Below, in pieces: positions 1-64,000 of a stretch of DNA of 64,000 nucleotides. The DNA comes from Flavobacteriales bacterium (GTDB lineage Bacteria; Bacteroidota; Bacteroidia; Flavobacteriales_F; PHOS-HE28): assembly GCA_019638115.1 (NCBI GenBank), contig JAHBUK010000001.1, forward strand, positions 310,001-374,000, read 5' to 3'. Below the pieces are notes generated by a model. The model ran no database searches and was not told the origin of the DNA. It saw nothing but the letters and a program-made list of their open reading frames with translations. Made by a program: the position numbers and the translations under genes. Position 1 is the first letter of the stretch. Each line of letters begins with the position of its first letter.

Positions 1-2
1 AC

Positions 3-485
3 TTCCCGCCCCTCATCAACAGCTGCGTGCTGCATTTCGGCCTCATCTACCTGCGGCCCTTCACCGCTGGCAATGGAAGGCTGGCCCGCCTCTGGCAGCG
101 CCGCATGCTGCAGCAGCACTGGCCGGTCTTCGCCTACCTGCCCGTGGATGCCTTCATACACCTGGCCGAACCGGCTTACAACGCCGCGCTGGAATACGCC
201 GACCGCCGGGGCGACTGTGGCGAGTTCATCGTGTACCTGCTGGAGCGCATCGACGAGGCACTGGCCGAATTGCTGGCCGAACGCGATCCCGTGCGCGGGC
301 AGGCGGACCGCATGTCCGTGTTCCTCGCCCAAGCCCCGGACCGCCCCTTCCGCCGCAAGGACTACTTATCCTTCTTCCCAGAACTGAGCACGGCCACGGC
401 CACCAGAGACTTGCGGGAGGCCGTGGCAGGTGGACGGCTTGGTATGAGCGGGACCGGGAGGGCGGTGGTGTACCGGAAGGCCTGA
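3..485 (+). CDS. Fic-domain protein, 5' truncated by the window
   Basis: The reading frame is open from the left edge, so the N-terminus lies outside the window. About 25 residues in, the frame reads LRPFTAGNGRLARLW, which matches the Fic core (HPFxxGNGRxxR, the AMP-transfer loop). The catalytic His of the family is replaced by Arg (codon cgg), and the acidic residue before GNGR is Ala. After the motif come about 60 helical residues and a C-terminal part that could be the winged-helix end found in many Fic proteins. Family knowledge: Fic enzymes transfer AMP or related groups to proteins. With His missing, this copy is probably not an ordinary AMP transferase. It ends 30 bp before a T9SS remnant on the other strand. 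The fold call is confident; activity is unknown. Confidence 0.7.
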   Translation, partial: FPPLINSCVLHFGLIYLRPFTAGNGRLARLWQRRMLQQHWPVFAYLPVDAFIHLAEPAYNAALEYADRRGDCGEFIVYLLERIDEALAELLAERDPVRGQADRMSVFLAQAPDRPFRRKDYLSFFPELSTATATRDLREAVAGGRLGMSGTGRAVVYRKA

Positions 486-514
486 ATGACAATAGGCAGT
501 AACAGTGTGCAACA

Positions 515-619
515 TCATTCACGCAAAACCGCAGTGCGGAACACGGCGCCCTGCTCGTTCTGTACACGCAGCACATAACGCCCAGGAGCCAAGGGTCCCA
601 GATCACCCAGATGGAGGAT
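515..619 (-). pseudogene. Remnant of a T9SS C-terminal sorting domain
   Basis: Read on the minus strand, these bases encode about 34 residues containing LGPLAPGRYVLRVQNEQG and ending ...FRTAVLRE then a stop. That is the usual shape of the last two strands of a type IX secretion sorting domain (LPxGxYxLRV...). An in-frame stop lies a few codons upstream and no gene body is attached. The next gene upstream on this strand (glycosyltransferase, stop at 632) is unrelated and much lower in GC. I infer that the body of a secreted protein gene was replaced by the neighbouring low-GC block and only the tail survived. Confidence 0.6.
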
Positions 620-631
620 GCAAAGTAGCAC

Positions 632-2230
632 TCAATTAGGCCTACCCACGTCCGGAAACTGCAACTCATTATCGCTAATCACAATTACTCCATGTGGGAA
701 ATGTTCTATCGGTTCCCCATCCTGAACTGCGTATACCGTGTAGCCCTGTGCTTTCAGGCGCACCACATCTGCTGCGATGGGCATCATGTCCGAAGCCTCT
801 ATCCCAGTAACAAACATGAACTGGATATGGTGAATGGCTGGTATGTGATAGACAACGCATGGTTCGCTCCCATGTATTACGTCCTTTAGTTTGGCTAACA
901 CGGGAATGCTTTCCATTTGTTGCTGCCTCCACTGCTGATGCTCTTTGGGGGGCGATGCCAGCGTATGACGATGCTGAAGTACTTCGATGTTAAGGAACAG
1001 TCCAGCCAACAAGCCTGTGGTTAGCAATATTGTCAACTTGCGGTAACGAGCAACGATCAGTTTATTCACTGAGGCCACCAATGACACACTGATTGCCAAG
1101 ATGTACAACGGAAAAAGCACCATTGTGAAGCTCGGCATCTTGGTATCAGCAAAAGCAAAAACCCCGTGAATTGAAACGAACACCAATATCAAAAACAAAC
1201 GGTGTTGTTTACGATTGACGTGCCATACAAGATAAATATAAGCAGGAACGACCAGCCACCAAGTGAACGGCGTCATCAATCGGTCAATCACGTCAAAATG
1301 AAAGTCATAACTACCCTCATGACCTTCAACGACTTTGCCCAGATGACTGGTATCGAATTCTACTTGGGCCGCCAGTTCATTAGGAAAGCGAATGGCCAGA
1401 CTGCCGAACCAGAGCGCACTGGTGCCAAGAGCCAAGCTTGCACCAAGGAAGAATGGCAACCAATCCCTACGATTATGACTCATTAGTACAGCTGCAAACC
1501 AAGGCAGAAAGACCACGGCTCCAACAAACACTTTAGTCAGGATCGCACATCCAGAAAACAGACCAGCCAGCGCAGCCCACCTCAAACGACCATCGTTCCA
1601 ATGTTCCAATAGAGCCCACCAGCTAAACGCCACGAAGGCGATGAAGACAGCATCATTATGATCAGTGGTCAAAGCACCAGCTGTGAGTTCCAAAAAATAA
1701 TAGGAGCACGTAGTAAACACTGCGGAAATCCAAGCCACTCTGTGACCGGAAACAATCACCCCCATACGGTAGATAACAGGCACAAGGGCCGTCAGCCAGA
1801 TTGCACTGGGTATCCGGACGGCCCAAGGTTCCATCCCAAAAACCCTCAGCGATGCGGCCATCTGCCAGAGAAAAAATGGCGGCTTATGGAGCCATAGACC
1901 CGCTTGTGTCCAGTTGGCTGATGTAGGTAGAATACCTTCTAAATAAAGCCTAGGGGTGAAGGGATCGTCCAACATTCGCTTTGATACCAAAGCGTGGAAG
2001 CACTCGTCCCACTGGTTTAGAAAAGGATCCAGCGTTGCAGCAATAAGCCGTAGAACAAAGGCAGCAAGTGTAAGTAAAGTCAACGAAAGCCCGTTGCGCC
2101 TCTTCCAGAAGGCCCAAAACGCGGTCATCAGAAACAATACCGCACACGACAATGTGGCCTGGTGAATGGGTACGAAATATGAACCGAACATCACTCTCAA
2201 TATGAAATATTTAATCTTTAGTTCTGACAA
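632..2230 (-). CDS. GT39/ArnT-like membrane glycosyltransferase
   Basis: This 532-residue polytopic membrane protein has about ten hydrophobic segments, and its N-terminal half fits the PMT_2/ArnT (glycosyltransferase family 39/83) pattern. A first periplasmic loop carries NQWDECFHALVSK with the Asp-Glu pair near residues 75-76, followed by HKPP near 115-118. In this family the acidic pair binds the metal and the polyprenyl-linked sugar donor. The expected role is transfer of a sugar from a lipid carrier to a glycan or lipid at the outer face of the inner membrane. The gene lies in an AT-richer block with surface-protein genes and has no adjacent carrier-synthesis genes. The substrate cannot be read from sequence. 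An internal Met14 is an alternative start. Confidence 0.8.
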   Translation of the reverse strand: MSELKIKYFILRVMFGSYFVPIHQATLSCAVLFLMTAFWAFWKRRNGLSLTLLTLAAFVLRLIAATLDPFLNQWDECFHALVSKRMLDDPFTPRLYLEGILPTSANWTQAGLWLHKPPFFLWQMAASLRVFGMEPWAVRIPSAIWLTALVPVIYRMGVIVSGHRVAWISAVFTTCSYYFLELTAGALTTDHNDAVFIAFVAFSWWALLEHWNDGRLRWAALAGLFSGCAILTKVFVGAVVFLPWFAAVLMSHNRRDWLPFFLGASLALGTSALWFGSLAIRFPNELAAQVEFDTSHLGKVVEGHEGSYDFHFDVIDRLMTPFTWWLVVPAYIYLVWHVNRKQHRLFLILVFVSIHGVFAFADTKMPSFTMVLFPLYILAISVSLVASVNKLIVARYRKLTILLTTGLLAGLFLNIEVLQHRHTLASPPKEHQQWRQQQMESIPVLAKLKDVIHGSEPCVVYHIPAIHHIQFMFVTGIEASDMMPIAADVVRLKAQGYTVYAVQDGEPIEHFPHGVIVISDNELQFPDVGRPN

Positions 2231-2330
2231 TCAGAAACCATTGCTCAATATCAAGCCACCTTGACATTATCCAATTACTTCAATCGTTTGCTACGAATTC
2301 TTTCAACCTAAAAACACTCAACGAATTGTA

Positions 2331-3326
2331 TCAATCAGTAAGAATCATCCTTTTGGTATCTATCTCCACTCCCTCTATGACCAGTGAATACAAATATAGA
2401 CCGGGCACTAACAGATTACCATTTAGTATTATCGATCCACGACCAACTCCCTTAACAGGAAATGTCGCCTTCAACTGACCGTTCATATTAAACACCATAA
2501 TCGATGATTGTAAACTTTCCGAATTAGGTAACTCGTATTCAATTACCGTTTCGTGCCGAAACGGATTCGGCCGATTCTGAAACAATCGAGCATTCTTTGT
2601 ATCAGCTCCTAATTCTGAATCCCTCGCGACATTTAATCCTGAAGTAGAGCAACATTTTTGCATGTCGTTCCGTAATTTAAATATTTCATCCAGCAGGACA
2701 TTCATCTCGTCCTTTAGAACTTGCATTTCATCTCGTAAACTATCCAATTCCGCCGCTTCGCTTTTGAACGCCTCAATCAAAAGAGGTATAAACTGATTAT
2801 AGTTCACCATGAGAATCCCCTTTGCGCTGTCTGTAGCCTCTGGAAGGACCCTCCTTACCTCCTGTGCAAGCAGACCAAACCGAGTGGGCATTCCATCTGT
2901 CTTCAGTTCTTCAATTTCATATGTATATCCATGCAGTTGCGCTAACTTGTCCTTTGCATTCTCGATAGTTCGAATATTAGCCTTGTTAGTACTATCGGAC
3001 ATTTCGTAAACCTCTTGAACATAAATCTTGTTCCATCCAGTTTCAGTTGACCAAAATGCAATTTTATCTACATTACTACCAATTTCTGCACCGGGGACTC
3101 CATTGCCTACTTTCATTTTTAGTTCAACAAATGTTCCACCCGGATAATGCGGTATTTCCGGATATGTCGTTAATAGAACATCACCCTTCACATGAAGTTT
3201 ATAATCAGGATTAGGCCAGTTCCAACCAAGGCCTACTCGACCGCCCTGATCTATCCTCAATTGAGACCAAGACAAATTCGAAGAAAAGGACAGAATTGCT
3301 ATCAAAATCCAACTTTTCGTTTTCAT
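2331..3326 (-). CDS. Secreted protein: S74 chaperone domain plus T9SS sorting domain
   Basis: The protein (331 aa) starts with a signal peptide (about residues 1-21, ending SNLSWSQ). Residues about 100-190 match the peptidase S74 / intramolecular chaperone domain of tail fibres: EVYEMSDSTNKANI with Ser110-Asp111 and Lys115, then FGLLAQEVRRVLPEA and NYNQFIPLLIEA. A coiled coil follows (about 190-225, repeated LRDEMQVLKDEM-type heptads), then a T9SS type A domain (NRPNPF at 251-256, PGLYLYSL near 308-315). Family knowledge: S74 domains trimerise fibres and cut themselves off just before the Ser. The T9SS signal here lies behind the self-cleaving domain, so cleavage would separate it from the N-terminal part. 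Low GC, like its neighbours. Confidence 0.8.
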   Translation of the reverse strand: MKTKSWILIAILSFSSNLSWSQLRIDQGGRVGLGWNWPNPDYKLHVKGDVLLTTYPEIPHYPGGTFVELKMKVGNGVPGAEIGSNVDKIAFWSTETGWNKIYVQEVYEMSDSTNKANIRTIENAKDKLAQLHGYTYEIEELKTDGMPTRFGLLAQEVRRVLPEATDSAKGILMVNYNQFIPLLIEAFKSEAAELDSLRDEMQVLKDEMNVLLDEIFKLRNDMQKCCSTSGLNVARDSELGADTKNARLFQNRPNPFRHETVIEYELPNSESLQSSIMVFNMNGQLKATFPVKGVGRGSIILNGNLLVPGLYLYSLVIEGVEIDTKRMILTD

Positions 3327-3349
3327 GTGCTGTTTTTTTTTGTGTCCGG

Positions 3350-4711
3350 CTAATATTCACATTCTGCAATGCGCAGTAGGACCGCAGCCTGATCGTTAGG
3401 AAGAATCTCAGTTGTGGGACCTAAATATACTAGCTTGGCTGCTCGTATATCTAGGCCGACCTGGGCGGAGGGGGCTGATATCAAACAATCTCCTCCCTCA
3501 ATTTCTACGGCAAACTTGACCTGACCCACAAAATTCATCGCGTCAATGTTGCAGCCGAAAAAATGTTCTTGACACGACCCTGACATGTATGTCGTGCATG
3601 TGGCCACGGCCTCAGCGTGTAGGTCGGTTCCCAATGGGAAGGTATAATCCGCTGTGAATTCCACAAACTCCGAAGCACGTAGATACGCCGTTCCATTTCC
3701 TTGGACCCATTGCCCTGAATTTCCAATACTTATATAATTCACAACCTCTAAAGGATAATTTGAATAATCGAAAGTGTTTGTATGTATGACCTCTTCACAT
3801 GCTTCCTTCAGCTTATAGACCCGCACATAATCCACATACATATAGGATGGTTCGGGGGGCGACGGATAGTTGACGACAAGTGGTTTTGGGTACACCTGAT
3901 CCATTGACGTACCCTCTGGCAATTGTACTGCATCTGTGAACTTTGTGGCTAAGTTGAGGATGACTCTCGCGGGTGCACTTATGGCGTGTCCAGCGTAAGT
4001 ACGTACCGGCATACCATCATAGTACCAAATTATCTTCTCTTTGTCCCATTGTATTCCATACACGTGGTAGTCTGCCGCATAGTCACCCACTAGTTCCACA
4101 TCTGACGGGTGATTCACGGCCGGTGGGCCATTTTGAGTAGCATAAACTTCATGCACATTAGTACCTACCTGATTCCAAGGCATCGAACCTCCATATGCCT
4201 CAAAAATGTCGATTTCATTTTCATTAGAACCGTATCCTTGATCGCCGTGTCCGCGATAAGTCCAAAATGCTGGCCAAGTCTCATACCAAGCATCATCATG
4301 TGCCACAAAGTAGTACTTCATTCTAGGCATTTTTATCCTCGCTTCTATATAACCAAAAAGAATGTCATTCAGTGAATTAGTTTCAATAAATCCAGATGAC
4401 ATAGGATAAACAACTCCCTCTATACAAGGCCCCCCTCCTACCCAAAACCAATCGGAGTTATCCGAACACAAAACTGGGGTAGGCAATAAAGATAACACGA
4501 GTTCTCCTTCAGATGAAATGCTTACATTATCAGGTAGATATAACTGCGGTTCGCCCGAATGATCAGCTGATCTTGCTATATCCCAACGCGAATGGTCGAA
4601 ATAATTAAAATCGTCCTGCCAAAGGAGTTCCCAGTGTGGGTCAGTTGGAGGTGTTTGTGCAAATATTTGTATTCCAATCAATCCCACCAGTTGGAATAGG
4701 GCTACGCACAT
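3350..4711 (-). CDS. Glycoside hydrolase family 16 (laminarinase-type), secreted
   Basis: The open frame extends to 4933, but a signal peptide (MCVALFQLVGLIGIQIFAQ) begins at the Met at 4711, so I take that start. The longer form would add 74 residues without recognisable features and would begin 3 bp after the upstream stop. The mature protein starts WELLWQDDF, typical of GH16, and has the catalytic ExDxxE (NEIDIFEAYG; Glu, Asp and Glu at about 166, 168 and 171 of the shorter form). Family knowledge: GH16 enzymes cleave beta-1,3/1,4-glucans or galactans with retention. After the catalytic domain (to about residue 300), a C-terminal beta module contains ASEFVEFTADYTFPLGTDLH, like the 'coat-hanger' repeats of Bacteroidota secreted proteins. 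No clear T9SS tail is seen. A role in algal or fungal glucan breakdown is inferred. Confidence 0.85.
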   Translation of the reverse strand: MCVALFQLVGLIGIQIFAQTPPTDPHWELLWQDDFNYFDHSRWDIARSADHSGEPQLYLPDNVSISSEGELVLSLLPTPVLCSDNSDWFWVGGGPCIEGVVYPMSSGFIETNSLNDILFGYIEARIKMPRMKYYFVAHDDAWYETWPAFWTYRGHGDQGYGSNENEIDIFEAYGGSMPWNQVGTNVHEVYATQNGPPAVNHPSDVELVGDYAADYHVYGIQWDKEKIIWYYDGMPVRTYAGHAISAPARVILNLATKFTDAVQLPEGTSMDQVYPKPLVVNYPSPPEPSYMYVDYVRVYKLKEACEEVIHTNTFDYSNYPLEVVNYISIGNSGQWVQGNGTAYLRASEFVEFTADYTFPLGTDLHAEAVATCTTYMSGSCQEHFFGCNIDAMNFVGQVKFAVEIEGGDCLISAPSAQVGLDIRAAKLVYLGPTTEILPNDQAAVLLRIAECEY

Positions 4712-4936
4712 TGCCAACACATTTCTACAGTATTTAGGAACTGAGTAAGATAGTGAACATATAATTAAATGATTCACTAATACATTTCCGCAACCATCTG
4801 CTTCAACAACTGTTAACCGTTCTCTCTTAACGCCATGCATACCTATAGTGTTCTTTGTTACGTGAACAATACCAAGCCCTGTCGCATTCTGACTATTTCG
4901 GCGACTTAAGGTGGATGTGAGGTGTTTAATCATAAT

Positions 4937-6520
4937 TCAATGTTTCAAAGCCTGCCGAAGAATTTGATTCTGGCCTTCCAGTTCATTCAATCGTTTGTCT
5001 ACTTCAAGTATATATAGCGTCAGCTCCTCAATTTTTTCCAATAACATTGCATCGGTCCTCACAACATCCAGTCCTTGTTCCACCATCTGCTCGGCTGAGG
5101 GCACCCCGGGCAGGTGGCCATTTTCTTGGATGAAGCATTCTACCTCTGTTAAGGGCATCAAGCGATAGTCAGGAAGGAATACATGGTCACTCCACTCAAT
5201 GCTTGTCCTCACTGCCACTTTCACGCGTTCGGTCAAAATTCCCTCCTGCACCATAAGCCGATACCCGTCTCGCGGCTCAACATCGCCAATGATCAGCCTC
5301 GTTGGCATTTCAATGCGATCATAAGTAAACGTAACATGGGGTGTTGGATCGTTCCAATCCCCAAGGATGTGCCCTTTACCGTCCGGAGCAATGCTCAAGC
5401 CCCACGCTGCTCCAGTGTTACGTGCCCAAAGTGTTGCACCTTCCTCAGCATTGGACCGAGTAATGAGGTCACCGAACGTGCCTCCCCGCACCAACAGATC
5501 GCCTTCCACATGCAATTGGGTTTCGGGGGCATCAATGGAGCCTATGGCCACCTGTCCCGTGGAGAGGATGCGCATCCGCTCTTCGCCATTGGTGATTACT
5601 TTTAGCGGCATATCGCCTAATGTACCCAGCAATGGCTCCACGCCTGGGCAAAGTTGGGAGAATGCATTGCCGCTGGTTTCCCAGTATGGGAAAGAACTTA
5701 ACGTACGGCACAGCTCTGCAGGCAAGACAGGCAAATCTGGTATTCCACCACCGCGCAAGGTTCCATCTGCCATTCGGTACAAGGGTCCTTCACCAGTGAG
5801 CGAACCCAAAAGACTAATATCCCCGTTGCTTTTCAGGCGCAAAACTTCAGCAGCATTGCTCTTGAACACCACATCCTGCTCATCAGACGTACCAAAAAAG
5901 TGTTGCTGAGGGTCCGTTCCGGAATTCCCGTATTTCAACCAGCCCTCCTGGTCCGGCTGAGTGAGGTTGATCCTTTGCGACTTCACTTCACAGCCATTGG
6001 CATCCACCACCACCACCATGTATCCGAATTTGTGGCCAAGCCCGGTCCGGCTCGAGGTAACAGCCCCGTCGTTCCATTCATACTGATAAGGCGCCACGCC
6101 ACCCGTCACTGCCGTTTGCAGCGAGCCATTGAAACAATTCCAACAGCTGATGTTGTAATCGTTGGGATAGAGCGATGGGGCAAGGTTCACTTTGAGCCCC
6201 GGCGGTTGCATCAGCGTGATATCCACCGCCACCCGGCCCGTATCCGAATCCAGTACGATCAGTTTGTAGTAACCAGCTGGCAGGTTGCTTACCTGCGCCA
6301 CCGAATCACCGTGCGACCACACATAAGCGTATGGCGGTGTTCCCCCGGTAACGTTGGCCGTGATGCTCCCATCACTTTCCCCGAAACAACTGACGGCGAA
6401 TCCATTGTGATCGCTGGGCGTAAGACTTGCTGACAAGGCCTGCGCCGTCACTGGTTCACTGCTGAACAGCAACAGCCCAATTGCAATCAGTATCCATTGC
6501 GCCGGGGGGGGGGTATGCAT
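4937..6520 (-). CDS. Secreted fibre-like protein with SprB-type repeats
   Basis: I take the start at 6520 because MHTPPPAQWILIAIGLLLFSS is a signal peptide; the frame is open to 6646. The first part of the mature protein has two SprB-like repeats (CFGESDGSITANVTGGTPPY and CFNGSLQTAVTGGVAPY), a motif of gliding/adhesion proteins. The middle part has tail-fibre-like strands (DISLLGSLTGEGPLYR, TQLHVEGDLLVRGG). The C-terminus (VRTSIEWSDHVFLPDYRLM, ENGHLPGVPSAEQM, then a coiled coil LLEKIEELTLYILEVDKRL) is a frequent ending of Bacteroidota surface fibres. The mRNA has a run of ten C immediately after the start codon. It probably forms a cell-surface adhesin. GC is intermediate between the low-GC block and the core genome. 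Confidence 0.75.
   Translation of the reverse strand: MHTPPPAQWILIAIGLLLFSSEPVTAQALSASLTPSDHNGFAVSCFGESDGSITANVTGGTPPYAYVWSHGDSVAQVSNLPAGYYKLIVLDSDTGRVAVDITLMQPPGLKVNLAPSLYPNDYNISCWNCFNGSLQTAVTGGVAPYQYEWNDGAVTSSRTGLGHKFGYMVVVVDANGCEVKSQRINLTQPDQEGWLKYGNSGTDPQQHFFGTSDEQDVVFKSNAAEVLRLKSNGDISLLGSLTGEGPLYRMADGTLRGGGIPDLPVLPAELCRTLSSFPYWETSGNAFSQLCPGVEPLLGTLGDMPLKVITNGEERMRILSTGQVAIGSIDAPETQLHVEGDLLVRGGTFGDLITRSNAEEGATLWARNTGAAWGLSIAPDGKGHILGDWNDPTPHVTFTYDRIEMPTRLIIGDVEPRDGYRLMVQEGILTERVKVAVRTSIEWSDHVFLPDYRLMPLTEVECFIQENGHLPGVPSAEQMVEQGLDVVRTDAMLLEKIEELTLYILEVDKRLNELEGQNQILRQALKH
6504..6513 (-). repeat. Homopolymeric C10 tract at the 5' end of a surface-protein gene
   Basis: Ten consecutive G on the plus strand read as ten C on the coding strand, covering codons 3-6 (Thr-Pro-Pro-Pro) of the SprB-repeat protein. 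A gain or loss of one base by slippage would shift the frame right after the start, a typical design of phase-variable surface genes. Confidence 0.8.
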
Positions 6521-6766
6521 GTTATTGCGATATGGTTGTGCGAACCTAATACACTTTTTCCCGGAACCGACGATCGGCTGAAACAAATTGTCGGCTGGAA
6601 TATACAACCCCGCTGGTCGGATACCCCGAGCATTCTGGATGGGCACGAACTACTGCCCCTTGTTCGGTTACCCTATGCTTAGGCGTGTCCCCGAAGCCCC
6701 CCTCCTTTCTTTTTCGCACCCGCCACACTATCCTTGTGCCCGTCGCGTTCCACCGCGCAGCCCCCG

Positions 6767-7975
6767 ATGCATAGCCTGCCCCAACGCGTTAGTGAGCTTA
6801 CCGCCCTGGTGGCCGGCACGGACATGAGCCTGGCCACGCGCCGGCTGATGGACCTCTGCGACGAGCACCCGGCCCTGCACGACCTGCGCCCTGCCGCCAT
6901 GCGCCTGCGGGCGGACTACAACATGGAGCGCAACCTGGGCGCCAGCGAACTGAGCGGTGGTACTGCCGACCAATACGCCCAGCGGGCACGCACCCTGGCC
7001 GGCGAGATAGCGGCACGGGCCAGCAGCCTGCCTGCGCACGAAGCGCCACCCGAGCGGCATGCCGTGGTGGAAGCCAGGGGCTTGGTGAAACGCTTCCGCA
7101 GCGGTGGGCACAACTTCCAGCTGGGACCGATCGACATCACCCTGCGCACGGGCGAGATCACCGGCGTGGTGGGCGAGAACGGCAACGGAAAGACCACCCT
7201 GCTGCGCCAACTGGCCGGCCTGCTGGACCACGATGCCGGCAGCCTGCACCACCCCGAAGCCGGCAACGACCCCTACCGCATACGCCAGCAGATCGCGTGG
7301 ATCCCCCAGCGCAGCACCCGCTGGTACGGCACGCTGCTACAGAACCTGCGTTTCATGGCGGCGGTACACGGCATACAGGGCGAGGCCAACGAGGAGCGCG
7401 TGCTCTACACCCTGCACCGCCTGGGCCTCACCCGCTTCAAGGACCTCACCTGGAAGGAGCTTTCCAGCGGCTACAAACTGCGCTTCGAGCTGGCCCGCAT
7501 GGTGGTGTGGCGGCCCCGCATCCTGGTGCTCGATGAGCCCATCGCCAACCTCGATCTGCAGGCGCAACAGCTCTTCCTGCAGGACCTGAAGCACCTGGCC
7601 GCTTCGCACAGCCATCCGATCAGCGTGATCCTCAGCTCCCAGCAGCTGCACGAGATCGAGGCCATCGCGGACCACATCCTCTTCCTGAAGAACGGGCAGC
7701 CCGTGTACAGCGGTGCCGTGGCCAGTTTCGACCAGGACCGGAGCACCAACCTCTTTGAACTGAAGGGCGAGGTGGACCGCGCCCGGCTGGTGGCCGCACT
7801 GGGCGAAGGCAACATCGTGCACCTGGACGATACCGGGTTGATCCTGCGCTTGGGCACTCCCCGCCACGTGACCGCCCGGCACGTGGTGAAGGCCCTGGCC
7901 GCCGCCGATGTGGAACTGAACTACTTCCGCGACATCAGCACCAGCACCCGCAAACTGTTCCACCAGGACACATGA
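6767..7975 (+). CDS. ABC transporter ATP-binding protein
   Basis: I choose ATG 6767; an in-frame TTG lies 33 bp upstream. About 105 residues without a known domain precede a standard ABC ATPase. The Walker A is GENGNGKTTLL, a Q-loop follows (AWIPQRS), the signature is LSSGYKLR instead of LSGGQ, and the Walker B is ILVLDEPIANLD. The usual switch His is Gln (SSQQLHEIE). The gene overlaps the next gene by 4 bp (ATGA), so the two are translationally coupled and almost certainly form one exporter or permease complex at the inner membrane. The N-terminal extension (THR-rich helices with MDLCDEHPALHDLRPAAMRL) is unusual and may contact the partner. The substrate is unknown. Confidence 0.88.
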   Translation: MHSLPQRVSELTALVAGTDMSLATRRLMDLCDEHPALHDLRPAAMRLRADYNMERNLGASELSGGTADQYAQRARTLAGEIAARASSLPAHEAPPERHAVVEARGLVKRFRSGGHNFQLGPIDITLRTGEITGVVGENGNGKTTLLRQLAGLLDHDAGSLHHPEAGNDPYRIRQQIAWIPQRSTRWYGTLLQNLRFMAAVHGIQGEANEERVLYTLHRLGLTRFKDLTWKELSSGYKLRFELARMVVWRPRILVLDEPIANLDLQAQQLFLQDLKHLAASHSHPISVILSSQQLHEIEAIADHILFLKNGQPVYSGAVASFDQDRSTNLFELKGEVDRARLVAALGEGNIVHLDDTGLILRLGTPRHVTARHVVKALAAADVELNYFRDISTSTRKLFHQDT

Positions 7976-9690
7976 ACCTGCTGCGCAAGCTCATACCGGC
8001 ATTCCTGTGGCAGCTCGATGCGGAACTGCTGCGCAGCCACCCGCGCGTGTGGAGCACCCGCATACACCTGCACCTGTGGTTCCTGCTGCTGCTGAACGCC
8101 CTGGTGTTCGCGCTGGGCATGGTGCTGCACGTGGACACGCTGCGTTTCGCCGAACCGGAGGAGTTGTTCGGGTACATGCTGGTGCCGGCCATCGTGTATT
8201 TCGCCTTCTGGGTGTACCGCGTGGTGCGTTTCAACGTGGAGAAACGCTTCGGACTGCGGCGCTCCTTTGCCGAGATTGGCGAGTTCCTGCTGCACCTGGT
8301 GAGCATCGCCCTGATCTGGACCATCCCCTACACCCTGGCCAGCACCCTGGCCTGGCGGGCCGGCAACCTGGTGGATGATGCCACCTTCACCCGCCAGATC
8401 GACCACCTGAACCTGCATGCCCATGCCTTCATCGGGCCGGATGCCGCACCCTACAACGCCATGGAGCGGCAGAACGAATTGCGCGAAGGCGGTTTCCCCT
8501 TGATACCGGAGAGCAAGGACGAGCGCGATGAATACGACCCTTACTACGGGTACAGATACGAGAGCTATTACTACGACGACGGGTACTACGAAGGAACCCA
8601 CCAGTTCTTCCGCAGTTTCAAGGAATACAAGGCCCGCAAAGAGTACCGGAACGAACCGGAGGATGAGACCAGCCTGCACAGCATCTACACCACGGCGAAG
8701 AGCAGGTACCGTGAGTTGACCAATGGCTACGGGCAACAAGCGGATCCCCAGGCGGCGGAGTGGTACAAGGCGCGGATGGATTCCATCGCCGGCAACTACC
8801 CCTTCTACTTCGTGGCACACGGCACCTTCACCCCCTACAGCCACGACCTGCCCCTGATGCGCCCTGCGCAGTTGGAGGAGCGCTACCGCAGCTTCGTGGA
8901 GCAGGGCGAAGCCTGGGACCATGCGGCCATCGCGGAAGCCCTGCGCATTGCGCACATCTACCACGAAGGCGTGCAGGAGCGCGATCCCGCCAGCGTGGAG
9001 TTGCGACGGAAGCTGCTGGTAGGCAGCGACACCTACATCCACCGGGCCAAGCGCCAGATGGGGCGCATTGCGAAAGCCAAAGCCTGGGACTACTTCTTCA
9101 CCGAATGGCGCGTGATGCTGCCGATCATCGTGGTGCTGGCATTCGCACTGTCCATCCTGGTGGGGGCTTTCAAGAACGTGTATTGGCAACCCTTCCTCAT
9201 CGCAGCGGTGACCACCGGGGTGGTGCCCATCCTGATCATGATCCTGACCCTGCTGGTGGCGCGCAGTGTGTTCAACGTGCGCGAGGAGGTCTTCTACCTG
9301 TACTTCACCTACCTGCTGTTGGTGGCCTTCATCGTGGTGGTGCCCTTCAGCATGCGGCTCCGCGCCTACCGCACCTTCCACGCGGTGGCCACGCTCATTG
9401 CCAACCTGGCCGTGCCCTTCATGCCGCTGTTCACCTTGTTCCTGCTGCACGAATACCACGATGTCTTCGGGCTGCGGGAGTTGCAGGGCAAGTACGCACA
9501 TCTGCATTGGAACGATCTGGACCCCGTGGTGCGCGCCGAGCACAACGCCGCCGTGCAAGCCCTGCGGGAATACGTGCTTCGCTGGCATTGGGGCATGCTG
9601 TGGGCCGGCCTGGCGCTGTACACCTTCACCCTGCACGCCTTTTTCCGGCAGGTGTACACTCGGCTGTTCGCCCTCCCGGAGCGGAAGTAG
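7972..9690 (+). CDS. Large integral membrane partner of the ABC ATPase
   Basis: This 572-residue protein has three hydrophobic segments in its first 125 residues, a soluble region of about 250 residues, and five more membrane segments from about residue 380 to the end. The soluble part contains a Tyr/Asp-rich stretch (DEYDPYYGYRYESYYYDDGY, about 184-203) and several basic/acidic helices. The gene starts inside the stop region of the ATPase gene, so the pair is one operon. No sequence family can be named with certainty; the topology resembles ABC-2-like permeases with an inserted extracytoplasmic domain. It is followed on the other strand, 6 bp after its stop, by an AAA ATPase gene. Confidence 0.75.
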   Translation: MNLLRKLIPAFLWQLDAELLRSHPRVWSTRIHLHLWFLLLLNALVFALGMVLHVDTLRFAEPEELFGYMLVPAIVYFAFWVYRVVRFNVEKRFGLRRSFAEIGEFLLHLVSIALIWTIPYTLASTLAWRAGNLVDDATFTRQIDHLNLHAHAFIGPDAAPYNAMERQNELREGGFPLIPESKDERDEYDPYYGYRYESYYYDDGYYEGTHQFFRSFKEYKARKEYRNEPEDETSLHSIYTTAKSRYRELTNGYGQQADPQAAEWYKARMDSIAGNYPFYFVAHGTFTPYSHDLPLMRPAQLEERYRSFVEQGEAWDHAAIAEALRIAHIYHEGVQERDPASVELRRKLLVGSDTYIHRAKRQMGRIAKAKAWDYFFTEWRVMLPIIVVLAFALSILVGAFKNVYWQPFLIAAVTTGVVPILIMILTLLVARSVFNVREEVFYLYFTYLLLVAFIVVVPFSMRLRAYRTFHAVATLIANLAVPFMPLFTLFLLHEYHDVFGLRELQGKYAHLHWNDLDPVVRAEHNAAVQALREYVLRWHWGMLWAGLALYTFTLHAFFRQVYTRLFALPERK

Positions 9691-9695
9691 GAAAG

Positions 9696-10832
9696 CTACC
9701 CTTCAGCCAGCCAGTGGCCGAAGAACACATCGGTCACGCGGTAGCCTTCGGGGCTTTGGTGCAGCAGTTCCTTTTCCAGCAACACCCCGAGGCTTTGGCG
9801 CACGGTGCTCAACGCGCTCAGCCCATGGCGGATCACGAACTCCATGGATGTGGGGGTCTCCACCACACCTTCTTGCGCAATGGCCGTGAGCAAGGCCGCC
9901 TGGTTGGGGCTCAAGAGGCGTTTCAGGGTCATGTACTCCGGTGCGCGTTCTTTCAGGATACTGGACTTCATGCGGAGGAGATCCTCCCGGCCCACCACCT
10001 TGCCCAAGGAATACAGCCGATTGAAGAGGTACTGCACATAGTAGGTGTGTGTTCGGCACCAGGCCAGGCCCTCGGTGATCACATTAACATCGATGCGTTT
10101 GCGGGCGGCCTTGAAGTGGTGTTGGATAAAGGCCGTGTAAGCCTCATCCGGTATGGGACCCAGATACAGGGGCTCGGTGGCCTGGAAGAAGGGACGCTTG
10201 CCATCGGCGAAGCCATTCCCGGCCCCTGAGCCGGGAATGGCCTGCATCATGCGGCGGTCGCTGCCGCTGAAGATGAACTGCACGTTGCGCAGCTTCTGCA
10301 CCTGCTCGCGAAGCAATGCTTCGGTGTTCCGCTCGGGATATTCCAGGATCTGCTGGAACTCGTCCAGCGCGATGAACACGGGCTTCCGCTGCTTCTCCAG
10401 ATAGGTGAACAGTTCGTCCAGGGCCATGGCTTCCTTCAGGCCGGGCCGCGCGGAAACACCCAGTTCCGGCAAGCCGGTGAGCGGGTCGAAGTTCAGGCTG
10501 AACTCCAGCGAACGCATGACCTGCGCCACCTCACGGACCATGGCGCTGGTGGGTTTGCCGACCTGCTTCAAAGTCTCCTGCACGATCCTCAGCACCATGC
10601 CTGCCTGATCCGTGGTACGATAGAGGTCCACGAAGACAGGGATGCACTTTTTATGCTCGGACAGGAAGTGGCGGATGAGCGCCGTTTTGCCCAATCGTCG
10701 AAGCGAGATGATGGTCACGTTGCGCTGGTTCGCCATGGCCTCGCGCAGGAAGGCAAGCTCGTCCACACGGTCGCAGAACGTGTCCGCGCCGGCATAGCCT
10801 TGCAGCAGGAAGGGGTTGAAATCCTCGGGCAT
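9696..10832 (-). CDS. AAA ATPase of the archaeal-ATPase/STAND-like type with C-terminal winged helix
   Basis: I choose Met at 10832 (MPEDFNPFLLQGYAGADTFC), because many relatives begin with NPF..GY..xxYFCDR; a Met at 10847 is also possible. Motifs are a degenerate P-loop SLRRLGKTAL (about residue 43), a Walker B-like VFIALDEFQ (about 155), and a sensor-like FIFSGSDRR (about 190). The last 80 residues (LLSPNQAALLTAIAQEG, SALSTVRQSLGVLLEKELL) look like a winged helix-turn-helix. Such proteins (PF01637-like) are common accessory genes of unknown role. Three palindromes lie just upstream, and self-repression through the C-terminal HTH is a plausible inference. Confidence 0.75.
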   Translation of the reverse strand: MPEDFNPFLLQGYAGADTFCDRVDELAFLREAMANQRNVTIISLRRLGKTALIRHFLSEHKKCIPVFVDLYRTTDQAGMVLRIVQETLKQVGKPTSAMVREVAQVMRSLEFSLNFDPLTGLPELGVSARPGLKEAMALDELFTYLEKQRKPVFIALDEFQQILEYPERNTEALLREQVQKLRNVQFIFSGSDRRMMQAIPGSGAGNGFADGKRPFFQATEPLYLGPIPDEAYTAFIQHHFKAARKRIDVNVITEGLAWCRTHTYYVQYLFNRLYSLGKVVGREDLLRMKSSILKERAPEYMTLKRLLSPNQAALLTAIAQEGVVETPTSMEFVIRHGLSALSTVRQSLGVLLEKELLHQSPEGYRVTDVFFGHWLAEG

Positions 10833-10844
10833 GAGGCAAACGTA

Positions 10845-10883
10845 CATAATTTATGACACATAATTTATGACACATAATTTATG
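10845..10883. promoter_or_regulatory. Three tandem palindromes, putative operator
   Basis: The 11-mer CATAATTTATG (5+1+5 perfect palindrome) occurs three times at 10845, 10859 and 10873, separated by ACA each time. Period is 14 bp with no mismatch. It lies 12 bp upstream of the chosen start of the AAA ATPase (overlapping its alternative start) and about 120 bp before pcrA on the other strand. It is AT-rich in a GC-rich genome. An operator for the wHTH-bearing ATPase is the most natural reading. Confidence 0.6.
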
Positions 10884-10986
10884 CATGCCTTTGATCCGCA
10901 TGTGTGTAGGTGGTCGCGGGGCCTTGGAGAAGCTCCCGCTACGCACCCTGTTGATATTCCGCCGGACCGCCACCAAGGACCTCTGC

Positions 10987-10994
10987 TACCTTCG
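10987..10994 (+). promoter_or_regulatory. -7 promoter element (TACCTTCG) of pcrA
   Basis: TACCTTCG fits the Bacteroidota -7 element TAnnTTTG with one change and lies 10 nt before the pcrA ATG. The transcript would therefore have a leader of only a few nucleotides. Confidence 0.45.
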
Positions 10995-11004
10995 CACCTT
11001 CCCC

Positions 11005-13431
11005 ATGAAGTACTTGGAAGGCCTTAACCCCGCGCAGCGAGCGGCCGCGGAGCATACCGATGGTCCCACCATGATCATTGCCGGAGCAGGCAGTGGCAAA
11101 ACGCGTGTGCTCACCGTACGCATCGCCCACCTGATGGCCGCCAAGGGCGTGGACCCCTTCCGCATCCTGGCCCTCACCTTCACCAACAAGGCGGCCAAGG
11201 AGATGAAGGAGCGGATCGCCAAGATCGTGGGGCAGCAAGGCGGTACCGATGCCCGCAACCTCTGGATGGGCACCTTCCACAGCGTGTTCGCCCGCATCCT
11301 TCGTGCCGAGGCCGATAAACTGGGCTACCCCAAGGACTTCACCATCTACGACAGCGACGACAGCCGCAGCGTGATCAAGGGCATCCTGAAGGAATGGCAG
11401 CTGGACGACAAGCTGTACAAGCCCAACCAGGTCCACAGCCGCATCAGCATCGCCAAGAACAGTTTGATCGGTCCGCTGGAATACCTGGCCAACACCGAAC
11501 TGATGGCCGGAGATGCCAGTGTGGGGCGCGAGAAGCTGGGCGAGATCTACCAGGCCTACGCCATGAAGTGCTTCCGAGCTGGGGCCATGGACTTCGACGA
11601 TCTGCTCTTCAACACCAACATCCTCTTCCGCGATCATCCGGACGTGATGTTGAAGTACCAGAACCGTTTCCAGTACCTGCTGGTGGACGAGTACCAGGAC
11701 ACCAACCTGGTGCAGTACAACATCGTGAAGACCCTGGCCGCGCGCCACGAGAACCTCACCGTGGTGGGCGACGACAGCCAGAGCATCTACTCCTTCCGCG
11801 GGGCCAACATCCAGAACATCCTCAACTTCCGCAGCGACTACCCGGACCACCGGATCTTCAAGCTGGAGCAGAACTACCGCAGCACCAAGACCATCGTGGG
11901 TGCGGCCAATTCGCTGATCGAGAAGAACAAGGAGCAGATCAAGAAGAACGTCTGGACCGAGAACGTGGAGGGCGAGAAGATCCGCGTACACCGCGCGCTG
12001 AGCGACAACGAAGAAGGCGCCTATGTGGCCCACAGCATCTTCGAGACCCAGATGCGCGAGCAGGTGGCCAACAAGGGTTTCGCCATCCTCTACCGCACCA
12101 ACGCCCAAAGCCGCAGCATGGAGGAAGCGCTGCGCAAGATGAACATCCCCTACCGCATCGTGGGCGGTCTCAGCTTCTACCAGCGCAAGGAGATCAAGGA
12201 CCTGATCAGCTACTTCCGCCTAGTGTGCAACCCGCGCGACGAAGAGGCCCTGAAGCGCGTGATCAACTACCCCACGCGCGGCATCGGCCAGACCACGGTG
12301 GACAAATTGATGGTGGCCGCCACTGCGCATGCCATGCCCATTTGGGACCTGCTGACCGAACAGCCCCAACTGGTGGACGTGCATGGCGGAACGCGCAAGG
12401 CACTCGCCGACTTCGTGCTGATGATCCAAGGCTTCCGGACCATGCTGCCCACGCACAGTGCCTATGCCCTGGGCGAGGAGGTGGCGCGGCGCAGCGGCCT
12501 GCTGAAGGACCTGTTCACGGACAAGACCCCGGAGGGTGTGAGCCGCTACGAGAACATCCAGGAATTGCTGGCCGGCATGAAGGAGTTCAGCGACCGCGAT
12601 GCCGAGAACAGCGATGTGCCACGCACCCTGAGCGACTTCCTGATCGATGTGGCCCTGCTGACCGATGCGGACAACGAGGACCCCAACGACATGGACCGCG
12701 TGACCTTGATGACGATACACGCCAGCAAGGGCCTCGAATTCCCGCATGTGCATGTGGTGGGCTTGGAGGAGGACCTCTTCCCCAACCTGATGGCCGTGCA
12801 GAGCCGCGCCGACCTGGAGGAGGAGCGCCGACTGTTCTACGTGGCCATCACCCGCGCCGAGCAACGCTGCACACTGAGCTACGCCATCAGCCGCTACAAG
12901 TGGGGCAACCTCACCGCCAGCGAGCCCAGCCGTTTCATCGACGAGATAGACCCCAAGTACCTGGAGATGCCGCGCACCAACGAGCGCGCCGCATGGGGTG
13001 GCACAGGCGCGGGGCGTGATAGTGGTCCGCGTGTGACATCGGGCACACCGCCGTGGGCGCGCAAGGCCCCCAGCGACCGCCCCGCCGCGGACCTGGAGAG
13101 CAGCAAACCGGTGTATGGGCGGGAGAAGCGCGCCCCCCTGCCCCAACGGCCAGCCCCGGCGCCACGCAGTGCTCCTGCACCCACCCCGGCACCCGGCAAG
13201 CTCAAACGCATCTCGGCGGAAGGCAAGCCCATGGGCGCCACCTCATCGCTGGGTGCTGATGTGCCCGAACTGGCCGAGGGAATGACCGTGGAGCACGAAC
13301 GTTTCGGGAAAGGGAAAGTGCTGAAGATCGAAGGCAGCGCACCCGACCTGAAGGCTACCGTGTTCTTCCCCAGCGCCGGGCAGAAGCAGTTGCTGTTGCG
13401 CTTCGCGAAGCTGACGGTGGTGGAGGGGTGA
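11005..13431 (+). CDS. pcrA: ATP-dependent DNA helicase PcrA/UvrD
   Basis: The start at 11005 gives MKYLEGLNPAQRAAAEH, the usual N-terminus; the frame is open upstream but lacks homology. The 808 residues carry all superfamily 1A motifs: GAGSGKT (I), TFTNKAAKEMKER (Ia), VDEYQDTN (II), VVGDDSQSIYSFRGA (III), EQNYRST (IV), TIHASKGLEFPHV (V) and EEERRLFYVAITRAE (VI). A low-complexity linker (Pro/Ala-rich, about 670-740) leads to the C-terminal Tudor-like domain (VEHERFGKGKVLKIEG). It unwinds DNA in nucleotide-excision and mismatch repair and displaces RecA. Codon 3' ends are of interest: the last 87 bp recur 0.7 kb downstream (14058-14144). Confidence 0.95.
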   Translation: MKYLEGLNPAQRAAAEHTDGPTMIIAGAGSGKTRVLTVRIAHLMAAKGVDPFRILALTFTNKAAKEMKERIAKIVGQQGGTDARNLWMGTFHSVFARILRAEADKLGYPKDFTIYDSDDSRSVIKGILKEWQLDDKLYKPNQVHSRISIAKNSLIGPLEYLANTELMAGDASVGREKLGEIYQAYAMKCFRAGAMDFDDLLFNTNILFRDHPDVMLKYQNRFQYLLVDEYQDTNLVQYNIVKTLAARHENLTVVGDDSQSIYSFRGANIQNILNFRSDYPDHRIFKLEQNYRSTKTIVGAANSLIEKNKEQIKKNVWTENVEGEKIRVHRALSDNEEGAYVAHSIFETQMREQVANKGFAILYRTNAQSRSMEEALRKMNIPYRIVGGLSFYQRKEIKDLISYFRLVCNPRDEEALKRVINYPTRGIGQTTVDKLMVAATAHAMPIWDLLTEQPQLVDVHGGTRKALADFVLMIQGFRTMLPTHSAYALGEEVARRSGLLKDLFTDKTPEGVSRYENIQELLAGMKEFSDRDAENSDVPRTLSDFLIDVALLTDADNEDPNDMDRVTLMTIHASKGLEFPHVHVVGLEEDLFPNLMAVQSRADLEEERRLFYVAITRAEQRCTLSYAISRYKWGNLTASEPSRFIDEIDPKYLEMPRTNERAAWGGTGAGRDSGPRVTSGTPPWARKAPSDRPAADLESSKPVYGREKRAPLPQRPAPAPRSAPAPTPAPGKLKRISAEGKPMGATSSLGADVPELAEGMTVEHERFGKGKVLKIEGSAPDLKATVFFPSAGQKQLLLRFAKLTVVEG

Positions 13432-13435
13432 GCGA

Positions 13436-13837
13436 TCAAGCCCTCACCTTCACACGCTTGGTACGCGAGGGTCCCGGCCTGCCCCACTGGTGCAGGAATT
13501 CGCTCATCATGGCATCGCGCAGAAAGCCTTTCAGGGAAAGGTGTTCGTCAAGATCAGGCCAGTGGACGCCATAACCTTCGCCCAAAAGCTGCCAATTGGC
13601 CAAGGACTTCGCATCGGCTTTCGCCAAGGCTGTATAAGCCGATAGTGGCACGCGCACCACATCACGCGTGTTCAGCAAGATCACCAGCAGGTCCAACTCC
13701 TTGTTCGGGAGGATCTCGGCGATGCGGATATCCTGCTCCAGGATGGTGCGCTCGATGGTATCCGAAGGCCAGACATTGACCTCCGACCTACCCGAAATGC
13801 CTTTTCCAGGCTTTGAGGAATGTGCTTTCGTGCTCAT
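13436..13837 (-). CDS. DUF2442 protein (putative antitoxin-like partner)
   Basis: 133 residues. The C-terminal half fits DUF2442: LDLLVILLNTRDVVRVPLS, then SLANWQLLGEGYGVHWPDLD with the typical W..LG.G.GIHWP.LDE ending, followed by a basic tail (TKRVKVRA). The N-terminal 30 residues are low complexity. It overlaps the upstream DUF4160 gene by about 50 bp, so the two are co-translated. DUF2442/DUF4160 pairs are widespread on mobile DNA and predicted to be toxin-antitoxin modules; that role is inferred. The gene ends 4 bp after the pcrA stop, convergent to it. Confidence 0.8.
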   Translation of the reverse strand: MSTKAHSSKPGKGISGRSEVNVWPSDTIERTILEQDIRIAEILPNKELDLLVILLNTRDVVRVPLSAYTALAKADAKSLANWQLLGEGYGVHWPDLDEHLSLKGFLRDAMMSEFLHQWGRPGPSRTKRVKVRA

Positions 13838-14024
13838 GGACCAATGCTTTCATACGTCTCATTTCTCCCGCCTTGAACCCCACAGCAAACGCGGCCCGTG
13901 GCTCAGGCAACAGCCACCATTTCGCCTTTGCTCCTGCCTTCTCCACATGGATGTGTGGTGGTTCGTTCCCTTCGCTGCTGTAGAAGAAGAACACGAAACC
14001 TTCGATGACAAGTACTGTAGGCAT
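13788..14024 (-). CDS. DUF4160 protein (putative toxin-like partner)
   Basis: I take ATG 14024 (MPTVLVIEGFVFFFYSSEGN), the canonical DUF4160 start; a GTG-type extension to 14039 is possible. The 78 residues contain the full family pattern: FFFYSSEGNEPPHIHVEKAG, then AKWWL, RRMKALV and a C-terminal FLKAWKRHFG. It is the first gene of a two-gene unit with DUF2442. The unit fits exactly between the end of pcrA and a second copy of the pcrA 3' end, so it was probably acquired as cargo. Confidence 0.8.
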   Translation of the reverse strand: MPTVLVIEGFVFFFYSSEGNEPPHIHVEKAGAKAKWWLLPEPRAAFAVGFKAGEMRRMKALVHEHESTFLKAWKRHFG

Positions 14025-14057
14025 TCGGGTGGATACCAAAGGTAAGGTTGGAGGATC

Positions 14058-14144
14058 GACCTGAAGGCCACCGTGTTCTTCCCCAGTGCCAGGCAGAAGC
14101 AGTTGCTGCTGCGCTTCGCGAAGCTGACGGTGGTGGAGGGATAG
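14058..14144 (+). pseudogene. Second copy of the 3' end of pcrA
   Basis: These 87 bp align without gaps to the last 87 bp of pcrA (13345-13431). They still read DLKATVFFPSARQKQLLLRF...VVEG and a stop, with a single amino-acid change (Gly to Arg); the other differences are synonymous (including TAG for TGA). Similarity may continue about 20 bp upstream with a small deletion. It marks the far border of the DUF2442/DUF4160 insertion. Confidence 0.85.
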
Positions 14145-14232
14145 TAAGAGCGAGTAGGAGCGCAGGATCGGGGTTAACTTTCACACCACGATACACCTGT
14201 TCATCAGTCTGATCATCGGTTTCTGCACCAGC

Positions 14233-14733
14233 ATGGCTCCCCCCGGCGGGAGCACCTATGTGCTTGGTTTCAGCCTGGCCGACGTGGGTCCGGATCACGC
14301 GGGCTCGATGTTCATTTACAAGCTTCACGAAGGACGCGTTGAGGATAGTCGGGTACTGCGTGAACAAGCGTTCATACGGCAGGCTCTGGGGATGGAAAGC
14401 TCGACGGCCAACCCGTTATCGGAGGACCTCTTCATTGCATATGGCATCAAGAACTGCAGCGGACGCAGTGATACCGGATCGGAGATGCTGTTCTGCCAGC
14501 CCATCAAGGAACTCTGGAAGCTCCGGTACGGTGGCAATTCCCTTGGTGATCCGAATTCCGGTTGGAGCCAACTTCCGAACATGCCCTCCGAGCGACAACA
14601 GCAGATACTTCAGGCCTACCGCCATCCCGATGAGCATCATTGGCTCGGGCCCTATTGTGGCGAACAAGCCTTCCGCTTGCTCAAGGACATGCAGGACCCG
14701 GTGTGGGTGGAGAATTACGCAAAGGGACGATGA
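14233..14733 (+). CDS. Hypothetical secreted protein
   Basis: I do not recognise the family. From ATG 14233 the protein has 166 residues with no membrane segment, several Trp/Tyr/Cys and an acidic-polar composition (LADVGPDHAGSMFIYKL, GPYCGEQAFRLLKDMQDP). The same frame is open for about 75 bp upstream and encodes HLFISLIIGFCTS directly before MAPPGG. That is a signal peptide, but its first codon would be ATA at 14191, not ATG. A promoter-like TAACTTTC (14174-14181) sits just before. Either an ATG mutated to ATA, or translation uses the weaker downstream start and the protein loses its signal. It follows the pcrA tail copy and precedes the DUF4290 gene. Confidence 0.5.
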   Translation: MAPPGGSTYVLGFSLADVGPDHAGSMFIYKLHEGRVEDSRVLREQAFIRQALGMESSTANPLSEDLFIAYGIKNCSGRSDTGSEMLFCQPIKELWKLRYGGNSLGDPNSGWSQLPNMPSERQQQILQAYRHPDEHHWLGPYCGEQAFRLLKDMQDPVWVENYAKGR

Positions 14734-14758
14734 GCCGATCCACTTGTTATTGCTTCCC

Positions 14759-14766
14759 TACATTTG
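14759..14766 (+). promoter_or_regulatory. -7 promoter element (TACATTTG) of the DUF4290 gene
   Basis: This is an exact match to TAnnTTTG. It lies 76 nt before the ATG of the DUF4290 gene and 26 nt after the stop of the preceding gene. A single promoter here would serve DUF4290 and possibly murA. Confidence 0.5.
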
Positions 14767-14842
14767 ACCCATCCCCTGCCGCTCCACCTTGGTACTCCGA
14801 GGTCCCCTGCACCGCTGCGGCACCCAATCGAAGATCGTTGCC

Positions 14843-15520
14843 ATGAGCCTTACCGGACTTGATTACAACACCGAGCGCACGCAACTGCCCATTCCCGAAT
14901 ATGGCCGCCATGTGCAACGCATGGTGGACCACGTGATGGGTATCGAGGACCGCGAGCAGCGCACCCGGCAGGCCAAGGCCATCATTCAGGTGATCGCACG
15001 CCTGAACCCCCAGTTGCGCAACAGCGACAATTTCGAGCGTACGCTTTGGGACCACCTCTACATCATGAGCCACTTGAAGCTCGATGTGGACGCCCCCTAC
15101 CCCATGCCCACGGCCGCCGAGCTGGAGAGCAAGCCCGAGCGGGTGGCCTACCCCCAGAAGCCCGCGAAGTACGGCCACTATGGTCGCTTGGTGGAGCGCA
15201 TGATCCAGCAGTGTGCGGACATGGAACCCGGCGAGAAGCGTGATGCTTACACCGAGCTGATCGCCAACCACATGAAGAAGCAGTTCCTCACCTGGAACCG
15301 CGACACCGTGCCCGACCAAGTGATCCTGAAGGACCTGGCCGAACTGAGCAAGGGCAAGGTGAAAGTGAAGGAGGACGTGCAGTTGGCCCACACGGCCGAC
15401 CTGTTGCGCACCCAGCAGACCGGCCCGCGCAACGAGGTGGATCCGCGCAAGCGACACAACAACAACGGTGGCGGCGGTGGCGGAAAAAAGCGCAACCGCA
15501 AGCGCAAGAAGAGGTATTGA
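14843..15520 (+). CDS. DUF4290 protein upstream of murA
   Basis: 225 residues. The pattern LDYNTERTQLPIPEYGRHVQ, RTRQAKAIIQVIARLNPQLR, and LWDHLYIMSHLKLDVDAPYP is that of DUF4290, a Bacteroidota family commonly next to murA. The body is helical and soluble. The C-terminal 25 residues are a Gly-rich linker and a very basic end (KKRNRKRKKRY), which suggests nucleic-acid or ribosome contact. Function is unknown. The start is fixed by MSLTGLDYN, and the gene is separated from murA by 273 bp that hold a REP-like hairpin pair. Confidence 0.85.
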   Translation: MSLTGLDYNTERTQLPIPEYGRHVQRMVDHVMGIEDREQRTRQAKAIIQVIARLNPQLRNSDNFERTLWDHLYIMSHLKLDVDAPYPMPTAAELESKPERVAYPQKPAKYGHYGRLVERMIQQCADMEPGEKRDAYTELIANHMKKQFLTWNRDTVPDQVILKDLAELSKGKVKVKEDVQLAHTADLLRTQQTGPRNEVDPRKRHNNNGGGGGGKKRNRKRKKRY

Positions 15521-15552
15521 GGTTGAGATGATCGCCGATGGGCGCAGCATCC

Positions 15553-15590
15553 CTACAGGGCACCTGTAGTGTCGACCCAATGGGTCGACA
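15553..15590. repeat. REP-like double hairpin between DUF4290 and murA
   Basis: Two perfect inverted repeats lie back to back: CTACAGG/CCTGTAG with a 3-nt loop (15553-15569), and TGTCGACCCA/TGGGTCGACA with a 1-nt loop (15570-15590). No T-tract follows, so it is more like an extragenic palindrome than a terminator. GTCGAC-centred palindromes recur at 63283. Confidence 0.7.
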
Positions 15591-15793
15591 AAACGCACCA
15601 TCAGTTCAAATGCAGCAAGATCCGAAAGTGGATCGGAGCCGTTGCATCCACCTAAAGCTCCGTCGACAAGCAAGATGCCTGTCGGACATTCCACACCCCA
15701 CCGTGCAAAGTCAACACCCGACGTACCCGGAACAGCGGCCTTGACGTTGTTGCTTTGACCTGTCCGCAAGCAACCGCAGGACAGGACCACAGC

Positions 15794-17101
15794 ATGGGAA
15801 GTTTCCGCATTGAGGGAGGGCGTCGCCTGAAGGGCACACTGACGCCACAAGGGGCCAAGAACGAAGCGCTGCAGATCCTCTGCGCGGTGCTGCTCACCGA
15901 AGAAGCGGTGACGATCCGCAACGTGCCCGACATCGTGGACGTGAACAAGCTGATCGACCTGCTGCGACACATGGGCGTGGTGGTGGAGAAACTCAACGAG
16001 AGCGACTACCGCTTCACCGCCAAGGACATCGACATCGAGTTCTTCATGAAGCCCGAGTTCAAGGCCATGGGCGGCGGGCTGCGCGGCAGTGTGATGATCG
16101 TGGGGCCTTTGCTGGCGCGATACGGCCGCGGCTACATCCCCACCCCGGGTGGCGACAAGATCGGCCGGCGCCGTTTGGACACGCACTTCATCGGATTCCA
16201 GAACCTGGGCGCCGAGTTCAACTACAGCGCTCAGGACGGTTTCTACCGCGTGGAGGCCAAGCGGCTGAAGGGCACCTACATGCTGCTGGACGAACCCAGC
16301 GTGACCGGCACCGCCAACATCGTGATGGCGGCCGTGCTCGCGGAAGGGCGCACCACCATCTACAACGCCGCCTGCGAACCCTACCTGCAGCAGCTCTGCA
16401 ATATGCTGAACCGCATGGGCGCAAAGATCACCGGCATCGGCAGCAACCTGCTGACCATCGATGGGGTGGACAGCCTGGGAGGCACCGAACACCGCATGCT
16501 GCCGGACATGATCGAGATCGGCAGCTTCATCGGCCTGGCCGCCATGACGCGCAGCGAGATCCTCATCAAGGACACCGGCTACGACCACCTCGGCTGCATT
16601 CCCGACGTGTTCCGGCGCCTCGGCATCACCGTGATCCGCCAGGGCGACGACATCCTGGTGCCCCAGCACGACCATTACAAGATCAAGACCTTCATCGATG
16701 GCAGCATCATGACGATCAGCGATCACCCCTGGCCCGGCTTCACACCCGACCTGCTGAGCATCGTGCTCACCGTGGCCACCCAAGCCAAGGGCAGCGTGCT
16801 CATCCACCAGAAGATGTTCGAGAGCCGGCTGTTCTTCACCGACAAGCTGATCGACATGGGCGCGCAGATCATCCTCTGCGATCCGCACCGCGTGGTGGTG
16901 AACGGCCACGATTTTCAGCAGCCGCTGCGCGCCATCCGCATGACCAGCCCGGACATCCGCGCCGGTGTTGCCCTGCTGATCGCCGCACTCAGCGCGGAAG
17001 GAACCAGCATCATCGAGAACATCGAGCAGATCCAACGCGGCTACCAGCGCATCGACGAGCGTTTGAACGCCCTTGGTGCACGCATCGAACGCATCGATTG
17101 A
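15794..17101 (+). CDS. murA: UDP-N-acetylglucosamine 1-carboxyvinyltransferase MurA
   Basis: It catalyses the first committed step of peptidoglycan synthesis, adding enolpyruvate from PEP to UDP-GlcNAc. The start at 15794 (MGSFRIEGGRRLKGTLTPQG) matches the family; the frame is open 39 bp further. Lys22 and Asn23 (GAKNEAL) of the UDP-GlcNAc site are present, and the protein is 435 residues, slightly longer than most MurA. In the active-site loop the usual Cys (position 115 in E. coli, GGCxIGxRPxDxH) is Asp121 in PTPGGDKIGRRRLDTH. Cys-to-Asp MurA is active but not alkylated by fosfomycin, so natural resistance is expected. The final residues (RLNALGARIERID) are typical. Confidence 0.96.
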   Translation: MGSFRIEGGRRLKGTLTPQGAKNEALQILCAVLLTEEAVTIRNVPDIVDVNKLIDLLRHMGVVVEKLNESDYRFTAKDIDIEFFMKPEFKAMGGGLRGSVMIVGPLLARYGRGYIPTPGGDKIGRRRLDTHFIGFQNLGAEFNYSAQDGFYRVEAKRLKGTYMLLDEPSVTGTANIVMAAVLAEGRTTIYNAACEPYLQQLCNMLNRMGAKITGIGSNLLTIDGVDSLGGTEHRMLPDMIEIGSFIGLAAMTRSEILIKDTGYDHLGCIPDVFRRLGITVIRQGDDILVPQHDHYKIKTFIDGSIMTISDHPWPGFTPDLLSIVLTVATQAKGSVLIHQKMFESRLFFTDKLIDMGAQIILCDPHRVVVNGHDFQQPLRAIRMTSPDIRAGVALLIAALSAEGTSIIENIEQIQRGYQRIDERLNALGARIERID

Positions 17102-17233
17102 CCTCGTTCGTTGCCGACCACGGAAGTTGGGTGGCTTTGAATGCCAAGCGTTCCCCCCTGCCCGTCGTCGGTAATTCCCCGGGATCCCCATCGCGGCACG
17201 TTGTTGGCAATGGCGGCCGCCACTTCACGTAAC

Positions 17234-17241
17234 TACCTTTG
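17234..17241 (+). promoter_or_regulatory. -7 promoter element (TACCTTTG), leaderless-type
   Basis: TACCTTTG is an exact TAnnTTTG match and is followed by only CCCC before the ATG at 17246. Transcription would begin at or next to the start codon unless an internal Met (17264 or 17273) is used. Confidence 0.5.
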
Positions 17242-17245
17242 CCCC

Positions 17246-17836
17246 ATGAATCTTCGCACCATCATGTCCAAGATGCGCATCATCTCCGTGGCCACCGTGG
17301 CCCTGTTGGCCATCTATGGCTTCACTGCAAAACTCAACACCACGGCGGCCGCCGAGCAGTCCGACAAGGGTGGCGCCAAGGTGGGTACCGGCCTGGGTGA
17401 CAAAGCGCCCGAGCTGGCTTTCATGAACCCGGACAGCACCAAAGTGCTGAAGCTCTCCGAGCTGAAAGGCAAGTACGTGCTGATCGATTTCTGGGCCAGT
17501 TGGTGCGGACCCTGTCGTAAGGAGAACCCCAATGTGGTGGCCGCCTACGACAAGTACAACCAGGCCAAGTTCAAGGAAGGGAAAGGCTTCGAGGTCTTCA
17601 GCGTGAGCTTGGACCGCAGCCGCCAAGCCTGGCAGCAGGCCATTGCACAGGATGGCCTGAAGTGGAAGTGGCATGTGAGCGACTTGAAACATTGGAACAG
17701 TGCCGCTGGCCAACTCTACGGCGTGAACTCCATCCCCATGAGCTTCCTGATCGACCCCAACGGCGTCATCATCGCCAAGAACCTGCGCGGCATGGGCTTG
17801 CACCAGGAATTGGACAAGTATGTGAAGAGCCTCTGA
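17246..17836 (+). CDS. TlpA-like thioredoxin-fold protein
   Basis: A signal peptide or membrane anchor (MRIISVATVALLAIYGFTA, near residues 10-28) precedes a thioredoxin fold. The catalytic motif is FWASWCGPCRKE (Cys-Gly-Pro-Cys), with a peroxiredoxin-like VFSVSLDRSRQAWQQAI and the cis-Pro loop GVNSIPMSFLIDPNG. Family knowledge: TlpA/ResA-type proteins reduce disulfides in the periplasm, for example in cytochrome c maturation. The ATG at 17246 follows a promoter element by 4 nt. Met at 17264 or 17273 would also leave a good signal peptide. It stands alone and ends in a strong hairpin terminator. Confidence 0.9.
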   Translation: MNLRTIMSKMRIISVATVALLAIYGFTAKLNTTAAAEQSDKGGAKVGTGLGDKAPELAFMNPDSTKVLKLSELKGKYVLIDFWASWCGPCRKENPNVVAAYDKYNQAKFKEGKGFEVFSVSLDRSRQAWQQAIAQDGLKWKWHVSDLKHWNSAAGQLYGVNSIPMSFLIDPNGVIIAKNLRGMGLHQELDKYVKSL

Positions 17837-17875
17837 ACAGGGCTGGCAAGTTACTCCGTAGCATTGCGCCACACC

Positions 17876-17912
17876 TGTCAAGAGCCACCCTACGACCGGG
17901 TGGCTCTTGACA
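17876..17912. terminator. Intrinsic terminator after the TlpA-like gene
   Basis: A perfect 15-bp stem (TGTCAAGAGCCACCC and its complement) with a 7-nt loop is followed by TTTAT. It is strong and isolates the upstream gene from grpE. Confidence 0.85.
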
Positions 17913-18007
17913 TTTATAACCCCAGCTCTGCCAACCTGTCCGAAAATCCCGCGTGGCACCTTAGTTGATCCCCGGCCGCGCCGAAACGTGATGCGGCACA
18001 CACGACC

Positions 18008-18643
18008 ATGGCCCTGAAGAACCCATTCCGCCGCAGCACCAAGCCCGATAGCAACATGAGCCAGCACGCCACAGACCATCCCGCTTCCGAACAACAGCAT
18101 GACGCCCCTTCCACGGAGCAACAAGCCGATATCGATACCCCCACAGCGGAAGAACACAGCAGCGACAACGGCACCGTGGCCACCTTGCAGGGCGAATTGG
18201 ACGCCCTGCGCACCGAACACCAAGCCCTGCATGACAAGCATGTGCGCCTGTTCGCCGAGTTCGACAACTTCCGCAAGCGCACCGCCAAGGAGAAGCTCGA
18301 ACTGATGCAGTTCGCCGGTGAGAATACGCTGAACGCCGTGCTGCCCGTGCTGGACGACCTGGACCGGGCCGTGGCCAACAACGATCGCGTGAACGACATC
18401 GACGCTGTGAAGGAAGGCTTCAAGCTCATCCAGCAGAAGCTCGTGCACATCCTTACCAGCCAAGGCCTGAAAGCCATGCCCGATGCCAAAGGCGAAGCCT
18501 TCGACACCGACCGGCACGAGGCCATCACCAAAGCCCCAGCCCCCAGCGATGACTTGAAAGGGAAAGTGATCGACGTGGTGGAGAACGGCTACACCCTGCA
18601 CGACAAAGTGATCCGCTACGCCAAGGTGGTGGTAGGCGAGTAG
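18008..18643 (+). CDS. grpE: Nucleotide exchange factor GrpE
   Basis: The first 55 residues are acidic, Gln-rich and disordered. A coiled coil follows ([20 protein letters not shown]), and then the GrpE core with [35 protein letters not shown] and the C-terminal beta domain signature [16 protein letters not shown], ending [20 protein letters not shown]. GrpE dimers release ADP from DnaK. The gene lies 49 bp before dnaJ, so the two likely form an operon, with dnaK elsewhere. Met17 is an alternative start. Confidence 0.95.
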
Positions 18644-18692
18644 TAGTGATGCCGGCATCGCACTCCACGCCAACCACAGCAGCTATTGCCCA

Positions 18693-19823
18693 ATGAGCAA
18701 GAGAGACCCGTACGAGACCCTCGGCGTAAGCAAGAACGCCACTGCCGACGAGATCAAGAAGGCTTACCGCAAACAGGCCATCAAGTACCACCCGGACAAG
18801 AACCCGGGCGACAAGGCTGCGGAGGAACACTTCAAGGAGGCGGCATCCGCCTATGAGATCCTGAGCGATCCCGACAAAAAGGCGAAGTACGACCGCTTCG
18901 GCCACAATGCCCCGGGCGGCTTCGGTGGTGGTGGCGGCTACCAAGGTGGCGGCATGAACATGGAGGACATCTTCTCCCAGTTCGGCGACATCTTCGGAGG
19001 GCATTTCGGGGGCGGTGCGTTCGGCGGCTTCGGCCAGCAACGCGGGGGCCGCACCGTGAAGGGCAGCAACCTGCGGGTGCGCCTGAAGATGACGCTGGAG
19101 GAGATCGCGCACGGCGCCGAGAAGAAGATCAAGGTGACCAAGCTGGTGCGTGCCAAAGGCAGCGAGTACGGCACCTGCGGAACCTGCGGGGGGAACGGTC
19201 AGGTGCGCCGCGTACAAAGCACCTTCCTGGGCCAGATGCAGACCGTTACCACCTGCCCGGCATGTGGAGGCATCGGCCAGACCGTGAGCAAGCGTGCACC
19301 GGGCAGCGATGAGCATGGCCTCGTACGTGAGGAGGTGGTGGTGCCCATCAAGATCCCGGCTGGCGTGGAGGAGGGCATGCAGCTCAACATCAGTGGCATG
19401 GGCAACGAAGCGCCTGCGGGCGGGGTTCCCGGCGACCTGCTGGTGGTGATCGAGGAGGAAGCACATCCCGAACTGCGTCGCGACGGCGTAAACCTGCATC
19501 ACGAAGTGTTCATCAGCATGGTGGATGCCGCCTTGGGCACCAGCATCGAGGTCCCCATCGTGGCCGGCAAGGCCAAGGTGAAGATCGAGCCCGGCACACA
19601 GACCAACCACACCTTGCGCCTGCGTGGTAAAGGCTTGCCCGACGTGCATGGCCGAGGCACCGGTGACCTCTTTGTGCACGTGGCAGTTTGGACGCCGACC
19701 AACCTGAGCAAGGAGGAAAAGGCAGCGTTGGAGAAACTGCGCGACAGCCCCGGCATGCAGCCCAAGCCCACCGCCAAGGACAAAGGCTTCTTCGAGCGAG
19801 TGAAAGAGATGTTCGGGCACTAA
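18693..19823 (+). CDS. dnaJ: Co-chaperone DnaJ with reduced zinc domain
   Basis: 376 residues. The J domain (1-70) has HPD at 33-35. A Gly/Phe-rich linker (75-120) follows, then the substrate-binding domains. The zinc domain has only two CxxCxGxG motifs, TCGTCGGNG (162) and TCPACGGIG (188). The positions of motifs 1 and 4 read [11 protein letters not shown] and RAPGSDEHG, without Cys. So zinc site 1 is lost and site 2 (motifs 2 and 3) is kept. The C-terminal domains ([42 protein letters not shown]) are complete, and it ends [10 protein letters not shown]. DnaJ delivers clients to DnaK and stimulates its ATPase. I believe some Bacteroidota share the reduced zinc domain. Confidence 0.95.
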
Positions 19824-20133
19824 CGGGCTGTGGCGGATCTTTTGGAGATCAGCCCACAAGACCTGTTCTTCCGCAAAGGGGTCCGACCACTGTTGTGTGG
19901 TCCCTTCGGGTACGCTTATCCCGCGCAACAACGGCTGAAACAAAGCCCTGCGGTACCTTTAATGGGGCTTCGCTGCACACTTGATCCCAGTGCGAGCAAG
20001 CATACCCACCTTTCAACCCGGAGTGTTACCGGTGTAGCGCATATGGCAAGGGCCCTCCACAGCACTTCGGCATGCCATACATGACCCGTTCGCACCGGGC
20101 GTTCATGGAACCTAAGCGGCCATGCTTGTGCAG
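19824..20133. other. Intergenic region, no gene seen
   Basis: 310 bp between convergent genes. It has a weak hairpin GACCAC/GTGGTC (19885-19902), with possible AAGGG/CCCTT extension, that could end dnaJ transcription. No supported coding frame or tRNA is visible. Confidence 0.5.
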
Positions 20134-20919
20134 TTACTTGCCTTCGATCAGGAAGGGCGTGCTGCCATCCGTGATTATCACCTTCGCGTTCGGCGATCGG
20201 CTCAGCTGTTCAAAGGCCTCGATACTCCTGAACCGCAGGATGTTCTCGTTCAGCCCTTCGGTGAGCACCAGTTGTGCATCGCGCACGCCCTCTGCTTCGA
20301 TCACCTTGCGCTGCGCTTCCAAACGTTCGCGTTGCAGCTCGAATTCCATTTGCTGCGCGCGTTGTTCCGCTTCCAGTTTATCCTCTATCGCTTTGGCCAG
20401 GCCTTGCGGCATGCGGATGCTCTTGAGCAGCACAGCCTCTATGGTGAACCCGCGCGGCTTGAGCAGATGGTTCATGTGATCGCTGATCTCCTTTTCGATG
20501 GCTGCACGCTGCACGCTGTGCATGTCCTTTGCGAAATGCCGGGAGCAGATGTCAGCCGCCGCACTGCGGAACACGCTCACAATGATGGCCTGTTCATAGG
20601 TGGTGCCGATGTTCTCGATGATGTGCGGCACCATGTCAGGCTGGATCCGGTACAGGATGCTGATCTCACTACGAACGTTCAACCCTTCCTTGCTCGGCAG
20701 GTCCATCTCTATTTCCCGGTTCACGGTTCGGACCGGCACTTTGATGACGCGTGTGGTGAAGGGATTGAGCACTACCAAGCCACTGGTGATGGTCCGTTCG
20801 CTGAGTTTCCCGAAACGCTGTTTCACCCCTACCGTGCCCTGCCTCACTGTGGTACAAGAAGCCATCACGGTGATCATGAGCGACATTACAACAAGCTGAG
20901 GAGAACGTATGATCCGCAT
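20134..20919 (-). CDS. SPFH/prohibitin-family lipoprotein
   Basis: The N-terminus is a lipoprotein signal (LVVMSLMITVMASC, with C at about residue 22). The SPFH/Band 7 domain follows (GTVGVKQRFGKLSERTITSG, PFTTRVIKVPVRTV, LPSKEGLNVRSEISILYRI, FAKDMHSVQRAAIEKEISDH). Then comes a long helical region (EAEQRAQQMEFELQRERLEA) that would oligomerise. Family knowledge: prohibitin-like proteins form rings on membranes, often partnered with proteases. The lipid anchor instead of a transmembrane helix is typical of this subgroup. It lies convergent to dnaJ and shortly after YegP-like on the same strand. Confidence 0.85.
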   Translation of the reverse strand: MRIIRSPQLVVMSLMITVMASCTTVRQGTVGVKQRFGKLSERTITSGLVVLNPFTTRVIKVPVRTVNREIEMDLPSKEGLNVRSEISILYRIQPDMVPHIIENIGTTYEQAIIVSVFRSAAADICSRHFAKDMHSVQRAAIEKEISDHMNHLLKPRGFTIEAVLLKSIRMPQGLAKAIEDKLEAEQRAQQMEFELQRERLEAQRKVIEAEGVRDAQLVLTEGLNENILRFRSIEAFEQLSRSPNAKVIITDGSTPFLIEGK

Positions 20920-20966
20920 GGGTTTCTGTTTTCATCGAAACCCACAAGACACATGCCGTGGTCGCT

Positions 20967-21308
20967 CTATGCTCCGTGCAATTCCAAGATGAGTGCATCC
21001 GGTGCATGCAACCGCACCGACCGGATTCCGTTCTCCATCCCTTCCGCATCCACGTACCGCTGGCTGGTACCGATGACCTCTCCGTTGGCCGCCTTCAGGT
21101 TGAAGTGGTAACTACCGGTCGCGGAAATGCAACGCTCAAAGAAGCGGTCTTCAGCACTGTGCCTACGCACGCTCTCGATGCCCTTCAAACAGCCTTCCTT
21201 CCGCGTGTAGCCTTCACTGCTGAGGATGACCTGGCCATTACTGGCCAATAGGTTGAAGCGGAACTCGCCTGCACGGTCCACTTTCACCTCGAATTTGCCC
21301 CTTCGCAT
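20967..21308 (-). CDS. YegP/DUF1508 tandem-repeat protein
   Basis: The 113 residues consist of two copies of the DUF1508 (YegP, UPF0339) module. The first is GKFEVKVDRAGEFRFNLLA...GYTRKEGCLKGIESVRRH and the second GSYHFNLKAANGEVIGTSQR...GMENGIRSVRLHA. The fold is a small beta sandwich dimer. Function is unknown; such proteins are found in many bacteria and sometimes linked to stress. It is 47 bp upstream of the SPFH gene on the same strand and may share its transcript. Confidence 0.85.
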   Translation of the reverse strand: MRRGKFEVKVDRAGEFRFNLLASNGQVILSSEGYTRKEGCLKGIESVRRHSAEDRFFERCISATGSYHFNLKAANGEVIGTSQRYVDAEGMENGIRSVRLHAPDALILELHGA

Positions 21309-21379
21309 GGATCAGTGTTTTCCGCAAGGTGAAGGACAAAGGACTTCGCTTCAATGACCTTGATCAGGACAGAACACTG

Positions 21380-21582
21380 GAAGCCATCTCAAAATAGTTT
21401 TTGGTAGCGAGCCTGCCTGTCCTGCAGGCAGGCCGGAGGAGTTTTCTGGGCAGCCCAGGCGCGAAACCTGCCTACCGGACAGGCAGGCCCGCGCAAAGCT
21501 GGACGCTCTGTATGGGTCGAGTAACGACGGATGCCCGGAAAAGGCCCCGGCGGAGCCCGAAGGATTATTTTGAGATGGCTTC
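21380..21582. mobile_element. MITE-like element with 17-bp inverted termini
   Basis: The 203-bp segment begins with GAAGCCATCTCAAAATA and ends with its exact reverse complement. Inside are two further palindromic blocks built from CCTGCCTG/CAGGCAGG (21411-21433, a 9-bp stem with 5-nt loop; and about 21468-21490). There is no open frame that looks coding. No clear target duplication is seen at the borders. The structure fits a small non-autonomous element or a REP cluster. Confidence 0.55.
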
Positions 21583-21609
21583 TAACGTTCTTGAACAGGC
21601 CGAAAAACA

Positions 21610-21637
21610 CCAAGGCACCTTGCTCAAGGTGCCTTGG
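21610..21637. repeat. 28-bp perfect palindromic hairpin
   Basis: Arms CCAAGGCACCTTG (13 bp) are perfect, separated by CT; each arm is itself nearly palindromic (AAGGCACCTT/AAGGTGCCTT). No T-run follows on either strand. It may be a terminator for YegP-side read-through, a cruciform or a binding site. Confidence 0.6.
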
Positions 21638-22067
21638 GCGAACGACCGAGGAAGAGGCGGCGTTCTTGGGTCCCACGGTTGCTCGATCCGCGGAAAGGAC
21701 CCAATGCTCTTTGGGAGCATGCACAAAGAAGCTTCGATCGATCCGGCTTCACAATAGAACGAACGTTAGGGGGCCTCGCTTGATCCCATTGACCCTGGCA
21801 ATTCCGGTGGCCCGGTTCACACCTGAACAACTGCTCAGCTTCATACCGCGAGGAGGAAGGACAGTGCGACCAACCGTTCAGCCGCCATTGAAGAAATGGT
21901 GCAACGTTACTTGGATCGCAATGGAACGGTGTGCTGCAACTTCGCCCTGACGATGGTGAGCGAGGACACGGCTCCCGCTCCTCCGTGGCACCGTCTCCCA
22001 TGTCCAGCTCCTGATCAGCATCTCGGAAACACCGTTCAGAGAAGCTGGGTCCGTGAACGAGCACAAC

Positions 22068-22075
22068 TACCTTGG
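22068..22075 (+). promoter_or_regulatory. -7-like element (TACCTTGG) 5 nt before ade
   Basis: TACCTTGG is followed by CAGCC and then ATG 22081. The spacing matches the other leaderless-type starts in this window and supports 22081 as the start of ade rather than the TTG at 22072. Confidence 0.4.
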
Positions 22076-22080
22076 CAGCC

Positions 22081-23721
22081 ATGCTGGACCATGTTCTACG
22101 CGGCAACCTGGTGGATATTCCCGCCAAACGCTGCTTCCCTGCGGAGGTGACGATCGAGAACGGCAGGATCACGGGCATACGGGAGCTTGATGGACCCGTG
22201 CAGGGCTTCCTGATGCCCGGCTTCATCGATGCGCATGTGCACGTCGAAAGCTCCATGCTCATTCCCAGTTCCTTCGCGCGCTTGGCCGTGGTGCATGGTA
22301 CGGTCGGCACCATCAGCGACCCGCACGAGATCGCCAATGTGCTGGGCGTGCCGGGGGTGGACTACATGATCGACAATGGTGCGCAGGTGCCCTTCCATTT
22401 CTTCTTCGGTGCGCCCAGCTGCGTGCCTGCCACCGTGTTCGAGACCGCAGGCGCCCGGATCGACGCGGATGCGGTGGGCAAGCTCCTACAGCGACCGGAG
22501 ATCCTCTACCTGAGCGAACTGATGGACTTTCCCGGGGTGATCAATGGCGATCCCGAGGTGATGCGGAAGTTGGCGCATGCACAGCGCTTGGGTAAGCCCG
22601 TGGATGGCCACGCGCCAGGCTTGCGCGGCGAGCTGGCGGAACGCTACATCCAGGCAGGACGCGGCCCCGGCCAGGTCGGTATCTCCACGGACCACGAGTG
22701 CTTCACCTTGGAGGAGGCCTTGGACAAGCTGCAATATGGCATGTACATCAGCATCCGCGAAGGCAGCGCGGCCAGGAACCTGGAGGCTTTGATGCCCCTG
22801 CTCATGAGCCATCCGGAGCAGGTGATGCTCTGCACCGACGACATGCATCCCGACCGCCTGCTGCAAGGGCATATCAACGTGCTGTGCGCTCGCTGCGTGG
22901 CCGAAGGTGTGGATGTTTACAACGTGCTTCAAGCGGCCTGCCTGAATCCCATCCGGCACTACCGCTTGCCGGTGGGCCAGCTGCGCGTGGGCGACCCTGC
23001 CGATCTGATCGTGGTGCACGACCTGGTGAATTTCCGCGTGGAGCGCACCTACATCCGTGGTCAACTGGTAGCGGACCAAGGCAGGAGCCTGATCCCACAT
23101 GTGGCCGCCGAGCGCCCCAACCGTTTCAACTGCAAAAGCAAACAGCCAGCGGACTTCGAGGTGCTGGCAGTGGATGGCCAGGTGTTGGCCATGGAGGCCA
23201 TCGATGGGCAATTGATCACCCACAAACGCCATCTGGTAGCCCCGGTGGTGGACGGCAAAGTGCTGGCCGACACCGAGCAGGACCTGTTGAAGATCGCCGT
23301 GGTGAACCGCTATGCGGACGCCAAACCCGCCGTGGGCTGGATCCGGAACATCGGCCTGGTACGCGGTGCCATTGCCAGTTGCGTTGCACACGACAGCCAC
23401 AACATCGTGGCTGTTGGCACCAACGACAAAGACCTGTGCGCAGCGGTGAACGCCGTGATCGAGGCCCAAGGCGGCATCAGCCTGGCGGACGGTGAACGGC
23501 GCATGGTCCTGCCCCTGCCCGTGGCGGGTATCATGAGCGATGCGGACCCTTTTCAAGTGGCGTCGGAATATGCCCGCATGGACCAAGCCGCCAAAGCGTT
23601 GGGCAGCCCACTTTCAGCACCCTACATGACCCTCAGCTTCATGGCCCTGCTCGTGATCCCCCATCTGAAAATGAGCGATCTCGGGCTCTTCGATGGGGAT
23701 GACTTCCGATTGATCGTGTGA
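22081..23721 (+). CDS. ade: Adenine deaminase
   Basis: 546 residues of the amidohydrolase superfamily. The metal-binding motif is GFIDAHVHVESS (about residue 48). HGTVGTISDPHEIANVLG follows, then FFFGAPSCVP, VDGHAPGL, STDHECFTLEEA and LCTDDMHPDRLLQGHINV. The C-terminal half has SIVAHDSHNI-like CVAHDSHNIVAVGTNDKDL, typical of Ade. It converts adenine to hypoxanthine and ammonia for purine salvage. The start at 22081 is supported by the promoter spacing. It stands alone, with a small lipoprotein gene 28 bp downstream. Confidence 0.95.
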   Translation: MLDHVLRGNLVDIPAKRCFPAEVTIENGRITGIRELDGPVQGFLMPGFIDAHVHVESSMLIPSSFARLAVVHGTVGTISDPHEIANVLGVPGVDYMIDNGAQVPFHFFFGAPSCVPATVFETAGARIDADAVGKLLQRPEILYLSELMDFPGVINGDPEVMRKLAHAQRLGKPVDGHAPGLRGELAERYIQAGRGPGQVGISTDHECFTLEEALDKLQYGMYISIREGSAARNLEALMPLLMSHPEQVMLCTDDMHPDRLLQGHINVLCARCVAEGVDVYNVLQAACLNPIRHYRLPVGQLRVGDPADLIVVHDLVNFRVERTYIRGQLVADQGRSLIPHVAAERPNRFNCKSKQPADFEVLAVDGQVLAMEAIDGQLITHKRHLVAPVVDGKVLADTEQDLLKIAVVNRYADAKPAVGWIRNIGLVRGAIASCVAHDSHNIVAVGTNDKDLCAAVNAVIEAQGGISLADGERRMVLPLPVAGIMSDADPFQVASEYARMDQAAKALGSPLSAPYMTLSFMALLVIPHLKMSDLGLFDGDDFRLIV

Positions 23722-23749
23722 TACACATCTGCCAGGACCCTGCAAGGCC

Positions 23750-24481
23750 ATGATCGCCAAGAAAAAGCTCCCCTCTGCCCCAAACCGGATATCCGGTGAT
23801 GCGCGACAGCCTCTTCGTGCGCCGGGCTTCAGTACCGGGCGCTGGGTGCAGCTATCGGGGATGCTGTTCATGCTGGTCCTCCTGCAGGCATGTAGCGCCA
23901 TACCCAAGAGCGTGCATGAAGGGGGACTGCAGAAACGCAAGCACATGAAGGGTTGGCACGTGGACCTGGCATTGCTTGGAAAAGTGTATCCCGCTCCGGT
24001 CGCTCGCCACAAAACAGGGCCGGCGCTTTCCATACAGCCAGCAAGCTCCCCTATGGCCAGCGCAACGGAGGAGATCATCGTGATCACGGAGGGCATTCCG
24101 GTGCAACCGACCGCCAACACACGAGGCCGAACGGACACCAAGTTGCCGGTCGCAGTTGCAGCAGCAGCTCCCCAGAACTTGGATATTCAGCAGCACGATC
24201 AGGAAGAGGAACCGGAGAACCTGCTTCCGAAGAAACGCACCAGTTTCCTGGGCATTCCGGCGTTGGTGCTGGTGCTGGCCGGCATCGGTGCCGCTTTCCT
24301 CACCAACGATGCGTTGCTGGTGCTGGGCCTGTTGGCCCTTGGTATTCTGCTGGCTTCCATCGCACTGCGTAGGATGCGCAAGCATGGGCGCAAAGGGAAA
24401 GGTCCAGCCATCGTGGCCATGGTGTTGGGCACCATGGCAGCCTTGATCACTGCCATGGTGATCATTCGCACCGGTCTCTGA
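23750..24481 (+). CDS. Lipoprotein with two C-terminal membrane segments
   Basis: 243 residues. A hydrophobic stretch (LSGMLFMLVLLQACS) with a lipobox-like Cys is followed by LQKRKHMKGWHVDLA. That short basic pattern is frequent at the start of small Flavobacteriales membrane lipoproteins. A polar middle region (about 75-160, with EEEPENLLPKKR) leads to a pair of hydrophobic helices (about 168-205) and a last helix (AIVAMVLGTMAALITAMVII). No enzymatic motif is visible. A 25-residue basic segment precedes the lipobox, so translation may start further in. Function unknown; probably envelope-located. Confidence 0.65.
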   Translation: MIAKKKLPSAPNRISGDARQPLRAPGFSTGRWVQLSGMLFMLVLLQACSAIPKSVHEGGLQKRKHMKGWHVDLALLGKVYPAPVARHKTGPALSIQPASSPMASATEEIIVITEGIPVQPTANTRGRTDTKLPVAVAAAAPQNLDIQQHDQEEEPENLLPKKRTSFLGIPALVLVLAGIGAAFLTNDALLVLGLLALGILLASIALRRMRKHGRKGKGPAIVAMVLGTMAALITAMVIIRTGL

Positions 24482-24493
24482 AAAGCTGTCGCA

Positions 24494-25348
24494 CTACGCG
24501 GACCGCAAGCGCTCGAGCAGGGCTTCAGCATGTGCATGCAGCGCATCAGGCCTCACGCCCGATGCACGCATCGCCGCCAGGGAAGCACTGCCGGCCGATT
24601 TGGACAGCTTGTTACCCGCTTCATCCAGCGCCAGTGGATGATGGACGAAGCTGATCTTCAGGAACGCCCCCAGGTCCAGCAAGCGAGCGATATACACCTG
24701 GCAGGCAGAGGATGGCAACAGGTCCGCTCCACGCACGATGAAGGTGGTGCCATGGTCCAGATCATCCGCTACGGTGGCCAATTGGTAGGCAGGCACTCCG
24801 TTGCGTTGGCGAAGCACCGGATCGGGCATGCAGCTACCCAGATCGACCGGTACGGGATCACCGAAAAGCGCCGACACTTCCACCACGGTCCCTTCAGGCA
24901 CGTGCAAACGCCAGAGCATCTCCGGGTCCTCCCAAGGGAGTTCCAAAGTGCGGCAATCGCACCGTGGGAAGCCGCGTTCCGCGAGTTCACGCATCTTGCT
25001 GCGCGAGCAAGCGCAGGCGTAGAGCACGCCGCACGCACGCAGTTGATCGGCCAATTGCAGATAGCGTGGTATCCGTGCGCGCTGTGAGAAATGGGCCAGG
25101 TGATCGGCCGGATCCCGGGGGCCGTCCTGCCAGGTTATCCCCAGCCATTCCAACGAGCGGAAGATGTCGTCGAGGTACTCCGGGCGCATCCGTTCCACAT
25201 CCAGATCGTCGATGCGCAACCTGTGCCGCGCATGGAACATCTCAGCGAGGCGATGCACAAGCAAGAAGTTGATGGCGTTGCCCGCGTGGAGGAAGCCGCT
25301 CGGCGTGGGCGCCGAGCGTGTTCTTCCACCGTGTGCCATACCGCTCAT
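24494..25348 (-). CDS. Glutamyl-tRNA synthetase-like / GluQ-type protein
   Basis: About 285 residues, too short for a full GluRS because the anticodon domain is missing. The class I motifs are present: TPSGFLHAGNAINF (HIGH-type) and DEAGNKLSKSAG (KMSKS-type). The segment YACACSRSK...FPRCDCR offers a zinc site (CxC...CxC) like that of GluQRS. Such proteins usually charge glutamate onto queuosine-34 of tRNA-Asp, or serve other transfers. The start ATG at 25348 overlaps the CCA end of the tRNA-Leu gene on the same strand, so a separate mRNA start is not obvious; Met at 25339 is an alternative. The substrate is uncertain. Confidence 0.8.
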   Translation of the reverse strand: MSGMAHGGRTRSAPTPSGFLHAGNAINFLLVHRLAEMFHARHRLRIDDLDVERMRPEYLDDIFRSLEWLGITWQDGPRDPADHLAHFSQRARIPRYLQLADQLRACGVLYACACSRSKMRELAERGFPRCDCRTLELPWEDPEMLWRLHVPEGTVVEVSALFGDPVPVDLGSCMPDPVLRQRNGVPAYQLATVADDLDHGTTFIVRGADLLPSSACQVYIARLLDLGAFLKISFVHHPLALDEAGNKLSKSAGSASLAAMRASGVRPDALHAHAEALLERLRSA

Positions 25349-25435
25349 GGTGCCCGGGGCGGGACTTGAACCCGCACGGCCCTTACGGACCAAGGGATTT
25401 TAAGTCCCTCGTGTCTACCATTTCACCACCCGGGC
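25348..25435 (-). tRNA. tRNA-Leu (anticodon UAA)
   Basis: On the minus strand the gene starts GCCCGGG and ends CCCGGGC, then A and an encoded CCA (25348-25350). The anticodon loop is CTTAAAA, giving UAA. A long variable arm (TTGGTCCGTAAGGGCC) and the T-loop GTTCAAGTC are present. The CCA end overlaps the ATG of the following synthetase-like gene. Confidence 0.93.
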
Positions 25436-25470
25436 GGGTACAGCAAAGGTGCTGCGACCGGCGGAAAAAA

Positions 25471-25496
25471 GAATGCCTCCCTTCCGGGAGGCATTC
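25471..25496 (-). terminator. Terminator between tRNA-Gly and tRNA-Leu
   Basis: Perfect 11-bp stem GAATGCCTCCC with loop TTCC (read from the plus strand). On the minus strand the hairpin is followed by TTTTTT, so it ends transcription coming from tRNA-Gly. tRNA-Leu therefore needs its own promoter or read-through. Confidence 0.8.
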
Positions 25497-25498
25497 TG

Positions 25499-25571
<73 letters not shown>

Positions 25572-25619
25572 TTGGGGCCGCAAATATAGAAAGCGCTCTG
25601 GAAAAACCATGCGCTCCTT

Positions 25620-28274
25620 TCACACCTTGTTCAACTTGTTTGCTCTGGCGCCCACCATCCGCTTGATCCCGTGGAGTTTAAGCAATGCCTCCACCGGTGT
25701 GAGCGTATCGATATCCAGGGCGGCGATCTCATCACGGATGCTCTCCAAGGCCGGATCATCCAGTTGGAAGAAGCTCAATTGCATATCGCGGGCAAGGCCT
25801 TGGGCACCTCCTGCCGATACCGATGAGGGGCCTTCCGGGCCGGATCCTTCGCCAAGATCGCCGGCATGGCTGCGTTCCAAGTGGGCCAGCACTTTACGCG
25901 CTCGGGCCAGCACCGGTGCTGGCATCCCTGCCATTTGGGCCACATGGATACCGAAGCTGCGGTCGCTGCCGCCGGGCACCAGTTTCCGCAGGAAGAGCAC
26001 CTTGCCGTCCACCTCGCGCACGGCCACGTTGGCATTGCGGATCCGGGGGAAGCTCGCTGCCATCTCGTTCAACTCGTGGTAGTGTGTGGCGAACAAGGTC
26101 CTGGGCCGTGTGGGATGCTCATGCAGGTATTCGGCAATGGCCCAGGCGATGGAGATCCCGTCGTAGGTACTGGTGCCGCGGCCGATCTCGTCCAGCAACA
26201 CCAGGCTCCGGTCGCTCAGGTTGTTCAGGATGCTGGCGGTCTCGTTCATCTCCACCATGAAGGTGCTCTCGCCCGTGCTCAGATTGTCCGAAGCGCCTAC
26301 CCGGGTGAAGACCCGATCCACGATGCCCAATGCTGCGGACGTGGCCGGAACGAAACTGCCGACCTGCGCCATGAGCACGATGAGCGCCGTTTGGCGCAGC
26401 AGGGCTGATTTACCGCTCATGTTGGGACCGGTGATCATCATCAACTGGTGTGCCTCCGGATCCAGCAGGACATCGTTCGCCACATAAGGCTCGCCGGGAG
26501 GAAGTTGGAGTTCGATGACCGGGTGGCGGCCTGCAACGATATCGATCGCCCGACCATCATTGAGCGTTGGGCGGCAATAGCCCTGTACCACTGCATTGCC
26601 GGCGAAATTGCGGAGCACGTCCAGCCTTGCCAACAAATGCGCACAGGCTTGAACGGCCGGCACAGCGAGCACCACCTCTTCCACCAAGGTTTGGAACAGT
26701 TCGGCTTCCAGCGCGAGGATGCGTTCCTCGGCACCCAGAATGCGCTCTTCCAGGTCCTTAAGTTCCGATGTGATGTAGCGCTCAGCACCCACCAAGGTCT
26801 GTTTGCGCACCCATTCCGCGGGCACCTTGGCTTTGTGCGTGTTGCGAACCTCCAGGTAGTAGCCGAAAACGTTGTTGAAGCCCACTTTCAGGGAAGGGAT
26901 GCCGGTTCGCTCGCTTTCCGTGCTCTGCAAGCGGAGCAGATGGTCCTTGGCATGGGTGCTCACATCCCGCAGCTCATCCAACTCGGCATGCACACCGCTG
27001 CGGATCACGCCGCCTTTTTGAAGTCCCGGTGGCGCGCCCGGCTCCAACGTGGCAGAGATCCGATCGGCAAGCTGCATGGGGGGCTGTAACTCGTTGGCGA
27101 GTTCCTGCAACACTGGCAAGGCAGCCATCAGTTGCATGCGAACCTCTTCGGCCGCGCGCAATGCCTGGTCCAATTGCAGCAATTCCCGAGGATTGATGCG
27201 CCCTGCAGCAGCGCGGCCTGCCAAGCGTTCCAGGTCGCCAACGCGTGTCAGCCGATCGACAAGCACATCACTTTCCGCGTGATTTTGCAGGGCGCCGACC
27301 ACATCCAAGCGCTTTTCGATCGCGTTGCGGTCCACCAAAGGGAAAAGCAACCAGCGCTTCAGCATGCGTGAGCCCATCGGGGTGGTGCACTTGTCCATGG
27401 CCTGGAGCAAGGTGCGTGCACCGGGGTTCACGGGGTCCACCAGTTCCAGGTTGCGGATGGTGAAACGATCAAGGCCCACGTGATCGCCGGACCGGATCCA
27501 GCCGATGCGCCCCACGTGCGAAAGGCGGTCGTGGCGGGTTTCGCCCAAGTAATGCAGCACTGCACCAGCGGCACGCTGTGCCATGGTCAGGTCTTCCACT
27601 CCGAAACCTTTCAGGGAGGCAGTGGAGAACTGCCGTAATAGGCGTTCGCGGGCAAAGTCATCGGTAAAGGCCCATTCGTCAAGTCCGTGACCGAGATAAC
27701 GCGCGCTGCAATCCTGCAGGAAGGCGTCCTTGGTACCACGCGGATGAAGCAGTTCCTTGGGCGAATGCCCGTCCAGCAATTTGGCGGCCTGTTCGGCGTC
27801 CCCTTCCGCCACCAGGAATTCGCCGGTGGTCACATCCAGGAAAGCCAGGCCATAGCGTTCACCCTCCTTGCAGATCGCGGCCAGCCAGTGGTTGCTGCGA
27901 TGATCCACCACCTGCTCGCTGAAGGTCACGCCCGGTGTCACCACCTCCGTCACGCCACGCTTCACGATGGTCTTCGTTTGCTTGGGATCCTCCAACTGAT
28001 CGCAAATGGCCACCCGATGGCCGGCACGCACCAACTTGGGCAGGTAGGTATCCAAGGCGTGATGCGGGAACCCGGCCAGCTCGGTCTCTTGGCTACCTCC
28101 GTTGTTACGCCGGGTCAGTGTAATGCCCAGCACCTTTGACGCCTGTATCGCATCACTTCCGAAGGTCTCGTAGAAATCACCTACTCGAAAGAGGAGAACG
28201 GCATCAGGGTATTGCCCCTTGATCCGGGCATATTGTTGCATCAACGGTGTGGCCTCTGCCTCCTTCTTCGCCAT
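25620..28274 (-). CDS. mutS: DNA mismatch repair protein MutS
   Basis: 884 residues from ATG 28274 (MAKKEAEATPLMQQYARIK); the frame is open about 80 bp upstream. The mismatch-binding motif is RVGDFYETFG (Phe and Glu insert at the mismatch). The core and lever domains follow, then the ATPase with GPNMSGKSALLRQ (Walker A), STFMVEMNET, and LLDEIGRGTSTYDGIS (Walker B/signature), ending with the helix-turn-helix. Near the C-terminus a linker with GPEGPSSVSAGGAQ is low complexity. MutS recognises mispairs and calls MutL. It is divergent from a TrmH-family gene with a shared 110-bp promoter region. Confidence 0.96.
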   Translation of the reverse strand: MAKKEAEATPLMQQYARIKGQYPDAVLLFRVGDFYETFGSDAIQASKVLGITLTRRNNGGSQETELAGFPHHALDTYLPKLVRAGHRVAICDQLEDPKQTKTIVKRGVTEVVTPGVTFSEQVVDHRSNHWLAAICKEGERYGLAFLDVTTGEFLVAEGDAEQAAKLLDGHSPKELLHPRGTKDAFLQDCSARYLGHGLDEWAFTDDFARERLLRQFSTASLKGFGVEDLTMAQRAAGAVLHYLGETRHDRLSHVGRIGWIRSGDHVGLDRFTIRNLELVDPVNPGARTLLQAMDKCTTPMGSRMLKRWLLFPLVDRNAIEKRLDVVGALQNHAESDVLVDRLTRVGDLERLAGRAAAGRINPRELLQLDQALRAAEEVRMQLMAALPVLQELANELQPPMQLADRISATLEPGAPPGLQKGGVIRSGVHAELDELRDVSTHAKDHLLRLQSTESERTGIPSLKVGFNNVFGYYLEVRNTHKAKVPAEWVRKQTLVGAERYITSELKDLEERILGAEERILALEAELFQTLVEEVVLAVPAVQACAHLLARLDVLRNFAGNAVVQGYCRPTLNDGRAIDIVAGRHPVIELQLPPGEPYVANDVLLDPEAHQLMMITGPNMSGKSALLRQTALIVLMAQVGSFVPATSAALGIVDRVFTRVGASDNLSTGESTFMVEMNETASILNNLSDRSLVLLDEIGRGTSTYDGISIAWAIAEYLHEHPTRPRTLFATHYHELNEMAASFPRIRNANVAVREVDGKVLFLRKLVPGGSDRSFGIHVAQMAGMPAPVLARARKVLAHLERSHAGDLGEGSGPEGPSSVSAGGAQGLARDMQLSFFQLDDPALESIRDEIAALDIDTLTPVEALLKLHGIKRMVGARANKLNKV

Positions 28275-28297
28275 CTTTTCGGGTATGCCTGGTACGC

Positions 28298-28320
28298 TAC
28301 TTTCGCAGCCCGGAAAGGTA
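28298..28320. promoter_or_regulatory. Divergent -7 elements between mutS and the TrmH-family gene
   Basis: On the plus strand TACTTTCG (28298-28305) lies 79 nt before the TrmH-family ATG. On the minus strand TACCTTTC (28313-28320 read backwards) lies 38 nt before the mutS ATG. Both are near-matches to TAnnTTTG, and the promoters overlap. Confidence 0.4.
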
Positions 28321-28384
28321 ACCCAAGCCCTCGGGTCCTGGATCCCCGCCAGCACCGCTATTCTTCACATTTTCCCAACAAGCA

Positions 28385-28930
28385 ATGGCCATAGGCGATC
28401 GCAAACTGAGCATGGCCGAATTGGGCCGTATGCAGCCCGGCGAATTCCACTCAGCGGAAAAGCACCCTGTGCGGTTCATCTTGGACGATGTCCGCAGCAG
28501 GCACAATGTGGGATCGCTCTTCCGCACTGCCGATGCCTTCGGCCTGGAGGGCATCACACTGTGCGGGTTCACGCCTCTTCCACCCCATCGCGAGATCGAG
28601 AAGACGGCATTGGGGGCAACGCTATCCGTGCCGTGGGTGCATGTATCCGATACCGTTGAAGCCGTTCGCCAACTGCAGCAGCAAGGCTACCGGGTGTTCG
28701 CCGTGGAACAGACCCAACAGGCCAGGGACCTGGCCACTTTGACGATCGACGCCAAGGACCGTATCGCCTTGGTGCTCGGCAACGAACTGGAGGGCGTGTC
28801 GGATGCGGTCATTGAAGCTTGCGACGGGGCCTTGGTGATCCCCCAGTTCGGCAGCAAGCATTCCTTGAATGTTTCCGTGTGCGGCGGCGTGGTGGCTTGG
28901 TGGCTGGCCGGGCGCTTGCGAGCACGCTGA
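28385..28930 (+). CDS. TrmH-family (SpoU) RNA 2'-O-methyltransferase
   Basis: 181 residues with the SPOUT knot motifs: VRSRHNVGSLFRTADAFG (motif 1, Asn and Arg), LVLGNELEGVSDAV (motif 2) and IPQFGSKHSLNVSVCGGV (motif 3). There is no extra N-terminal domain, so it is a short TrmH/RlmB-like type. These use S-adenosylmethionine to methylate ribose in tRNA or rRNA. Which RNA is modified cannot be decided. The start MAIGDRKLSMAEL is the only good one near the family start. It is divergent from mutS. Confidence 0.9.
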   Translation: MAIGDRKLSMAELGRMQPGEFHSAEKHPVRFILDDVRSRHNVGSLFRTADAFGLEGITLCGFTPLPPHREIEKTALGATLSVPWVHVSDTVEAVRQLQQQGYRVFAVEQTQQARDLATLTIDAKDRIALVLGNELEGVSDAVIEACDGALVIPQFGSKHSLNVSVCGGVVAWWLAGRLRAR

Positions 28931-29031
28931 GCGCAACGAACGGTAGCCAGTGTACCGGGTCGTTGAACAATTTCCACAACGTTGCCTTGATCGTTACCAA
29001 GCCTTTTGGCAAGCCATCAGAGTAAACCATC

Positions 29032-29039
29032 TATATTTG
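29032..29039 (+). promoter_or_regulatory. -7 promoter element (TATATTTG)
   Basis: An exact TAnnTTTG match 21 nt before the ATG at 29061. It supports that start and gives a leader of about 15 nt. Confidence 0.55.
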
Positions 29040-29060
29040 GCTGCGACCGGTCCCGGACAT

Positions 29061-30038
29061 ATGCTTCCATCCTTTACTCGCCAAGCCCTCTTTACCGTGC
29101 TGTTCGGTGGTATGATCGCCACCTCCGCGAGTGCCCAGTACTTTCGGCAGTCATCCTATTGGAAGACCCACCGTCAGGAGGTCACCATCGGGTTCGGGAT
29201 CTCCAACTTCCTGGGTGAACTGGGTGGGCGCAACCAGATCGGCTCCCCTTTCCTCTGGGACTTGGAATTGAGCCAGACGCGGCCTGCGGTCAGCTTGGGC
29301 TACAGGTACTATGTGCGACGCAAACAAGCGCTGCGCCTGAATTTCACCTACGGCATTCTGGCTGGTAACGACAACCTTACTGAAGAGCCTTTCAGGAACA
29401 ACCGGAACCTGAGCTTCAAAACGGACCTGTTCGAGGGTGCCATTCTGTATGAGCTTCACCTCTATCGCGAGGAGCTCGGCCACGTGTATGACCTGCGCGG
29501 TGTAAAGGGCACCAAGTCCAGCCGAGCCGGTTTCTATTTGTTCGCGGGTGTTGGCGGCTGCTATTTCGACCCGCGTGCGCAGTTCAACAACGCTTGGGTT
29601 CGTCTGAAGCCACTGGGCACCGAAGGCCAGGGTCTCGAAGGCGGCCCGGAGGAGTACAGCAATTTCAGCCTCACCATCCCCATGGGACTCGGCGTACGAA
29701 AGGCGTTCAGCCGCCAATGGAGCGGCGGCCTTGAGCTGCAGTACACCAAGACCTTCACCGACTACATCGATGATGTGAGCGGGGTGTACTTCAACAACGA
29801 GGCTATCCGTTCCGCGAACGGTGAAATAGCCGCCTATCTGGCAGACCCCAGCTTGGGCACAGGACCGCTCTACGAAGGTGGCTTGAACCCCACTGCGGCA
29901 GGCCAACAGCGCGGAGACCCCGATGACCTGGACGCTTACTTGTTCCTGAAGTTCCACCTTCACTACAAGATGTACCAGTACCGGAGCAAGTCCAACAAGT
30001 ACCGCTACCGCATCCGCAGACAGAAGATCGTGTTCTGA
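29061..30038 (+). CDS. Outer-membrane beta-barrel protein (DUF6089/PorG-like)
   Basis: 325 residues. A signal peptide (MLPSFTRQALFTVLFGGMIATSASAQ) is followed by EVTIGFGISNFLGELGGRN, TRPAVSLGYRYYVRRKQALR, and repeated amphipathic strands with aromatic girdles. It has an F at the C-terminus (RRQKIVF), as in many barrels. The pattern fits the DUF6089 family, which includes PorG of type IX secretion, although I cannot prove orthology. It is probably a T9SS or envelope component. Promoter element and start agree. An intrinsic terminator follows directly. Confidence 0.8.
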   Translation: MLPSFTRQALFTVLFGGMIATSASAQYFRQSSYWKTHRQEVTIGFGISNFLGELGGRNQIGSPFLWDLELSQTRPAVSLGYRYYVRRKQALRLNFTYGILAGNDNLTEEPFRNNRNLSFKTDLFEGAILYELHLYREELGHVYDLRGVKGTKSSRAGFYLFAGVGGCYFDPRAQFNNAWVRLKPLGTEGQGLEGGPEEYSNFSLTIPMGLGVRKAFSRQWSGGLELQYTKTFTDYIDDVSGVYFNNEAIRSANGEIAAYLADPSLGTGPLYEGGLNPTAAGQQRGDPDDLDAYLFLKFHLHYKMYQYRSKSNKYRYRIRRQKIVF

Positions 30039-30059
30039 TCCATTCAGCACCGCTTTCCG

Positions 30060-30089
30060 AAGGGGCTGTCTCGCAGGGGGCAGCCCCTT
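30060..30089 (+). terminator. Intrinsic terminator after the beta-barrel gene
   Basis: AAGGGGCTG pairs with CAGCCCCTT across a 12-nt loop and is followed by CCTTTT. Confidence 0.75.
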
Positions 30090-30092
30090 CCT

Positions 30093-30662
30093 TTTGGGCC
30101 GAACTCTTTGGAGTTCCGCTCTTCGCGGGCCTGTCAGTATAGGGCTAATAGTGGCATCCGTCGAGCTTGCGCGTGCGATAACTTGAAAGCACAACTTACC
30201 CGGTAAGAAGTGTTCCGTAGCCGAGCATGGACCATGGGCCTAACACAAGCTGACCCAGGGATCCGATGACCGCCTGAGAAGCGCCCGCATCGTCCCATGA
30301 CACCACCGCCGTGCTTGTTAAGTGCAGCAGATCCTGGTAACGAATACAAGGCAATATGTTCCGCATCCGTGGAGCGATGCCGTCAGTGAACTAAATGCCA
30401 ACTCCAGCGATCGGCACCCGGAAAAGGCGCGCAGTATTACTGAGCCAGAGGCCAAGACCTTGAAGGAGGGACCTGTGTGCCTGACGTCGGAGAAGGTGTG
30501 TAGGATGTGAGGGCACCTCCTTGATGCCGCAACGAAAAACACTGCCACCTACGATCAATTCGCTCCTGTTCTGGGGCATTTCACCGAGAATGCTCCTGAG
30601 TCGCCACGGAAGCCGCAGCCAAAACCAGCAAACCGGCGGAGCAACCATGCAGGCCCAACTAA
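30093..30662. other. Intergenic region, no gene seen
   Basis: About 570 bp between two convergent terminators. Short open frames exist on both strands but none has codon bias or known motifs. It may hold an old, decayed gene or a small RNA; nothing can be supported. Confidence 0.5.
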
Positions 30663-30692
30663 AAAGCCCCTGCACCGAGGTGCAGGGGCTTT
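30663..30692 (-). terminator. Intrinsic terminator after the OmpA/TPR lipoprotein gene
   Basis: Perfect 13-bp stem AAAGCCCCTGCAC with loop CGAG (plus-strand reading). On the minus strand it is followed by a T-run (GGGGCTTTTTAG). Confidence 0.85.
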
Positions 30693-30711
30693 CTTGAGAA
30701 ACGCTATTCGA

Positions 30712-32433
30712 TCAGAGACCCAACTGGCCTTTGAAGTTGCGGAACTCCAGGTCCTTCAGTGCCTTCTCGCGGAGGCTTGCGTCTTTCTGCACGGCTTGGG
30801 CCAAGTGGTTGCGCACCATGTCGCCGTTGTTCTGACGGGCACCGATGATGGCCATGAGGTATTGGCCCTGAGCGGTCTCCATTTCGCTGCTCTTTTCGAG
30901 CAGGCCTTTCGCTGCAGCGGCGTCGCCACCCAGCATTTTGGCAAGGGCCGCGTTGAAGGTGTTGTTGCCAGCCATGTTGCTGTTGGCAGCACCGTAATCG
31001 CCGTTCTGAATGTTGATAATCCCCAAGTTGTACTTCACCTCGGGGCCAGCGGCCATGGCTTTGGCGTAAAGGTCAGCGGCCTTCTTGCGGTCACCTTTCA
31101 AGCGAGCGATGACGCCCAGGTTGTTGGTGCTGACCGGGTTCTCCTGGATGCTGTTGGCCTTTTGGAATTGAGCCTCGGCCTCGGCCATCTTGTTCTGCAT
31201 CATCAAGATGTAGCCCACGTTGTTCGCACCGCGGTAGTCGCTGGCATGGATGCGCTCAGCTTCGCGGTAGATGCGCAACTGCTCGTTCATATCCGTGGTG
31301 AGGGTGGCGGAGAACAGGAGCTCCTCCACGTTCAGGCTGTCGGGCATGCTCTTGCTCATGGCGATGAGCTGCTCATCGGTCTTACCTACGCGATCGTAGT
31401 TCAAACGAAGCTCGCTACGACGCAGACCGGGCAGGATCTTGTCAGCGATCTCCTTGTAGGTGGCGGCCATGTTCTTGATCTCCTGCTCACGCTTGGTGAG
31501 ATCGGGGTACATCTCCAACACACGGATCACGAGGTCTTTGTCAGGCACATCGGTGCTGGCCTGCATGGCCTTCTTGAAACCTTCCCAGTCTTCACCGCGG
31601 GGGCTCAGGGTGTAGAAGCTTTCGGCCTTGGCCGCTTCGATCTTGTTGCGGGTCAGTTCACCACGAGCGGCGGCAGCGGCGCTTTTGGCACGATCACCGG
31701 CCAGGTTCTCGTTCAGGCTGAGCTCACCTTCGGGGCTGGCCCAGGCATCCACCGTAAGACCCTTCATCACGATGTTCTCCTTTTTGGCTGAAGCCTTGAT
31801 GAAAGCGGCCATGGCCTTCATATCGGCATCGGTCAGTTCGCCGGGGCGCACTGCGCTGGAGTTCACCAAGTAGTTGATGGTGGCGTTCTGGCTGTGGCTG
31901 GTGATGCGCTGGAATGCATCCTTGCCCAGCAGCACCTTGTCATCGCTCAGCATCAGGTAGGGCGTGGTGATGACCCCATCGGCCAGCTTGATCGGATCGA
32001 AGGGCATTTCCTTCTTGCCTTGGCGACCAAGGACCATCAGCATCAGCTCGCTGTTCTGCATGCTCGGGGTGTAGGCCACCTTGTCCGAGTAGTTGAACGA
32101 CTTGCCGGTCTCGTAGGGGATCACCGTGTAGTTACCCACGGCACCTTCGCCTTGGAAATAGGCGGTCTTGTAAGGGGTGCTGCCGCCGCTGTACGTGAGC
32201 GTGGGGGTCAACTCCACCTGGGCCTTCTTGTAGAAGTACTTACCGGGGAAGTTCCCATTGATGTTTAGGGCGACCGAGTCACCTTGCACGATCAGTGGGT
32301 TGGGGTCGACAGTGTACTTGATGTTGTCGACGTACTTCTTCATTTTGCCCAGGCCTCCGCAGCCGCTGAGCACCAGCGATGCCACGAGCATCAGGGACAG
32401 TCCGTTCAAGTGGCGATTTTTCATGAATTCCAT
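30712..32433 (-). CDS. TPR lipoprotein with OmpA-like domain
   Basis: I take Met at 32433; the Met 3 codons later (32424) also gives MKNRHLNGLSLMLVASLVLSGC, a lipoprotein signal with Cys. The protein (about 573 aa) begins with beta-rich domains (NPLIVQGDSVALNINGNFPG, FQGEGAVGNYTVIPYETGKS). A segment around residues 195-260 (GLTVDAWASPEGELSLNENL, AGDRAKSAAAAARG) resembles OmpA peptidoglycan-binding domains. The C-terminal half consists of TPR-like helices (NNVGYILMMQNKMAEAEAQF, NNLGVIARLKGDRKKAADLY). It is presumably anchored in the outer membrane and binds peptidoglycan. A promoter element (TATACTTG) and a strong terminator frame it. Confidence 0.85.
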   Translation of the reverse strand: MEFMKNRHLNGLSLMLVASLVLSGCGGLGKMKKYVDNIKYTVDPNPLIVQGDSVALNINGNFPGKYFYKKAQVELTPTLTYSGGSTPYKTAYFQGEGAVGNYTVIPYETGKSFNYSDKVAYTPSMQNSELMLMVLGRQGKKEMPFDPIKLADGVITTPYLMLSDDKVLLGKDAFQRITSHSQNATINYLVNSSAVRPGELTDADMKAMAAFIKASAKKENIVMKGLTVDAWASPEGELSLNENLAGDRAKSAAAAARGELTRNKIEAAKAESFYTLSPRGEDWEGFKKAMQASTDVPDKDLVIRVLEMYPDLTKREQEIKNMAATYKEIADKILPGLRRSELRLNYDRVGKTDEQLIAMSKSMPDSLNVEELLFSATLTTDMNEQLRIYREAERIHASDYRGANNVGYILMMQNKMAEAEAQFQKANSIQENPVSTNNLGVIARLKGDRKKAADLYAKAMAAGPEVKYNLGIINIQNGDYGAANSNMAGNNTFNAALAKMLGGDAAAAKGLLEKSSEMETAQGQYLMAIIGARQNNGDMVRNHLAQAVQKDASLREKALKDLEFRNFKGQLGL

Positions 32434-32456
32434 GCGTTTTTGCTTGATTCGCGGTG

Positions 32457-32464
32457 CAAGTATA
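32457..32464 (-). promoter_or_regulatory. -7-like element (TATACTTG)
   Basis: Read on the minus strand it differs from TAnnTTTG at one base and lies 23 nt before the ATG at 32433. An A-rich stretch (AAGCAAAAACGC) follows and no Shine-Dalgarno site is seen. Confidence 0.4.
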
Positions 32465-32526
32465 GGCACTATAATGGCCCTTGACGTGTGGCCATCGAGG
32501 GCCAGTTCTCCACAGCCGCACGGTTG

Positions 32527-33165
32527 TTAACCCAGTTGGAGCACCTTGTATGGCTCCATTTGTGGTTCCGTTATCGCAGCCAACAAGCGCTGGTATGCCC
32601 CATCGTCGTGCAGGAGGTCCGCGCTTCCGAGATCGACCACCAGCACCTTGGAAGCGGTGGTCTTTTTCAGGTGGTCCAGGTAGTGTTCCTGCAAACGCAT
32701 GAGGTATTCCACGCCGATCTGCTGTTCATAACTCCGGCCTCTGCTGCCAATGCGCGCACGCACCCTGTCCATGGTCAAGTGCAGGTACACGATCAGGTCG
32801 GGTTTCGGCAGATCCCCGTACATGATGCCATAGAGGTCGCGGAAGAGCGCATGTTCATCCGGCGGTAGCGTTACGCTGGCGAACACAAGCGATTTGCCGA
32901 GCGAATAATCCGATACGGTACGGGGTGAAAAAAGGTCCTGCTCGGTGACCCGTTTAAGCTGGTGGTAGCGCTGTGCGAGAAAGGAAAGCTCCACCGAGAA
33001 GGCATAGCGCTCGGGAGCCTCATAGAACCGCGGCAGGAAGGGGTTATCATCGAACTCCTCCAGCACCAATCGAGCGCCCCATTCCGCCGCAAGGCGTTTC
33101 GCCAAGGTGGTCTTTCCTGCTCCGATCAGCCCTTCCACCGCTATGTGATCATGCTGCCCCTTCAT
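32527..33165 (-). CDS. Deoxynucleoside kinase (first of two)
   Basis: 212 residues. The P-loop is EGLIGAGKTTLAKRLA, then LEEFDDNPFLPRFYEAPERY, SDYSLGKSLVFA (DRS/lid-type region), LIVYLHLTMDRVRARIGSRGR (ERxR lid) and a last strand LVVDLGSADLL. Family knowledge: these enzymes phosphorylate deoxyadenosine, deoxyguanosine or deoxycytidine. The start codon overlaps the end of folK by 4 bp, so the two are translated together. A second kinase of the family lies at 39065. Confidence 0.88.
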   Translation of the reverse strand: MKGQHDHIAVEGLIGAGKTTLAKRLAAEWGARLVLEEFDDNPFLPRFYEAPERYAFSVELSFLAQRYHQLKRVTEQDLFSPRTVSDYSLGKSLVFASVTLPPDEHALFRDLYGIMYGDLPKPDLIVYLHLTMDRVRARIGSRGRSYEQQIGVEYLMRLQEHYLDHLKKTTASKVLVVDLGSADLLHDDGAYQRLLAAITEPQMEPYKVLQLG

Positions 33166-33644
33166 GCTACTTGCTCCGCGCGTTGTGCATCCAACATACC
33201 AAGTACGGTCCTCCCCATTTCCGGGTGCTTCATCAAGGGAGCCACATCCGCCGCCGGAGCCAGCGCAAAGGCCCGTTGTGGCATACGGGGGTGCGGGATG
33301 TGCAGTTCAGGCGTTCGCACCACCTCATCACCCATGAGCAATATGTCGATGTCCACCGTACGTGGGCCATATCCGGCTTCGGGGCCTCGCACCCTGCCCA
33401 ATGCTATTTCGATGCTCAGCACTTCCTGCAGCAGCGCTTGGGGAGAAAGGGATGTTGCCACCAACAGGACCCGGTTCAGGAACAGCTCGGGGTCGTCAAA
33501 GCCCCATGCTTCGGACCAGTGATCACGACTGCGCGCCAGCACCTTGCCGCAGCGTTCGCCGATCATCCGTTCCGCAGCGGAAAGCGTGGCAGGCACATCT
33601 CCACGGTCACCCCCCAACAATAGCAGCACCTCCGTTCCGGCCAT
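33162..33644 (-). CDS. folK: 6-hydroxymethyl-7,8-dihydropterin pyrophosphokinase
   Basis: 160 residues with the HPPK signature: LLLLGGDRGDVPATL at the N-terminus, FLNRVLLVAT, EIALGRVRG and the loop YGPRTVDIDILLMGDEVVR, PHPRMPQRAFALAPAAD. It transfers pyrophosphate from ATP to the pterin in folate synthesis. It is a single-domain protein and is coupled (4 bp overlap) to a deoxynucleoside kinase gene. thyA and folA, which need its product, lie at 54-55 kb. Confidence 0.93.
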   Translation of the reverse strand: MAGTEVLLLLGGDRGDVPATLSAAERMIGERCGKVLARSRDHWSEAWGFDDPELFLNRVLLVATSLSPQALLQEVLSIEIALGRVRGPEAGYGPRTVDIDILLMGDEVVRTPELHIPHPRMPQRAFALAPAADVAPLMKHPEMGRTVLGMLDAQRAEQVA

Positions 33645-33725
33645 GGGCCAAAGCTATTCGCGGGCCTCCCATCCAAGTGCATCCCCGTTCATGTGATCCG
33701 TGCATGATGCTGGGTCAAGGCCCGT

Positions 33726-33733
33726 TACTTTCG
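33726..33733 (+). promoter_or_regulatory. -7-like element (TACTTTCG) of sppA
   Basis: It lies 31 nt before the sppA ATG at 33765, divergent from folK. It differs from TAnnTTTG at one base. Confidence 0.45.
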
Positions 33734-33764
33734 GCCCCGCCTCACTGAAAACCCAGCGCTTCCC

Positions 33765-35555
33765 ATGAGACAGTTCCTCAAGTTCATGTTCGCTTCCATG
33801 CTCGGTACCTTCCTGATCGGTATCGTGCTCTTGTTCCTGTTCATCGGGTCGCTCGCGGCCCTGGGCTCATCCTTCGCAAGCAAAGGCAAACGCACCACGG
33901 TGAAAGCCAACAGCGTACTGCACTTAAGCCTGGACGGGGAGATACAGGACCGCGGGGGCAATGAACCGTTCGACTTTGACCTCGGCCCTTTCCAAGCGCA
34001 GAGCCCCACCGGTCTGAACACGATCCTTGAGTGCTTGGAGAACGCCAAGACCGACGACCATGTGAAGCTGGTGTTCCTGGACCTTGGCAATACACGCACA
34101 GGCTTCGCCACGTTGCGGGAGATCCGCAAAAAGTTGCTCGAATTCAAGGAAGCGAGCGGCAAGCCCATTGTCGCCTTCAGCGATTCCTACACGCAGGCCA
34201 CGTACTACCTGGCCACTGCGGCGGACGAGATCTACCTGCAACCCAAGGGCGACCTTGCCTATACCGGATTGCAAAGCGAGTACATGTTCCTGAAGGGGCT
34301 GTTCGAGAAGCTCGACATCGACATGCAGTTCATCCGCGGAAGCAACAACAAGTTCAAGAGCTTCGGCGAGGTGTATACCGAAGAGCGCATGAGCCCGGCC
34401 AACCGGGAACAGGTGCGACGCATATTGAATGGCCTGTGGGCGGAACACCTGGCCGCCGTTAGCGCCAAAACAGGGCATGATGCGGACCGCTTGAACGCCA
34501 TTGCCGATGGCTTGCTGGTGCGCAACGCCGACAATGCCTTCGAACTGGGCATGGTGGATGGCTTGCTGCAGCGGGACGAGGTGCTGGACATCCTGCGCGA
34601 GCACCTGGCCTTGGAGACCGGCAAGAAGATCCAATATGCAAGCCTGCGTCAATACTCCCGCTCCTTCGACCGGAACAAGGGCCAGCGCGGCAAGGAAAAG
34701 GTGGCGATCATCTATGCGGAAGGCAGCATCATGACCGGCAAGAGCAGCGATGGGAACATCGGTGGCACCTCCTTGTCGGAGACCATCCGCGAAGCACGCG
34801 AGGACAGCAGCATCAAGGCGATCGTGTTGCGCGTCAACTCACCCGGCGGAAGCGGTCTTGCCAGCGACATCATTTGGCGCGAAGTGAAATTGGCGCGCGA
34901 GGTGAAGCCCGTGGTGGTAAGCATGGGCAACGTGGCCGCATCCGGCGGTTACTACATCGCGGCGCCGGCCACCCGCATCTTCGCGGAACCCACCACCATA
35001 ACCGGCTCCATCGGCGTGTTCGGCATCATCCCCAACATGCAGGGCTTCTTCAATAAAAAACTGGGCATCACCTTCGATGGCGAAAAGACCCACCGCTATG
35101 CCGACCTGATGTCCGTGAACCGTCCGCTCAGGGACGACGAACGTCGCATCATCCAGCAGTGGATCGACGAGTTCTACCAAGGGTTCACCGAGCGTGTTGC
35201 CGAGGGCCGCAACATGAGCCTTGCCCAGGTGGATTCCGTTGGGCAGGGCCGCGTATGGACCGGAACGGACGCCTTGGCCATAGGCTTGGTGGATGAGCTT
35301 GGCGGCTTGGAAGATGCGGTGAAAGCCGCAGCGGAAATGGCCGACCTGGATGACTACCGCCGAGTGGAATTGCCACGCCAAACGGACTTTCTGGAGCAGA
35401 TCATGAAAGACCTGAACAGCGAGATGCGGACCTGGGCCGCTGCCCAGTTCCTGGGCGAAGACGCCAAGCTGCTCCTCCAGTTCAAACGGGCACAAGAAGC
35501 TACGCGTGAGACCGGGATCATGGCACGCATGCCCTTCGACCTGATCATTGAATAG
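33765..35555 (+). CDS. sppA: Signal peptide peptidase SppA, long (67K) type
   Basis: 596 residues. An N-terminal membrane anchor ([18 protein letters not shown], about 16-33) precedes two S49 domains, as in the E. coli 67K type. The first domain supplies Lys from [11 protein letters not shown] and the second the nucleophile Ser in [11 protein letters not shown]. Other motifs are [12 protein letters not shown] and [18 protein letters not shown]. It cuts remaining signal peptides in the inner membrane. It is a single gene with its own promoter element and a hairpin terminator. Confidence 0.95.
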
Positions 35556-35658
35556 TTCGGCTTGCCCAAAGCTGGTTCGTGCGTCAGGGCATCCAGCGCT
35601 ACGTTCCGGTGGCCGCTTTCCGCAAAGCCGCCATGGGATCACGCAGGGTATGAAACCA

Positions 35659-35689
35659 CGAAAGGCCCCGGATGAACCGGAGCCTTTCG
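35659..35689 (+). terminator. Hairpin terminator after sppA
   Basis: CGAAAGGCCCCGG pairs with CCGGAGCCTTTCG across ATGAA with one mismatch. The T-run is short, so termination may be weak. Confidence 0.55.
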
Positions 35690-35814
35690 ATCGCCCTAAC
35701 GATCAGTTACACTGACCAAAACCCGAGTGCTGTAACGGCCGCTTCTCGGAGAGGTTACGTTCTTGGCGAAAATTGTCCGGAAAGGCCGGGCAGCCCCGCT
35801 CTGCACGGCGGCGC

Positions 35815-36609
35815 TCAGGCCAGCTCCACGTGGTAGCCGCTGTGGTTGCGCACGTTCAGCACCCGCCCATCCGACCAAATGAGGTATTGGCCCTTGATGC
35901 CTACAAGGCGCCCTTCCACCAGCGGGGTTTTGGCCAGTTGCACACTGGCCACTTTGGGCGGCCACTCCACCACCGGGTACTGCAGGAGCATTGGCATCGC
36001 GTTCGGCAGCAGGTACTGCCGCAGCTCTTCGGAAAGTAAACTCCCCAGCCGCTCCCGCGCCTCCAACAGCAGATCGGTACGGGGCTCCACCGGGCGCAGC
36101 ATGGCGCGCCAATCCGTGCGATCCGCGAAATGCTGTTTCAACGCCACTTCAAGAAGGCCCGCAAGTTGCCGATATGGAACGCGGGCCACTTCCAAGGCAG
36201 CCACTGCACCCTGATCGATCCAACGCACGGGCACTTGGGTCGCACGCGTAACACCCACCTTCAAGCCGCCCGTATAGGAGAGATATACCACATGTTCCGT
36301 GGCGTGGTGCTCTTGCTCCCAAGCAACATTTCGCCCGCCACCCAAGTGCGCTTCACAGAGCTCCGGACGAAGGATGCATTCGGCAGCCTCCGGAGCTGAG
36401 CGCAAACAGGGAAAACAAAAACCCTGACCGTAGAACTTGGGTACCTGCTTGCCACAAGCAATGCACGAGAGCACACCCGTATGACGCAGTCCGAAATGCC
36501 TGCCGATCAAAGCCGACAATTCAACCGGCTCACCGCCCAGCACGGTTTGGTAGCGCACCTCACCATCCACGGTGGCCGTCATCTTCCTAAGTGGTGCACC
36601 GTTATTCAT
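35815..36609 (-). CDS. DUF2797 protein
   Basis: 264 residues from the Met at 36609 (MNNGAPLRKMTATVDG); the frame stays open far upstream, but that part is antisense to the next gene. The family pattern is CIACGKQVPKFYGQGFCFPC (a zinc ribbon, CxxC...CxxC), then YLSYTGGLKVGVTRATQVPV, RWIDQGAVAALEVARVPYRQ and a C-terminal IKGQYLIWSDGRVLNVRNHS. Function is unknown; relatives in actinobacteria and Bacteroidota are uncharacterised. It is divergent from a GH3-type gene, with a 51-bp gap. An upstream TAACTTGC (36635-36642 reversed) may be its promoter. Confidence 0.85.
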   Translation of the reverse strand: MNNGAPLRKMTATVDGEVRYQTVLGGEPVELSALIGRHFGLRHTGVLSCIACGKQVPKFYGQGFCFPCLRSAPEAAECILRPELCEAHLGGGRNVAWEQEHHATEHVVYLSYTGGLKVGVTRATQVPVRWIDQGAVAALEVARVPYRQLAGLLEVALKQHFADRTDWRAMLRPVEPRTDLLLEARERLGSLLSEELRQYLLPNAMPMLLQYPVVEWPPKVASVQLAKTPLVEGRLVGIKGQYLIWSDGRVLNVRNHSGYHVELA

Positions 36610-36660
36610 GGCTGCGCTGCTTACCTTTTGGCCGCAAGTTAGCCGTACCGCTCCGCGCCC

Positions 36661-38172
36661 ATGCCCATCAACGCCCTCTTCTCCTTCCTGATCAAGAAGC
36701 GCCTGCAGCAGATCGAGCTGTTCAAGGAGAACCCGCGGATGGCCCAGTTGGAGGTCTTCCACATGTTGATCCAGGCCGCCAAGTACACGGAATGGGGGCG
36801 CAAGTACGACTATGCCTCCATAACCAGCATGGATGAGTACCGCCAGCGGGTGCCCTTGCAAGGATATGAGGACGTGAAGCCATGGGTGGACCGCTTGCGG
36901 AAGGGAGAGCAGAACCTGATCTGGCCCACCGATGTGCGTTGGTTCGCAAAAAGCAGCGGCACCACAGGTGGTCGCAGCAAGTTCATCCCCGTTAGTCGTG
37001 AAGCCCTGGAGGACTGCCATTACAAAGGTGGCAAGGACCTCATTGCACTGCATTACCAGCAGTTCCCGGATAGCAAGTTGTACCAAGGGATGAGTTTGGT
37101 GGTGGGCGGCAGCAGCACCATCGAGAATTTGCGACCCGACGCCTATTCCGGAGACCTTTCGGCCATCATCATCCGCAACCTGCCCGTGTGGGTTGAGCTT
37201 CGGCGCACCCCTTCCATAGAAACCGCCTTGCTGGACAATTGGGAGGTGAAGATCGAGACCATGGCCCGCGAAGCCATGCGGGAGGATGTGCGCTGCATTG
37301 CCGGAGTACCCAGTTGGACCCTGGTGCTACTGAAGCGCATCCTGGAGCTATCGGGCAAACGGAACATACTGGAGGTATGGCCCAACCTGGAGCTGTTCAT
37401 GCATGGCGGGGTCAGCTTCCGCCCGTACCGCGCACAGTTCGAGGAACTCATCCCCTCTCCCACCATGAACTACCTGGAGAGCTACAATGCCTCGGAAGGC
37501 CATTTCGGAGTGCAGGACAGGCATGGCGCGGACGATATGCTGCTGATGCTCGACTACGGGATCCTCTACGAGTTCATTCCCTTGGCCGATGTGGGCAAGC
37601 CCGATGCACGGAGCCTGCTGTTGCATGAGGTGAGCACGGACCAGCACTATGCCTTGGTGATCAGCACCAACGGCGGCCTGTGGCGCTACATGCCCGGCGA
37701 TACCGTGCGGTTCACGAGCGTGAAGCCACATCGTATACAGGTGAGCGGACGAACGCGGAGTTTCATCAATGCCTTTGGCGAGGAACTCATCGTGGACAAC
37801 GCCGATCGCGGGATAGAGGCCGCTGCACGGGCTACAGGAGCCGTGGTACGCGAATACACCGCCGCGCCACGTTACATGATCGGCAATGCGGCCGGTGGGC
37901 ATGAATGGGCGGTGGAGTTCGAGCGCCTGCCGAACGATCCGGAACGATTCGTGGACGTGCTGGACACCACCATGCGCGAACTCAACTCGGACTACGATGC
38001 CAAACGCCGCGGGGACATGGTGCTCCAACGCCCACTGATGCATGTGATGGAACCTGGCACTTTCCATGCGTGGATGAAGGAGCGTGGCAAACTGGGCGGA
38101 CAGAACAAAGTGCCGCGCCTGTGCAACGAGCGCAACTACCTTGAAGAACTCCTGAAACCCGTTGCCACGTGA
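36661..38172 (+). CDS. GH3-type acyl-acid amido synthetase
   Basis: 503 residues. The ATP-binding P-loop is WFAKSSGTTGGRSKFIPVS (about 98), then MLIQAAKYTEWGRKYDY at the N-terminus, LESYNASEGHFGVQD, and LWRYMPGDTVRFTS and SGRTRSFINAFGEELI in the C-terminal domain. The GH3 family joins amino acids to acyl acids such as jasmonate or indoleacetate in plants; bacterial members have unknown substrates. Its stop overlaps the start of the next gene by 4 bp. The promoter-like TACCTTTTG (36622) lies 31 nt before the start. The family call is firm, the substrate open. Confidence 0.88.
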   Translation: MPINALFSFLIKKRLQQIELFKENPRMAQLEVFHMLIQAAKYTEWGRKYDYASITSMDEYRQRVPLQGYEDVKPWVDRLRKGEQNLIWPTDVRWFAKSSGTTGGRSKFIPVSREALEDCHYKGGKDLIALHYQQFPDSKLYQGMSLVVGGSSTIENLRPDAYSGDLSAIIIRNLPVWVELRRTPSIETALLDNWEVKIETMAREAMREDVRCIAGVPSWTLVLLKRILELSGKRNILEVWPNLELFMHGGVSFRPYRAQFEELIPSPTMNYLESYNASEGHFGVQDRHGADDMLLMLDYGILYEFIPLADVGKPDARSLLLHEVSTDQHYALVISTNGGLWRYMPGDTVRFTSVKPHRIQVSGRTRSFINAFGEELIVDNADRGIEAAARATGAVVREYTAAPRYMIGNAAGGHEWAVEFERLPNDPERFVDVLDTTMRELNSDYDAKRRGDMVLQRPLMHVMEPGTFHAWMKERGKLGGQNKVPRLCNERNYLEELLKPVAT

Positions 38173-38987
38173 CCCTGAAGTTGCTCATCATGCTGCTGCC
38201 GGCATGCATGGCAAGCGCACCGCTCGCCATGCAGAGCAACAGCCCGCGCATAGCCATAGAAGGCAATTACCAGACCTTCACCACGGATGAACTGGGGAAC
38301 ATCTATGCCGTGCAGGGCGATGAAGTGATCGTCTTCGACGTGCGTGGACGATCCTGGTTGCGCAACAGCCTGAAGACCTTCGGCAGGATATCCACGCTGG
38401 ATGCCTACTACTCGCTCAAACCCATGGTCTTCTCGCGCGATATGGGCCAGCTGGCGGTACTGGACAACACGCTGAGCATACAAGGCAGCCTGATCGACCT
38501 AACGCGCAGTGGCATGCCACAGGCCGTGCTCGCCTGCATGAGCGTGCAGAACTGTTTCTGGTTCTTCGATGAGCGCGACCTGGCCTTGATACGCACCGAT
38601 GCACAGTTGCGCTCCCTGGCCAACACCGGTAGGCTCGACCAGCAACTGGGCTTCACACCGAAACCGGCAAACATGCAGGAGTACGACAAGTGGCTGTATG
38701 TGAACGACCCGAGGGAAGGGATACTGGTGTTCGATCTCTTCGGCACCTACGCTCGGACACTCCCCTTGAAAGGGGTGAAGCATTTCCAAGTACGCGACAA
38801 ACTGCTGTACTTTTTGAACGACGACGGATTCCAGGTCTATGACATAATGACCTTCCGCATTCAGCCCTTCCCAACGATCACCCCGGAAATGGAGAATGCC
38901 TTGGACATGCGTGTTGAAAAGGGACGCTTGTACATACACCACAAGGACCGCATCGTGATCCACATGCTGCCGCGCACGCCGCAGTAG
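38169..38987 (+). CDS. Secreted beta-propeller-like protein coupled to GH3
   Basis: 272 residues with a signal peptide (MTLKLLIMLLPACMASAPLA). The rest shows repeats of about 40 residues with D-E-G-N-I-Y-type strands (FTTDELGNIYAVQGDEVIVF, MGQLAVLDNTLSIQGSLIDL, KHFQVRDKLLYFLNDDGFQV). I read it as a small propeller without a named family. It starts at ATGA over the stop of the GH3 gene, so it is co-translated. Function unknown. Confidence 0.75.
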   Translation: MTLKLLIMLLPACMASAPLAMQSNSPRIAIEGNYQTFTTDELGNIYAVQGDEVIVFDVRGRSWLRNSLKTFGRISTLDAYYSLKPMVFSRDMGQLAVLDNTLSIQGSLIDLTRSGMPQAVLACMSVQNCFWFFDERDLALIRTDAQLRSLANTGRLDQQLGFTPKPANMQEYDKWLYVNDPREGILVFDLFGTYARTLPLKGVKHFQVRDKLLYFLNDDGFQVYDIMTFRIQPFPTITPEMENALDMRVEKGRLYIHHKDRIVIHMLPRTPQ

Positions 38988-39064
38988 GCACGATTTATCC
39001 ACAGCCTACACCCGTGGAGGCCGTGGCCGGTATCTTCGTCCTTCCCTTTTCCAAGACACCCATC

Positions 39065-39775
39065 ATGCATATCGCGATCGCCGGCAACATCGGATCCGGA
39101 AAGACCACCCTCACCCAGCTCCTCGCCAAACATTACAAGTGGGAACAGCTGCAGGAAGCGGTGGACAACAACCCCTACCTGTTCGACTTCTACAAGGACA
39201 TGCAGCGTTGGAGCTTCAACCTGCAGATCTTCTTCCTCAACAGCCGCTTCGAACAGCTGCAAGAGATCCGCAACAGTGGCCGCAACGTGGTGCAGGACCG
39301 TACCATCTACGAGGATGCATTCATCTTCGCCCCCAACCTGCACGCCATGGGCCTGATGACCACGCGGGATTTCGAGAACTACTTCCGCTTGTTCCAGAAC
39401 ATGGACCACTCCATCACGCCACCGGACCTGCTGATCTACCTGCAGGCGCCCGTGGACAAGCTGGTGAAGCAGATCAGTGAGCGGGGCCGCGAATACGAGA
39501 ACTCCATCAGCATCGATTACCTGAAGCGCCTCAACGAACGCTACGAGGCCTGGATCCAGACCTACGACAAGGGCAAGCTGCTGATCATCGATGTGGAGGA
39601 CAATGCCTTCCACAACGACCCGGAGGACCTCGGGAAGATCATTCAGCGCATTGATGCTGAGATACACGGCCTATTCCCCACCGAGACGCGCACCGTGAAG
39701 GCGGAAGCACCTGTGAAGACAGCGACCAAGGCAGCAAAGGCCCCGGCCAAGAAGGCCCTTGCCAAAGCACGTTAG
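39065..39775 (+). CDS. Deoxynucleoside kinase (second) with basic tail
   Basis: 236 residues from Met 39065 (MHIAIAGNIGSGKTTLTQLL); the frame is open 51 bp further without homology. It has the P-loop AGNIGSGKTT, VDNNPYLFDFYKDMQRWSFN, VVQDRTIYEDAFIFA (DR-type motif) and LVKQISERGREYENSISIDY (lid). It probably phosphorylates deoxyadenosine or deoxyguanosine. The last 26 residues are Lys/Ala-rich (VKTATKAAKAPAKKALAK), like histone H1 tails; that is unusual for this family. The first kinase (32527) lacks the tail. It ends in a strong bidirectional terminator. Confidence 0.9.
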   Translation: MHIAIAGNIGSGKTTLTQLLAKHYKWEQLQEAVDNNPYLFDFYKDMQRWSFNLQIFFLNSRFEQLQEIRNSGRNVVQDRTIYEDAFIFAPNLHAMGLMTTRDFENYFRLFQNMDHSITPPDLLIYLQAPVDKLVKQISERGREYENSISIDYLKRLNERYEAWIQTYDKGKLLIIDVEDNAFHNDPEDLGKIIQRIDAEIHGLFPTETRTVKAEAPVKTATKAAKAPAKKALAKAR

Positions 39776-39797
39776 CCGAACGCATTGTAACGGAACA

Positions 39798-39829
39798 AGA
39801 AAGGGCGGGGTGATCACCCCGCCCTTTCT
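39798..39829. terminator. Bidirectional terminator between a kinase gene and hppA
   Basis: A 32-bp perfect palindrome (arm AGAAAGGGCGGGGTGA) lies between convergent genes. The arms end in A/T-rich tips (AGAAA/TTTCT), usable in both directions. Confidence 0.85.
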
Positions 39830-39850
39830 CGTTTGACTTATCGCCGCGTT

Positions 39851-42068
39851 TCAGAAAAGGTCCGTTGCGTCGAATGCAGTGACCTGCGCTGTTGCTTCAG
39901 TGGCGGCTTCTGTCGCAGTAGGCTCCAGCACTTCGCCATGCGCTGCGGAATGCCCACTTTCATTGATGTGCGGTGCGATCACCAACGCCACGATCGAGGT
40001 CAGCTTGATGAGGATGTTCATCGAAGGTCCGCTGGTGTCCTTGAAGGGGTCGCCCACGGTGTCACCGGTAACAGCGGCCTTGTGCGGCTCGCTGCCCTTC
40101 TTGAACTCCTTGCCATCGATGATCACGCCTTTCTCGAAGCTCTTCTTGGCGTTGTCCCATGCGCCACCGGCGTTGTTCTGGAACATGCCCATGAGCACAC
40201 CGCTCACGGTGATGCCAGCGAGCAGGCCGCCGAGCGCTTCGGGTCCGGCGAGGAAGCCCACCAACAGGGGAGCGATCAGCGCCAGTGCACCGGGGGCCAC
40301 CATTTCGCGGATGGAGGCCTGCGTGCTGATGGCCACGCACTTCTCATACTCCGGCTTGCCGGTGCCTTCCATGATCCCAGGGATCTCGCGGAATTGGCGG
40401 CGCACCTCGTACACCATATCCATGGCCGCTTTGCCCACGGCGCTGATGGCCAGGCTGCTAAAGAAGAAAGGGATCATGCCACCCACGAACAACATGGCCA
40501 GCACATCGGCCTTGTAGATGTCGATGCCGGTGATGCCCGACATGCCCACGTAGGCTGCGAAGAGCGCCAGTGCGGTGAGTGCTGCGGATGCGATGGCGAA
40601 GCCTTTACCCGTTGCGGCGGTGGTGTTGCCCACAGCGTCCAGGTTGTCGGTGCGCTCGCGTACTTCTTTGGGAAGACCGCTCATTTCAGCGATACCACCG
40701 GCGTTGTCGGCAATGGGGCCGAAAGCGTCGATGGCGAGCTGCATGCCGGTGGTGGCCATCATGCCAGCTGCGGCGATGGCCACACCGTACATACCGGCCA
40801 GCATGAAGGAACCCCAGATGCCAGCAGCCAGGATCAGGATGGGGAGCACGGTGCTCTCCATGCCCATGGCCAGACCGCCGATCACGTTGGTGCCGTGGCC
40901 CGTGCCGCTCTTCTGCACAATGCTGTCCACCGGGCGACGACCCATGCTGGTGTAGTACTCGGTCACCATGCTCATCAAGGTGCCCACCACGAGGCCCAGG
41001 ATGATGGCGTAGAACACGCGCATGCTGGTCATCTCCACTTCGATTCCGTTGCGGACGAACTGCATGGTGTCGGGCATCATCCAGTCCACCACGAAGTAGC
41101 TGCTTACGGCCACCAGTACCATGGAACCCCAGTTGCCGAGGTTCAGCGCGTTCATCACACTGTCGCTATCCTTCTTGATGCGTACGAACAGGGTGCCCAC
41201 AACACTGAAGAGCACGCCGAGACCGCCGATCACCAAGGGGAGCAGGATCGGGGCCATGCCACCGAAGTTGTCAGCGCTTACCACTTCGCGACCCAGTACC
41301 ATGGTCGCGAGCATGGTGGCCACGTAGCTGCCGAAGAGGTCGGCGCCCATACCGGCCACGTCGCCCACGTTGTCGCCCACGTTGTCTGCGATGGTGGCAG
41401 GGTTGCGTGCATCATCCTCGGGGATGCCGGCTTCCACCTTACCCACCAGGTCGGCGCCCACGTCCGCAGCCTTGGTGTAGATGCCACCGCCCACACGGGC
41501 GAAGAGCGCGATCGATTCAGCACCCAGCGAGAAGCCCGCGAGCACTTCCAGGCAGGTCATCATCTGCTGGCCGTTCGCGCCACCATCGGTGACGTACATG
41601 CCGAGGAACACGATGAAGAGGGTGCTGAGACCAACAACAGCGAGGCCAGCAACACCCAGGCCCATCACGGCACCTCCGTTGAAGCTCACCTTGAGGGCTT
41701 GTGCCAGGCTGGTGCGTGCGGCCTGCGTGGTGCGCACGTTGGCCTTGGTGGCGATGCTCATGCCGATCCATCCGGCGAAGGCGCTGAAGAAGGCACCGAT
41801 CAGGAAGGCGATGGCGATCACCCAATCGCTGTTCTCGTGCAGGGTACCGCTCCAAGCGAGCAACGCGGCAGCGATCACGGCGAACACGCCGAGCACTTTC
41901 CACTCGGCCTTCAGGAAGGCGCTGGCACCGCGGGCGATGTAGCCGGCCAGTTCCTGCATGTTGGCATCGCCAGCATCCTGTTTGTTCACCCACATGGCCT
42001 TGGCGATCATTACCACCAGGCCCACCACACCCATAAGGGGGATGTAGTACATCAGTTCACTTCCCATT
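39851..42068 (-). CDS. hppA: Membrane-bound ion-pumping pyrophosphatase
   Basis: 738 residues with about 16 hydrophobic helices from the start [13 protein letters not shown]. The substrate site is [20 protein letters not shown] and [20 protein letters not shown] (acidic motifs that bind Mg-PPi). [15 protein letters not shown] has Ala where K+-independent enzymes have Lys, so it should be K+-dependent. It pumps H+ or Na+ out while splitting PPi. After GADLF the sequence reads GSYVATML, lacking the Glu of Na+ pumps and the nearby Glu of plant pumps; ion choice is open. A promoter element (TATTTTTG) lies 75 nt upstream. The C-terminus has a [10 protein letters not shown] tail. Confidence 0.95.
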
Positions 42069-42143
42069 TTCAATTCGGTTGATCGTTCGTTAACGTCCTG
42101 TTCTTCAGCAGAAAAAGCAACACCCATTGCGTTGCAAGGGCCG

Positions 42144-42151
42144 CAAAAATA
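42144..42151 (-). promoter_or_regulatory. -7 promoter element (TATTTTTG) of hppA
   Basis: Read on the minus strand it is an exact TAnnTTTG match, with 75 nt to the ATG at 42068. It lies between hppA and the membrane protein gene upstream (stop at 42213), so hppA has its own promoter. Confidence 0.55.
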
Positions 42152-42212
42152 GCCGAATGGGTGAAAGTGCGTGTATGGAGGAAGAAAGACGGTCCCCGAT
42201 GGCACATGGACA

Positions 42213-43010
42213 TCATGGCCTGTGCACACCCAGCACGTGGGTGAACCCAAGGTCACCAGTACCGATACGCAGGTCCAGGCTATCTCGACCCACAAGGCCT
42301 TGCATCTCCGTGCCTCGCACTTGGATACGGAAGCGTTCCTCCTTGCTACCGGGCCTGTAGAGGTGCACATAGTTGCTTCCCGTTTTGATGTTGGAGCCCA
42401 TGCTTTGCACCGCATAACGTGCCACCGTGGCGTTCGCTTCCGCACTGCGCCGATCCACCCAAGCAGATCCGAGCACCGTGAGGAACACGATGCCCAGGAA
42501 CAAGCCCAACACAGCACCACCCCGAGATTCGCTGTTCCGTTGGTAGTAGCCGGGTACGGTTCGCTTGATCCACCAGGTGACGAAAGCCGCAAGGGTGCCC
42601 CCCAAGCCTCCAACGAGCAAGAAGAAGCGGCCCTTTTCCACGATGTTCTCCGCAGGACCACTGAGCAGCGTGGTCGCCAACATGGCCAGCGCCAGGACCA
42701 CGTAGGAAAGCACATGCACCATTCGCTCGGTGCTGTCCTGGAACCGAAGCGGGGTCTCATCCTCCGGGCCATGCCGGTACCGGTGCTGCGCAGTGGCCAA
42801 AATGGACATGGCCGTGAGGTTGGCCAGTATGAGCCAGGCACCCACCAGCAGGAAGGGTATGGACCACCACTTGGAAGGCAGAGGCAACAGGTCTATCAGG
42901 GCAAGCACGAACACACCGGCCAGCACCTTCAACCCGAACTTCCAATAGAGTTTACGGAAGCCCCCTTCCATACCTCCGGGAGCTTGTCCGTTCTTGCCTT
43001 CCTCGCTCAT
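42213..43010 (-). CDS. Hypothetical membrane protein
   Basis: 265 residues. Two helices near the N-terminus (about 25-75: VLAGVFVLALIDLLPL, WLILANLTAMSILATA), two near the middle (VLSYVVLALAMLATTLL, GRFFLLVGGLGGTLAAFVTW) and one at about 170 (GGAVLGLFLGIVFLTVLGSA). The last 90 residues are soluble (HLYRPGSKEERFRIQVRGTE). No family is recognised. It is upstream of hppA on the same strand, but a separate promoter lies between them. Confidence 0.7.
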   Translation of the reverse strand: MSEEGKNGQAPGGMEGGFRKLYWKFGLKVLAGVFVLALIDLLPLPSKWWSIPFLLVGAWLILANLTAMSILATAQHRYRHGPEDETPLRFQDSTERMVHVLSYVVLALAMLATTLLSGPAENIVEKGRFFLLVGGLGGTLAAFVTWWIKRTVPGYYQRNSESRGGAVLGLFLGIVFLTVLGSAWVDRRSAEANATVARYAVQSMGSNIKTGSNYVHLYRPGSKEERFRIQVRGTEMQGLVGRDSLDLRIGTGDLGFTHVLGVHRP

Positions 43011-43357
43011 GAGACAATGGGTGTATCGCTACGGAGCACCATTGCGCTTCGCCGGGAACAAATACCCAAGTGCGTGTGAAGTTCCACAAAAGAATGGCGC
43101 CCTGATCCGTGCTCTGGAGGAGCAAGTCCTTTGACCAGTATAGCGCAGCTCGTTGTGTCATATTTGCTGCGAGGTATCCAACTGATCCATAGGTTGGAAA
43201 CTTCGCCTTGTGCTATCTCCTCTGCCCGAGTGCGGACCACTTCCCGGTCGATCATCCCTTTCATCGGGGAGGCACATCGACCAACTGGATAAGTCCCATA
43301 AATATGTCCTGCTTCCATAGTCTACTTTTACAGTGTCTTGCCAGTTCGAATGCATCG

Positions 43358-44035
43358 ATGAAGCAGTTCCTATTCGCATTCAGCACGCTGCTGCTGTCCT
43401 GTTCGTTATCAGCGCAGGTTGCCGACATCCATTTCGGATTTGCCAATGGTGGATTCCAGTTGGGCAAGGGAGTTTACGGACGGTCCGCCACGCGAGTGGA
43501 TGTATCAGATGTTGACGTAGCGCATGTTGGATTGCGCTATGCCGATGCCCTGTCCGAGCGCTCCAGCATGCGCTTCACGCTTGGTGCGCAGCGCTTGCGC
43601 TACCATCGCGAGGCCACTTCCGACCGTGATCGCTCGTTGCTGGACGTTTCTGTCCACTATGCCTACCTGGGGTTTGAGCCGACTTTCCGGCCGATCGGAA
43701 CGGTGCAAGGGCTCGTGCTGTCCTTCCCTGTCAACTTCTCTTTTCGCACTGGAGCGCGAGGAACAGGTTCGTATGAGTCCTTCTACCTGCCGGATACGAG
43801 CTACGTCCTCAACAACGAACCCGTTTCCTTCGGCGGCTTCAACATCGAGTTCCAAGGTGCGATCGCTTACGAGGTGCCTGTTTCCGAACAAATGGGGTTC
43901 AGTGTAGGCGGTTATGCCGCATATGGTCTGTTCGACCAAGCTGGCGGTTCCATTCCGTACAAGGTATACCACATGGGATTCAGGGTGGCCGTGTACCACA
44001 AGCGTGCATTGGCTCGCTTCTTTCCGGAGAAGTGA
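43358..44035 (+). CDS. Outer-membrane beta-barrel-like protein
   Basis: 225 residues from Met 43358 (MKQFLFAFSTLLLSCSLSAQ signal peptide). The rest alternates in strands with aromatic residues (GLRYADALSERSSMRFTLG, SFRTGARGTGSYESFY, GFRVAVYHKRALARF), which suggests a small porin-like barrel (opacity-like). No family is named. It lies between the membrane protein on the other strand and the tail copies of pdhB. Confidence 0.7.
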   Translation: MKQFLFAFSTLLLSCSLSAQVADIHFGFANGGFQLGKGVYGRSATRVDVSDVDVAHVGLRYADALSERSSMRFTLGAQRLRYHREATSDRDRSLLDVSVHYAYLGFEPTFRPIGTVQGLVLSFPVNFSFRTGARGTGSYESFYLPDTSYVLNNEPVSFGGFNIEFQGAIAYEVPVSEQMGFSVGGYAAYGLFDQAGGSIPYKVYHMGFRVAVYHKRALARFFPEK

Positions 44036-44064
44036 GCTGTCGATGTCGACGCTGATAGCCGACC

Positions 44065-44091
44065 CTACTTCACTAAGTACATCACCTCTTT
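44065..44091 (-). pseudogene. Short third copy of the 3' end of pdhB
   Basis: On the minus strand the 27 bp read KEVMYLVK and a stop, exactly the end of pdhB, with synonymous changes only (27 of 30 bases equal to the copy at 44495). Upstream it loses similarity. It is the outermost of three nested pdhB tails and sits just before the promoter of a small antitoxin-like gene. Confidence 0.65.
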
Positions 44092-44096
44092 CATGA

Positions 44097-44104
44097 TAAC
44101 TTTG
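44097..44104 (+). promoter_or_regulatory. -7 promoter element (TAACTTTG) of the small antitoxin-like gene
   Basis: An exact TAnnTTTG match 7 nt before ATG 44112, giving an almost leaderless transcript. Confidence 0.5.
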
Positions 44105-44111
44105 TTGGACC

Positions 44112-44330
44112 ATGAAACTCGTGATCGACGTCAAGGACAATAAGGCTGAACTCTTGCTTGAGTTCCTCAAGACCCTTTCCTATGTAAAGGTGAAGGCTGT
44201 GCCCGCTGAGGAAAGCGATGAGAAGGCAGCGATCATCGCCAGCGTGAAGCAGGCCGTGGAGGAAATGAAGCTGGTGAAGGCGGGGAAGCTGAAGGGGCGT
44301 GACGCTATTGAGGTGCTGAACGAACTTTAG
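44112..44330 (+). CDS. Small antitoxin-like protein (orphan)
   Basis: 72 residues. MKLVIDVKDNKAELLLEFLK and the ending LVKAGKLKGRDAIEVLNEL match the look of small antitoxins that precede RelE/ParE-type toxins in Bacteroidota. No toxin gene follows: 165 bp later the pdhB tail copy begins. If the assignment is right, this is an orphan antitoxin. It is cargo between two tail copies of pdhB (44065 and 44495). Confidence 0.6.
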   Translation: MKLVIDVKDNKAELLLEFLKTLSYVKVKAVPAEESDEKAAIIASVKQAVEEMKLVKAGKLKGRDAIEVLNEL

Positions 44331-44494
44331 CTCACGGGTCTGCCGGTTGGAACCTACGGATTGAGGGGTGGTTCCTGATGTTGGATGTTGCGGTGGCGTG
44401 TCGGTCACGCAGGGCGCTTATCAACATCCGACTTGCAGTAGGTGTGCAGTTGGGTACAACCCATAACCCGCAGGGTCCAACTTCCACCCCCCAA

Positions 44495-44645
44495 CTACTT
44501 CACCAAGTACATCACCTCCTTCACCGCCTTTACCGTGCGCGCCACACTGGGCAACGAAGCATCGATCAGGTTCGGGGTGAAAGGCAGCGGGGTATCCGCT
44601 TGGCATACGCGCAGCGCGGGTGCATCGAGGTGCTCGAAGGCATCC
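44495..44645 (-). pseudogene. Second copy of the 3' end of pdhB
   Basis: The 151 bp align gap-free with the end of pdhB (46041-46191). The copies differ at 14 positions but in only two amino acids (Val to Ala, Asp to Glu) over about 50 codons including the stop. Such a pattern comes from a functional diverged gene, not from decay in place. It lies 24 bp beyond the stop of the FISUMP gene (44670) that separates it from pdhB itself. Confidence 0.9.
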
Positions 44646-44669
44646 GGCTAAGCCGATCGGACGAGGGTG

Positions 44670-45992
44670 TCAATCCTGCACACAGCGGATGCAGTACCCG
44701 CTCCTTTTGTAATAACCGTAGTGGCCGATACCCGCATTGACGGAGCTCAGCCTGCGGTAGCGCGCATAATTAGGCGTGTCGTGTTCCGACGAACTCCACC
44801 AGTAGCCGTAGTCGCCAAGATTATAGAACGTCCCTTCCGAGAAACCGTCACGGGCGCCAGCAGGAAGACCCGAAAAGCCGCTTTCGTTCGTGGCTCCAGC
44901 GTTGGGAGCGTTCCACGCGGAGGTGGTCTTCATCATGCCACCCACGTTCTGGATCTCGCCACGCACGCCAGGGCTGTTCAATTCATTCGCAGGCACACCC
45001 AAGGCGCTCTCCAACTGTTGCCACTCGGCATCCGTGGGCACATGCCATCCGAGGGGACACACTCCGCGTGGATCCACGGCAGTGAACCAGTTATAGAGCT
45101 TGCCATGGATGGTCCCGTTGCTGGCGTTGTTCTCGTAATTGCACCATGCCCCGGTGTTCAAGTTCCTCCACTCCGTGTTGCCCGTCACGTTGGGTATCGA
45201 ACTGCCGTCGCTGTATCTCGTAGTGCGCAGGTTGCCACCCATCCAGCACTGATCGCCGATGCGCACAACCGGGTACATGTTGCCATCGAAATCCGTTACG
45301 GTAGGTGCCTCCGGGCAGGTGGCTCCCCAAAAGGCGAACGTGCGGGTGGTTGAAGTTGTGGGCGTGTGCTGGATCACCCCGCTGAACATGGCCGTATCGT
45401 TGGATGCATAGCCGATATAGCGCAACACATCGCCCGGCTGCCAGGTGAACAATGCTCGGCCTGCTTTGGGCGCCTCGGCCGCACCAAGGTGGATCAGCGA
45501 CCCGCTTGCGCTGCCAGTTCCTTCCATGGCCACCATGCGCAAGTTTCTATGCTGGCCGTTCTGTTCCACGCTTACGATGTGCAGGCCCGGCATACCGCTG
45601 CTGTAGCGGAAACGATGCTGCCCAGGAGCTGCTTCCACCCGAAGCTGAGAGGTCGTGCGTCCAGTAGCGTCATACACCGTCAGGCGCATTTCGCCGCCGG
45701 TGGAAACCACCAAAAGCTCCGTGTTACTGCCGAAGGGGTTCGGCATGCTACGGATATGCGAAGCGTTATCGCCGTGGTCCAGAAAGCCAGTTGAGAAGTC
45801 CAGCACAAGCTGGTTGTCCGGAAAGTAGATGGTGGTATCACCGCTTCCCGTCAGGTTCTCCACCTGAATGCTGTCCAAGGGTATCGGATCTCCTTGCAAG
45901 GTGCCCTCGAAAGTGATGACGATGCCTTGTGCCCACATCGTGGCGGGCAACAGGCTGGCCAATGCCAGGGGCAAGTATCGAAGACGGGGCAT
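44670..45992 (-). CDS. Secreted FISUMP-domain protein
   Basis: 440 residues with a signal peptide (LRYLPLALASLLPATMWAQ). Residues about 100-180 (SMPNPFGSNTELLVVSTGGE, GLHIVSVEQNGQHRNLRMV) resemble a T9SS sorting domain, here in the middle, not at the end. The C-terminal 210 residues are the Fibrobacter-major-paralog (FISUMP) domain: VRIGDQCWMGGNLRTTRY, TEWRNLNTGAWCNYENN, PRGVCPLGWHVPTDAEWQQL, YWWSSSEHDTPNYARY. Function is unknown, probably surface-located. The gene fills the gap between pdhB and its second tail copy. Confidence 0.85.
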   Translation of the reverse strand: MPRLRYLPLALASLLPATMWAQGIVITFEGTLQGDPIPLDSIQVENLTGSGDTTIYFPDNQLVLDFSTGFLDHGDNASHIRSMPNPFGSNTELLVVSTGGEMRLTVYDATGRTTSQLRVEAAPGQHRFRYSSGMPGLHIVSVEQNGQHRNLRMVAMEGTGSASGSLIHLGAAEAPKAGRALFTWQPGDVLRYIGYASNDTAMFSGVIQHTPTTSTTRTFAFWGATCPEAPTVTDFDGNMYPVVRIGDQCWMGGNLRTTRYSDGSSIPNVTGNTEWRNLNTGAWCNYENNASNGTIHGKLYNWFTAVDPRGVCPLGWHVPTDAEWQQLESALGVPANELNSPGVRGEIQNVGGMMKTTSAWNAPNAGATNESGFSGLPAGARDGFSEGTFYNLGDYGYWWSSSEHDTPNYARYRRLSSVNAGIGHYGYYKRSGYCIRCVQD

Positions 45993-46040
45993 GGTCTACC
46001 GAAGTGGTTCAGGCCGCGAGGCACTATGGAGTAACAATAC

Positions 46041-47024
46041 CTACTTCACCAGATACATCACCTCCTTCACCGCCTTCACCGTGCGCGCAACGCTGGGTAG
46101 TGAAGCATCGATCAGGTTCGGAGTGAAGGGCAGCGGCGTATCCGCTTGGCATACGCGCAGCACGGGCGCATCGAGGTGGTCGAAGGCATCCTTCTGTGCA
46201 CGGAAGGCGATCTCGCTGGCAATGCTTCCCAGCGGCCAGTTCTCGTCCACCACCACCAGGCGGTTGGTCTTGCGCACGCTTTCCAGGATGGTCGCGTGGT
46301 CCATGGGGCGGATGGTGCGCAGGTCGATCACCTCGGCATCGATGCCCTCCTTGGCCAGCTCTTCGGCCGCGCCCAGGGCCACTTTCATCATCTTCCCGAA
46401 GGACACGATGGTGACGTCCTTGCCAGCACGCTTGATGTCGGCCTTGCCGATGGGCAGCAGGTACTCGCCATCGGGGATCTCGCCCTTGTCGCCGTACATC
46501 TTCTCGCTCTCCATGAAAAGCACCGGGTCATTGTCGCGGATGGCGGCTTTCAGCAGGCCCTTGGCATCGTAAGGCGTGCTTACGGTGATCACCTTCAGGC
46601 CGGGGATGTTGGCGTACATGGCCTCGAAGCTTTGGCTGTGCGTGGCTGCGAGCTGGCCTGCGCTGCCGTTGCCACCGCGGAACACGATGGGCACATGATA
46701 CTGGCCACCGCTCATCTGCAGCATCTTGGCCGCGTGGTTGATGATCTGGTCGGCCGCGAGGATGGCGAAGTTCCAGGTCATGTATTCCACGATCGGGCGC
46801 AGACCGTTCATGGCGGCACCCACAGCGATGCCCGTGAAGCCAAGCTCGGCGATCGGCGTGTCGATAACTCGCTTCGGCCCGAATTCGGCCAGCATGCCCT
46901 TGCTCACCTTGTAGGCTCCGTCGTATTCGGCCACCTCCTCACCCATGAGGAACACGTTGGGGTCACGGCGCATTTCTTCGCTCATGGCCTCGTTGAGGGC
47001 CTCACGGAACTGTACGGTACGCAT
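46041..47024 (-). CDS. pdhB: Pyruvate dehydrogenase E1 component, beta subunit
   Basis: 327 residues from Met 47024 (MRTVQFREALNEAMSEEMRR). Thiamine-diphosphate site residues include FLMGEEVAEYDGAYKVSKGM, IDTPIAELGFTGIAVGAAMN and YMTWNFAILAADQI, and the C-terminal domain has TIVSFGKMM, DLRTIRPMD and VVVDENWPLGSIASEIA. With the alpha subunit (not in the window) it decarboxylates pyruvate for acetyl-CoA. Its 3' end is duplicated twice downstream. Promoter: TACCTTTG 27 nt upstream. Confidence 0.95.
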   Translation of the reverse strand: MRTVQFREALNEAMSEEMRRDPNVFLMGEEVAEYDGAYKVSKGMLAEFGPKRVIDTPIAELGFTGIAVGAAMNGLRPIVEYMTWNFAILAADQIINHAAKMLQMSGGQYHVPIVFRGGNGSAGQLAATHSQSFEAMYANIPGLKVITVSTPYDAKGLLKAAIRDNDPVLFMESEKMYGDKGEIPDGEYLLPIGKADIKRAGKDVTIVSFGKMMKVALGAAEELAKEGIDAEVIDLRTIRPMDHATILESVRKTNRLVVVDENWPLGSIASEIAFRAQKDAFDHLDAPVLRVCQADTPLPFTPNLIDASLPSVARTVKAVKEVMYLVK

Positions 47025-47051
47025 GCTAAGCTGGCTTTTATTCAGAGGGGC

Positions 47052-47059
47052 CAAAGGTA
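47052..47059 (-). promoter_or_regulatory. -7 promoter element (TACCTTTG) of pdhB
   Basis: Exact TAnnTTTG match on the minus strand, 27 nt from the ATG at 47024; divergent from etfB, which may use TAACTTCG at 47104-47111. Confidence 0.55.
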
Positions 47060-47170
47060 TGTTCCTCGTCCATCACGGACATCCGCATTTCCTCCTGAGC
47101 ATCTAACTTCGCGGCCCCCGATGGAAACCGGACCCGAACAACGGAAGCAGACCATCGTTCTCTATCGACC

Positions 47171-47914
47171 ATGAAGATCCTCGTCCTTCTCAGCCAAGTG
47201 CCCGACACCACGGCACGCATCGCTTTCACCAACGAGAACACGCAGTACGACGCCAACGGTGTCACCTTCATCGTGAACCCCTACGATGAGTGGTACGCCT
47301 TGGTGCGCGCATTGGAACTGAAGGAAGCCGCCGGCGCTGGCAGCGTGGTCACCATCACCGTGGGTGGTGCCGATACGGATGCCACCATCCGCAAAGGTCT
47401 GGCCATTGGTGCAGATGAGGCCGTGCGCGTGGATGCCCAGCCCACCGACGCCATGCAGGTGGCCCAGCAAATCGCTGCCTACGCGGCCGACAAAGGCTTC
47501 GACCTGATCCTGGCCGGCAAGGAGACCATCGACCACAACGGTGGTCAAGTGGGCGCCATGGTGGCCGAACTGCTGGACATGCCATACGTGCCCCTCGCCA
47601 GCAAGCTGGATGTTGCTGGCACCACCGCCACCGTGGAGCGCGATGTGCCCGGCGGCGTGGAAGTGTTGGAAGTAGCCCTTCCCCTGGTGATCGGATCGAG
47701 CAAAGGCATGGCCGAGCAGCGCATCCCCAATATGCGTGGCATCATGGCCGCCCGCACCAAACCCCTGAACGTGGTGCCCGCCGCCGCCGTGGACGAGGTA
47801 GCCAAGACCGTGAAATTTGAGCTACCACCCGCCAAAGGCGCCGTGAAGATGATCCCTGCCGAGGAGGCCGGGAAGCTCATCGAGCTGCTCCACACCGAAG
47901 CCAAAGTCATTTAG
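47171..47914 (+). CDS. etfB: Electron transfer flavoprotein, beta subunit
   Basis: 247 residues starting MKILVLLSQVPDTTARIAF. The signature NPYDEWYALVRALELKEAAG, TIRKGLAIGADEAVRVD, LILAGKETIDHNGGQVGAM and the C-terminal VALPLVIGSSKGMAEQRIPN, RGIMAARTKPL are present. With EtfA it accepts electrons from acyl-CoA and other dehydrogenases and passes them to the quinone pool. etfA follows 104 bp later, with a repeat-like spacer between. Confidence 0.96.
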   Translation: MKILVLLSQVPDTTARIAFTNENTQYDANGVTFIVNPYDEWYALVRALELKEAAGAGSVVTITVGGADTDATIRKGLAIGADEAVRVDAQPTDAMQVAQQIAAYAADKGFDLILAGKETIDHNGGQVGAMVAELLDMPYVPLASKLDVAGTTATVERDVPGGVEVLEVALPLVIGSSKGMAEQRIPNMRGIMAARTKPLNVVPAAAVDEVAKTVKFELPPAKGAVKMIPAEEAGKLIELLHTEAKVI

Positions 47915-48000
47915 GTTGAGAGTTGGATGTTGAACGATGTTGAGGGTTGACCTCCTCCATCGATCGACCGGCCAACGTGCAACACTCAACCATTTCAACT
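47915..48000. repeat. Word repeat with inverted arms between etfB and etfA
   Basis: After the etfB stop a run of drifting words (GTTGAGAG, TTGGATG, TTGAACG, GTTGAGGG) is followed by a 25-nt middle and then the same words in inverse form (CAACACTCAACC, TTTCAACTCCC). It can fold as a long imperfect hairpin inside the etfBA transcript. Confidence 0.6.
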
Positions 48001-48018
48001 CCCAATCTGCCATTGACT

Positions 48019-48954
48019 ATGAGCACCATCGTATTCATCGACACCCGCGGAGAGAAGCTCCCAAAAGCCGCACAGGAGGCCGTTACTTACGCCAGCCAAT
48101 TGGGCGGCAACGTTACTGCCGTGACCTTCGGCGATGCCCAGGGCCTTGAAAGCCTGGGTGCCCAAGGCGCCGCCAAAGTGATCGTGGCCCGCGGCGTAAA
48201 GACCGTCGATGGCCAGCAGCTCACCAAGTTGGTGTGCGACATCGCCCAAAAGGAGAACGCCACCACCATTGTGTGCGTGAACGACGCCACCGGTAAGGCC
48301 GTGGCACCACGCGTGGCTGCTCGCCTGAAGGCTGGACACGTGGCCGGCGTGCTGGGCCTGCCCGAGGGTGACACCTTCAAGCGCAACGTGTTCAGCGGCA
48401 AGGCTCGCGCCCAAGTGCAGGTGAGCAGTGCCGTGAAGGTGCTGAGCATCACGCCCAACTCGCTGGCCATCGCCAACAACGGCGGTAGCGCTGCTGTGGA
48501 AGAGTATAGCGGCGACCTCGGCGCAGCACGCATCACCGTGAAGGAGGTGCGCAAGGCCGGTAGTGGCATCCCCTTGCCCGAGGCCGAGCGCGTGGTAAGC
48601 GCAGGCCGCGGTTTGAAAGGACCCGAGAACTGGGGTGGCGTGGAGGAACTCGCCACCTTGCTCAACGCCGCCACGGCCTGCAGCCGTCCGGTGGCCGACA
48701 TGCACTGGCGCCCGCACCACGAGCACGTGGGACAGACCGGCGTGGCCATCCGCCCCAACCTCTACATCGCCATCGGCATCAGCGGTGCCATCCAACACCT
48801 GGCTGGTGTCAACCAGAGCAAGGTGATCTGCGTGATCAACAACGATCCCGAGGCCCCCTTCTTCAAGGCCGCCGACTATGGCATCGTGGGCGATGCCTTC
48901 GAGGTGATCCCCAAGTTGGTGGAAGCCGCGAAGAAGCTGAACGCCGAGCGGTAG
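48019..48954 (+). CDS. etfA: Electron transfer flavoprotein, alpha subunit
   Basis: 311 residues from ATG 48019 (MSTIVFIDTRGEKLPKAAQE). The FAD-binding C-terminal domain is complete: ISVSGRGLKGPENW-like VVSAGRGLKGPENWGGVEEL, DMHWRPHHEHVGQTGVAI, YIAIGISGAIQHLAGVNQS, VINNDPEAPFFKAADYGIV. It partners EtfB. It is followed by an unrelated KilA-N gene. Confidence 0.96.
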   Translation: MSTIVFIDTRGEKLPKAAQEAVTYASQLGGNVTAVTFGDAQGLESLGAQGAAKVIVARGVKTVDGQQLTKLVCDIAQKENATTIVCVNDATGKAVAPRVAARLKAGHVAGVLGLPEGDTFKRNVFSGKARAQVQVSSAVKVLSITPNSLAIANNGGSAAVEEYSGDLGAARITVKEVRKAGSGIPLPEAERVVSAGRGLKGPENWGGVEELATLLNAATACSRPVADMHWRPHHEHVGQTGVAIRPNLYIAIGISGAIQHLAGVNQSKVICVINNDPEAPFFKAADYGIVGDAFEVIPKLVEAAKKLNAER

Positions 48955-49064
48955 TGGAGACGGACTCTGTCGCCCGCTTCCGCGCGTTGGTCCGCGTCTT
49001 CCGCACTATATTGTCCTAACCGCTTTGACGCAGATCTTGTCACAGCGGGTGAAGGAGAATAGCC

Positions 49065-49955
49065 ATGGGCCGAACATTGCAAGTCGAAGACAAGCTTATC
49101 CGTCTGGTCACGGTAAGCGAACAGGACTACATCTCCTTGACGGACATGGCCCGCGACCAAAGTGGCGACCTGGTCAAGGCTTGGCTGCGTAACAAGAGCA
49201 CCTTAGAGTTCCTCGCTGTATGGGAGACCCTCAGCAACCCCGATTTTAATTCGGTCGAATTCGACCGAATTAGATTGGAGGCCGGGTCCAACCGCTTCAC
49301 CATCAGTGTGAAGGAGTGGGTGGCGAAGACCGGGGCTACAGGTGTCATCGCAAAGACCGGCCGTTATGGAGGAACTTACGCCCACAAGGACATCGCCCTG
49401 GAATTCGCCGCGTGGATAAGCCCGGTGTTCCGGCTCTACTTGGTCAAGGAGTTCGAGCGCTTGAAGGCACAGGAGGGAAGCAGGTACAATTTGGAGTGGA
49501 ATGTGCGACGGGTGCTCACGAAGATCAATTACAAGGCACACACCGATTCCATCAAGGAGTACATCATTCCACGGCTGAGCATCACCAAGGACCGCGAGAA
49601 GTATGTGTATGCCGATGAGGCCGATATATTGAACCTCGCGCTGTTCGGTTGTACTGCTGCCGACTGGCGCCAAGTCAATCCGCAGGCGGCGAAGGAAGGC
49701 AGGAATATCCGTGACATCGCAAGCATCAACGAACTCACTGTATTGGCCAACATGGAAACGCTCAACGCCAGCTACATCGAGGAAGGCCATGAAAAGCACG
49801 ACCGCCTGCTGCGCTTGCACGAATACGCCCGCAAGCAATTGACCCGGCTCGATGGCGAGGACTTCATCAGGTCGCTGAAGCAGGAGACGGGGTCTACTCA
49901 ACAGCGCATTACGAAGAGGCTGGACGCCCCAGAAGGTCCATCTTTCGAGGATTAA
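49065..49955 (+). CDS. KilA-N domain protein
   Basis: 296 residues. The KilA-N region is at about 15-125 (YISLTDMARDQSGDLVKAWL, WVAKTGATGVIAKTGRYGGT, YAHKDIALEFAAWISPVFRL). The rest is helical (WNVRRVLTKINYKAHTDSIK, EGRNIRDIASINELTVLANM). KilA-N domains bind DNA and are typical of phages and mobile DNA; this stand-alone form occurs in many genomes and its role is unknown. A Met at 49065 is the only good start. It sits between etfA and the bifunctional nuclease. Confidence 0.85.
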   Translation: MGRTLQVEDKLIRLVTVSEQDYISLTDMARDQSGDLVKAWLRNKSTLEFLAVWETLSNPDFNSVEFDRIRLEAGSNRFTISVKEWVAKTGATGVIAKTGRYGGTYAHKDIALEFAAWISPVFRLYLVKEFERLKAQEGSRYNLEWNVRRVLTKINYKAHTDSIKEYIIPRLSITKDREKYVYADEADILNLALFGCTAADWRQVNPQAAKEGRNIRDIASINELTVLANMETLNASYIEEGHEKHDRLLRLHEYARKQLTRLDGEDFIRSLKQETGSTQQRITKRLDAPEGPSFED

Positions 49956-50099
49956 GGTTGGGCATCGGTTGTTGCGTTATTGGAGCTTTCACTCCAACTC
50001 CATTTGATTCACTTGCAACAGGGGTAGACCAATAACAGACAACCGCCCTTCGGACAATTCCACCCCGAACCCCTATCTTCACGGCCCGCCAGACACAGC

Positions 50100-50687
50100 A
50101 TGGAGAAGGTCGAGCTGCGCTTCCTGCGCATTACGTACAGCCACACGCACGCAGGGGCCTATGCCCTGATCCTCACCGAGACGGAAGGGGATCGCAGGCT
50201 GCCCATCATCATCGGCGGGGTGGAGGCCCAGGCCATCGCCATCCAGGTGGAGAACATCAAACCCGCCCGGCCGCTCACCCACGACCTCTTCAAGCACCTC
50301 GCGGATACGCTGGACATCCAGCTTAAGGAGGTGATCATCAACGATCTGGTGGAAGGGATCTTCCACGCCAAGCTCGTGTTGGAGCAAGCGGGGCGCGAGG
50401 TGGAGATCGATGCCCGCAGCAGCGATGCCATCGCACTGGCCCTGCGTTTCGAATGTCCAATCTTCACCTACGAGTTCATTCTGGGGGCCGCTGGCCTGAA
50501 GGTGGAGGAGGGCGAAGAGAACGAGGGCGGCGAGGAAAGCAGTACCCCGAGGCTGGAGAAGAAACCCAGTTCCGCAGCGTCCTTGGATGAACTGCGTGTG
50601 ATGCTGGAGGAAGCCTTGGACAACGAGGATTACGAACGCGCCTCCAAGCTGCGCGACGAGATCAAGCGAAGGGAGGGGACGAATTGA
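50100..50687 (+). CDS. Bifunctional nuclease-domain protein with UvrB/C motif
   Basis: 195 residues. The first 140 are the bifunctional nuclease domain (PF02577/DUF151): LPIIIGGVEAQAIAIQVENI, RPLTHDLFKHLADTL, IDARSSDAIALALRFECPIF. A low-complexity acidic linker (EEGEENEGGEESS) leads to a UvrB/UvrC-like helix pair (LDELRVMLEEALDNEDYERA, SKLRDEIKRRE). This architecture is common in Bacteroidota; role unknown. TATCTTCA (50074) lies 18 nt before the start. Confidence 0.88.
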   Translation: MEKVELRFLRITYSHTHAGAYALILTETEGDRRLPIIIGGVEAQAIAIQVENIKPARPLTHDLFKHLADTLDIQLKEVIINDLVEGIFHAKLVLEQAGREVEIDARSSDAIALALRFECPIFTYEFILGAAGLKVEEGEENEGGEESSTPRLEKKPSSAASLDELRVMLEEALDNEDYERASKLRDEIKRREGTN

Positions 50688-50692
50688 GTCCA

Positions 50693-50730
50693 ACAGGCGT
50701 CTCGCCTGTCGAGCCCGCCCACTGGCGGGC
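50693..50730 (+). repeat. Two hairpins after the bifunctional nuclease gene
   Basis: ACAGGCG/CGCCTGT with a 3-nt loop (50693-50709) and GCCCGCC/GGCGGGC with a 4-nt loop (50713-50730) follow 6 bp after the stop. No T-run follows; they may end transcription, protect the mRNA, or be REP elements. Confidence 0.6.
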
Positions 50731-50822
50731 AGTGCATCATACACAGTATCGTACTACTTCCTATGGCTTCCCCTTGCCGAATAGGAACTTGCTACCGACC
50801 TTGCCGCTCCAGCCGATCGACC

Positions 50823-52211
50823 ATGTCATCCAAAGTAGCTCTACGTGCCCTGCTCAGTGCGTTCGTCGTTCTGCCACTATCCGCCATGGCACAAGGCGGC
50901 ACACCACTGCCCTTGACCGGCCCCGGTGTGGAGAGCATCCTGCGCGGCGTGCTGGGCATGGGTAGCATCGTGGCCATTGCCTGGCTCTTCAGCGCAAAGC
51001 GGAAAAATGTGGACTGGCGCGTGGTAGGCATCGGCCTGCTCTTCCAGTTGGTCATTGCGCTCGGCATCCTTTACGTTCCTGCGGTGCAATCCATGTTCGA
51101 GTTCGTGGGCAAGCTCTTCGTGAAGGTGCTGGATTTCACCCGGATCGGCAGCGAGTTCCTCTTCCGTGGCTTGATGGACACGGAGAGCTTCGGCTTCATC
51201 TTCGCGTTGCAGATCCTTCCGACCATCATCTTCTTCAGCGCGCTCACCAGCGTACTGTTCTACTTAGGTGTGATCCAGAAAGTGGTGTACGCCTTGGCCT
51301 GGGCGCTGAACAAGACGATGCGCTTGAGCGGTGCCGAAAGCCTGAGCACCGCAGGCAACATCTTCCTGGGCCAGACCGAAGCGCCGCTGATGGTGAAGGC
51401 CTACCTGGACAAGATGAACCGCTCGGAGATCTTCCTGGTGATGACCGCCGGCATGGCCACGGTGGCCGGTGGTGTGCTCGCCGCCTACGTGGGTTTCCTC
51501 GGTGGCAATGACCCCGTGCTGAAGCTCTTCTTCGCCAAGCACCTGCTTACCGCCAGCGTAATGGCCGCACCCGGTGCCGTGGTGGTGGCCAAGATCCTGT
51601 ACCCGCAGACCGAGCCCATCGACCAGCGCATGGAGGTGAGCCAGGAAGTGGTAGGCAGCAATTTCCTCGATGCCATGGCCAAAGGCACCACCGAAGGCCT
51701 GAAGCTGGCCGTGAACGTGGGCGCCATGCTGCTGGTGTTCTTCGCCTTCATCGCCCTGTTCAACTTCGTGTTCATCAAGATCGGCGACCGCTCCGGCATC
51801 AACCCCTGGATCGCGGAGATCAGCAAAGGCAACTTCAAGGGTTTGTCGCTGGAGTTCATCCTGGGCTACCTCTTCGCCCCGCTCATGTGGCTGATCGGCG
51901 TGGCCGGCGAGGACATCACACTCACCGGCAGGCTCGTGGGCGAAAAGATCATAGCCAGTGAATTCGTGGGCTATGAAAGTCTCGCCAGCCTGAAAGCAGA
52001 AGGCGCTTTCACTTACCAGCGCAGCATCGTGATGGCCACGTACATGCTCTGCGGCTTCGCCAACTTCGCCAGCATCGGCATCCAGATCGGGGGCATCGGT
52101 TCACTGGCCCCGAGCAAGCGCGAGTGGTTGAGCGAGATGGGCTTCCGGGCACTGCTCGGCGGAACGCTGGCGTCGTTGCTCAGTGCCACGATCGTGGGGA
52201 TGTTGGTGTGA
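50823..52211 (+). CDS. Concentrative nucleoside transporter (CNT/NupC family)
   Basis: 462 residues from ATG 50823 (MSSKVALRALLSAFVVLPLSA, signal-like). The frame is open 60 bp upstream. The CNT motifs are GNIFLGQTEAPLMVKAYLDK, VMTAGMATVAGGVLAAYVGF, and NFASIGIQIGGIGSLAPSKR at the end; about ten membrane segments are seen. It imports nucleosides with H+ or Na+. It fits the purine/pyrimidine salvage genes elsewhere in the window. Confidence 0.93.
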   Translation: MSSKVALRALLSAFVVLPLSAMAQGGTPLPLTGPGVESILRGVLGMGSIVAIAWLFSAKRKNVDWRVVGIGLLFQLVIALGILYVPAVQSMFEFVGKLFVKVLDFTRIGSEFLFRGLMDTESFGFIFALQILPTIIFFSALTSVLFYLGVIQKVVYALAWALNKTMRLSGAESLSTAGNIFLGQTEAPLMVKAYLDKMNRSEIFLVMTAGMATVAGGVLAAYVGFLGGNDPVLKLFFAKHLLTASVMAAPGAVVVAKILYPQTEPIDQRMEVSQEVVGSNFLDAMAKGTTEGLKLAVNVGAMLLVFFAFIALFNFVFIKIGDRSGINPWIAEISKGNFKGLSLEFILGYLFAPLMWLIGVAGEDITLTGRLVGEKIIASEFVGYESLASLKAEGAFTYQRSIVMATYMLCGFANFASIGIQIGGIGSLAPSKREWLSEMGFRALLGGTLASLLSATIVGMLV

Positions 52212-52216
52212 GGGGC

Positions 52217-52380
52217 GGTTGTCTGTTGATAGTTGTCAGTTGTTCGTGCTGGCGCTCCGGGCTCGGCGGTAGGCTGAAAGCTGTGTGGGTTGAACTGCCA
52301 ATGCCACAGTGCGCAACCGCTGGCACCCAAGCAGCAACGCCCCCTGGCCCCCGGACAACTCACAACCGACCACGGACAAC
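52217..52380. repeat. Word repeat with inverted arms after the transporter gene
   Basis: GTTGTCTGTTGATAGTTGTC and CAGTTGTTCG start 6 bp after the stop; the inverse words (CGGACAACTCACAACC, CACGGACAAC) return at 52352-52380. About 100 nt with internal small hairpins lie between. A relative of these words is present inside the symporter gene at 63390. Confidence 0.55.
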
Positions 52381-52418
52381 CCTTCCCCAAAAAGCACAAG
52401 GCCCTCCACCACGCGGCC

Positions 52419-52426
52419 TACCTTAG
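52419..52426 (+). promoter_or_regulatory. -7-like element (TACCTTAG), 5 nt before the CLC start
   Basis: TACCTTAG then CCGCC then ATG 52432. The same spacing is seen before ade, the TlpA-like gene and the PIG-L gene. Confidence 0.45.
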
Positions 52427-52431
52427 CCGCC

Positions 52432-53847
52432 ATGCCTTCCAGCCGTTTCGACCGCTTCACCGAAAGTGCGGTACAGTTCATCTCCGGATGGCTGGAGCGC
52501 GTGCGGCAATGGCTGATCCAGAGCCGCGCCCGCGAGTTGATGCTGCTCGCCCTACCCTACCAGGTGAGCGCCGTGCTTACCGCATTGGTGGCCGTGGGTT
52601 ATGCCAAGCTCTTCCACTGGATGGAGGAACGGAACCTGGCCCTGCTGGACCATGACCCCCGCTGGATCTTCCTCTCCGCACCACTGAGCTTCCTCGTCTC
52701 CTGGTTCCTGGTGATGCGCCTTGCGCCGTTGGCGGGTGGCAGTGGCATCCCCCAGTTGATGGCGGCGATAGAGGTGGCCACCGACAAGAAGCGCGATGCC
52801 TCGTGGCGCTTCCTCAACGTGCGCATCATCCTGGTGAAGGTCGCCAGCAGCCTGGCCATGGTGCTGGGCGGTGGCGCCGTGGGGCGTGAAGGTCCCACCC
52901 TGCAGATCGCCGGCAGCATCTACCGCACGGTGCATAAGCTGCTGCCCCCGTTCTGGCCCAAGGTGAGCCGCCGCATCATGATGATCACCGGGGGCGCGGC
53001 GGGGCTGAGCGCGGCGTTCAACACACCGCTTGGCGGTATCGTCTTCGCCGTGGAAGAACTCACCAAAACGCACATCGCGCAGTTCCGCACCGCCGTGCTC
53101 ACCGCCGTTATCCTGAGCGGCATGACGGCCCAGTGGCTGCTGGGCCCCTACCTCTTTCTGGGCTACCCAAAGCTGCAGCCGGCCACCTTCTCGTTCATGT
53201 ACAAGATCCTGGCGATCGCGCTCATATCGGGCGCTGCCGGTGCGCTCTTCTGCCGTGGCCTGTTGGCCTTCGACAAGCTTCGCCGAAGCATGGGTTCGGT
53301 GCCCAAACAAGCCGCTTTCGCAGTGGCCTGCGCCATGCTCTTCGCGATCACGTTCTGGCTGCTGGGCGCACACACCGTAGGGAGTGGCAAGGCCCTGCTG
53401 GAGGAGTACCTCTTTGCCGACCAAGTGGCTCCCGATGCCAAGAACGTGGGCGCGCGCTTGTTGGGGCCGCTCTTCAGTTTCAGTGCGGGTGGCGCCGGCG
53501 GCATCTTCGCGCCTGCGCTTTCCGCAGGTGCCGCCATCGGGGGATGGATCGCACCGCTCTTCGAGCCCAGTCGCGGACAATTCAACCTGTTGGTGCTGGC
53601 CGGCATGACCGCCTTCCTTACCGGGGTCACCCGCTCGCCCTTCACCAGCGCCATCCTCGTGCTGGAGATGACCGATCGCCACAGCGCCATCTTCCAACTG
53701 ATGTATGCCGCCATGATGGGCTACCTGGTGGCATTCGCATTCGACCGCAAGAGCTACTACGAGCGGATGAAGCTGCGCCTGTTGGCCGCCATACCCAACT
53801 TCAAGCCGGAGCCGGCACCCAGCGCCGAAGAACAACGGCCCGATTGA
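52432..53847 (+). CDS. CLC-type chloride channel/antiporter
   Basis: 471 residues. It has the three ion-site motifs: [26 protein letters not shown] (the Glu of GREGP is the gate) and [19 protein letters not shown], with [19 protein letters not shown] near the end. About 11 helices; no CBS domains, so it ends shortly after the channel. The start at 52432 follows a promoter element; the frame is open upstream. It likely exchanges chloride for protons or conducts it. Confidence 0.92.
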
Positions 53848-53879
53848 CCGTTGCGTGGTCCGATGCTGACGGCACTCGA

Positions 53880-53887
53880 TACCTTCG
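53880..53887 (+). promoter_or_regulatory. -7-like element (TACCTTCG) of thyA
   Basis: It lies 10 nt before ATG 53898 and only 33 bp after the CLC stop. It gives thyA-folA its own near-leaderless promoter. Confidence 0.45.
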
Positions 53888-53897
53888 CACCTCCGCC

Positions 53898-54692
53898 ATG
53901 CAACAATACCACGACCTCCTCCGCCACATCCTGGACCACGGTGTGCAGAAGCACGACCGCACCGGCACCGGAACCATCAGCTGCTTCGGTCACCAGATGC
54001 GCTTCGACCTCAGCGAAGGCTTTCCGTTGGTCACTACCAAGAAGCTGCACGTGAAGAGCATCATCCATGAGCTGCTCTGGTTCCTGGCCGGTGATACCAA
54101 CATCAAGTATTTGCAGGAGAACGGCGTGAAGATCTGGGACGAATGGGCCGATGCCAACGGAGACCTCGGCCCCGTGTACGGCTACCAGTGGAGAAGCTGG
54201 CACACCCCGGATGGACGCACCATCGACCAGATCACCACCCTGGTGGAGATGATCAAGAAGAACCCGGACAGCCGGCGCCTGATCGTTACCGCCTGGAACC
54301 CCGCCGATGTGGACCGCATGGCCCTGCCGCCCTGCCACACCATGTTCCAGTTCTACGTGGCCGAGGGGAAATTGAGCTGCCAACTCTACCAGCGCAGCGC
54401 GGACACCTTCCTGGGCGTGCCCTTCAACATTGCCAGCTACGCGCTGCTGACGATGATGATCGCGCAGGTGTGCGGCCTGCAGCCCGGTGAGTTCGTACAC
54501 ACCTTCGGCGACGTACACCTCTACAACAACCATCTGGAGCAGGCCAAGCTGCAGCTCACCCGTGCGTGCCGCCCCCTGCCGAAGATGGAGATCGACCCCT
54601 CCATCACCGACCTCTTCGCCTTCCGCTACGAGCACTTCACACTGAAGGACTACGACCCGCATCCGCACATCAAAGCCGAAGTGGCGGTATGA
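53898..54692 (+). CDS. thyA: Thymidylate synthase
   Basis: 264 residues, standard length. The catalytic Cys lies in [64 protein letters not shown], and [19 protein letters not shown] are canonical. It makes dTMP from dUMP with methylene-tetrahydrofolate. Its stop overlaps the folA start by 4 bp, the common thyA-folA coupling. Confidence 0.98.
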
Positions 54693-55198
54693 TCATCAGC
54701 GCCATCGCAGCCGTGGCGGACAACGGCACCATCGGGGTGAACGGCGACCTGCCCTGGCACCTGCCCGACGACCTGAAGTACTTCATGCGGACCACGCGTG
54801 GCCACCACGTGATCACCGGTCGCAAGAATTACGAGAGCATACCCGAGAAGTACCGTCCGCTGAAGGACCGCGTGAATATCGTGGTGACACGCAATGCGGA
54901 CTACGAAGCACCGGGCGCCGTGGTGATGGGATCGCTGGAGGAAGCGTTGGAACACGCGCGCGCAGCCGGTGAAGCCGAAGTCTTCGTGATCGGCGGAGGA
55001 CAGATCTACAAAGAGGTCTTCGCTGCGCATGCGGTGGACCGGCTCTACCTCACACTGGTGCATGCGGACATCGCTGGCGACACGCACTTCCCCTTGATCG
55101 ATGCCAGCGACTGGACGGAAACCAGCCGCACCTACCACGCCCCGGACGAACGCCATGCCCACGGCTTCAGCTTCGTGGTGTTGGAGCCACGCCGTTGA
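54689..55198 (+). CDS. folA: Dihydrofolate reductase
   Basis: 169 residues. [20 protein letters not shown] (with Asp of the active site), [34 protein letters not shown] and [20 protein letters not shown] identify it. It regenerates tetrahydrofolate used by ThyA. Translation begins inside the thyA stop (ATGA). Confidence 0.97.
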
Positions 55199-55586
55199 AC
55201 CTTCGGCCCAGTGCGATCTGCGCTGGGCAACTGGCGTGATCGCCTTGGTGCACCACTGCACATTAGGGCCTACCGAGCCGGTTCGAACATTGCCCCCCGC
55301 TCCGGCTCAAGGACCGCTCATCCGCAGCAAGGTGCTGTGCCCGAATCAAGGCATCGCCGCCGATGCCCCGTGAACGTTGAACACTTGGGGGTTGGGACGC
55401 ACCGTTCGTCCCATGCCTTTCCGTCCATCACCTTCCTGTTGAGGAGGTAGAGGGGCCGGGATAGCTTCGTGTCCGCCGGTCCCTGCCACCTGCACGGTAC
55501 GAGGGAATACAGCGCATTGCAGGATCGGTACGGACGGTCCTTCCGGAGGCTCAGCCAATGGAGGACCGTCCACCTTCCTGGCCGGG
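55199..55586. other. Intergenic region upstream of the histidine kinase gene
   Basis: 388 bp with no convincing gene. A 9-bp inverted repeat (GGACGGTCC/GGACCGTCC) lies shortly before the kinase start and could be an operator for it; nothing else is seen. Confidence 0.5.
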
Positions 55587-56714
55587 ATGAACATGAGCTA
55601 CTTCCACCGTACCCCCATCCGTTACCGCTTCATACTGCTCACTGCGGGGGTGCTGGCCACGCTCTTCCTGTTCCAGGCGTACATGCACTTCTTTGCCTAC
55701 CGCGAATTGAAGGGCTTGGAGCATTTCAATTGGTGGCGCGAAGCACCGGTACCCTACCTCAACTTCTTCTTCTGGGCCCTGCTCTGCCCATTGGCCTACC
55801 GCATCCTGCTGCGCTGGCCGTTGGGAAGGCGACCCTATCTGCGCACGTTCTCCATACACCTGCTGTTGGGCCTGCTCATCGCCTCGGTTCACGAGGTCTG
55901 CACCTCGGCCATCTACTACGCCATCCTGCAGTCCATCGGCGAGATCGACCTGCGTGATTCGTTCTATTCACAATGGGCACAACAGTCCCTGGCACCCGGC
56001 ATCCTGGGCAGGTTCATGGAATACGGCGTGCTGATGGGTGTGCTCTCCGCCTTGGAAAGTGCGCGCCTGCGCAGGGTTGAGCAGGAGCAGTTGATCCGCT
56101 TGGCCGGAGAACTGCAGGCCGCACAACTGAATGCGCTGAAGAAACAATTGCAACCCCACTTCCTCTTCAACACACTGAACACCGTTAGCGCGCTGATGGA
56201 CGAGAACATCAATGCCGCGCGAAAAGTGTTGAGCCGTCTTGGCCAATTGCTGCGTGTTACACTGGACAAGAGCGGACAGGACCACGTGAGCCTGGAACGC
56301 GAACTGGACTACATCGGCAACTACCTCGGCATAGAGGCTGAACGGTTCCGCGACCGGCTGAAGGTGAGTTACGACATACCTGCGGAACTGCTGCACGTGC
56401 CGGTGCCCAGCCTCATCCTGCAACCCTTGGTGGAGAACGCCATCAAACACGGTCCCGATGCATTGCACGAACAGGTGGAGATCCGCATCAAGGCCGAACG
56501 ACGCGAAAACATGTTAATGCTGCACGTGCTGGACAGCGGAAAGGGCACTAAGAACGTCCATACCGTGTTGGAGCAAGGTGGTATCGGATTGCGCAACGTG
56601 CGCGACCGCTTACACCTCCTTCACCCCAACAAGGCCACCTTCCGAATACCTCCCGTGGCAGGCAATGGATTCCATGTGGAACTGGGCATACCGATCGAAA
56701 CGAGCAAGGCATGA
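55587..56714 (+). CDS. LytS-type sensor histidine kinase
   Basis: 375 residues. Four membrane helices (about 13-30, 50-70, 80-105, 145-165) form the sensor part. The His_kinase (PF06580) box is LKKQLQPHFLFNTLNTVSAL, with the phosphorylated His in QPHFLFN, then LILQPLVENAIKHG (N-box) and a degenerate G-box (GIGLRNVRDRLHLL). It is the sensor of the pair; its stop overlaps the regulator start by 4 bp. Two starts (55587, 55593) are equally good. Confidence 0.92.
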   Translation: MNMSYFHRTPIRYRFILLTAGVLATLFLFQAYMHFFAYRELKGLEHFNWWREAPVPYLNFFFWALLCPLAYRILLRWPLGRRPYLRTFSIHLLLGLLIASVHEVCTSAIYYAILQSIGEIDLRDSFYSQWAQQSLAPGILGRFMEYGVLMGVLSALESARLRRVEQEQLIRLAGELQAAQLNALKKQLQPHFLFNTLNTVSALMDENINAARKVLSRLGQLLRVTLDKSGQDHVSLERELDYIGNYLGIEAERFRDRLKVSYDIPAELLHVPVPSLILQPLVENAIKHGPDALHEQVEIRIKAERRENMLMLHVLDSGKGTKNVHTVLEQGGIGLRNVRDRLHLLHPNKATFRIPPVAGNGFHVELGIPIETSKA

Positions 56715-57499
56715 AAGCGATAAGGACCATCATTGTGGATGACGAACCCGCAGCACGCGCACGCATAGCCCGGCTGCTCGCGCACGACCCCGGCATTGAA
56801 GTGCTCCGCGAATGCAGCAACGGTACCGAGGCTTTGGAGTGCATCCAGAAATGCCGACCCGACCTGCTCTTCCTGGACGTGCAAATGCCCGGCATGGACG
56901 GTTTCCAGGTGATGGAACAACTGGCGCGGATAAGCGGTCATGCCCCCCTGCCCTTCGTGGTATTCGTAACCGCCCATGACAAGTATGCCTTGAAAGCCTT
57001 CAATGTGAACGCCGTGGACTACTTGCTGAAGCCGTACGACGACGAGCGTTTCCATGCTTCGCTCGAAAAGGCACGCCGCTTCATCGAGATGCGCATGAGC
57101 ACCAAGCTCACCGGCAAGCTCATGGACCTGATGCGCGAACACCTGCAGCACAACAACACTTACACAAGCGCTTTCAACATCAAGGACAAAGGCCGCGAGC
57201 ACAAGGTGCGCGTGGAGGACCTGGTGTACCTGCGCTCCGAAGGCAACTACCTCTGCCTGCAACTCAAGGAACGCCACTTCCTGTACCGCATGACCATGAA
57301 CGCAGTGGAAAGCGAACTCGACCCCGAGCTCTTCCTGCGCATCCACCGCAGCTACATCGTGAACCGGGCACACGTGCGCAGCACGCGCTACAGCGGCAAC
57401 AACGAGTTCATCTTCAGCATGGCCAACGGCGAGCGCATCATTAGCGGGCGCAGCTACAAGGAGCAGATCGCCAAGGTGCTTGCGGAGCAGGAGGCTTGA
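56711..57499 (+). CDS. LytTR response regulator
   Basis: 262 residues. The receiver domain has TIIVDDEPAARARIARLL, the phosphorylation Asp in LLFLDVQMPGMDGFQVM, and a FVTAHDKYALKAFNVNAVDYLLKP loop of usual shape. The LytTR DNA-binding domain (about 155-262) has VRVEDLVYLRSEGNYLCLQL, FLRIHRSYIVNRAHV and ERIISGRSYKEQI. It works with the preceding kinase. Target genes cannot be named. Confidence 0.93.
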   Translation: MKAIRTIIVDDEPAARARIARLLAHDPGIEVLRECSNGTEALECIQKCRPDLLFLDVQMPGMDGFQVMEQLARISGHAPLPFVVFVTAHDKYALKAFNVNAVDYLLKPYDDERFHASLEKARRFIEMRMSTKLTGKLMDLMREHLQHNNTYTSAFNIKDKGREHKVRVEDLVYLRSEGNYLCLQLKERHFLYRMTMNAVESELDPELFLRIHRSYIVNRAHVRSTRYSGNNEFIFSMANGERIISGRSYKEQIAKVLAEQEA

Positions 57500-57502
57500 A
57501 TG

Positions 57503-57590
57503 CGCTGCTGGCCTCTGGCTACTGGCTGCTGGCCACCTTTTCCTCCGCCAGCAGCCAATAGCCAGCAGCTAATTGCCAGCAGCTAACTGC
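57503..57590. repeat. Word-hairpin repeat, left of the four-helix-bundle gene
   Basis: TGGCTACTGGCTGCTGGC (57516-57533) and GCCAGCAGCCAATAGCCA (57547-57564) form an 18-bp stem with one G-U type mismatch and a 13-nt loop. The words GCCAGCAG and GCAGCTAA are repeated further to 57590, 3 bp before the stop of the next gene. Confidence 0.7.
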
Positions 57591-57592
57591 CC

Positions 57593-57949
57593 TCAAGCAT
57601 TCAATACCCCCATGAAGGCCCCGATCTTCTTCTGAACGGTCACGACCTTCTCCAGGAACTTGTTCACCACAGCTTCATCCGCGTATTTCCGGCGTTGAAG
57701 GATCAGCATGCGCGTCTGTAGCTCGAACGCAGATCCAAGTGCGTATTCGAAGTAGCGGAACTTCTCCTTTTCGCTGCGACGCGAGCTTCCCTCGGCAATG
57801 TTGGATGCGATCGAACAGGCCGCATCGTCCGCTTGATCACGGATCTTGAACCCGGCTTTGGTCATCGGAATGGTTTCGAGAATATCCGTCACCTCAACAG
57901 CAATGTCCATCGCCATCTGCCACATTTCCAGTTTGGTGAAATCCCTCAT
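57593..57949 (-). CDS. Four-helix-bundle protein (S23/IVP, Avd-like fold)
   Basis: 118 residues: MRDFTKLEMWQMAMDIAVEV, ILETIPMTKAGFKIRDQADD, ACSIASNIAEGSSRRSEKEK, FRYFEYALGSAFELQTRMLI, and a last helix (ADEAVVNKFLEKVVTVQKKI). This is the four-helix-bundle family TIGR02436/PF05635, whose members occur as intervening-sequence proteins of 23S rRNA and resemble the Avd protein of diversity-generating retroelements. No reverse transcriptase or rRNA is near. It is bracketed by two word-hairpin repeats that share a 22-bp direct repeat (57547 and 58046), and is antisense to its neighbours. Confidence 0.88.
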   Translation of the reverse strand: MRDFTKLEMWQMAMDIAVEVTDILETIPMTKAGFKIRDQADDAACSIASNIAEGSSRRSEKEKFRYFEYALGSAFELQTRMLILQRRKYADEAVVNKFLEKVVTVQKKIGAFMGVLNA

Positions 57950-57989
57950 GGTCGTTCGTTTCGATCCAAGGTAATAACCCCGCTGCTCA

Positions 57990-58075
57990 CGCGCTACTGG
58001 CCACTATCTGCTGGCTACTGGCTACTCACCTTCCACCGATAACGAGCCAGCAGCCAATAGCCAGCAGCCAGTAGC
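57990..58075. repeat. Word-hairpin repeat, right of the four-helix-bundle gene
   Basis: CTGCTGGCTACTGGCTACTC (58008-58027) pairs imperfectly with GAGCCAGCAGCCAATAGC (from 58045). The 22 bases starting at 58046 are identical to those from 57547 on the other side of the gene. It runs up to the promoter element at 58080. Confidence 0.7.
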
Positions 58076-58079
58076 ACTC

Positions 58080-58087
58080 TACCTTAG
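58080..58087 (+). promoter_or_regulatory. -7-like element (TACCTTAG), 5 nt before the PIG-L start
   Basis: TACCTTAG, then ACCCC and ATG 58093. It begins exactly where the word repeat ends. Confidence 0.45.
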
Positions 58088-58092
58088 ACCCC

Positions 58093-60681
58093 ATGCACTT
58101 CCGCCTTTCCCGGGCACTGCGCTTTATCGCGGTCACCCTCACACTTCACAACGCACACTTCACACTTCACACCTCAGCCCAACGCCCCCCCGCCCAACCC
58201 AACGCCGCCGAGATCCTGCACCGCATGCAGAAGCTCAACGTGCTGGGCAGCGTGCTCTACATCGTGGCGCATCCGGATGACGAGAACACCCGCCTGATCG
58301 CTTGGCTGGCCAACGGCAAGAAGGTGCGCACCGGCAACCTCAGCCTCACCCGTGGTGATGGCGGCCAGAACCTGATCGGTCCCGAGTTGGGCGATGCGCT
58401 CGGCATTATCCGCACGCAGGAACTGCTGGAGGCGCGGCGGATCGATGGCGGCGAGCAGTTCTTCACCCGGGCGGTGGACTTCGGTTACAGCAAGAACGCC
58501 GCCGAGAGCTTTGAGAAATGGGGCAAGCAGGAGGTGCTGAGCGATGTGGTGCGCGTGATCCGCATGTTCCGTCCCGATGTGATCATCACCCGTTTTGCGC
58601 CGGACCGCACTGCCGGCCACGGCCACCACGAGGCCAGCGCCATCCTCGCCGAGGAGGCCTTCGACCTGGCCGGTGACCCGAAGGCCTTTCCGGAGCAACT
58701 GGAACAAGGACTGGAAGTGTGGCAACCGCGCCGCCTCTTCTTCAACGGCAGCACCTGGTGGAACAAGGACCTGGCCACCATCGCTGAGAACGACCCCGAC
58801 TGGTTCAGCGTGGATGTGGGCGGCTACGACCCGCTGCTGGGCCTGAGCTACACGGAGATCGCCGGGCGCAGCCGCAGCATGCACAAGAGCCAGGGCTTTG
58901 GTGCGGCGGAAACGCGCGGGGAACAGTTGGAATACCTGAAGCTGATCAAAGGCGACCGACCGAAGACGAAGGACATATTCGAGGGGATCGATATGACTTG
59001 GGGGCGACTGAATGGTGCAGGAGCTACACACTATGCGCTCCAAAAGGCAATAGCGGCTTTCGCCATGTCAGCACCAACAAAGAGCAATGCTGAACTTCTA
59101 CGGATCAAGCTAGACATAGCCAGTTTGGGTAGAGACGGAACTAATGCTTGGTGGGTTCCTATGATCGAACGCGAGCTTGACAGACTCATAATGTACACCA
59201 ATGGCTTGGTCGTAGAGGTCGTATCGAAAGCCCCGTACGAATCGCTGGCAGATACGCTGACACTCACACTGAGTGCGCTACAGCGTAGTGCTGGGCTGCC
59301 GTTGTCGTTGAAGCATTTATCGGAACCTGATATTGTGAGCCTAAGGCTGAACAAGGATCTGGAACCAACTGTGAAGTGGGAACATCAGCTGGAACTACAG
59401 CCTGGAACCTATACGGATTTCGATCAGCCATACTGGTTGAGAAGACCCCACAGCGATCTGTATGATATGGCTGGCGCTCCCTATCTGACTGTTGACCCTG
59501 TGGACAACAATCAAGTGCATTTTCATTTCTCAATGGGTACAAGTGAAAGAGTGACGATCAGTGGACAACTTCACGCCCACTACAAATGGGTCGACCGCGT
59601 GGCCGGTGAGCGCATCCGCCCGGTGTATATAACGCCCGTGGCCTCGGTGATCCCGAAGAGCGACCAGGTCCTTATTCGCGCAGATGAAGGCATGGATAAG
59701 GTCATTGAATTGGATGCTGAAATTGTAGCGCTCACAGATAGTCTCTTTGGTGAACTACGGGTGGACGTGCCCGGTTGGCACGCTACGCTGTCCGCCTCCC
59801 AGGCTGTGAGCATTGAGAAGCGTGGTCAATCTCAGAAACTCAGGTTTCGATTCACCGTTGGTGATCTGCACCTATCAGGAACTGAGGTTGCCAAAGCGAA
59901 GTTCACTTTCACCGGCCCCAAGGGCACCGCCGACCGCACCCTGCACGAGATCGACTACCCGCACATCATGCCGCAGGTGTACTACACGCCCGCCGAGGTG
60001 AAGCTGGTGCCGCTGGAGGTAACGACCACCGCCAAGCGCGTGGGCTACGTGAAAGGCGCGGGCGATGATGTACCGCAAGCGCTGGAGCAACTGGGTGTGG
60101 TGGTGGAGTTCATCGAGCCTTCCTCGGCCAAGCTGGAAGAGTTGAAGAAGTACGATGCCATCGTCACCGGCATCCGCGCCTACAACGCCACCAAGGGCAT
60201 GCGGGAGCTGCACCCGCTGCTGCTGCAGTACGTGGAGGAAGGCGGCACGCTCATCGTGCAGTACAACACCACCCCGCGCTTCTTCTCCGGCGCCAGCGAC
60301 TTCCAGATCGATCCCGCCACGTTGGGTCCCAGGCCCTTCACCATCACCCGCGGCCGTGTGACGGTGGAGGAAGCAGCACCCACCTTCCCCAACCCCAAGC
60401 ACCCGCTGCTCAACACCCCGAACAAGATCACCGCAGCAGACTTCGAGGGCTGGGTGCAGGAGCGCGGCCTCTACTTCGCCGGCGACTTCGCCCCGCACTA
60501 CACACCGCTCATCAGCTGGAACGACCCCGGCGAGGAACCGCTGGACGGCGCGCTGATCGCGATGGACCATGGCAAGGGACGCTTCATCTACACGGGCATC
60601 AGCTTCTTCCGGCAGTTGCCGGCGGGGGTACCGGGAGCTTATCGGCTGTGGGGGAATTTGATCTCGCCGCGCAAGCCCTGA
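58093..60681 (+). CDS. PIG-L family deacetylase with C-terminal GATase-like domain
   Basis: 862 residues. The N-terminal signal region is odd: it is built from a CACTTCACA repeat (VTLTLHNAHFTLHTSAQ). Then comes the PIG-L domain with the metal motif LYIVAHPDDENTRLIAW, GQNLIGPELGDALGIIRTQE and a distant HGHHEAS. Family knowledge: these zinc enzymes remove N-acetyl groups from GlcNAc-type substrates. A middle beta region (about 290-600) is followed by a ThuA/GATase1-like domain (DAIVTGIRAYNATKGM, GGTLIVQYNTTPRF, GKGRFIYTGISFFRQLPAG). Codon use changes in the middle (low GC at 58980-59580 and at parts of 59670-59890). It is secreted or periplasmic. Confidence 0.88.
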   Translation: MHFRLSRALRFIAVTLTLHNAHFTLHTSAQRPPAQPNAAEILHRMQKLNVLGSVLYIVAHPDDENTRLIAWLANGKKVRTGNLSLTRGDGGQNLIGPELGDALGIIRTQELLEARRIDGGEQFFTRAVDFGYSKNAAESFEKWGKQEVLSDVVRVIRMFRPDVIITRFAPDRTAGHGHHEASAILAEEAFDLAGDPKAFPEQLEQGLEVWQPRRLFFNGSTWWNKDLATIAENDPDWFSVDVGGYDPLLGLSYTEIAGRSRSMHKSQGFGAAETRGEQLEYLKLIKGDRPKTKDIFEGIDMTWGRLNGAGATHYALQKAIAAFAMSAPTKSNAELLRIKLDIASLGRDGTNAWWVPMIERELDRLIMYTNGLVVEVVSKAPYESLADTLTLTLSALQRSAGLPLSLKHLSEPDIVSLRLNKDLEPTVKWEHQLELQPGTYTDFDQPYWLRRPHSDLYDMAGAPYLTVDPVDNNQVHFHFSMGTSERVTISGQLHAHYKWVDRVAGERIRPVYITPVASVIPKSDQVLIRADEGMDKVIELDAEIVALTDSLFGELRVDVPGWHATLSASQAVSIEKRGQSQKLRFRFTVGDLHLSGTEVAKAKFTFTGPKGTADRTLHEIDYPHIMPQVYYTPAEVKLVPLEVTTTAKRVGYVKGAGDDVPQALEQLGVVVEFIEPSSAKLEELKKYDAIVTGIRAYNATKGMRELHPLLLQYVEEGGTLIVQYNTTPRFFSGASDFQIDPATLGPRPFTITRGRVTVEEAAPTFPNPKHPLLNTPNKITAADFEGWVQERGLYFAGDFAPHYTPLISWNDPGEEPLDGALIAMDHGKGRFIYTGISFFRQLPAGVPGAYRLWGNLISPRKP

Positions 60682-60683
60682 TC

Positions 60684-60772
60684 TATGAGATGAATGGCGA
60701 ATGGTCATTGGTGAATGGACCCCGGGCGGGCATTTCCCATTCGCCATTCACCAATGACCATTCACCCTTGAG
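60684..60772. repeat. Word-hairpin repeat, copy 1 of the GAATGG family
   Basis: GAATGGTCATTGGTGAATGG (60699-60718) has an exact inverse at 60744-60763. The loop contains the conserved core CGGGCATTTCCC (60727-60738), found again at 62185 and 62285. Confidence 0.8.
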
Positions 60773-60824
60773 CCTCCACCGACCTTCATGACCTTCGCAC
60801 CGTTTTAGAACACACCTGTCCACC

Positions 60825-60832
60825 TACCTTCA
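60825..60832 (+). promoter_or_regulatory. -7-like element (TACCTTCA) of the aminotransferase gene
   Basis: It lies 20 nt before ATG 60853 and after the word repeat. Confidence 0.35.
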
Positions 60833-60852
60833 CCGCACAGCATACCCTTTCC

Positions 60853-62133
60853 ATGAGCGACGTAGTGACCACCGCAGCGCCCGCCGTTTCCAACCTCGCC
60901 GAACACCTCATCGGTTCGGAGATCATCCGCATCGGCGGGGAGATCAATGCCCGTATCGCGCAAGGCGAGAAGATCCACAACCTGACCATCGGCGACTTCA
61001 GCCCTGCCGTGTTCCCGCTGCCGGCAAAGTTGAACGCGCTGATCCGCGAGGCCTACGAACAGGGGCACAGCAACTACCCGCCCGCCAACGGCATGGCCGA
61101 GCTGCGCAAGGCGGTGAGCGACTACATCCAACGTGGACAAACGCTCAGCTACAGTCCGGACGAGGTGCTGATCGCCGGCGGCGCACGCCCGCTGATCTAT
61201 GCCACCTACAAGGCCATTGTGGACCCCGGCGAAAAGGTGGTGTACCCGGTGCCCTCGTGGAACAACAACCACTACACCTACCTGCACGCCGCGGAGAAGG
61301 TGGAGGTGCAGGCCACGCCTGAGAACCGTTTCCTGCCCACCGCCGATGACCTGCGCCCGCACCTGGCCGATGCCGCACTGCTGGCCCTGTGCTCCCCGCT
61401 GAACCCCACGGGCACCTCCTTCACCCGCGAACAACTGGAGGAGATATGCGACCTGGTGATCGAAGAGAACGCGCGCCGCGTGGGCCGCAAGCCGCTGTAT
61501 GTGATGTACGACCAGATCTACCAGGAACTGGTGCTGGGCGACACCATGCACGTTGACCCCGTTTCGCTGCGCCCCGAGATGCGGCCCTATGTCATCTACA
61601 TCGACGGCATCTCCAAATCGCTGGCCGCCACCGGCGTGCGCGTGGGCTGGGCCTTTGGGCCTGCACTGGTGATGAAGAAGATGGCTGCGATACTGGGCCA
61701 CGTGGGAGCCTGGGCACCCAAACCCGAGCAGCTGGCCACCGCCCGTTTCCTCAATGATACCGAAGCCTTCAGCGCCGCTGTGCAGGAGCACCGCCGCATG
61801 GTGAGCGAACGGGTGAACGGCTACTACGAAGGCTTCATGCAACTGAAGGGCGCGGGCTTCCCCGTGGATGCCATCCCCGCACAGGGCGCCATGTACCTCA
61901 CGGTGCGGATCGGGATCGTGGGCAGAACGACAGCGGATGGCAAGGTGCTGTCCAATGCCTCGGACGTGGCCTACTACCTGATCGAAAAAGCCGGTGTAGG
62001 ACTCGTGCCTTTCCTGGCCTTCGGCTGCGGCGCGGACAACGACTGGTTCCGCGTATCGGTGGGAACGACCAAGGTGGAGGATATCCCGGCGGTGATGGAG
62101 GGATTGCGGCGGGCGATGGAGGAACTGCGTTAA
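60853..62133 (+). CDS. Class I/II pyridoxal-phosphate aminotransferase
   Basis: 426 residues. The PLP-binding Lys is in YIDGISKSLAATGVRVGWAF. The other family features are GEINARIAQGEKIHNLTIGD, NYPPANGMAELRKAVSDYIQ, SPLNPTGTSFTREQLEEICD and YDQIYQELVLGDTMH. It resembles aspartate/aromatic transaminases; the substrate is not decided. It has word repeats on both sides. Confidence 0.92.
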   Translation: MSDVVTTAAPAVSNLAEHLIGSEIIRIGGEINARIAQGEKIHNLTIGDFSPAVFPLPAKLNALIREAYEQGHSNYPPANGMAELRKAVSDYIQRGQTLSYSPDEVLIAGGARPLIYATYKAIVDPGEKVVYPVPSWNNNHYTYLHAAEKVEVQATPENRFLPTADDLRPHLADAALLALCSPLNPTGTSFTREQLEEICDLVIEENARRVGRKPLYVMYDQIYQELVLGDTMHVDPVSLRPEMRPYVIYIDGISKSLAATGVRVGWAFGPALVMKKMAAILGHVGAWAPKPEQLATARFLNDTEAFSAAVQEHRRMVSERVNGYYEGFMQLKGAGFPVDAIPAQGAMYLTVRIGIVGRTTADGKVLSNASDVAYYLIEKAGVGLVPFLAFGCGADNDWFRVSVGTTKVEDIPAVMEGLRRAMEELR

Positions 62134-62143
62134 GCGAGGGGGA

Positions 62144-62333
62144 TATGGTGAATGGCGAATGGTCAATGGTGAATGGTCCCCATCCGGGCATTTCCCGTTC
62201 GCCATTCACCGCTCCCCATTCACCGGGCTATTCCATGACCACTGTAGCAAGTCGCGGAGCATCATGGGTGTATGGCCCCCGAACGGGCATCCCCCATTCG
62301 CCATTCACCAACTCCCATTCACCAGTATTCATC
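62144..62333. repeat. Word repeat of the GAATGG family, copies 2 and 3
   Basis: Left arm GGTGAATGGCGAATGGTC, core CGGGCATTTCCC (62185-62196), right arm TTCGCCATTCACC; then exactly 100 bp further the core again as CGGGCATCCCCC (62285-62296) with CATTCGCCATTCACC. The third copy lacks most of the left arm. It ends just before the symporter start. Confidence 0.75.
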
Positions 62334-62339
62334 TGATCG

Positions 62340-64000
62340 ATGCACTGGCTGGACTGGCTCATCCTCCTCGGCACCCTCGGCTTCATCGTGGGCTACGGGG
62401 TGTGGCGCACGCGGCGCAGCAGCACCAGCGAGGAATACCTGCGTGGTGGCAGCGACAACCGCTGGTGGGCGGTGGGCCTCAGCGTGATGGCCACGCAGGC
62501 CAGCGCCATCACCTTCCTCAGCACCCCGGGACAGGGATTCCTGGAGGGAATGGGCTTCATCCAGTTCTACTTCGGGCTGCCGCTGGCCATGGTGGTGATC
62601 AACTTGGTGTTCATCCCGCTCTACTACAAGTGGAAGGTTTTCACGGCCTATGAGTTCATCGGAAAACGTTTCGATGGGCGGGCACGCTTCCTTACGGCCG
62701 GGCTGTTCCTGATACAGCGCAGTCTCGCGGCCGGCTTCACCATCTATGCGCCAAGCATCATCCTCAGCAAAGTGCTGCACTGGCCACTGAGCTGGACCTG
62801 CGTGTTCATCGGCGTGCTGGTGATCCTGTACGTGACCACCGGCGGTGCGCGTGCCGTTGGCGTAACGCAGAAGCAGCAGATGGCCGTGATCTTCGCCGGG
62901 CTCTTCGTGGCCTTCGGCATGATCGTATGGCTGCTGCGGGACACCATCAGCTTCGGTGAGAGCATGGCGCTGGCCGGAGCCTTGGGCAAGCTCGATGTGA
63001 TCGACACCAGCTTCGACCCCACCAACAAATACACGGTTTGGAGCGGTCTGATCGGTGGCTTCTTCCTGCAACTCGCCTATTTCGGCACCGACCAGAGCCA
63101 GGTGCAACGCTACCTCGGCGGGCAAAGCATAAGACAAGCCAGGATCGGCCTGTGGATGAACGGCATCCTGAAGATCCCCATGCAGTTCTTCATCCTGCTC
63201 ACCGGCGTGCTGGTGTTCGTGTTCTACCTGCTGCACCCGGCCCCGATCCACTGGAACAGCGCCAACGTGGCGGCCGCAAAGTCGACGCCTGCGTCGACCG
63301 TTACGGACGCCACCTTACAGCAACACGCCGACAACACCGTGACCATCGCCAGCACCACCAAAGCCTGGGTGGATGCCCACCGGTCCGGCCAGACAACGGA
63401 CAACCAACAACGGACTACCGACCTACGAAACGCGCTGGACCACGACGAGCAACTCCGCGAAACCTACCGCCAGGAGATCAAGGCCAGCCTGCCCAAACCC
63501 GACACCAACGACAAGGACTACATCTTCATCACCTTCATCATGGACCACCTGCCGGTGGGCATCATCGGACTGCTGCTGGCCATGATCTTCAGCGCCGGTA
63601 TGAGCAGCACGGCGGCGGAGCTCAGCGCACTGGCTGCCACCACCACGGTGGATGTGGTGCGCAAAACGCGTTCGGATCGCGACCAGGTGAAGGCCACGCG
63701 CCTGGCCACCGTGCTCTTCGGTCTGCTCGCCCTGGCATTCGCGGCGCTCTTCCCCATGTTCGAGAACCTCATCCAGGCCGTGAACATCATCGGATCTCTT
63801 TTCTATGGCACCACGCTCGGCATCTTCCTGGTGGCCTTCTTCCTGAAGCGCGTGGGCGGGACCGCCGTTTTCGTTGCGGGGATCATCACACAAGTTCTGG
63901 TGCTGGTCCACTTCGCACTGGACAAGTTCGATGTCTTCCTGATGAGGAACGCGGACGGAAGCACGTACGACCCGCTGGAGCTGGCCTTCTTGTGGTACAA
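62340..64000 (+). CDS. Sodium:solute symporter (SSS family), 3' truncated by the window
   Basis: The frame is open from ATG 62340 to the window end (553 residues). It begins HWLDWLILLGTLGFIVGYGV and has the family's SEEYLRGGSDNRWWAVGLSV, MATQASAITFLSTPGQGF, TTGGARAVGVTQKQQMAVI and IFSAGMSSTAAELSALAATT. About twelve membrane segments are visible. Between TM7 and TM8 there is a 60-residue insert (AKSTPASTVTD...TTKAWVDAH...TTDNQQRTTDLRN) that contains word-repeat DNA (63390-63430). It imports an unidentified sugar, proline-like or nucleobase-type solute with Na+. Confidence 0.9.
   Translation, partial: MHWLDWLILLGTLGFIVGYGVWRTRRSSTSEEYLRGGSDNRWWAVGLSVMATQASAITFLSTPGQGFLEGMGFIQFYFGLPLAMVVINLVFIPLYYKWKVFTAYEFIGKRFDGRARFLTAGLFLIQRSLAAGFTIYAPSIILSKVLHWPLSWTCVFIGVLVILYVTTGGARAVGVTQKQQMAVIFAGLFVAFGMIVWLLRDTISFGESMALAGALGKLDVIDTSFDPTNKYTVWSGLIGGFFLQLAYFGTDQSQVQRYLGGQSIRQARIGLWMNGILKIPMQFFILLTGVLVFVFYLLHPAPIHWNSANVAAAKSTPASTVTDATLQQHADNTVTIASTTKAWVDAHRSGQTTDNQQRTTDLRNALDHDEQLRETYRQEIKASLPKPDTNDKDYIFITFIMDHLPVGIIGLLLAMIFSAGMSSTAAELSALAATTTVDVVRKTRSDRDQVKATRLATVLFGLLALAFAALFPMFENLIQAVNIIGSLFYGTTLGIFLVAFFLKRVGGTAVFVAGIITQVLVLVHFALDKFDVFLMRNADGSTYDPLELAFLWY

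Follow-up and report, generated by a model that had tools for sequence, protein, structure and literature searches.

In Coxiella, the rRNA intervening sequence (IVS) consists of an S23p open reading frame (ORF) held in a stem-loop that is bounded by 28-bp terminal inverted repeats and cut by RNase III, and the published rRNA IVSs, from Coxiella, Leptospira and others, are patchily distributed and suspected of mobility as selfish elements (PMC4990558). CPR bacteria, too, have rRNA insertions with IVP ORFs (PMC11270868), and homology to PF05635 has been noted for Avd, the DGR accessory protein (PMC10053308). Two further systems have parts that recall the locus described here. In REPIN-RAYT systems, hairpin repeats flank a single gene, a Y1 HUH transposase, and are also dispersed without a gene but with matching sequence (PMC3116915). 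TAACTGA heptamer repeats occur in Beggiatoaceae, Cyanobacteria and Bacteroidetes, and their horizontal transmission has been proposed, with the mechanism not known (PMC4679880). The S23/IVP family is itself without known function, and heptamer arrays have so far been reported without a mechanism or a partner.

Here we analyse a gene of this family in a 64,000-nucleotide stretch of a Flavobacteriales genome, referred to as the window. With a probability of roughly 0.6, we read the locus as an IVS-type cassette, that is, a hairpin-bounded single-gene element in which an S23/IVP gene lies between inverted arms of a locus-specific 7-nt word. The initial annotation of the window had proposed an undescribed mobile or RNA-based unit; the anatomy and the recurrence of gene plus hairpins as a unit are borne out below, whereas the suggested retro-mobility and RNA guidance are not.

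A four-helix-bundle gene between hairpins of one word family

The features of the locus are the following (window coordinates; strand where one applies):

56711..57499, + strand, LytTR response regulator on the left side, its synteny conserved in relatives whether or not they carry the element
about 57504..57590, word hairpin 3' of the four-helix-bundle gene (inverted repeats I4, I5 and I10)
57504..57533, left member of the outer arm pair, with 87% complementarity to 58046-58075 on the far side of the gene (I2); contributes to the long outer stem when the fold is predicted
57547..57569, + strand, perfect 23-bp direct repeat, left copy (GCCAGCAGCCAATAGCCAGCAGC)
57593..57949, - strand, gene of the S23/IVP-type four-helix-bundle (4HB) protein (118 aa), with ATG as start codon
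57993..58075, word hairpin 5' of the 4HB gene (inverted repeats I3, I7 and I9)
58046..58068, + strand, perfect 23-bp direct repeat, right copy (GCCAGCAGCCAATAGCCAGCAGC)
58046..58075, outer right arm, pairing with 57504-57533 (I2; predicted fold)
58093..60681, + strand, PIG-L family deacetylase on the right side, its synteny conserved in relatives

The 3' hairpin, 3 bp from the stop codon, is composed of an arm at 57504-57533 (TGGCTACTGGCTGCTGGC words), a loop and an arm at 57547-57590 (GCCAGCA GCCAATA words). The same words make up the arms of the 5' hairpin (57993-58026 and 58045-58075, separated by a loop), which lies 43 bp from the start codon, and a single 7-nt word family, [AT]GC[CT]A[AG][CT], underlies both hairpins. 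The enclosure of the gene by hairpins of shared words is as initially described; the perfect direct repeat reported on both sides of the gene is also present, but measures 23 bp instead of 22 bp. In the predicted RNA fold of the 578-nt unit (-252.9 kcal/mol), the flanks pair into a single long stem whose loop contains the gene. An S23/IVP ORF enclosed by terminal inverted repeats, here the outer arms, is the arrangement of an IVS; the window element does not, however, lie inside an rRNA gene but between the LytTR regulator and the PIG-L gene, antisense to both neighbours, unlike most of its relatives.

Both profile and fold place the gene in the S23/IVP family. Its product matched PF05635 (E 2.7e-25; 89 bits versus a curated cut-off of 33.8) and TIGR02436 (score of 90 versus a cut-off of 24) in profile searches, and the AlphaFold model (pLDDT 92) predicts a bundle of four helices, for which the best Foldseek matches were 2gsc and 2rld (TM 0.87 each), both uncharacterised members of the family. 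Avd of a Bordetella phage DGR (4dwl, 8ub8) was a more distant match (TM about 0.7-0.8, E 0.1-0.2), with a similar fold at about 10% sequence identity. The 4HB proteins are of mixed charge (pI 5.3-9.4), in itself no argument for nucleic-acid binding.

Other repeats of this kind were seen in the window. A GTTGTCAGTTGT / GACAACTCACAACCGAC word hairpin at 52210-52390, similar in style to those of the 4HB gene, is located between two genes, and a CACTTCA heptad array (58137-58176) lies inside the 5' end of the PIG-L gene, in the signal-peptide region, where several PIG-L orthologues carry other heptad-like words, e.g. CTTTCAG and CACCCTT.

Reverse transcriptases and transposases

The fold similarity to the Bordetella phage Avd is what speaks for a retro-mobile unit, in which an Avd-like 4HB protein would rely on a reverse transcriptase provided in trans, as the initial annotation had envisaged. 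An Avd protein has a partner reverse transcriptase, but a Pfam RVT_1 search of this genome (100% complete) gave no match, although control genomes do give matches, and the template and variable repeats of DGRs were not seen here. A reverse transcriptase acting on the unit in trans was therefore rejected, leaving retro-mobility very improbable.

The suggested kinship to IS200/IS605 fared no better: the only gene of the unit encodes a four-helix bundle, not the Y1 HUH transposase of IS200/IS605 or REPIN-RAYT elements. The Y1-transposase genes of this genome with readable flanks, L183 (G000:C7:18621) and L184 (G000:C3:501443), are accompanied by repeats unlike the word arrays (CCCGTAGGGACG or CACCGGCTGGAAGC), and since these REPs are their own and different, movement of the unit by the resident Y1 transposases was rejected. 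Given these other repeats and the lack of RVT_1, both retro-mobility and IS200/IS605 membership are unsupported, and nothing in support of RNA guidance was found. The palindromic repeats in which L183 and L184 sit (CCCGTAGGGACG; CACCGGCTGGAAGCCGGTG) are classical RAYT/REP layouts, and two other candidate Y1 genes, L185 and L186, seem spurious, lying in long frames. A phage origin was also rejected, as the phage collection gave no match to a consensus probe of the family.

Word arrays bracket all eleven 4HB genes of the genome

The genome contains 11 PF05635 genes, all of which are flanked on both sides by word arrays, with an own word for each gene. The words are GCTGATT, AATGGTG, GTTAGTC, CACTGTC, GAGTGGC, GGATGTGG, CATGTGCC, TTGAAGC, GGAGGTRA, which is the word of two paralogues, and GCCAGCA, that of the window gene. 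Measured as shared 10-mers, the left and right flanks of each of these genes have 13-167 bp in common, whereas mismatched flanks average 3.9 bp and control ORFs (n = 272) 7.4 bp. The 11 x 11 matrix of left versus right flanks is strongly diagonal, and every gene passed the direct or the inverted flank test. The word-array bracket around 4HB genes is the rule in this genome, far beyond chance.

The sole large off-diagonal cell of the matrix pairs L008 with L009, paralogues that are 87% identical and located at unrelated sites. Their nucleotide homology begins at the start codon and ends 31 bp beyond the stop codon, and their arms have words in common but are not alignable. We read this pattern as a probable duplication of the unit, followed by fast turnover of the arms.

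The layout recurs across several phyla

Among 80 loci from the genome, the genus and the class, the inverted left/right alignments exceeded the 99th percentile of 6320 mismatched flank pairs in 46 loci and the 95th percentile in 63; in 12 loci, neither inverted nor direct arms exceeded the 95th percentile. In a phylum-wide sample of 30 loci, comprising the best hit per genome, 19 exceeded the 95th percentile versus 3 of 120 displaced flank pairs from the same contigs, and several of the 11 sub-threshold loci had arms visible by eye. Local alignment of inverted flanks performed better than a k-mer sharing statistic, which missed AT-rich, short-armed loci outside the genus. The 7-nt periodicity was found in every taxon set, with positional identity at lags of 7 and 14 reaching 0.34-0.43 versus about 0.25 in displaced flanks. 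Clear inverted arms were also present in most of the plasmid loci (n = 12; Cyanobacteria, Gemmatimonadota, Azospirillum and Riemerella) retrieved with the probe used for phages, a hand-made family consensus rather than an actual protein sequence. In Bacteroidota the S23/IVP family is common, occurring in 90 of 118 genomes with up to 16 copies. Judged from these comparisons, the layout recurs in most homologues of the genus, class and phylum, as well as in Cyanobacteria, Gemmatimonadota and Azospirillum. The proposed inspection of other 4HB genes in the genome and its relatives has thus revealed word hairpins of shared words around most of them; a minority of homologues have no clear arm pair.

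Several plasmid homologues lie between functionally linked genes. In the cyanobacterial plasmids (L187, L189, L191 and L198), 4HB cassettes are found between nrdB and nrdA, as in Nostoc, and inside CRISPR-Cas operons (cas6/cas4, cas10/cmr3). Between co-oriented neighbours, the sense orientation was commoner (37 versus 11, counted over sampled loci that are not phylogenetically independent), a strand preference that fits a constraint at the RNA level, although the window copy is antisense.

In the open-access PMC papers searched, we found neither a paper linking four-helix-bundle genes to flanking word arrays nor a description of gene plus hairpins as a recurrent unit. The TAACTGA heptamers (PMC4679880) and the cyanobacterial STRR heptamers are likewise intergenic 7-nt direct repeats in overlapping taxa; the TAACTGA repeats, however, are direct arrays of one word rather than paired arms, and no four-helix-bundle gene is linked to them there.

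A cassette of the same anatomy inside a 23S rRNA gene

One plasmid locus of Azospirillum lipoferum, L196, lies inside a 23S rRNA gene (Rfam RF02541, 2464 bits), which is interrupted by an S23/IVP ORF with complementary heptad arms on each side (AGAGGACGGATGACAGAGGACGGAGGACAG and TCCGTCCTCTGTCTTCTGTCATCCGTCTTCTG). This locus, the single rRNA-embedded case with heptad arms, combines the rRNA site with the arms of the intergenic cassettes, so that IVS and intergenic cassette have in common the gene, the bracket and, here, the heptad arms. The link of the 4HB gene to rRNA insertions, anticipated from the window sequence, is therefore real. The window element belongs to the same protein family as the rRNA IVSs (PMC4990558) and, like them, has its ORF in the loop of a terminal-inverted-repeat stem. 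It differs from them in that it and most of its relatives are located between protein genes and not in rRNA, in that the arms are gene-specific, fast-changing arrays of 7-nt words, and in that the hairpins are also dispersed in the genome without a gene.

Occupied, decayed and empty versions of the same sites

The window site is occupied by the gene in five genomes (G000, G016, G059, G014 and G046). Window-type genes (at least 74% identity) were found at this one site only, in 5 of the 45 genus genomes, and the gene therefore behaves there as a resident, lost or kept. Five gene-less relatives have the two neighbours adjacent; a short word hairpin is present in two of them (L128, L133) and absent from three (L136, L137, L141). 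Persistence of the hairpins in strains lacking the gene had been named as grounds against the unit: it holds for two of the five, in shortened form, and the retained hairpins also fit gene loss from a bounded unit. The neighbourhood of L121, from a public record titled Chryseobacterium gleum, closely resembles that of the window, and the label of this record may be wrong.

A second site, between sufB and sufC, carries a cassette in 11 sampled genomes. The 4HB proteins encoded there are near-monophyletic (13 tips, with an MRCA of 15 of the 87 tips), in a clade that extends over about ten families, and the site was therefore probably occupied long ago. L176 falls outside this clade and groups with L083, an sdh-operon copy of another genome, indicative of a likely re-insertion at sufB-sufC. 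In the L176 genome (G042), the last 66 bp of sufB are found on both sides of the cassette, the copies being about 80% identical, as though the cassette had brought donor sufB sequence along and duplicated the end of the gene. The words at sufB-sufC are wholly different in most families (GTTTCAG, AAAGTTT, GGTTTAG, GTTCGAA, GCTGATT, GCGTGTT), with several AT-rich words resembling one another. Despite this change of words at a conserved site, the arms stay complementary: alignments of own arms had a mean of 17.8 versus 9.0 for cross pairs and exceeded the 95th percentile in 7 of 11 cases, in a test on the whole junction in which some arms overlap the ORF end. The search for empty sites was also successful, yielding sufB-sufC junctions of 15-48 bp. 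Decay of the site is seen in L180, where a 79-bp gap holds a remnant of the 3' end of the gene, in L172, which has just a word hairpin, and in L170, whose ORF is decayed.

These sites bear on the main rival to an IVS-type element, namely a cis-regulatory unit in which the hairpins would be binding sites of the protein on its own mRNA or DNA (autoregulation or insulation) and the gene-less hairpins the targets of its regulon. Such a unit would account for arms near the start and stop codons, for one word per gene, for the genome-wide recurrence of resident words and for the old vertical persistence at sufB-sufC. It accounts less readily for arms that lie on both sides and are mutually complementary, even in 23S rRNA where mRNA regulation is unneeded, that often closely abut the neighbouring host genes and that are missing at empty sites, and we consider cis-regulation unlikely.

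Gene-less hairpins mostly carry the words of resident genes

Three gene-less arrays are located in the window to the right of the PIG-L gene, all with the word of the 4HB gene L011 (C1:936821):

60694..60768, AATGGTG word hairpin
62145..62224, second AATGGTG word hairpin
62293..62323, short AATGGTG word array

Word hairpins elsewhere in the window had been taken for possible relics of the window unit; gene-less hairpins with the words of resident 4HB genes do exist, but those at 60.7, 62.1 and 62.3 kb belong to L011 and not to the window gene. In 464 kb of this genome, from which the background counts were taken, 14 gene-less arrays passed an automatic periodicity filter, and an earlier choice by eye had given the same outcome. 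Words of the 11 resident genes were found in 11 of these 14 arrays, whereas 1000 random 11-gene sets from the genus matched 5 of the 14 at most. Dispersed gene-less hairpins that share the hairpin sequence of a resident gene are a likeness to REPIN-RAYT systems (PMC3116915), from which the present elements differ in having a four-helix bundle in place of the transposase and many word families per genome, the true Y1 genes here being associated with other repeats. Two gene-less arrays, L038:4056-4325 and L049:17401-17495, are joined to a TTACGCTGAGCGAAGTCGAAGCGTC hairpin, a repeat that recurs in this genome.

AGCCAGC-type arrays occur also in genomes without a window-type gene, and across the 45 genus genomes gene-less sites of the window word, one word family, were found in 2 of the 5 genomes with the gene and in about 7 of the 40 without it. 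Because the window word is thus not clearly gene-dependent across the genus, the master/satellite relation is supported within this genome only.

It could instead be that the hairpins came first, with the word arrays constituting a repeat family of their own that other enzymes spread and the 4HB genes being inserted or surviving passengers. Gene-less arrays (also in genomes without an orthologue), the hairpins kept at two gene-less window sites and the description of TAACTGA arrays without mention of a 4HB gene (PMC4679880) are consistent with such an order of events. An independent family would not, however, be expected to provide each gene with its own word, common to both sides and mostly not to other genes, to use resident gene words in 11 of 14 gene-less arrays, or to be associated with 4HB genes across phyla through unrelated words, and the Y1-transposase genes L183 and L184 carry other repeats. 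We regard this order as improbable, less likely than cis-regulation.

Discussion

The evidence favours the IVS-type cassette, and the window element is probably selfish and REPIN-like in its dispersal, with arms that in RNA probably fold into an RNase III-type stem. Processing of such a stem by RNase III-type cleavage is established for rRNA IVSs; if the paired arms of the cassettes were cut in the same way, insertion into operons or rRNA would be tolerated for that reason. The arms may be renewed by 7-nt slippage together with copying in which, within the hairpin, one arm serves as template for its partner. Spread of the whole unit would be rare and that of gene-less hairpins more frequent, as with REPINs, presumably through host replication or repair. 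As to the function of the 4HB protein and the way the element would move, we infer that the word hairpin, in the form of DNA or of RNA, is bound by the protein and maintained or spread with its help. In the sequence comparison of the sampled loci, no transposition was seen directly and no target-site duplication was defined.

We class the heptad-bracketed S23/IVP element as IVS-type, with a considerable chance that the entire class merits a name of its own. Ribosomal intervening sequences seem to be a small part of a far more extensive family of compact elements that are probably selfish. More tentatively, and at somewhat below even odds, S23/IVP cassettes may constitute a large unrecognised class of mobile elements over several phyla, in which a non-transposase 4HB protein generates or propagates its own heptad-word hairpins and spawns gene-less satellites, such that rRNA IVSs, cyanobacterial heptamers and the arrays of Bacteroidota would stem from one mechanism.

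Joining the S23/IVP family, the heptamer arrays and the rRNA IVSs gives the family a testable biology. It raises the questions of whether the 4HB protein recognises its own word and of how both arms change in sequence yet stay complementary. Should the element prove mobile, it would do without any recombinase or reverse transcriptase that can be recognised.
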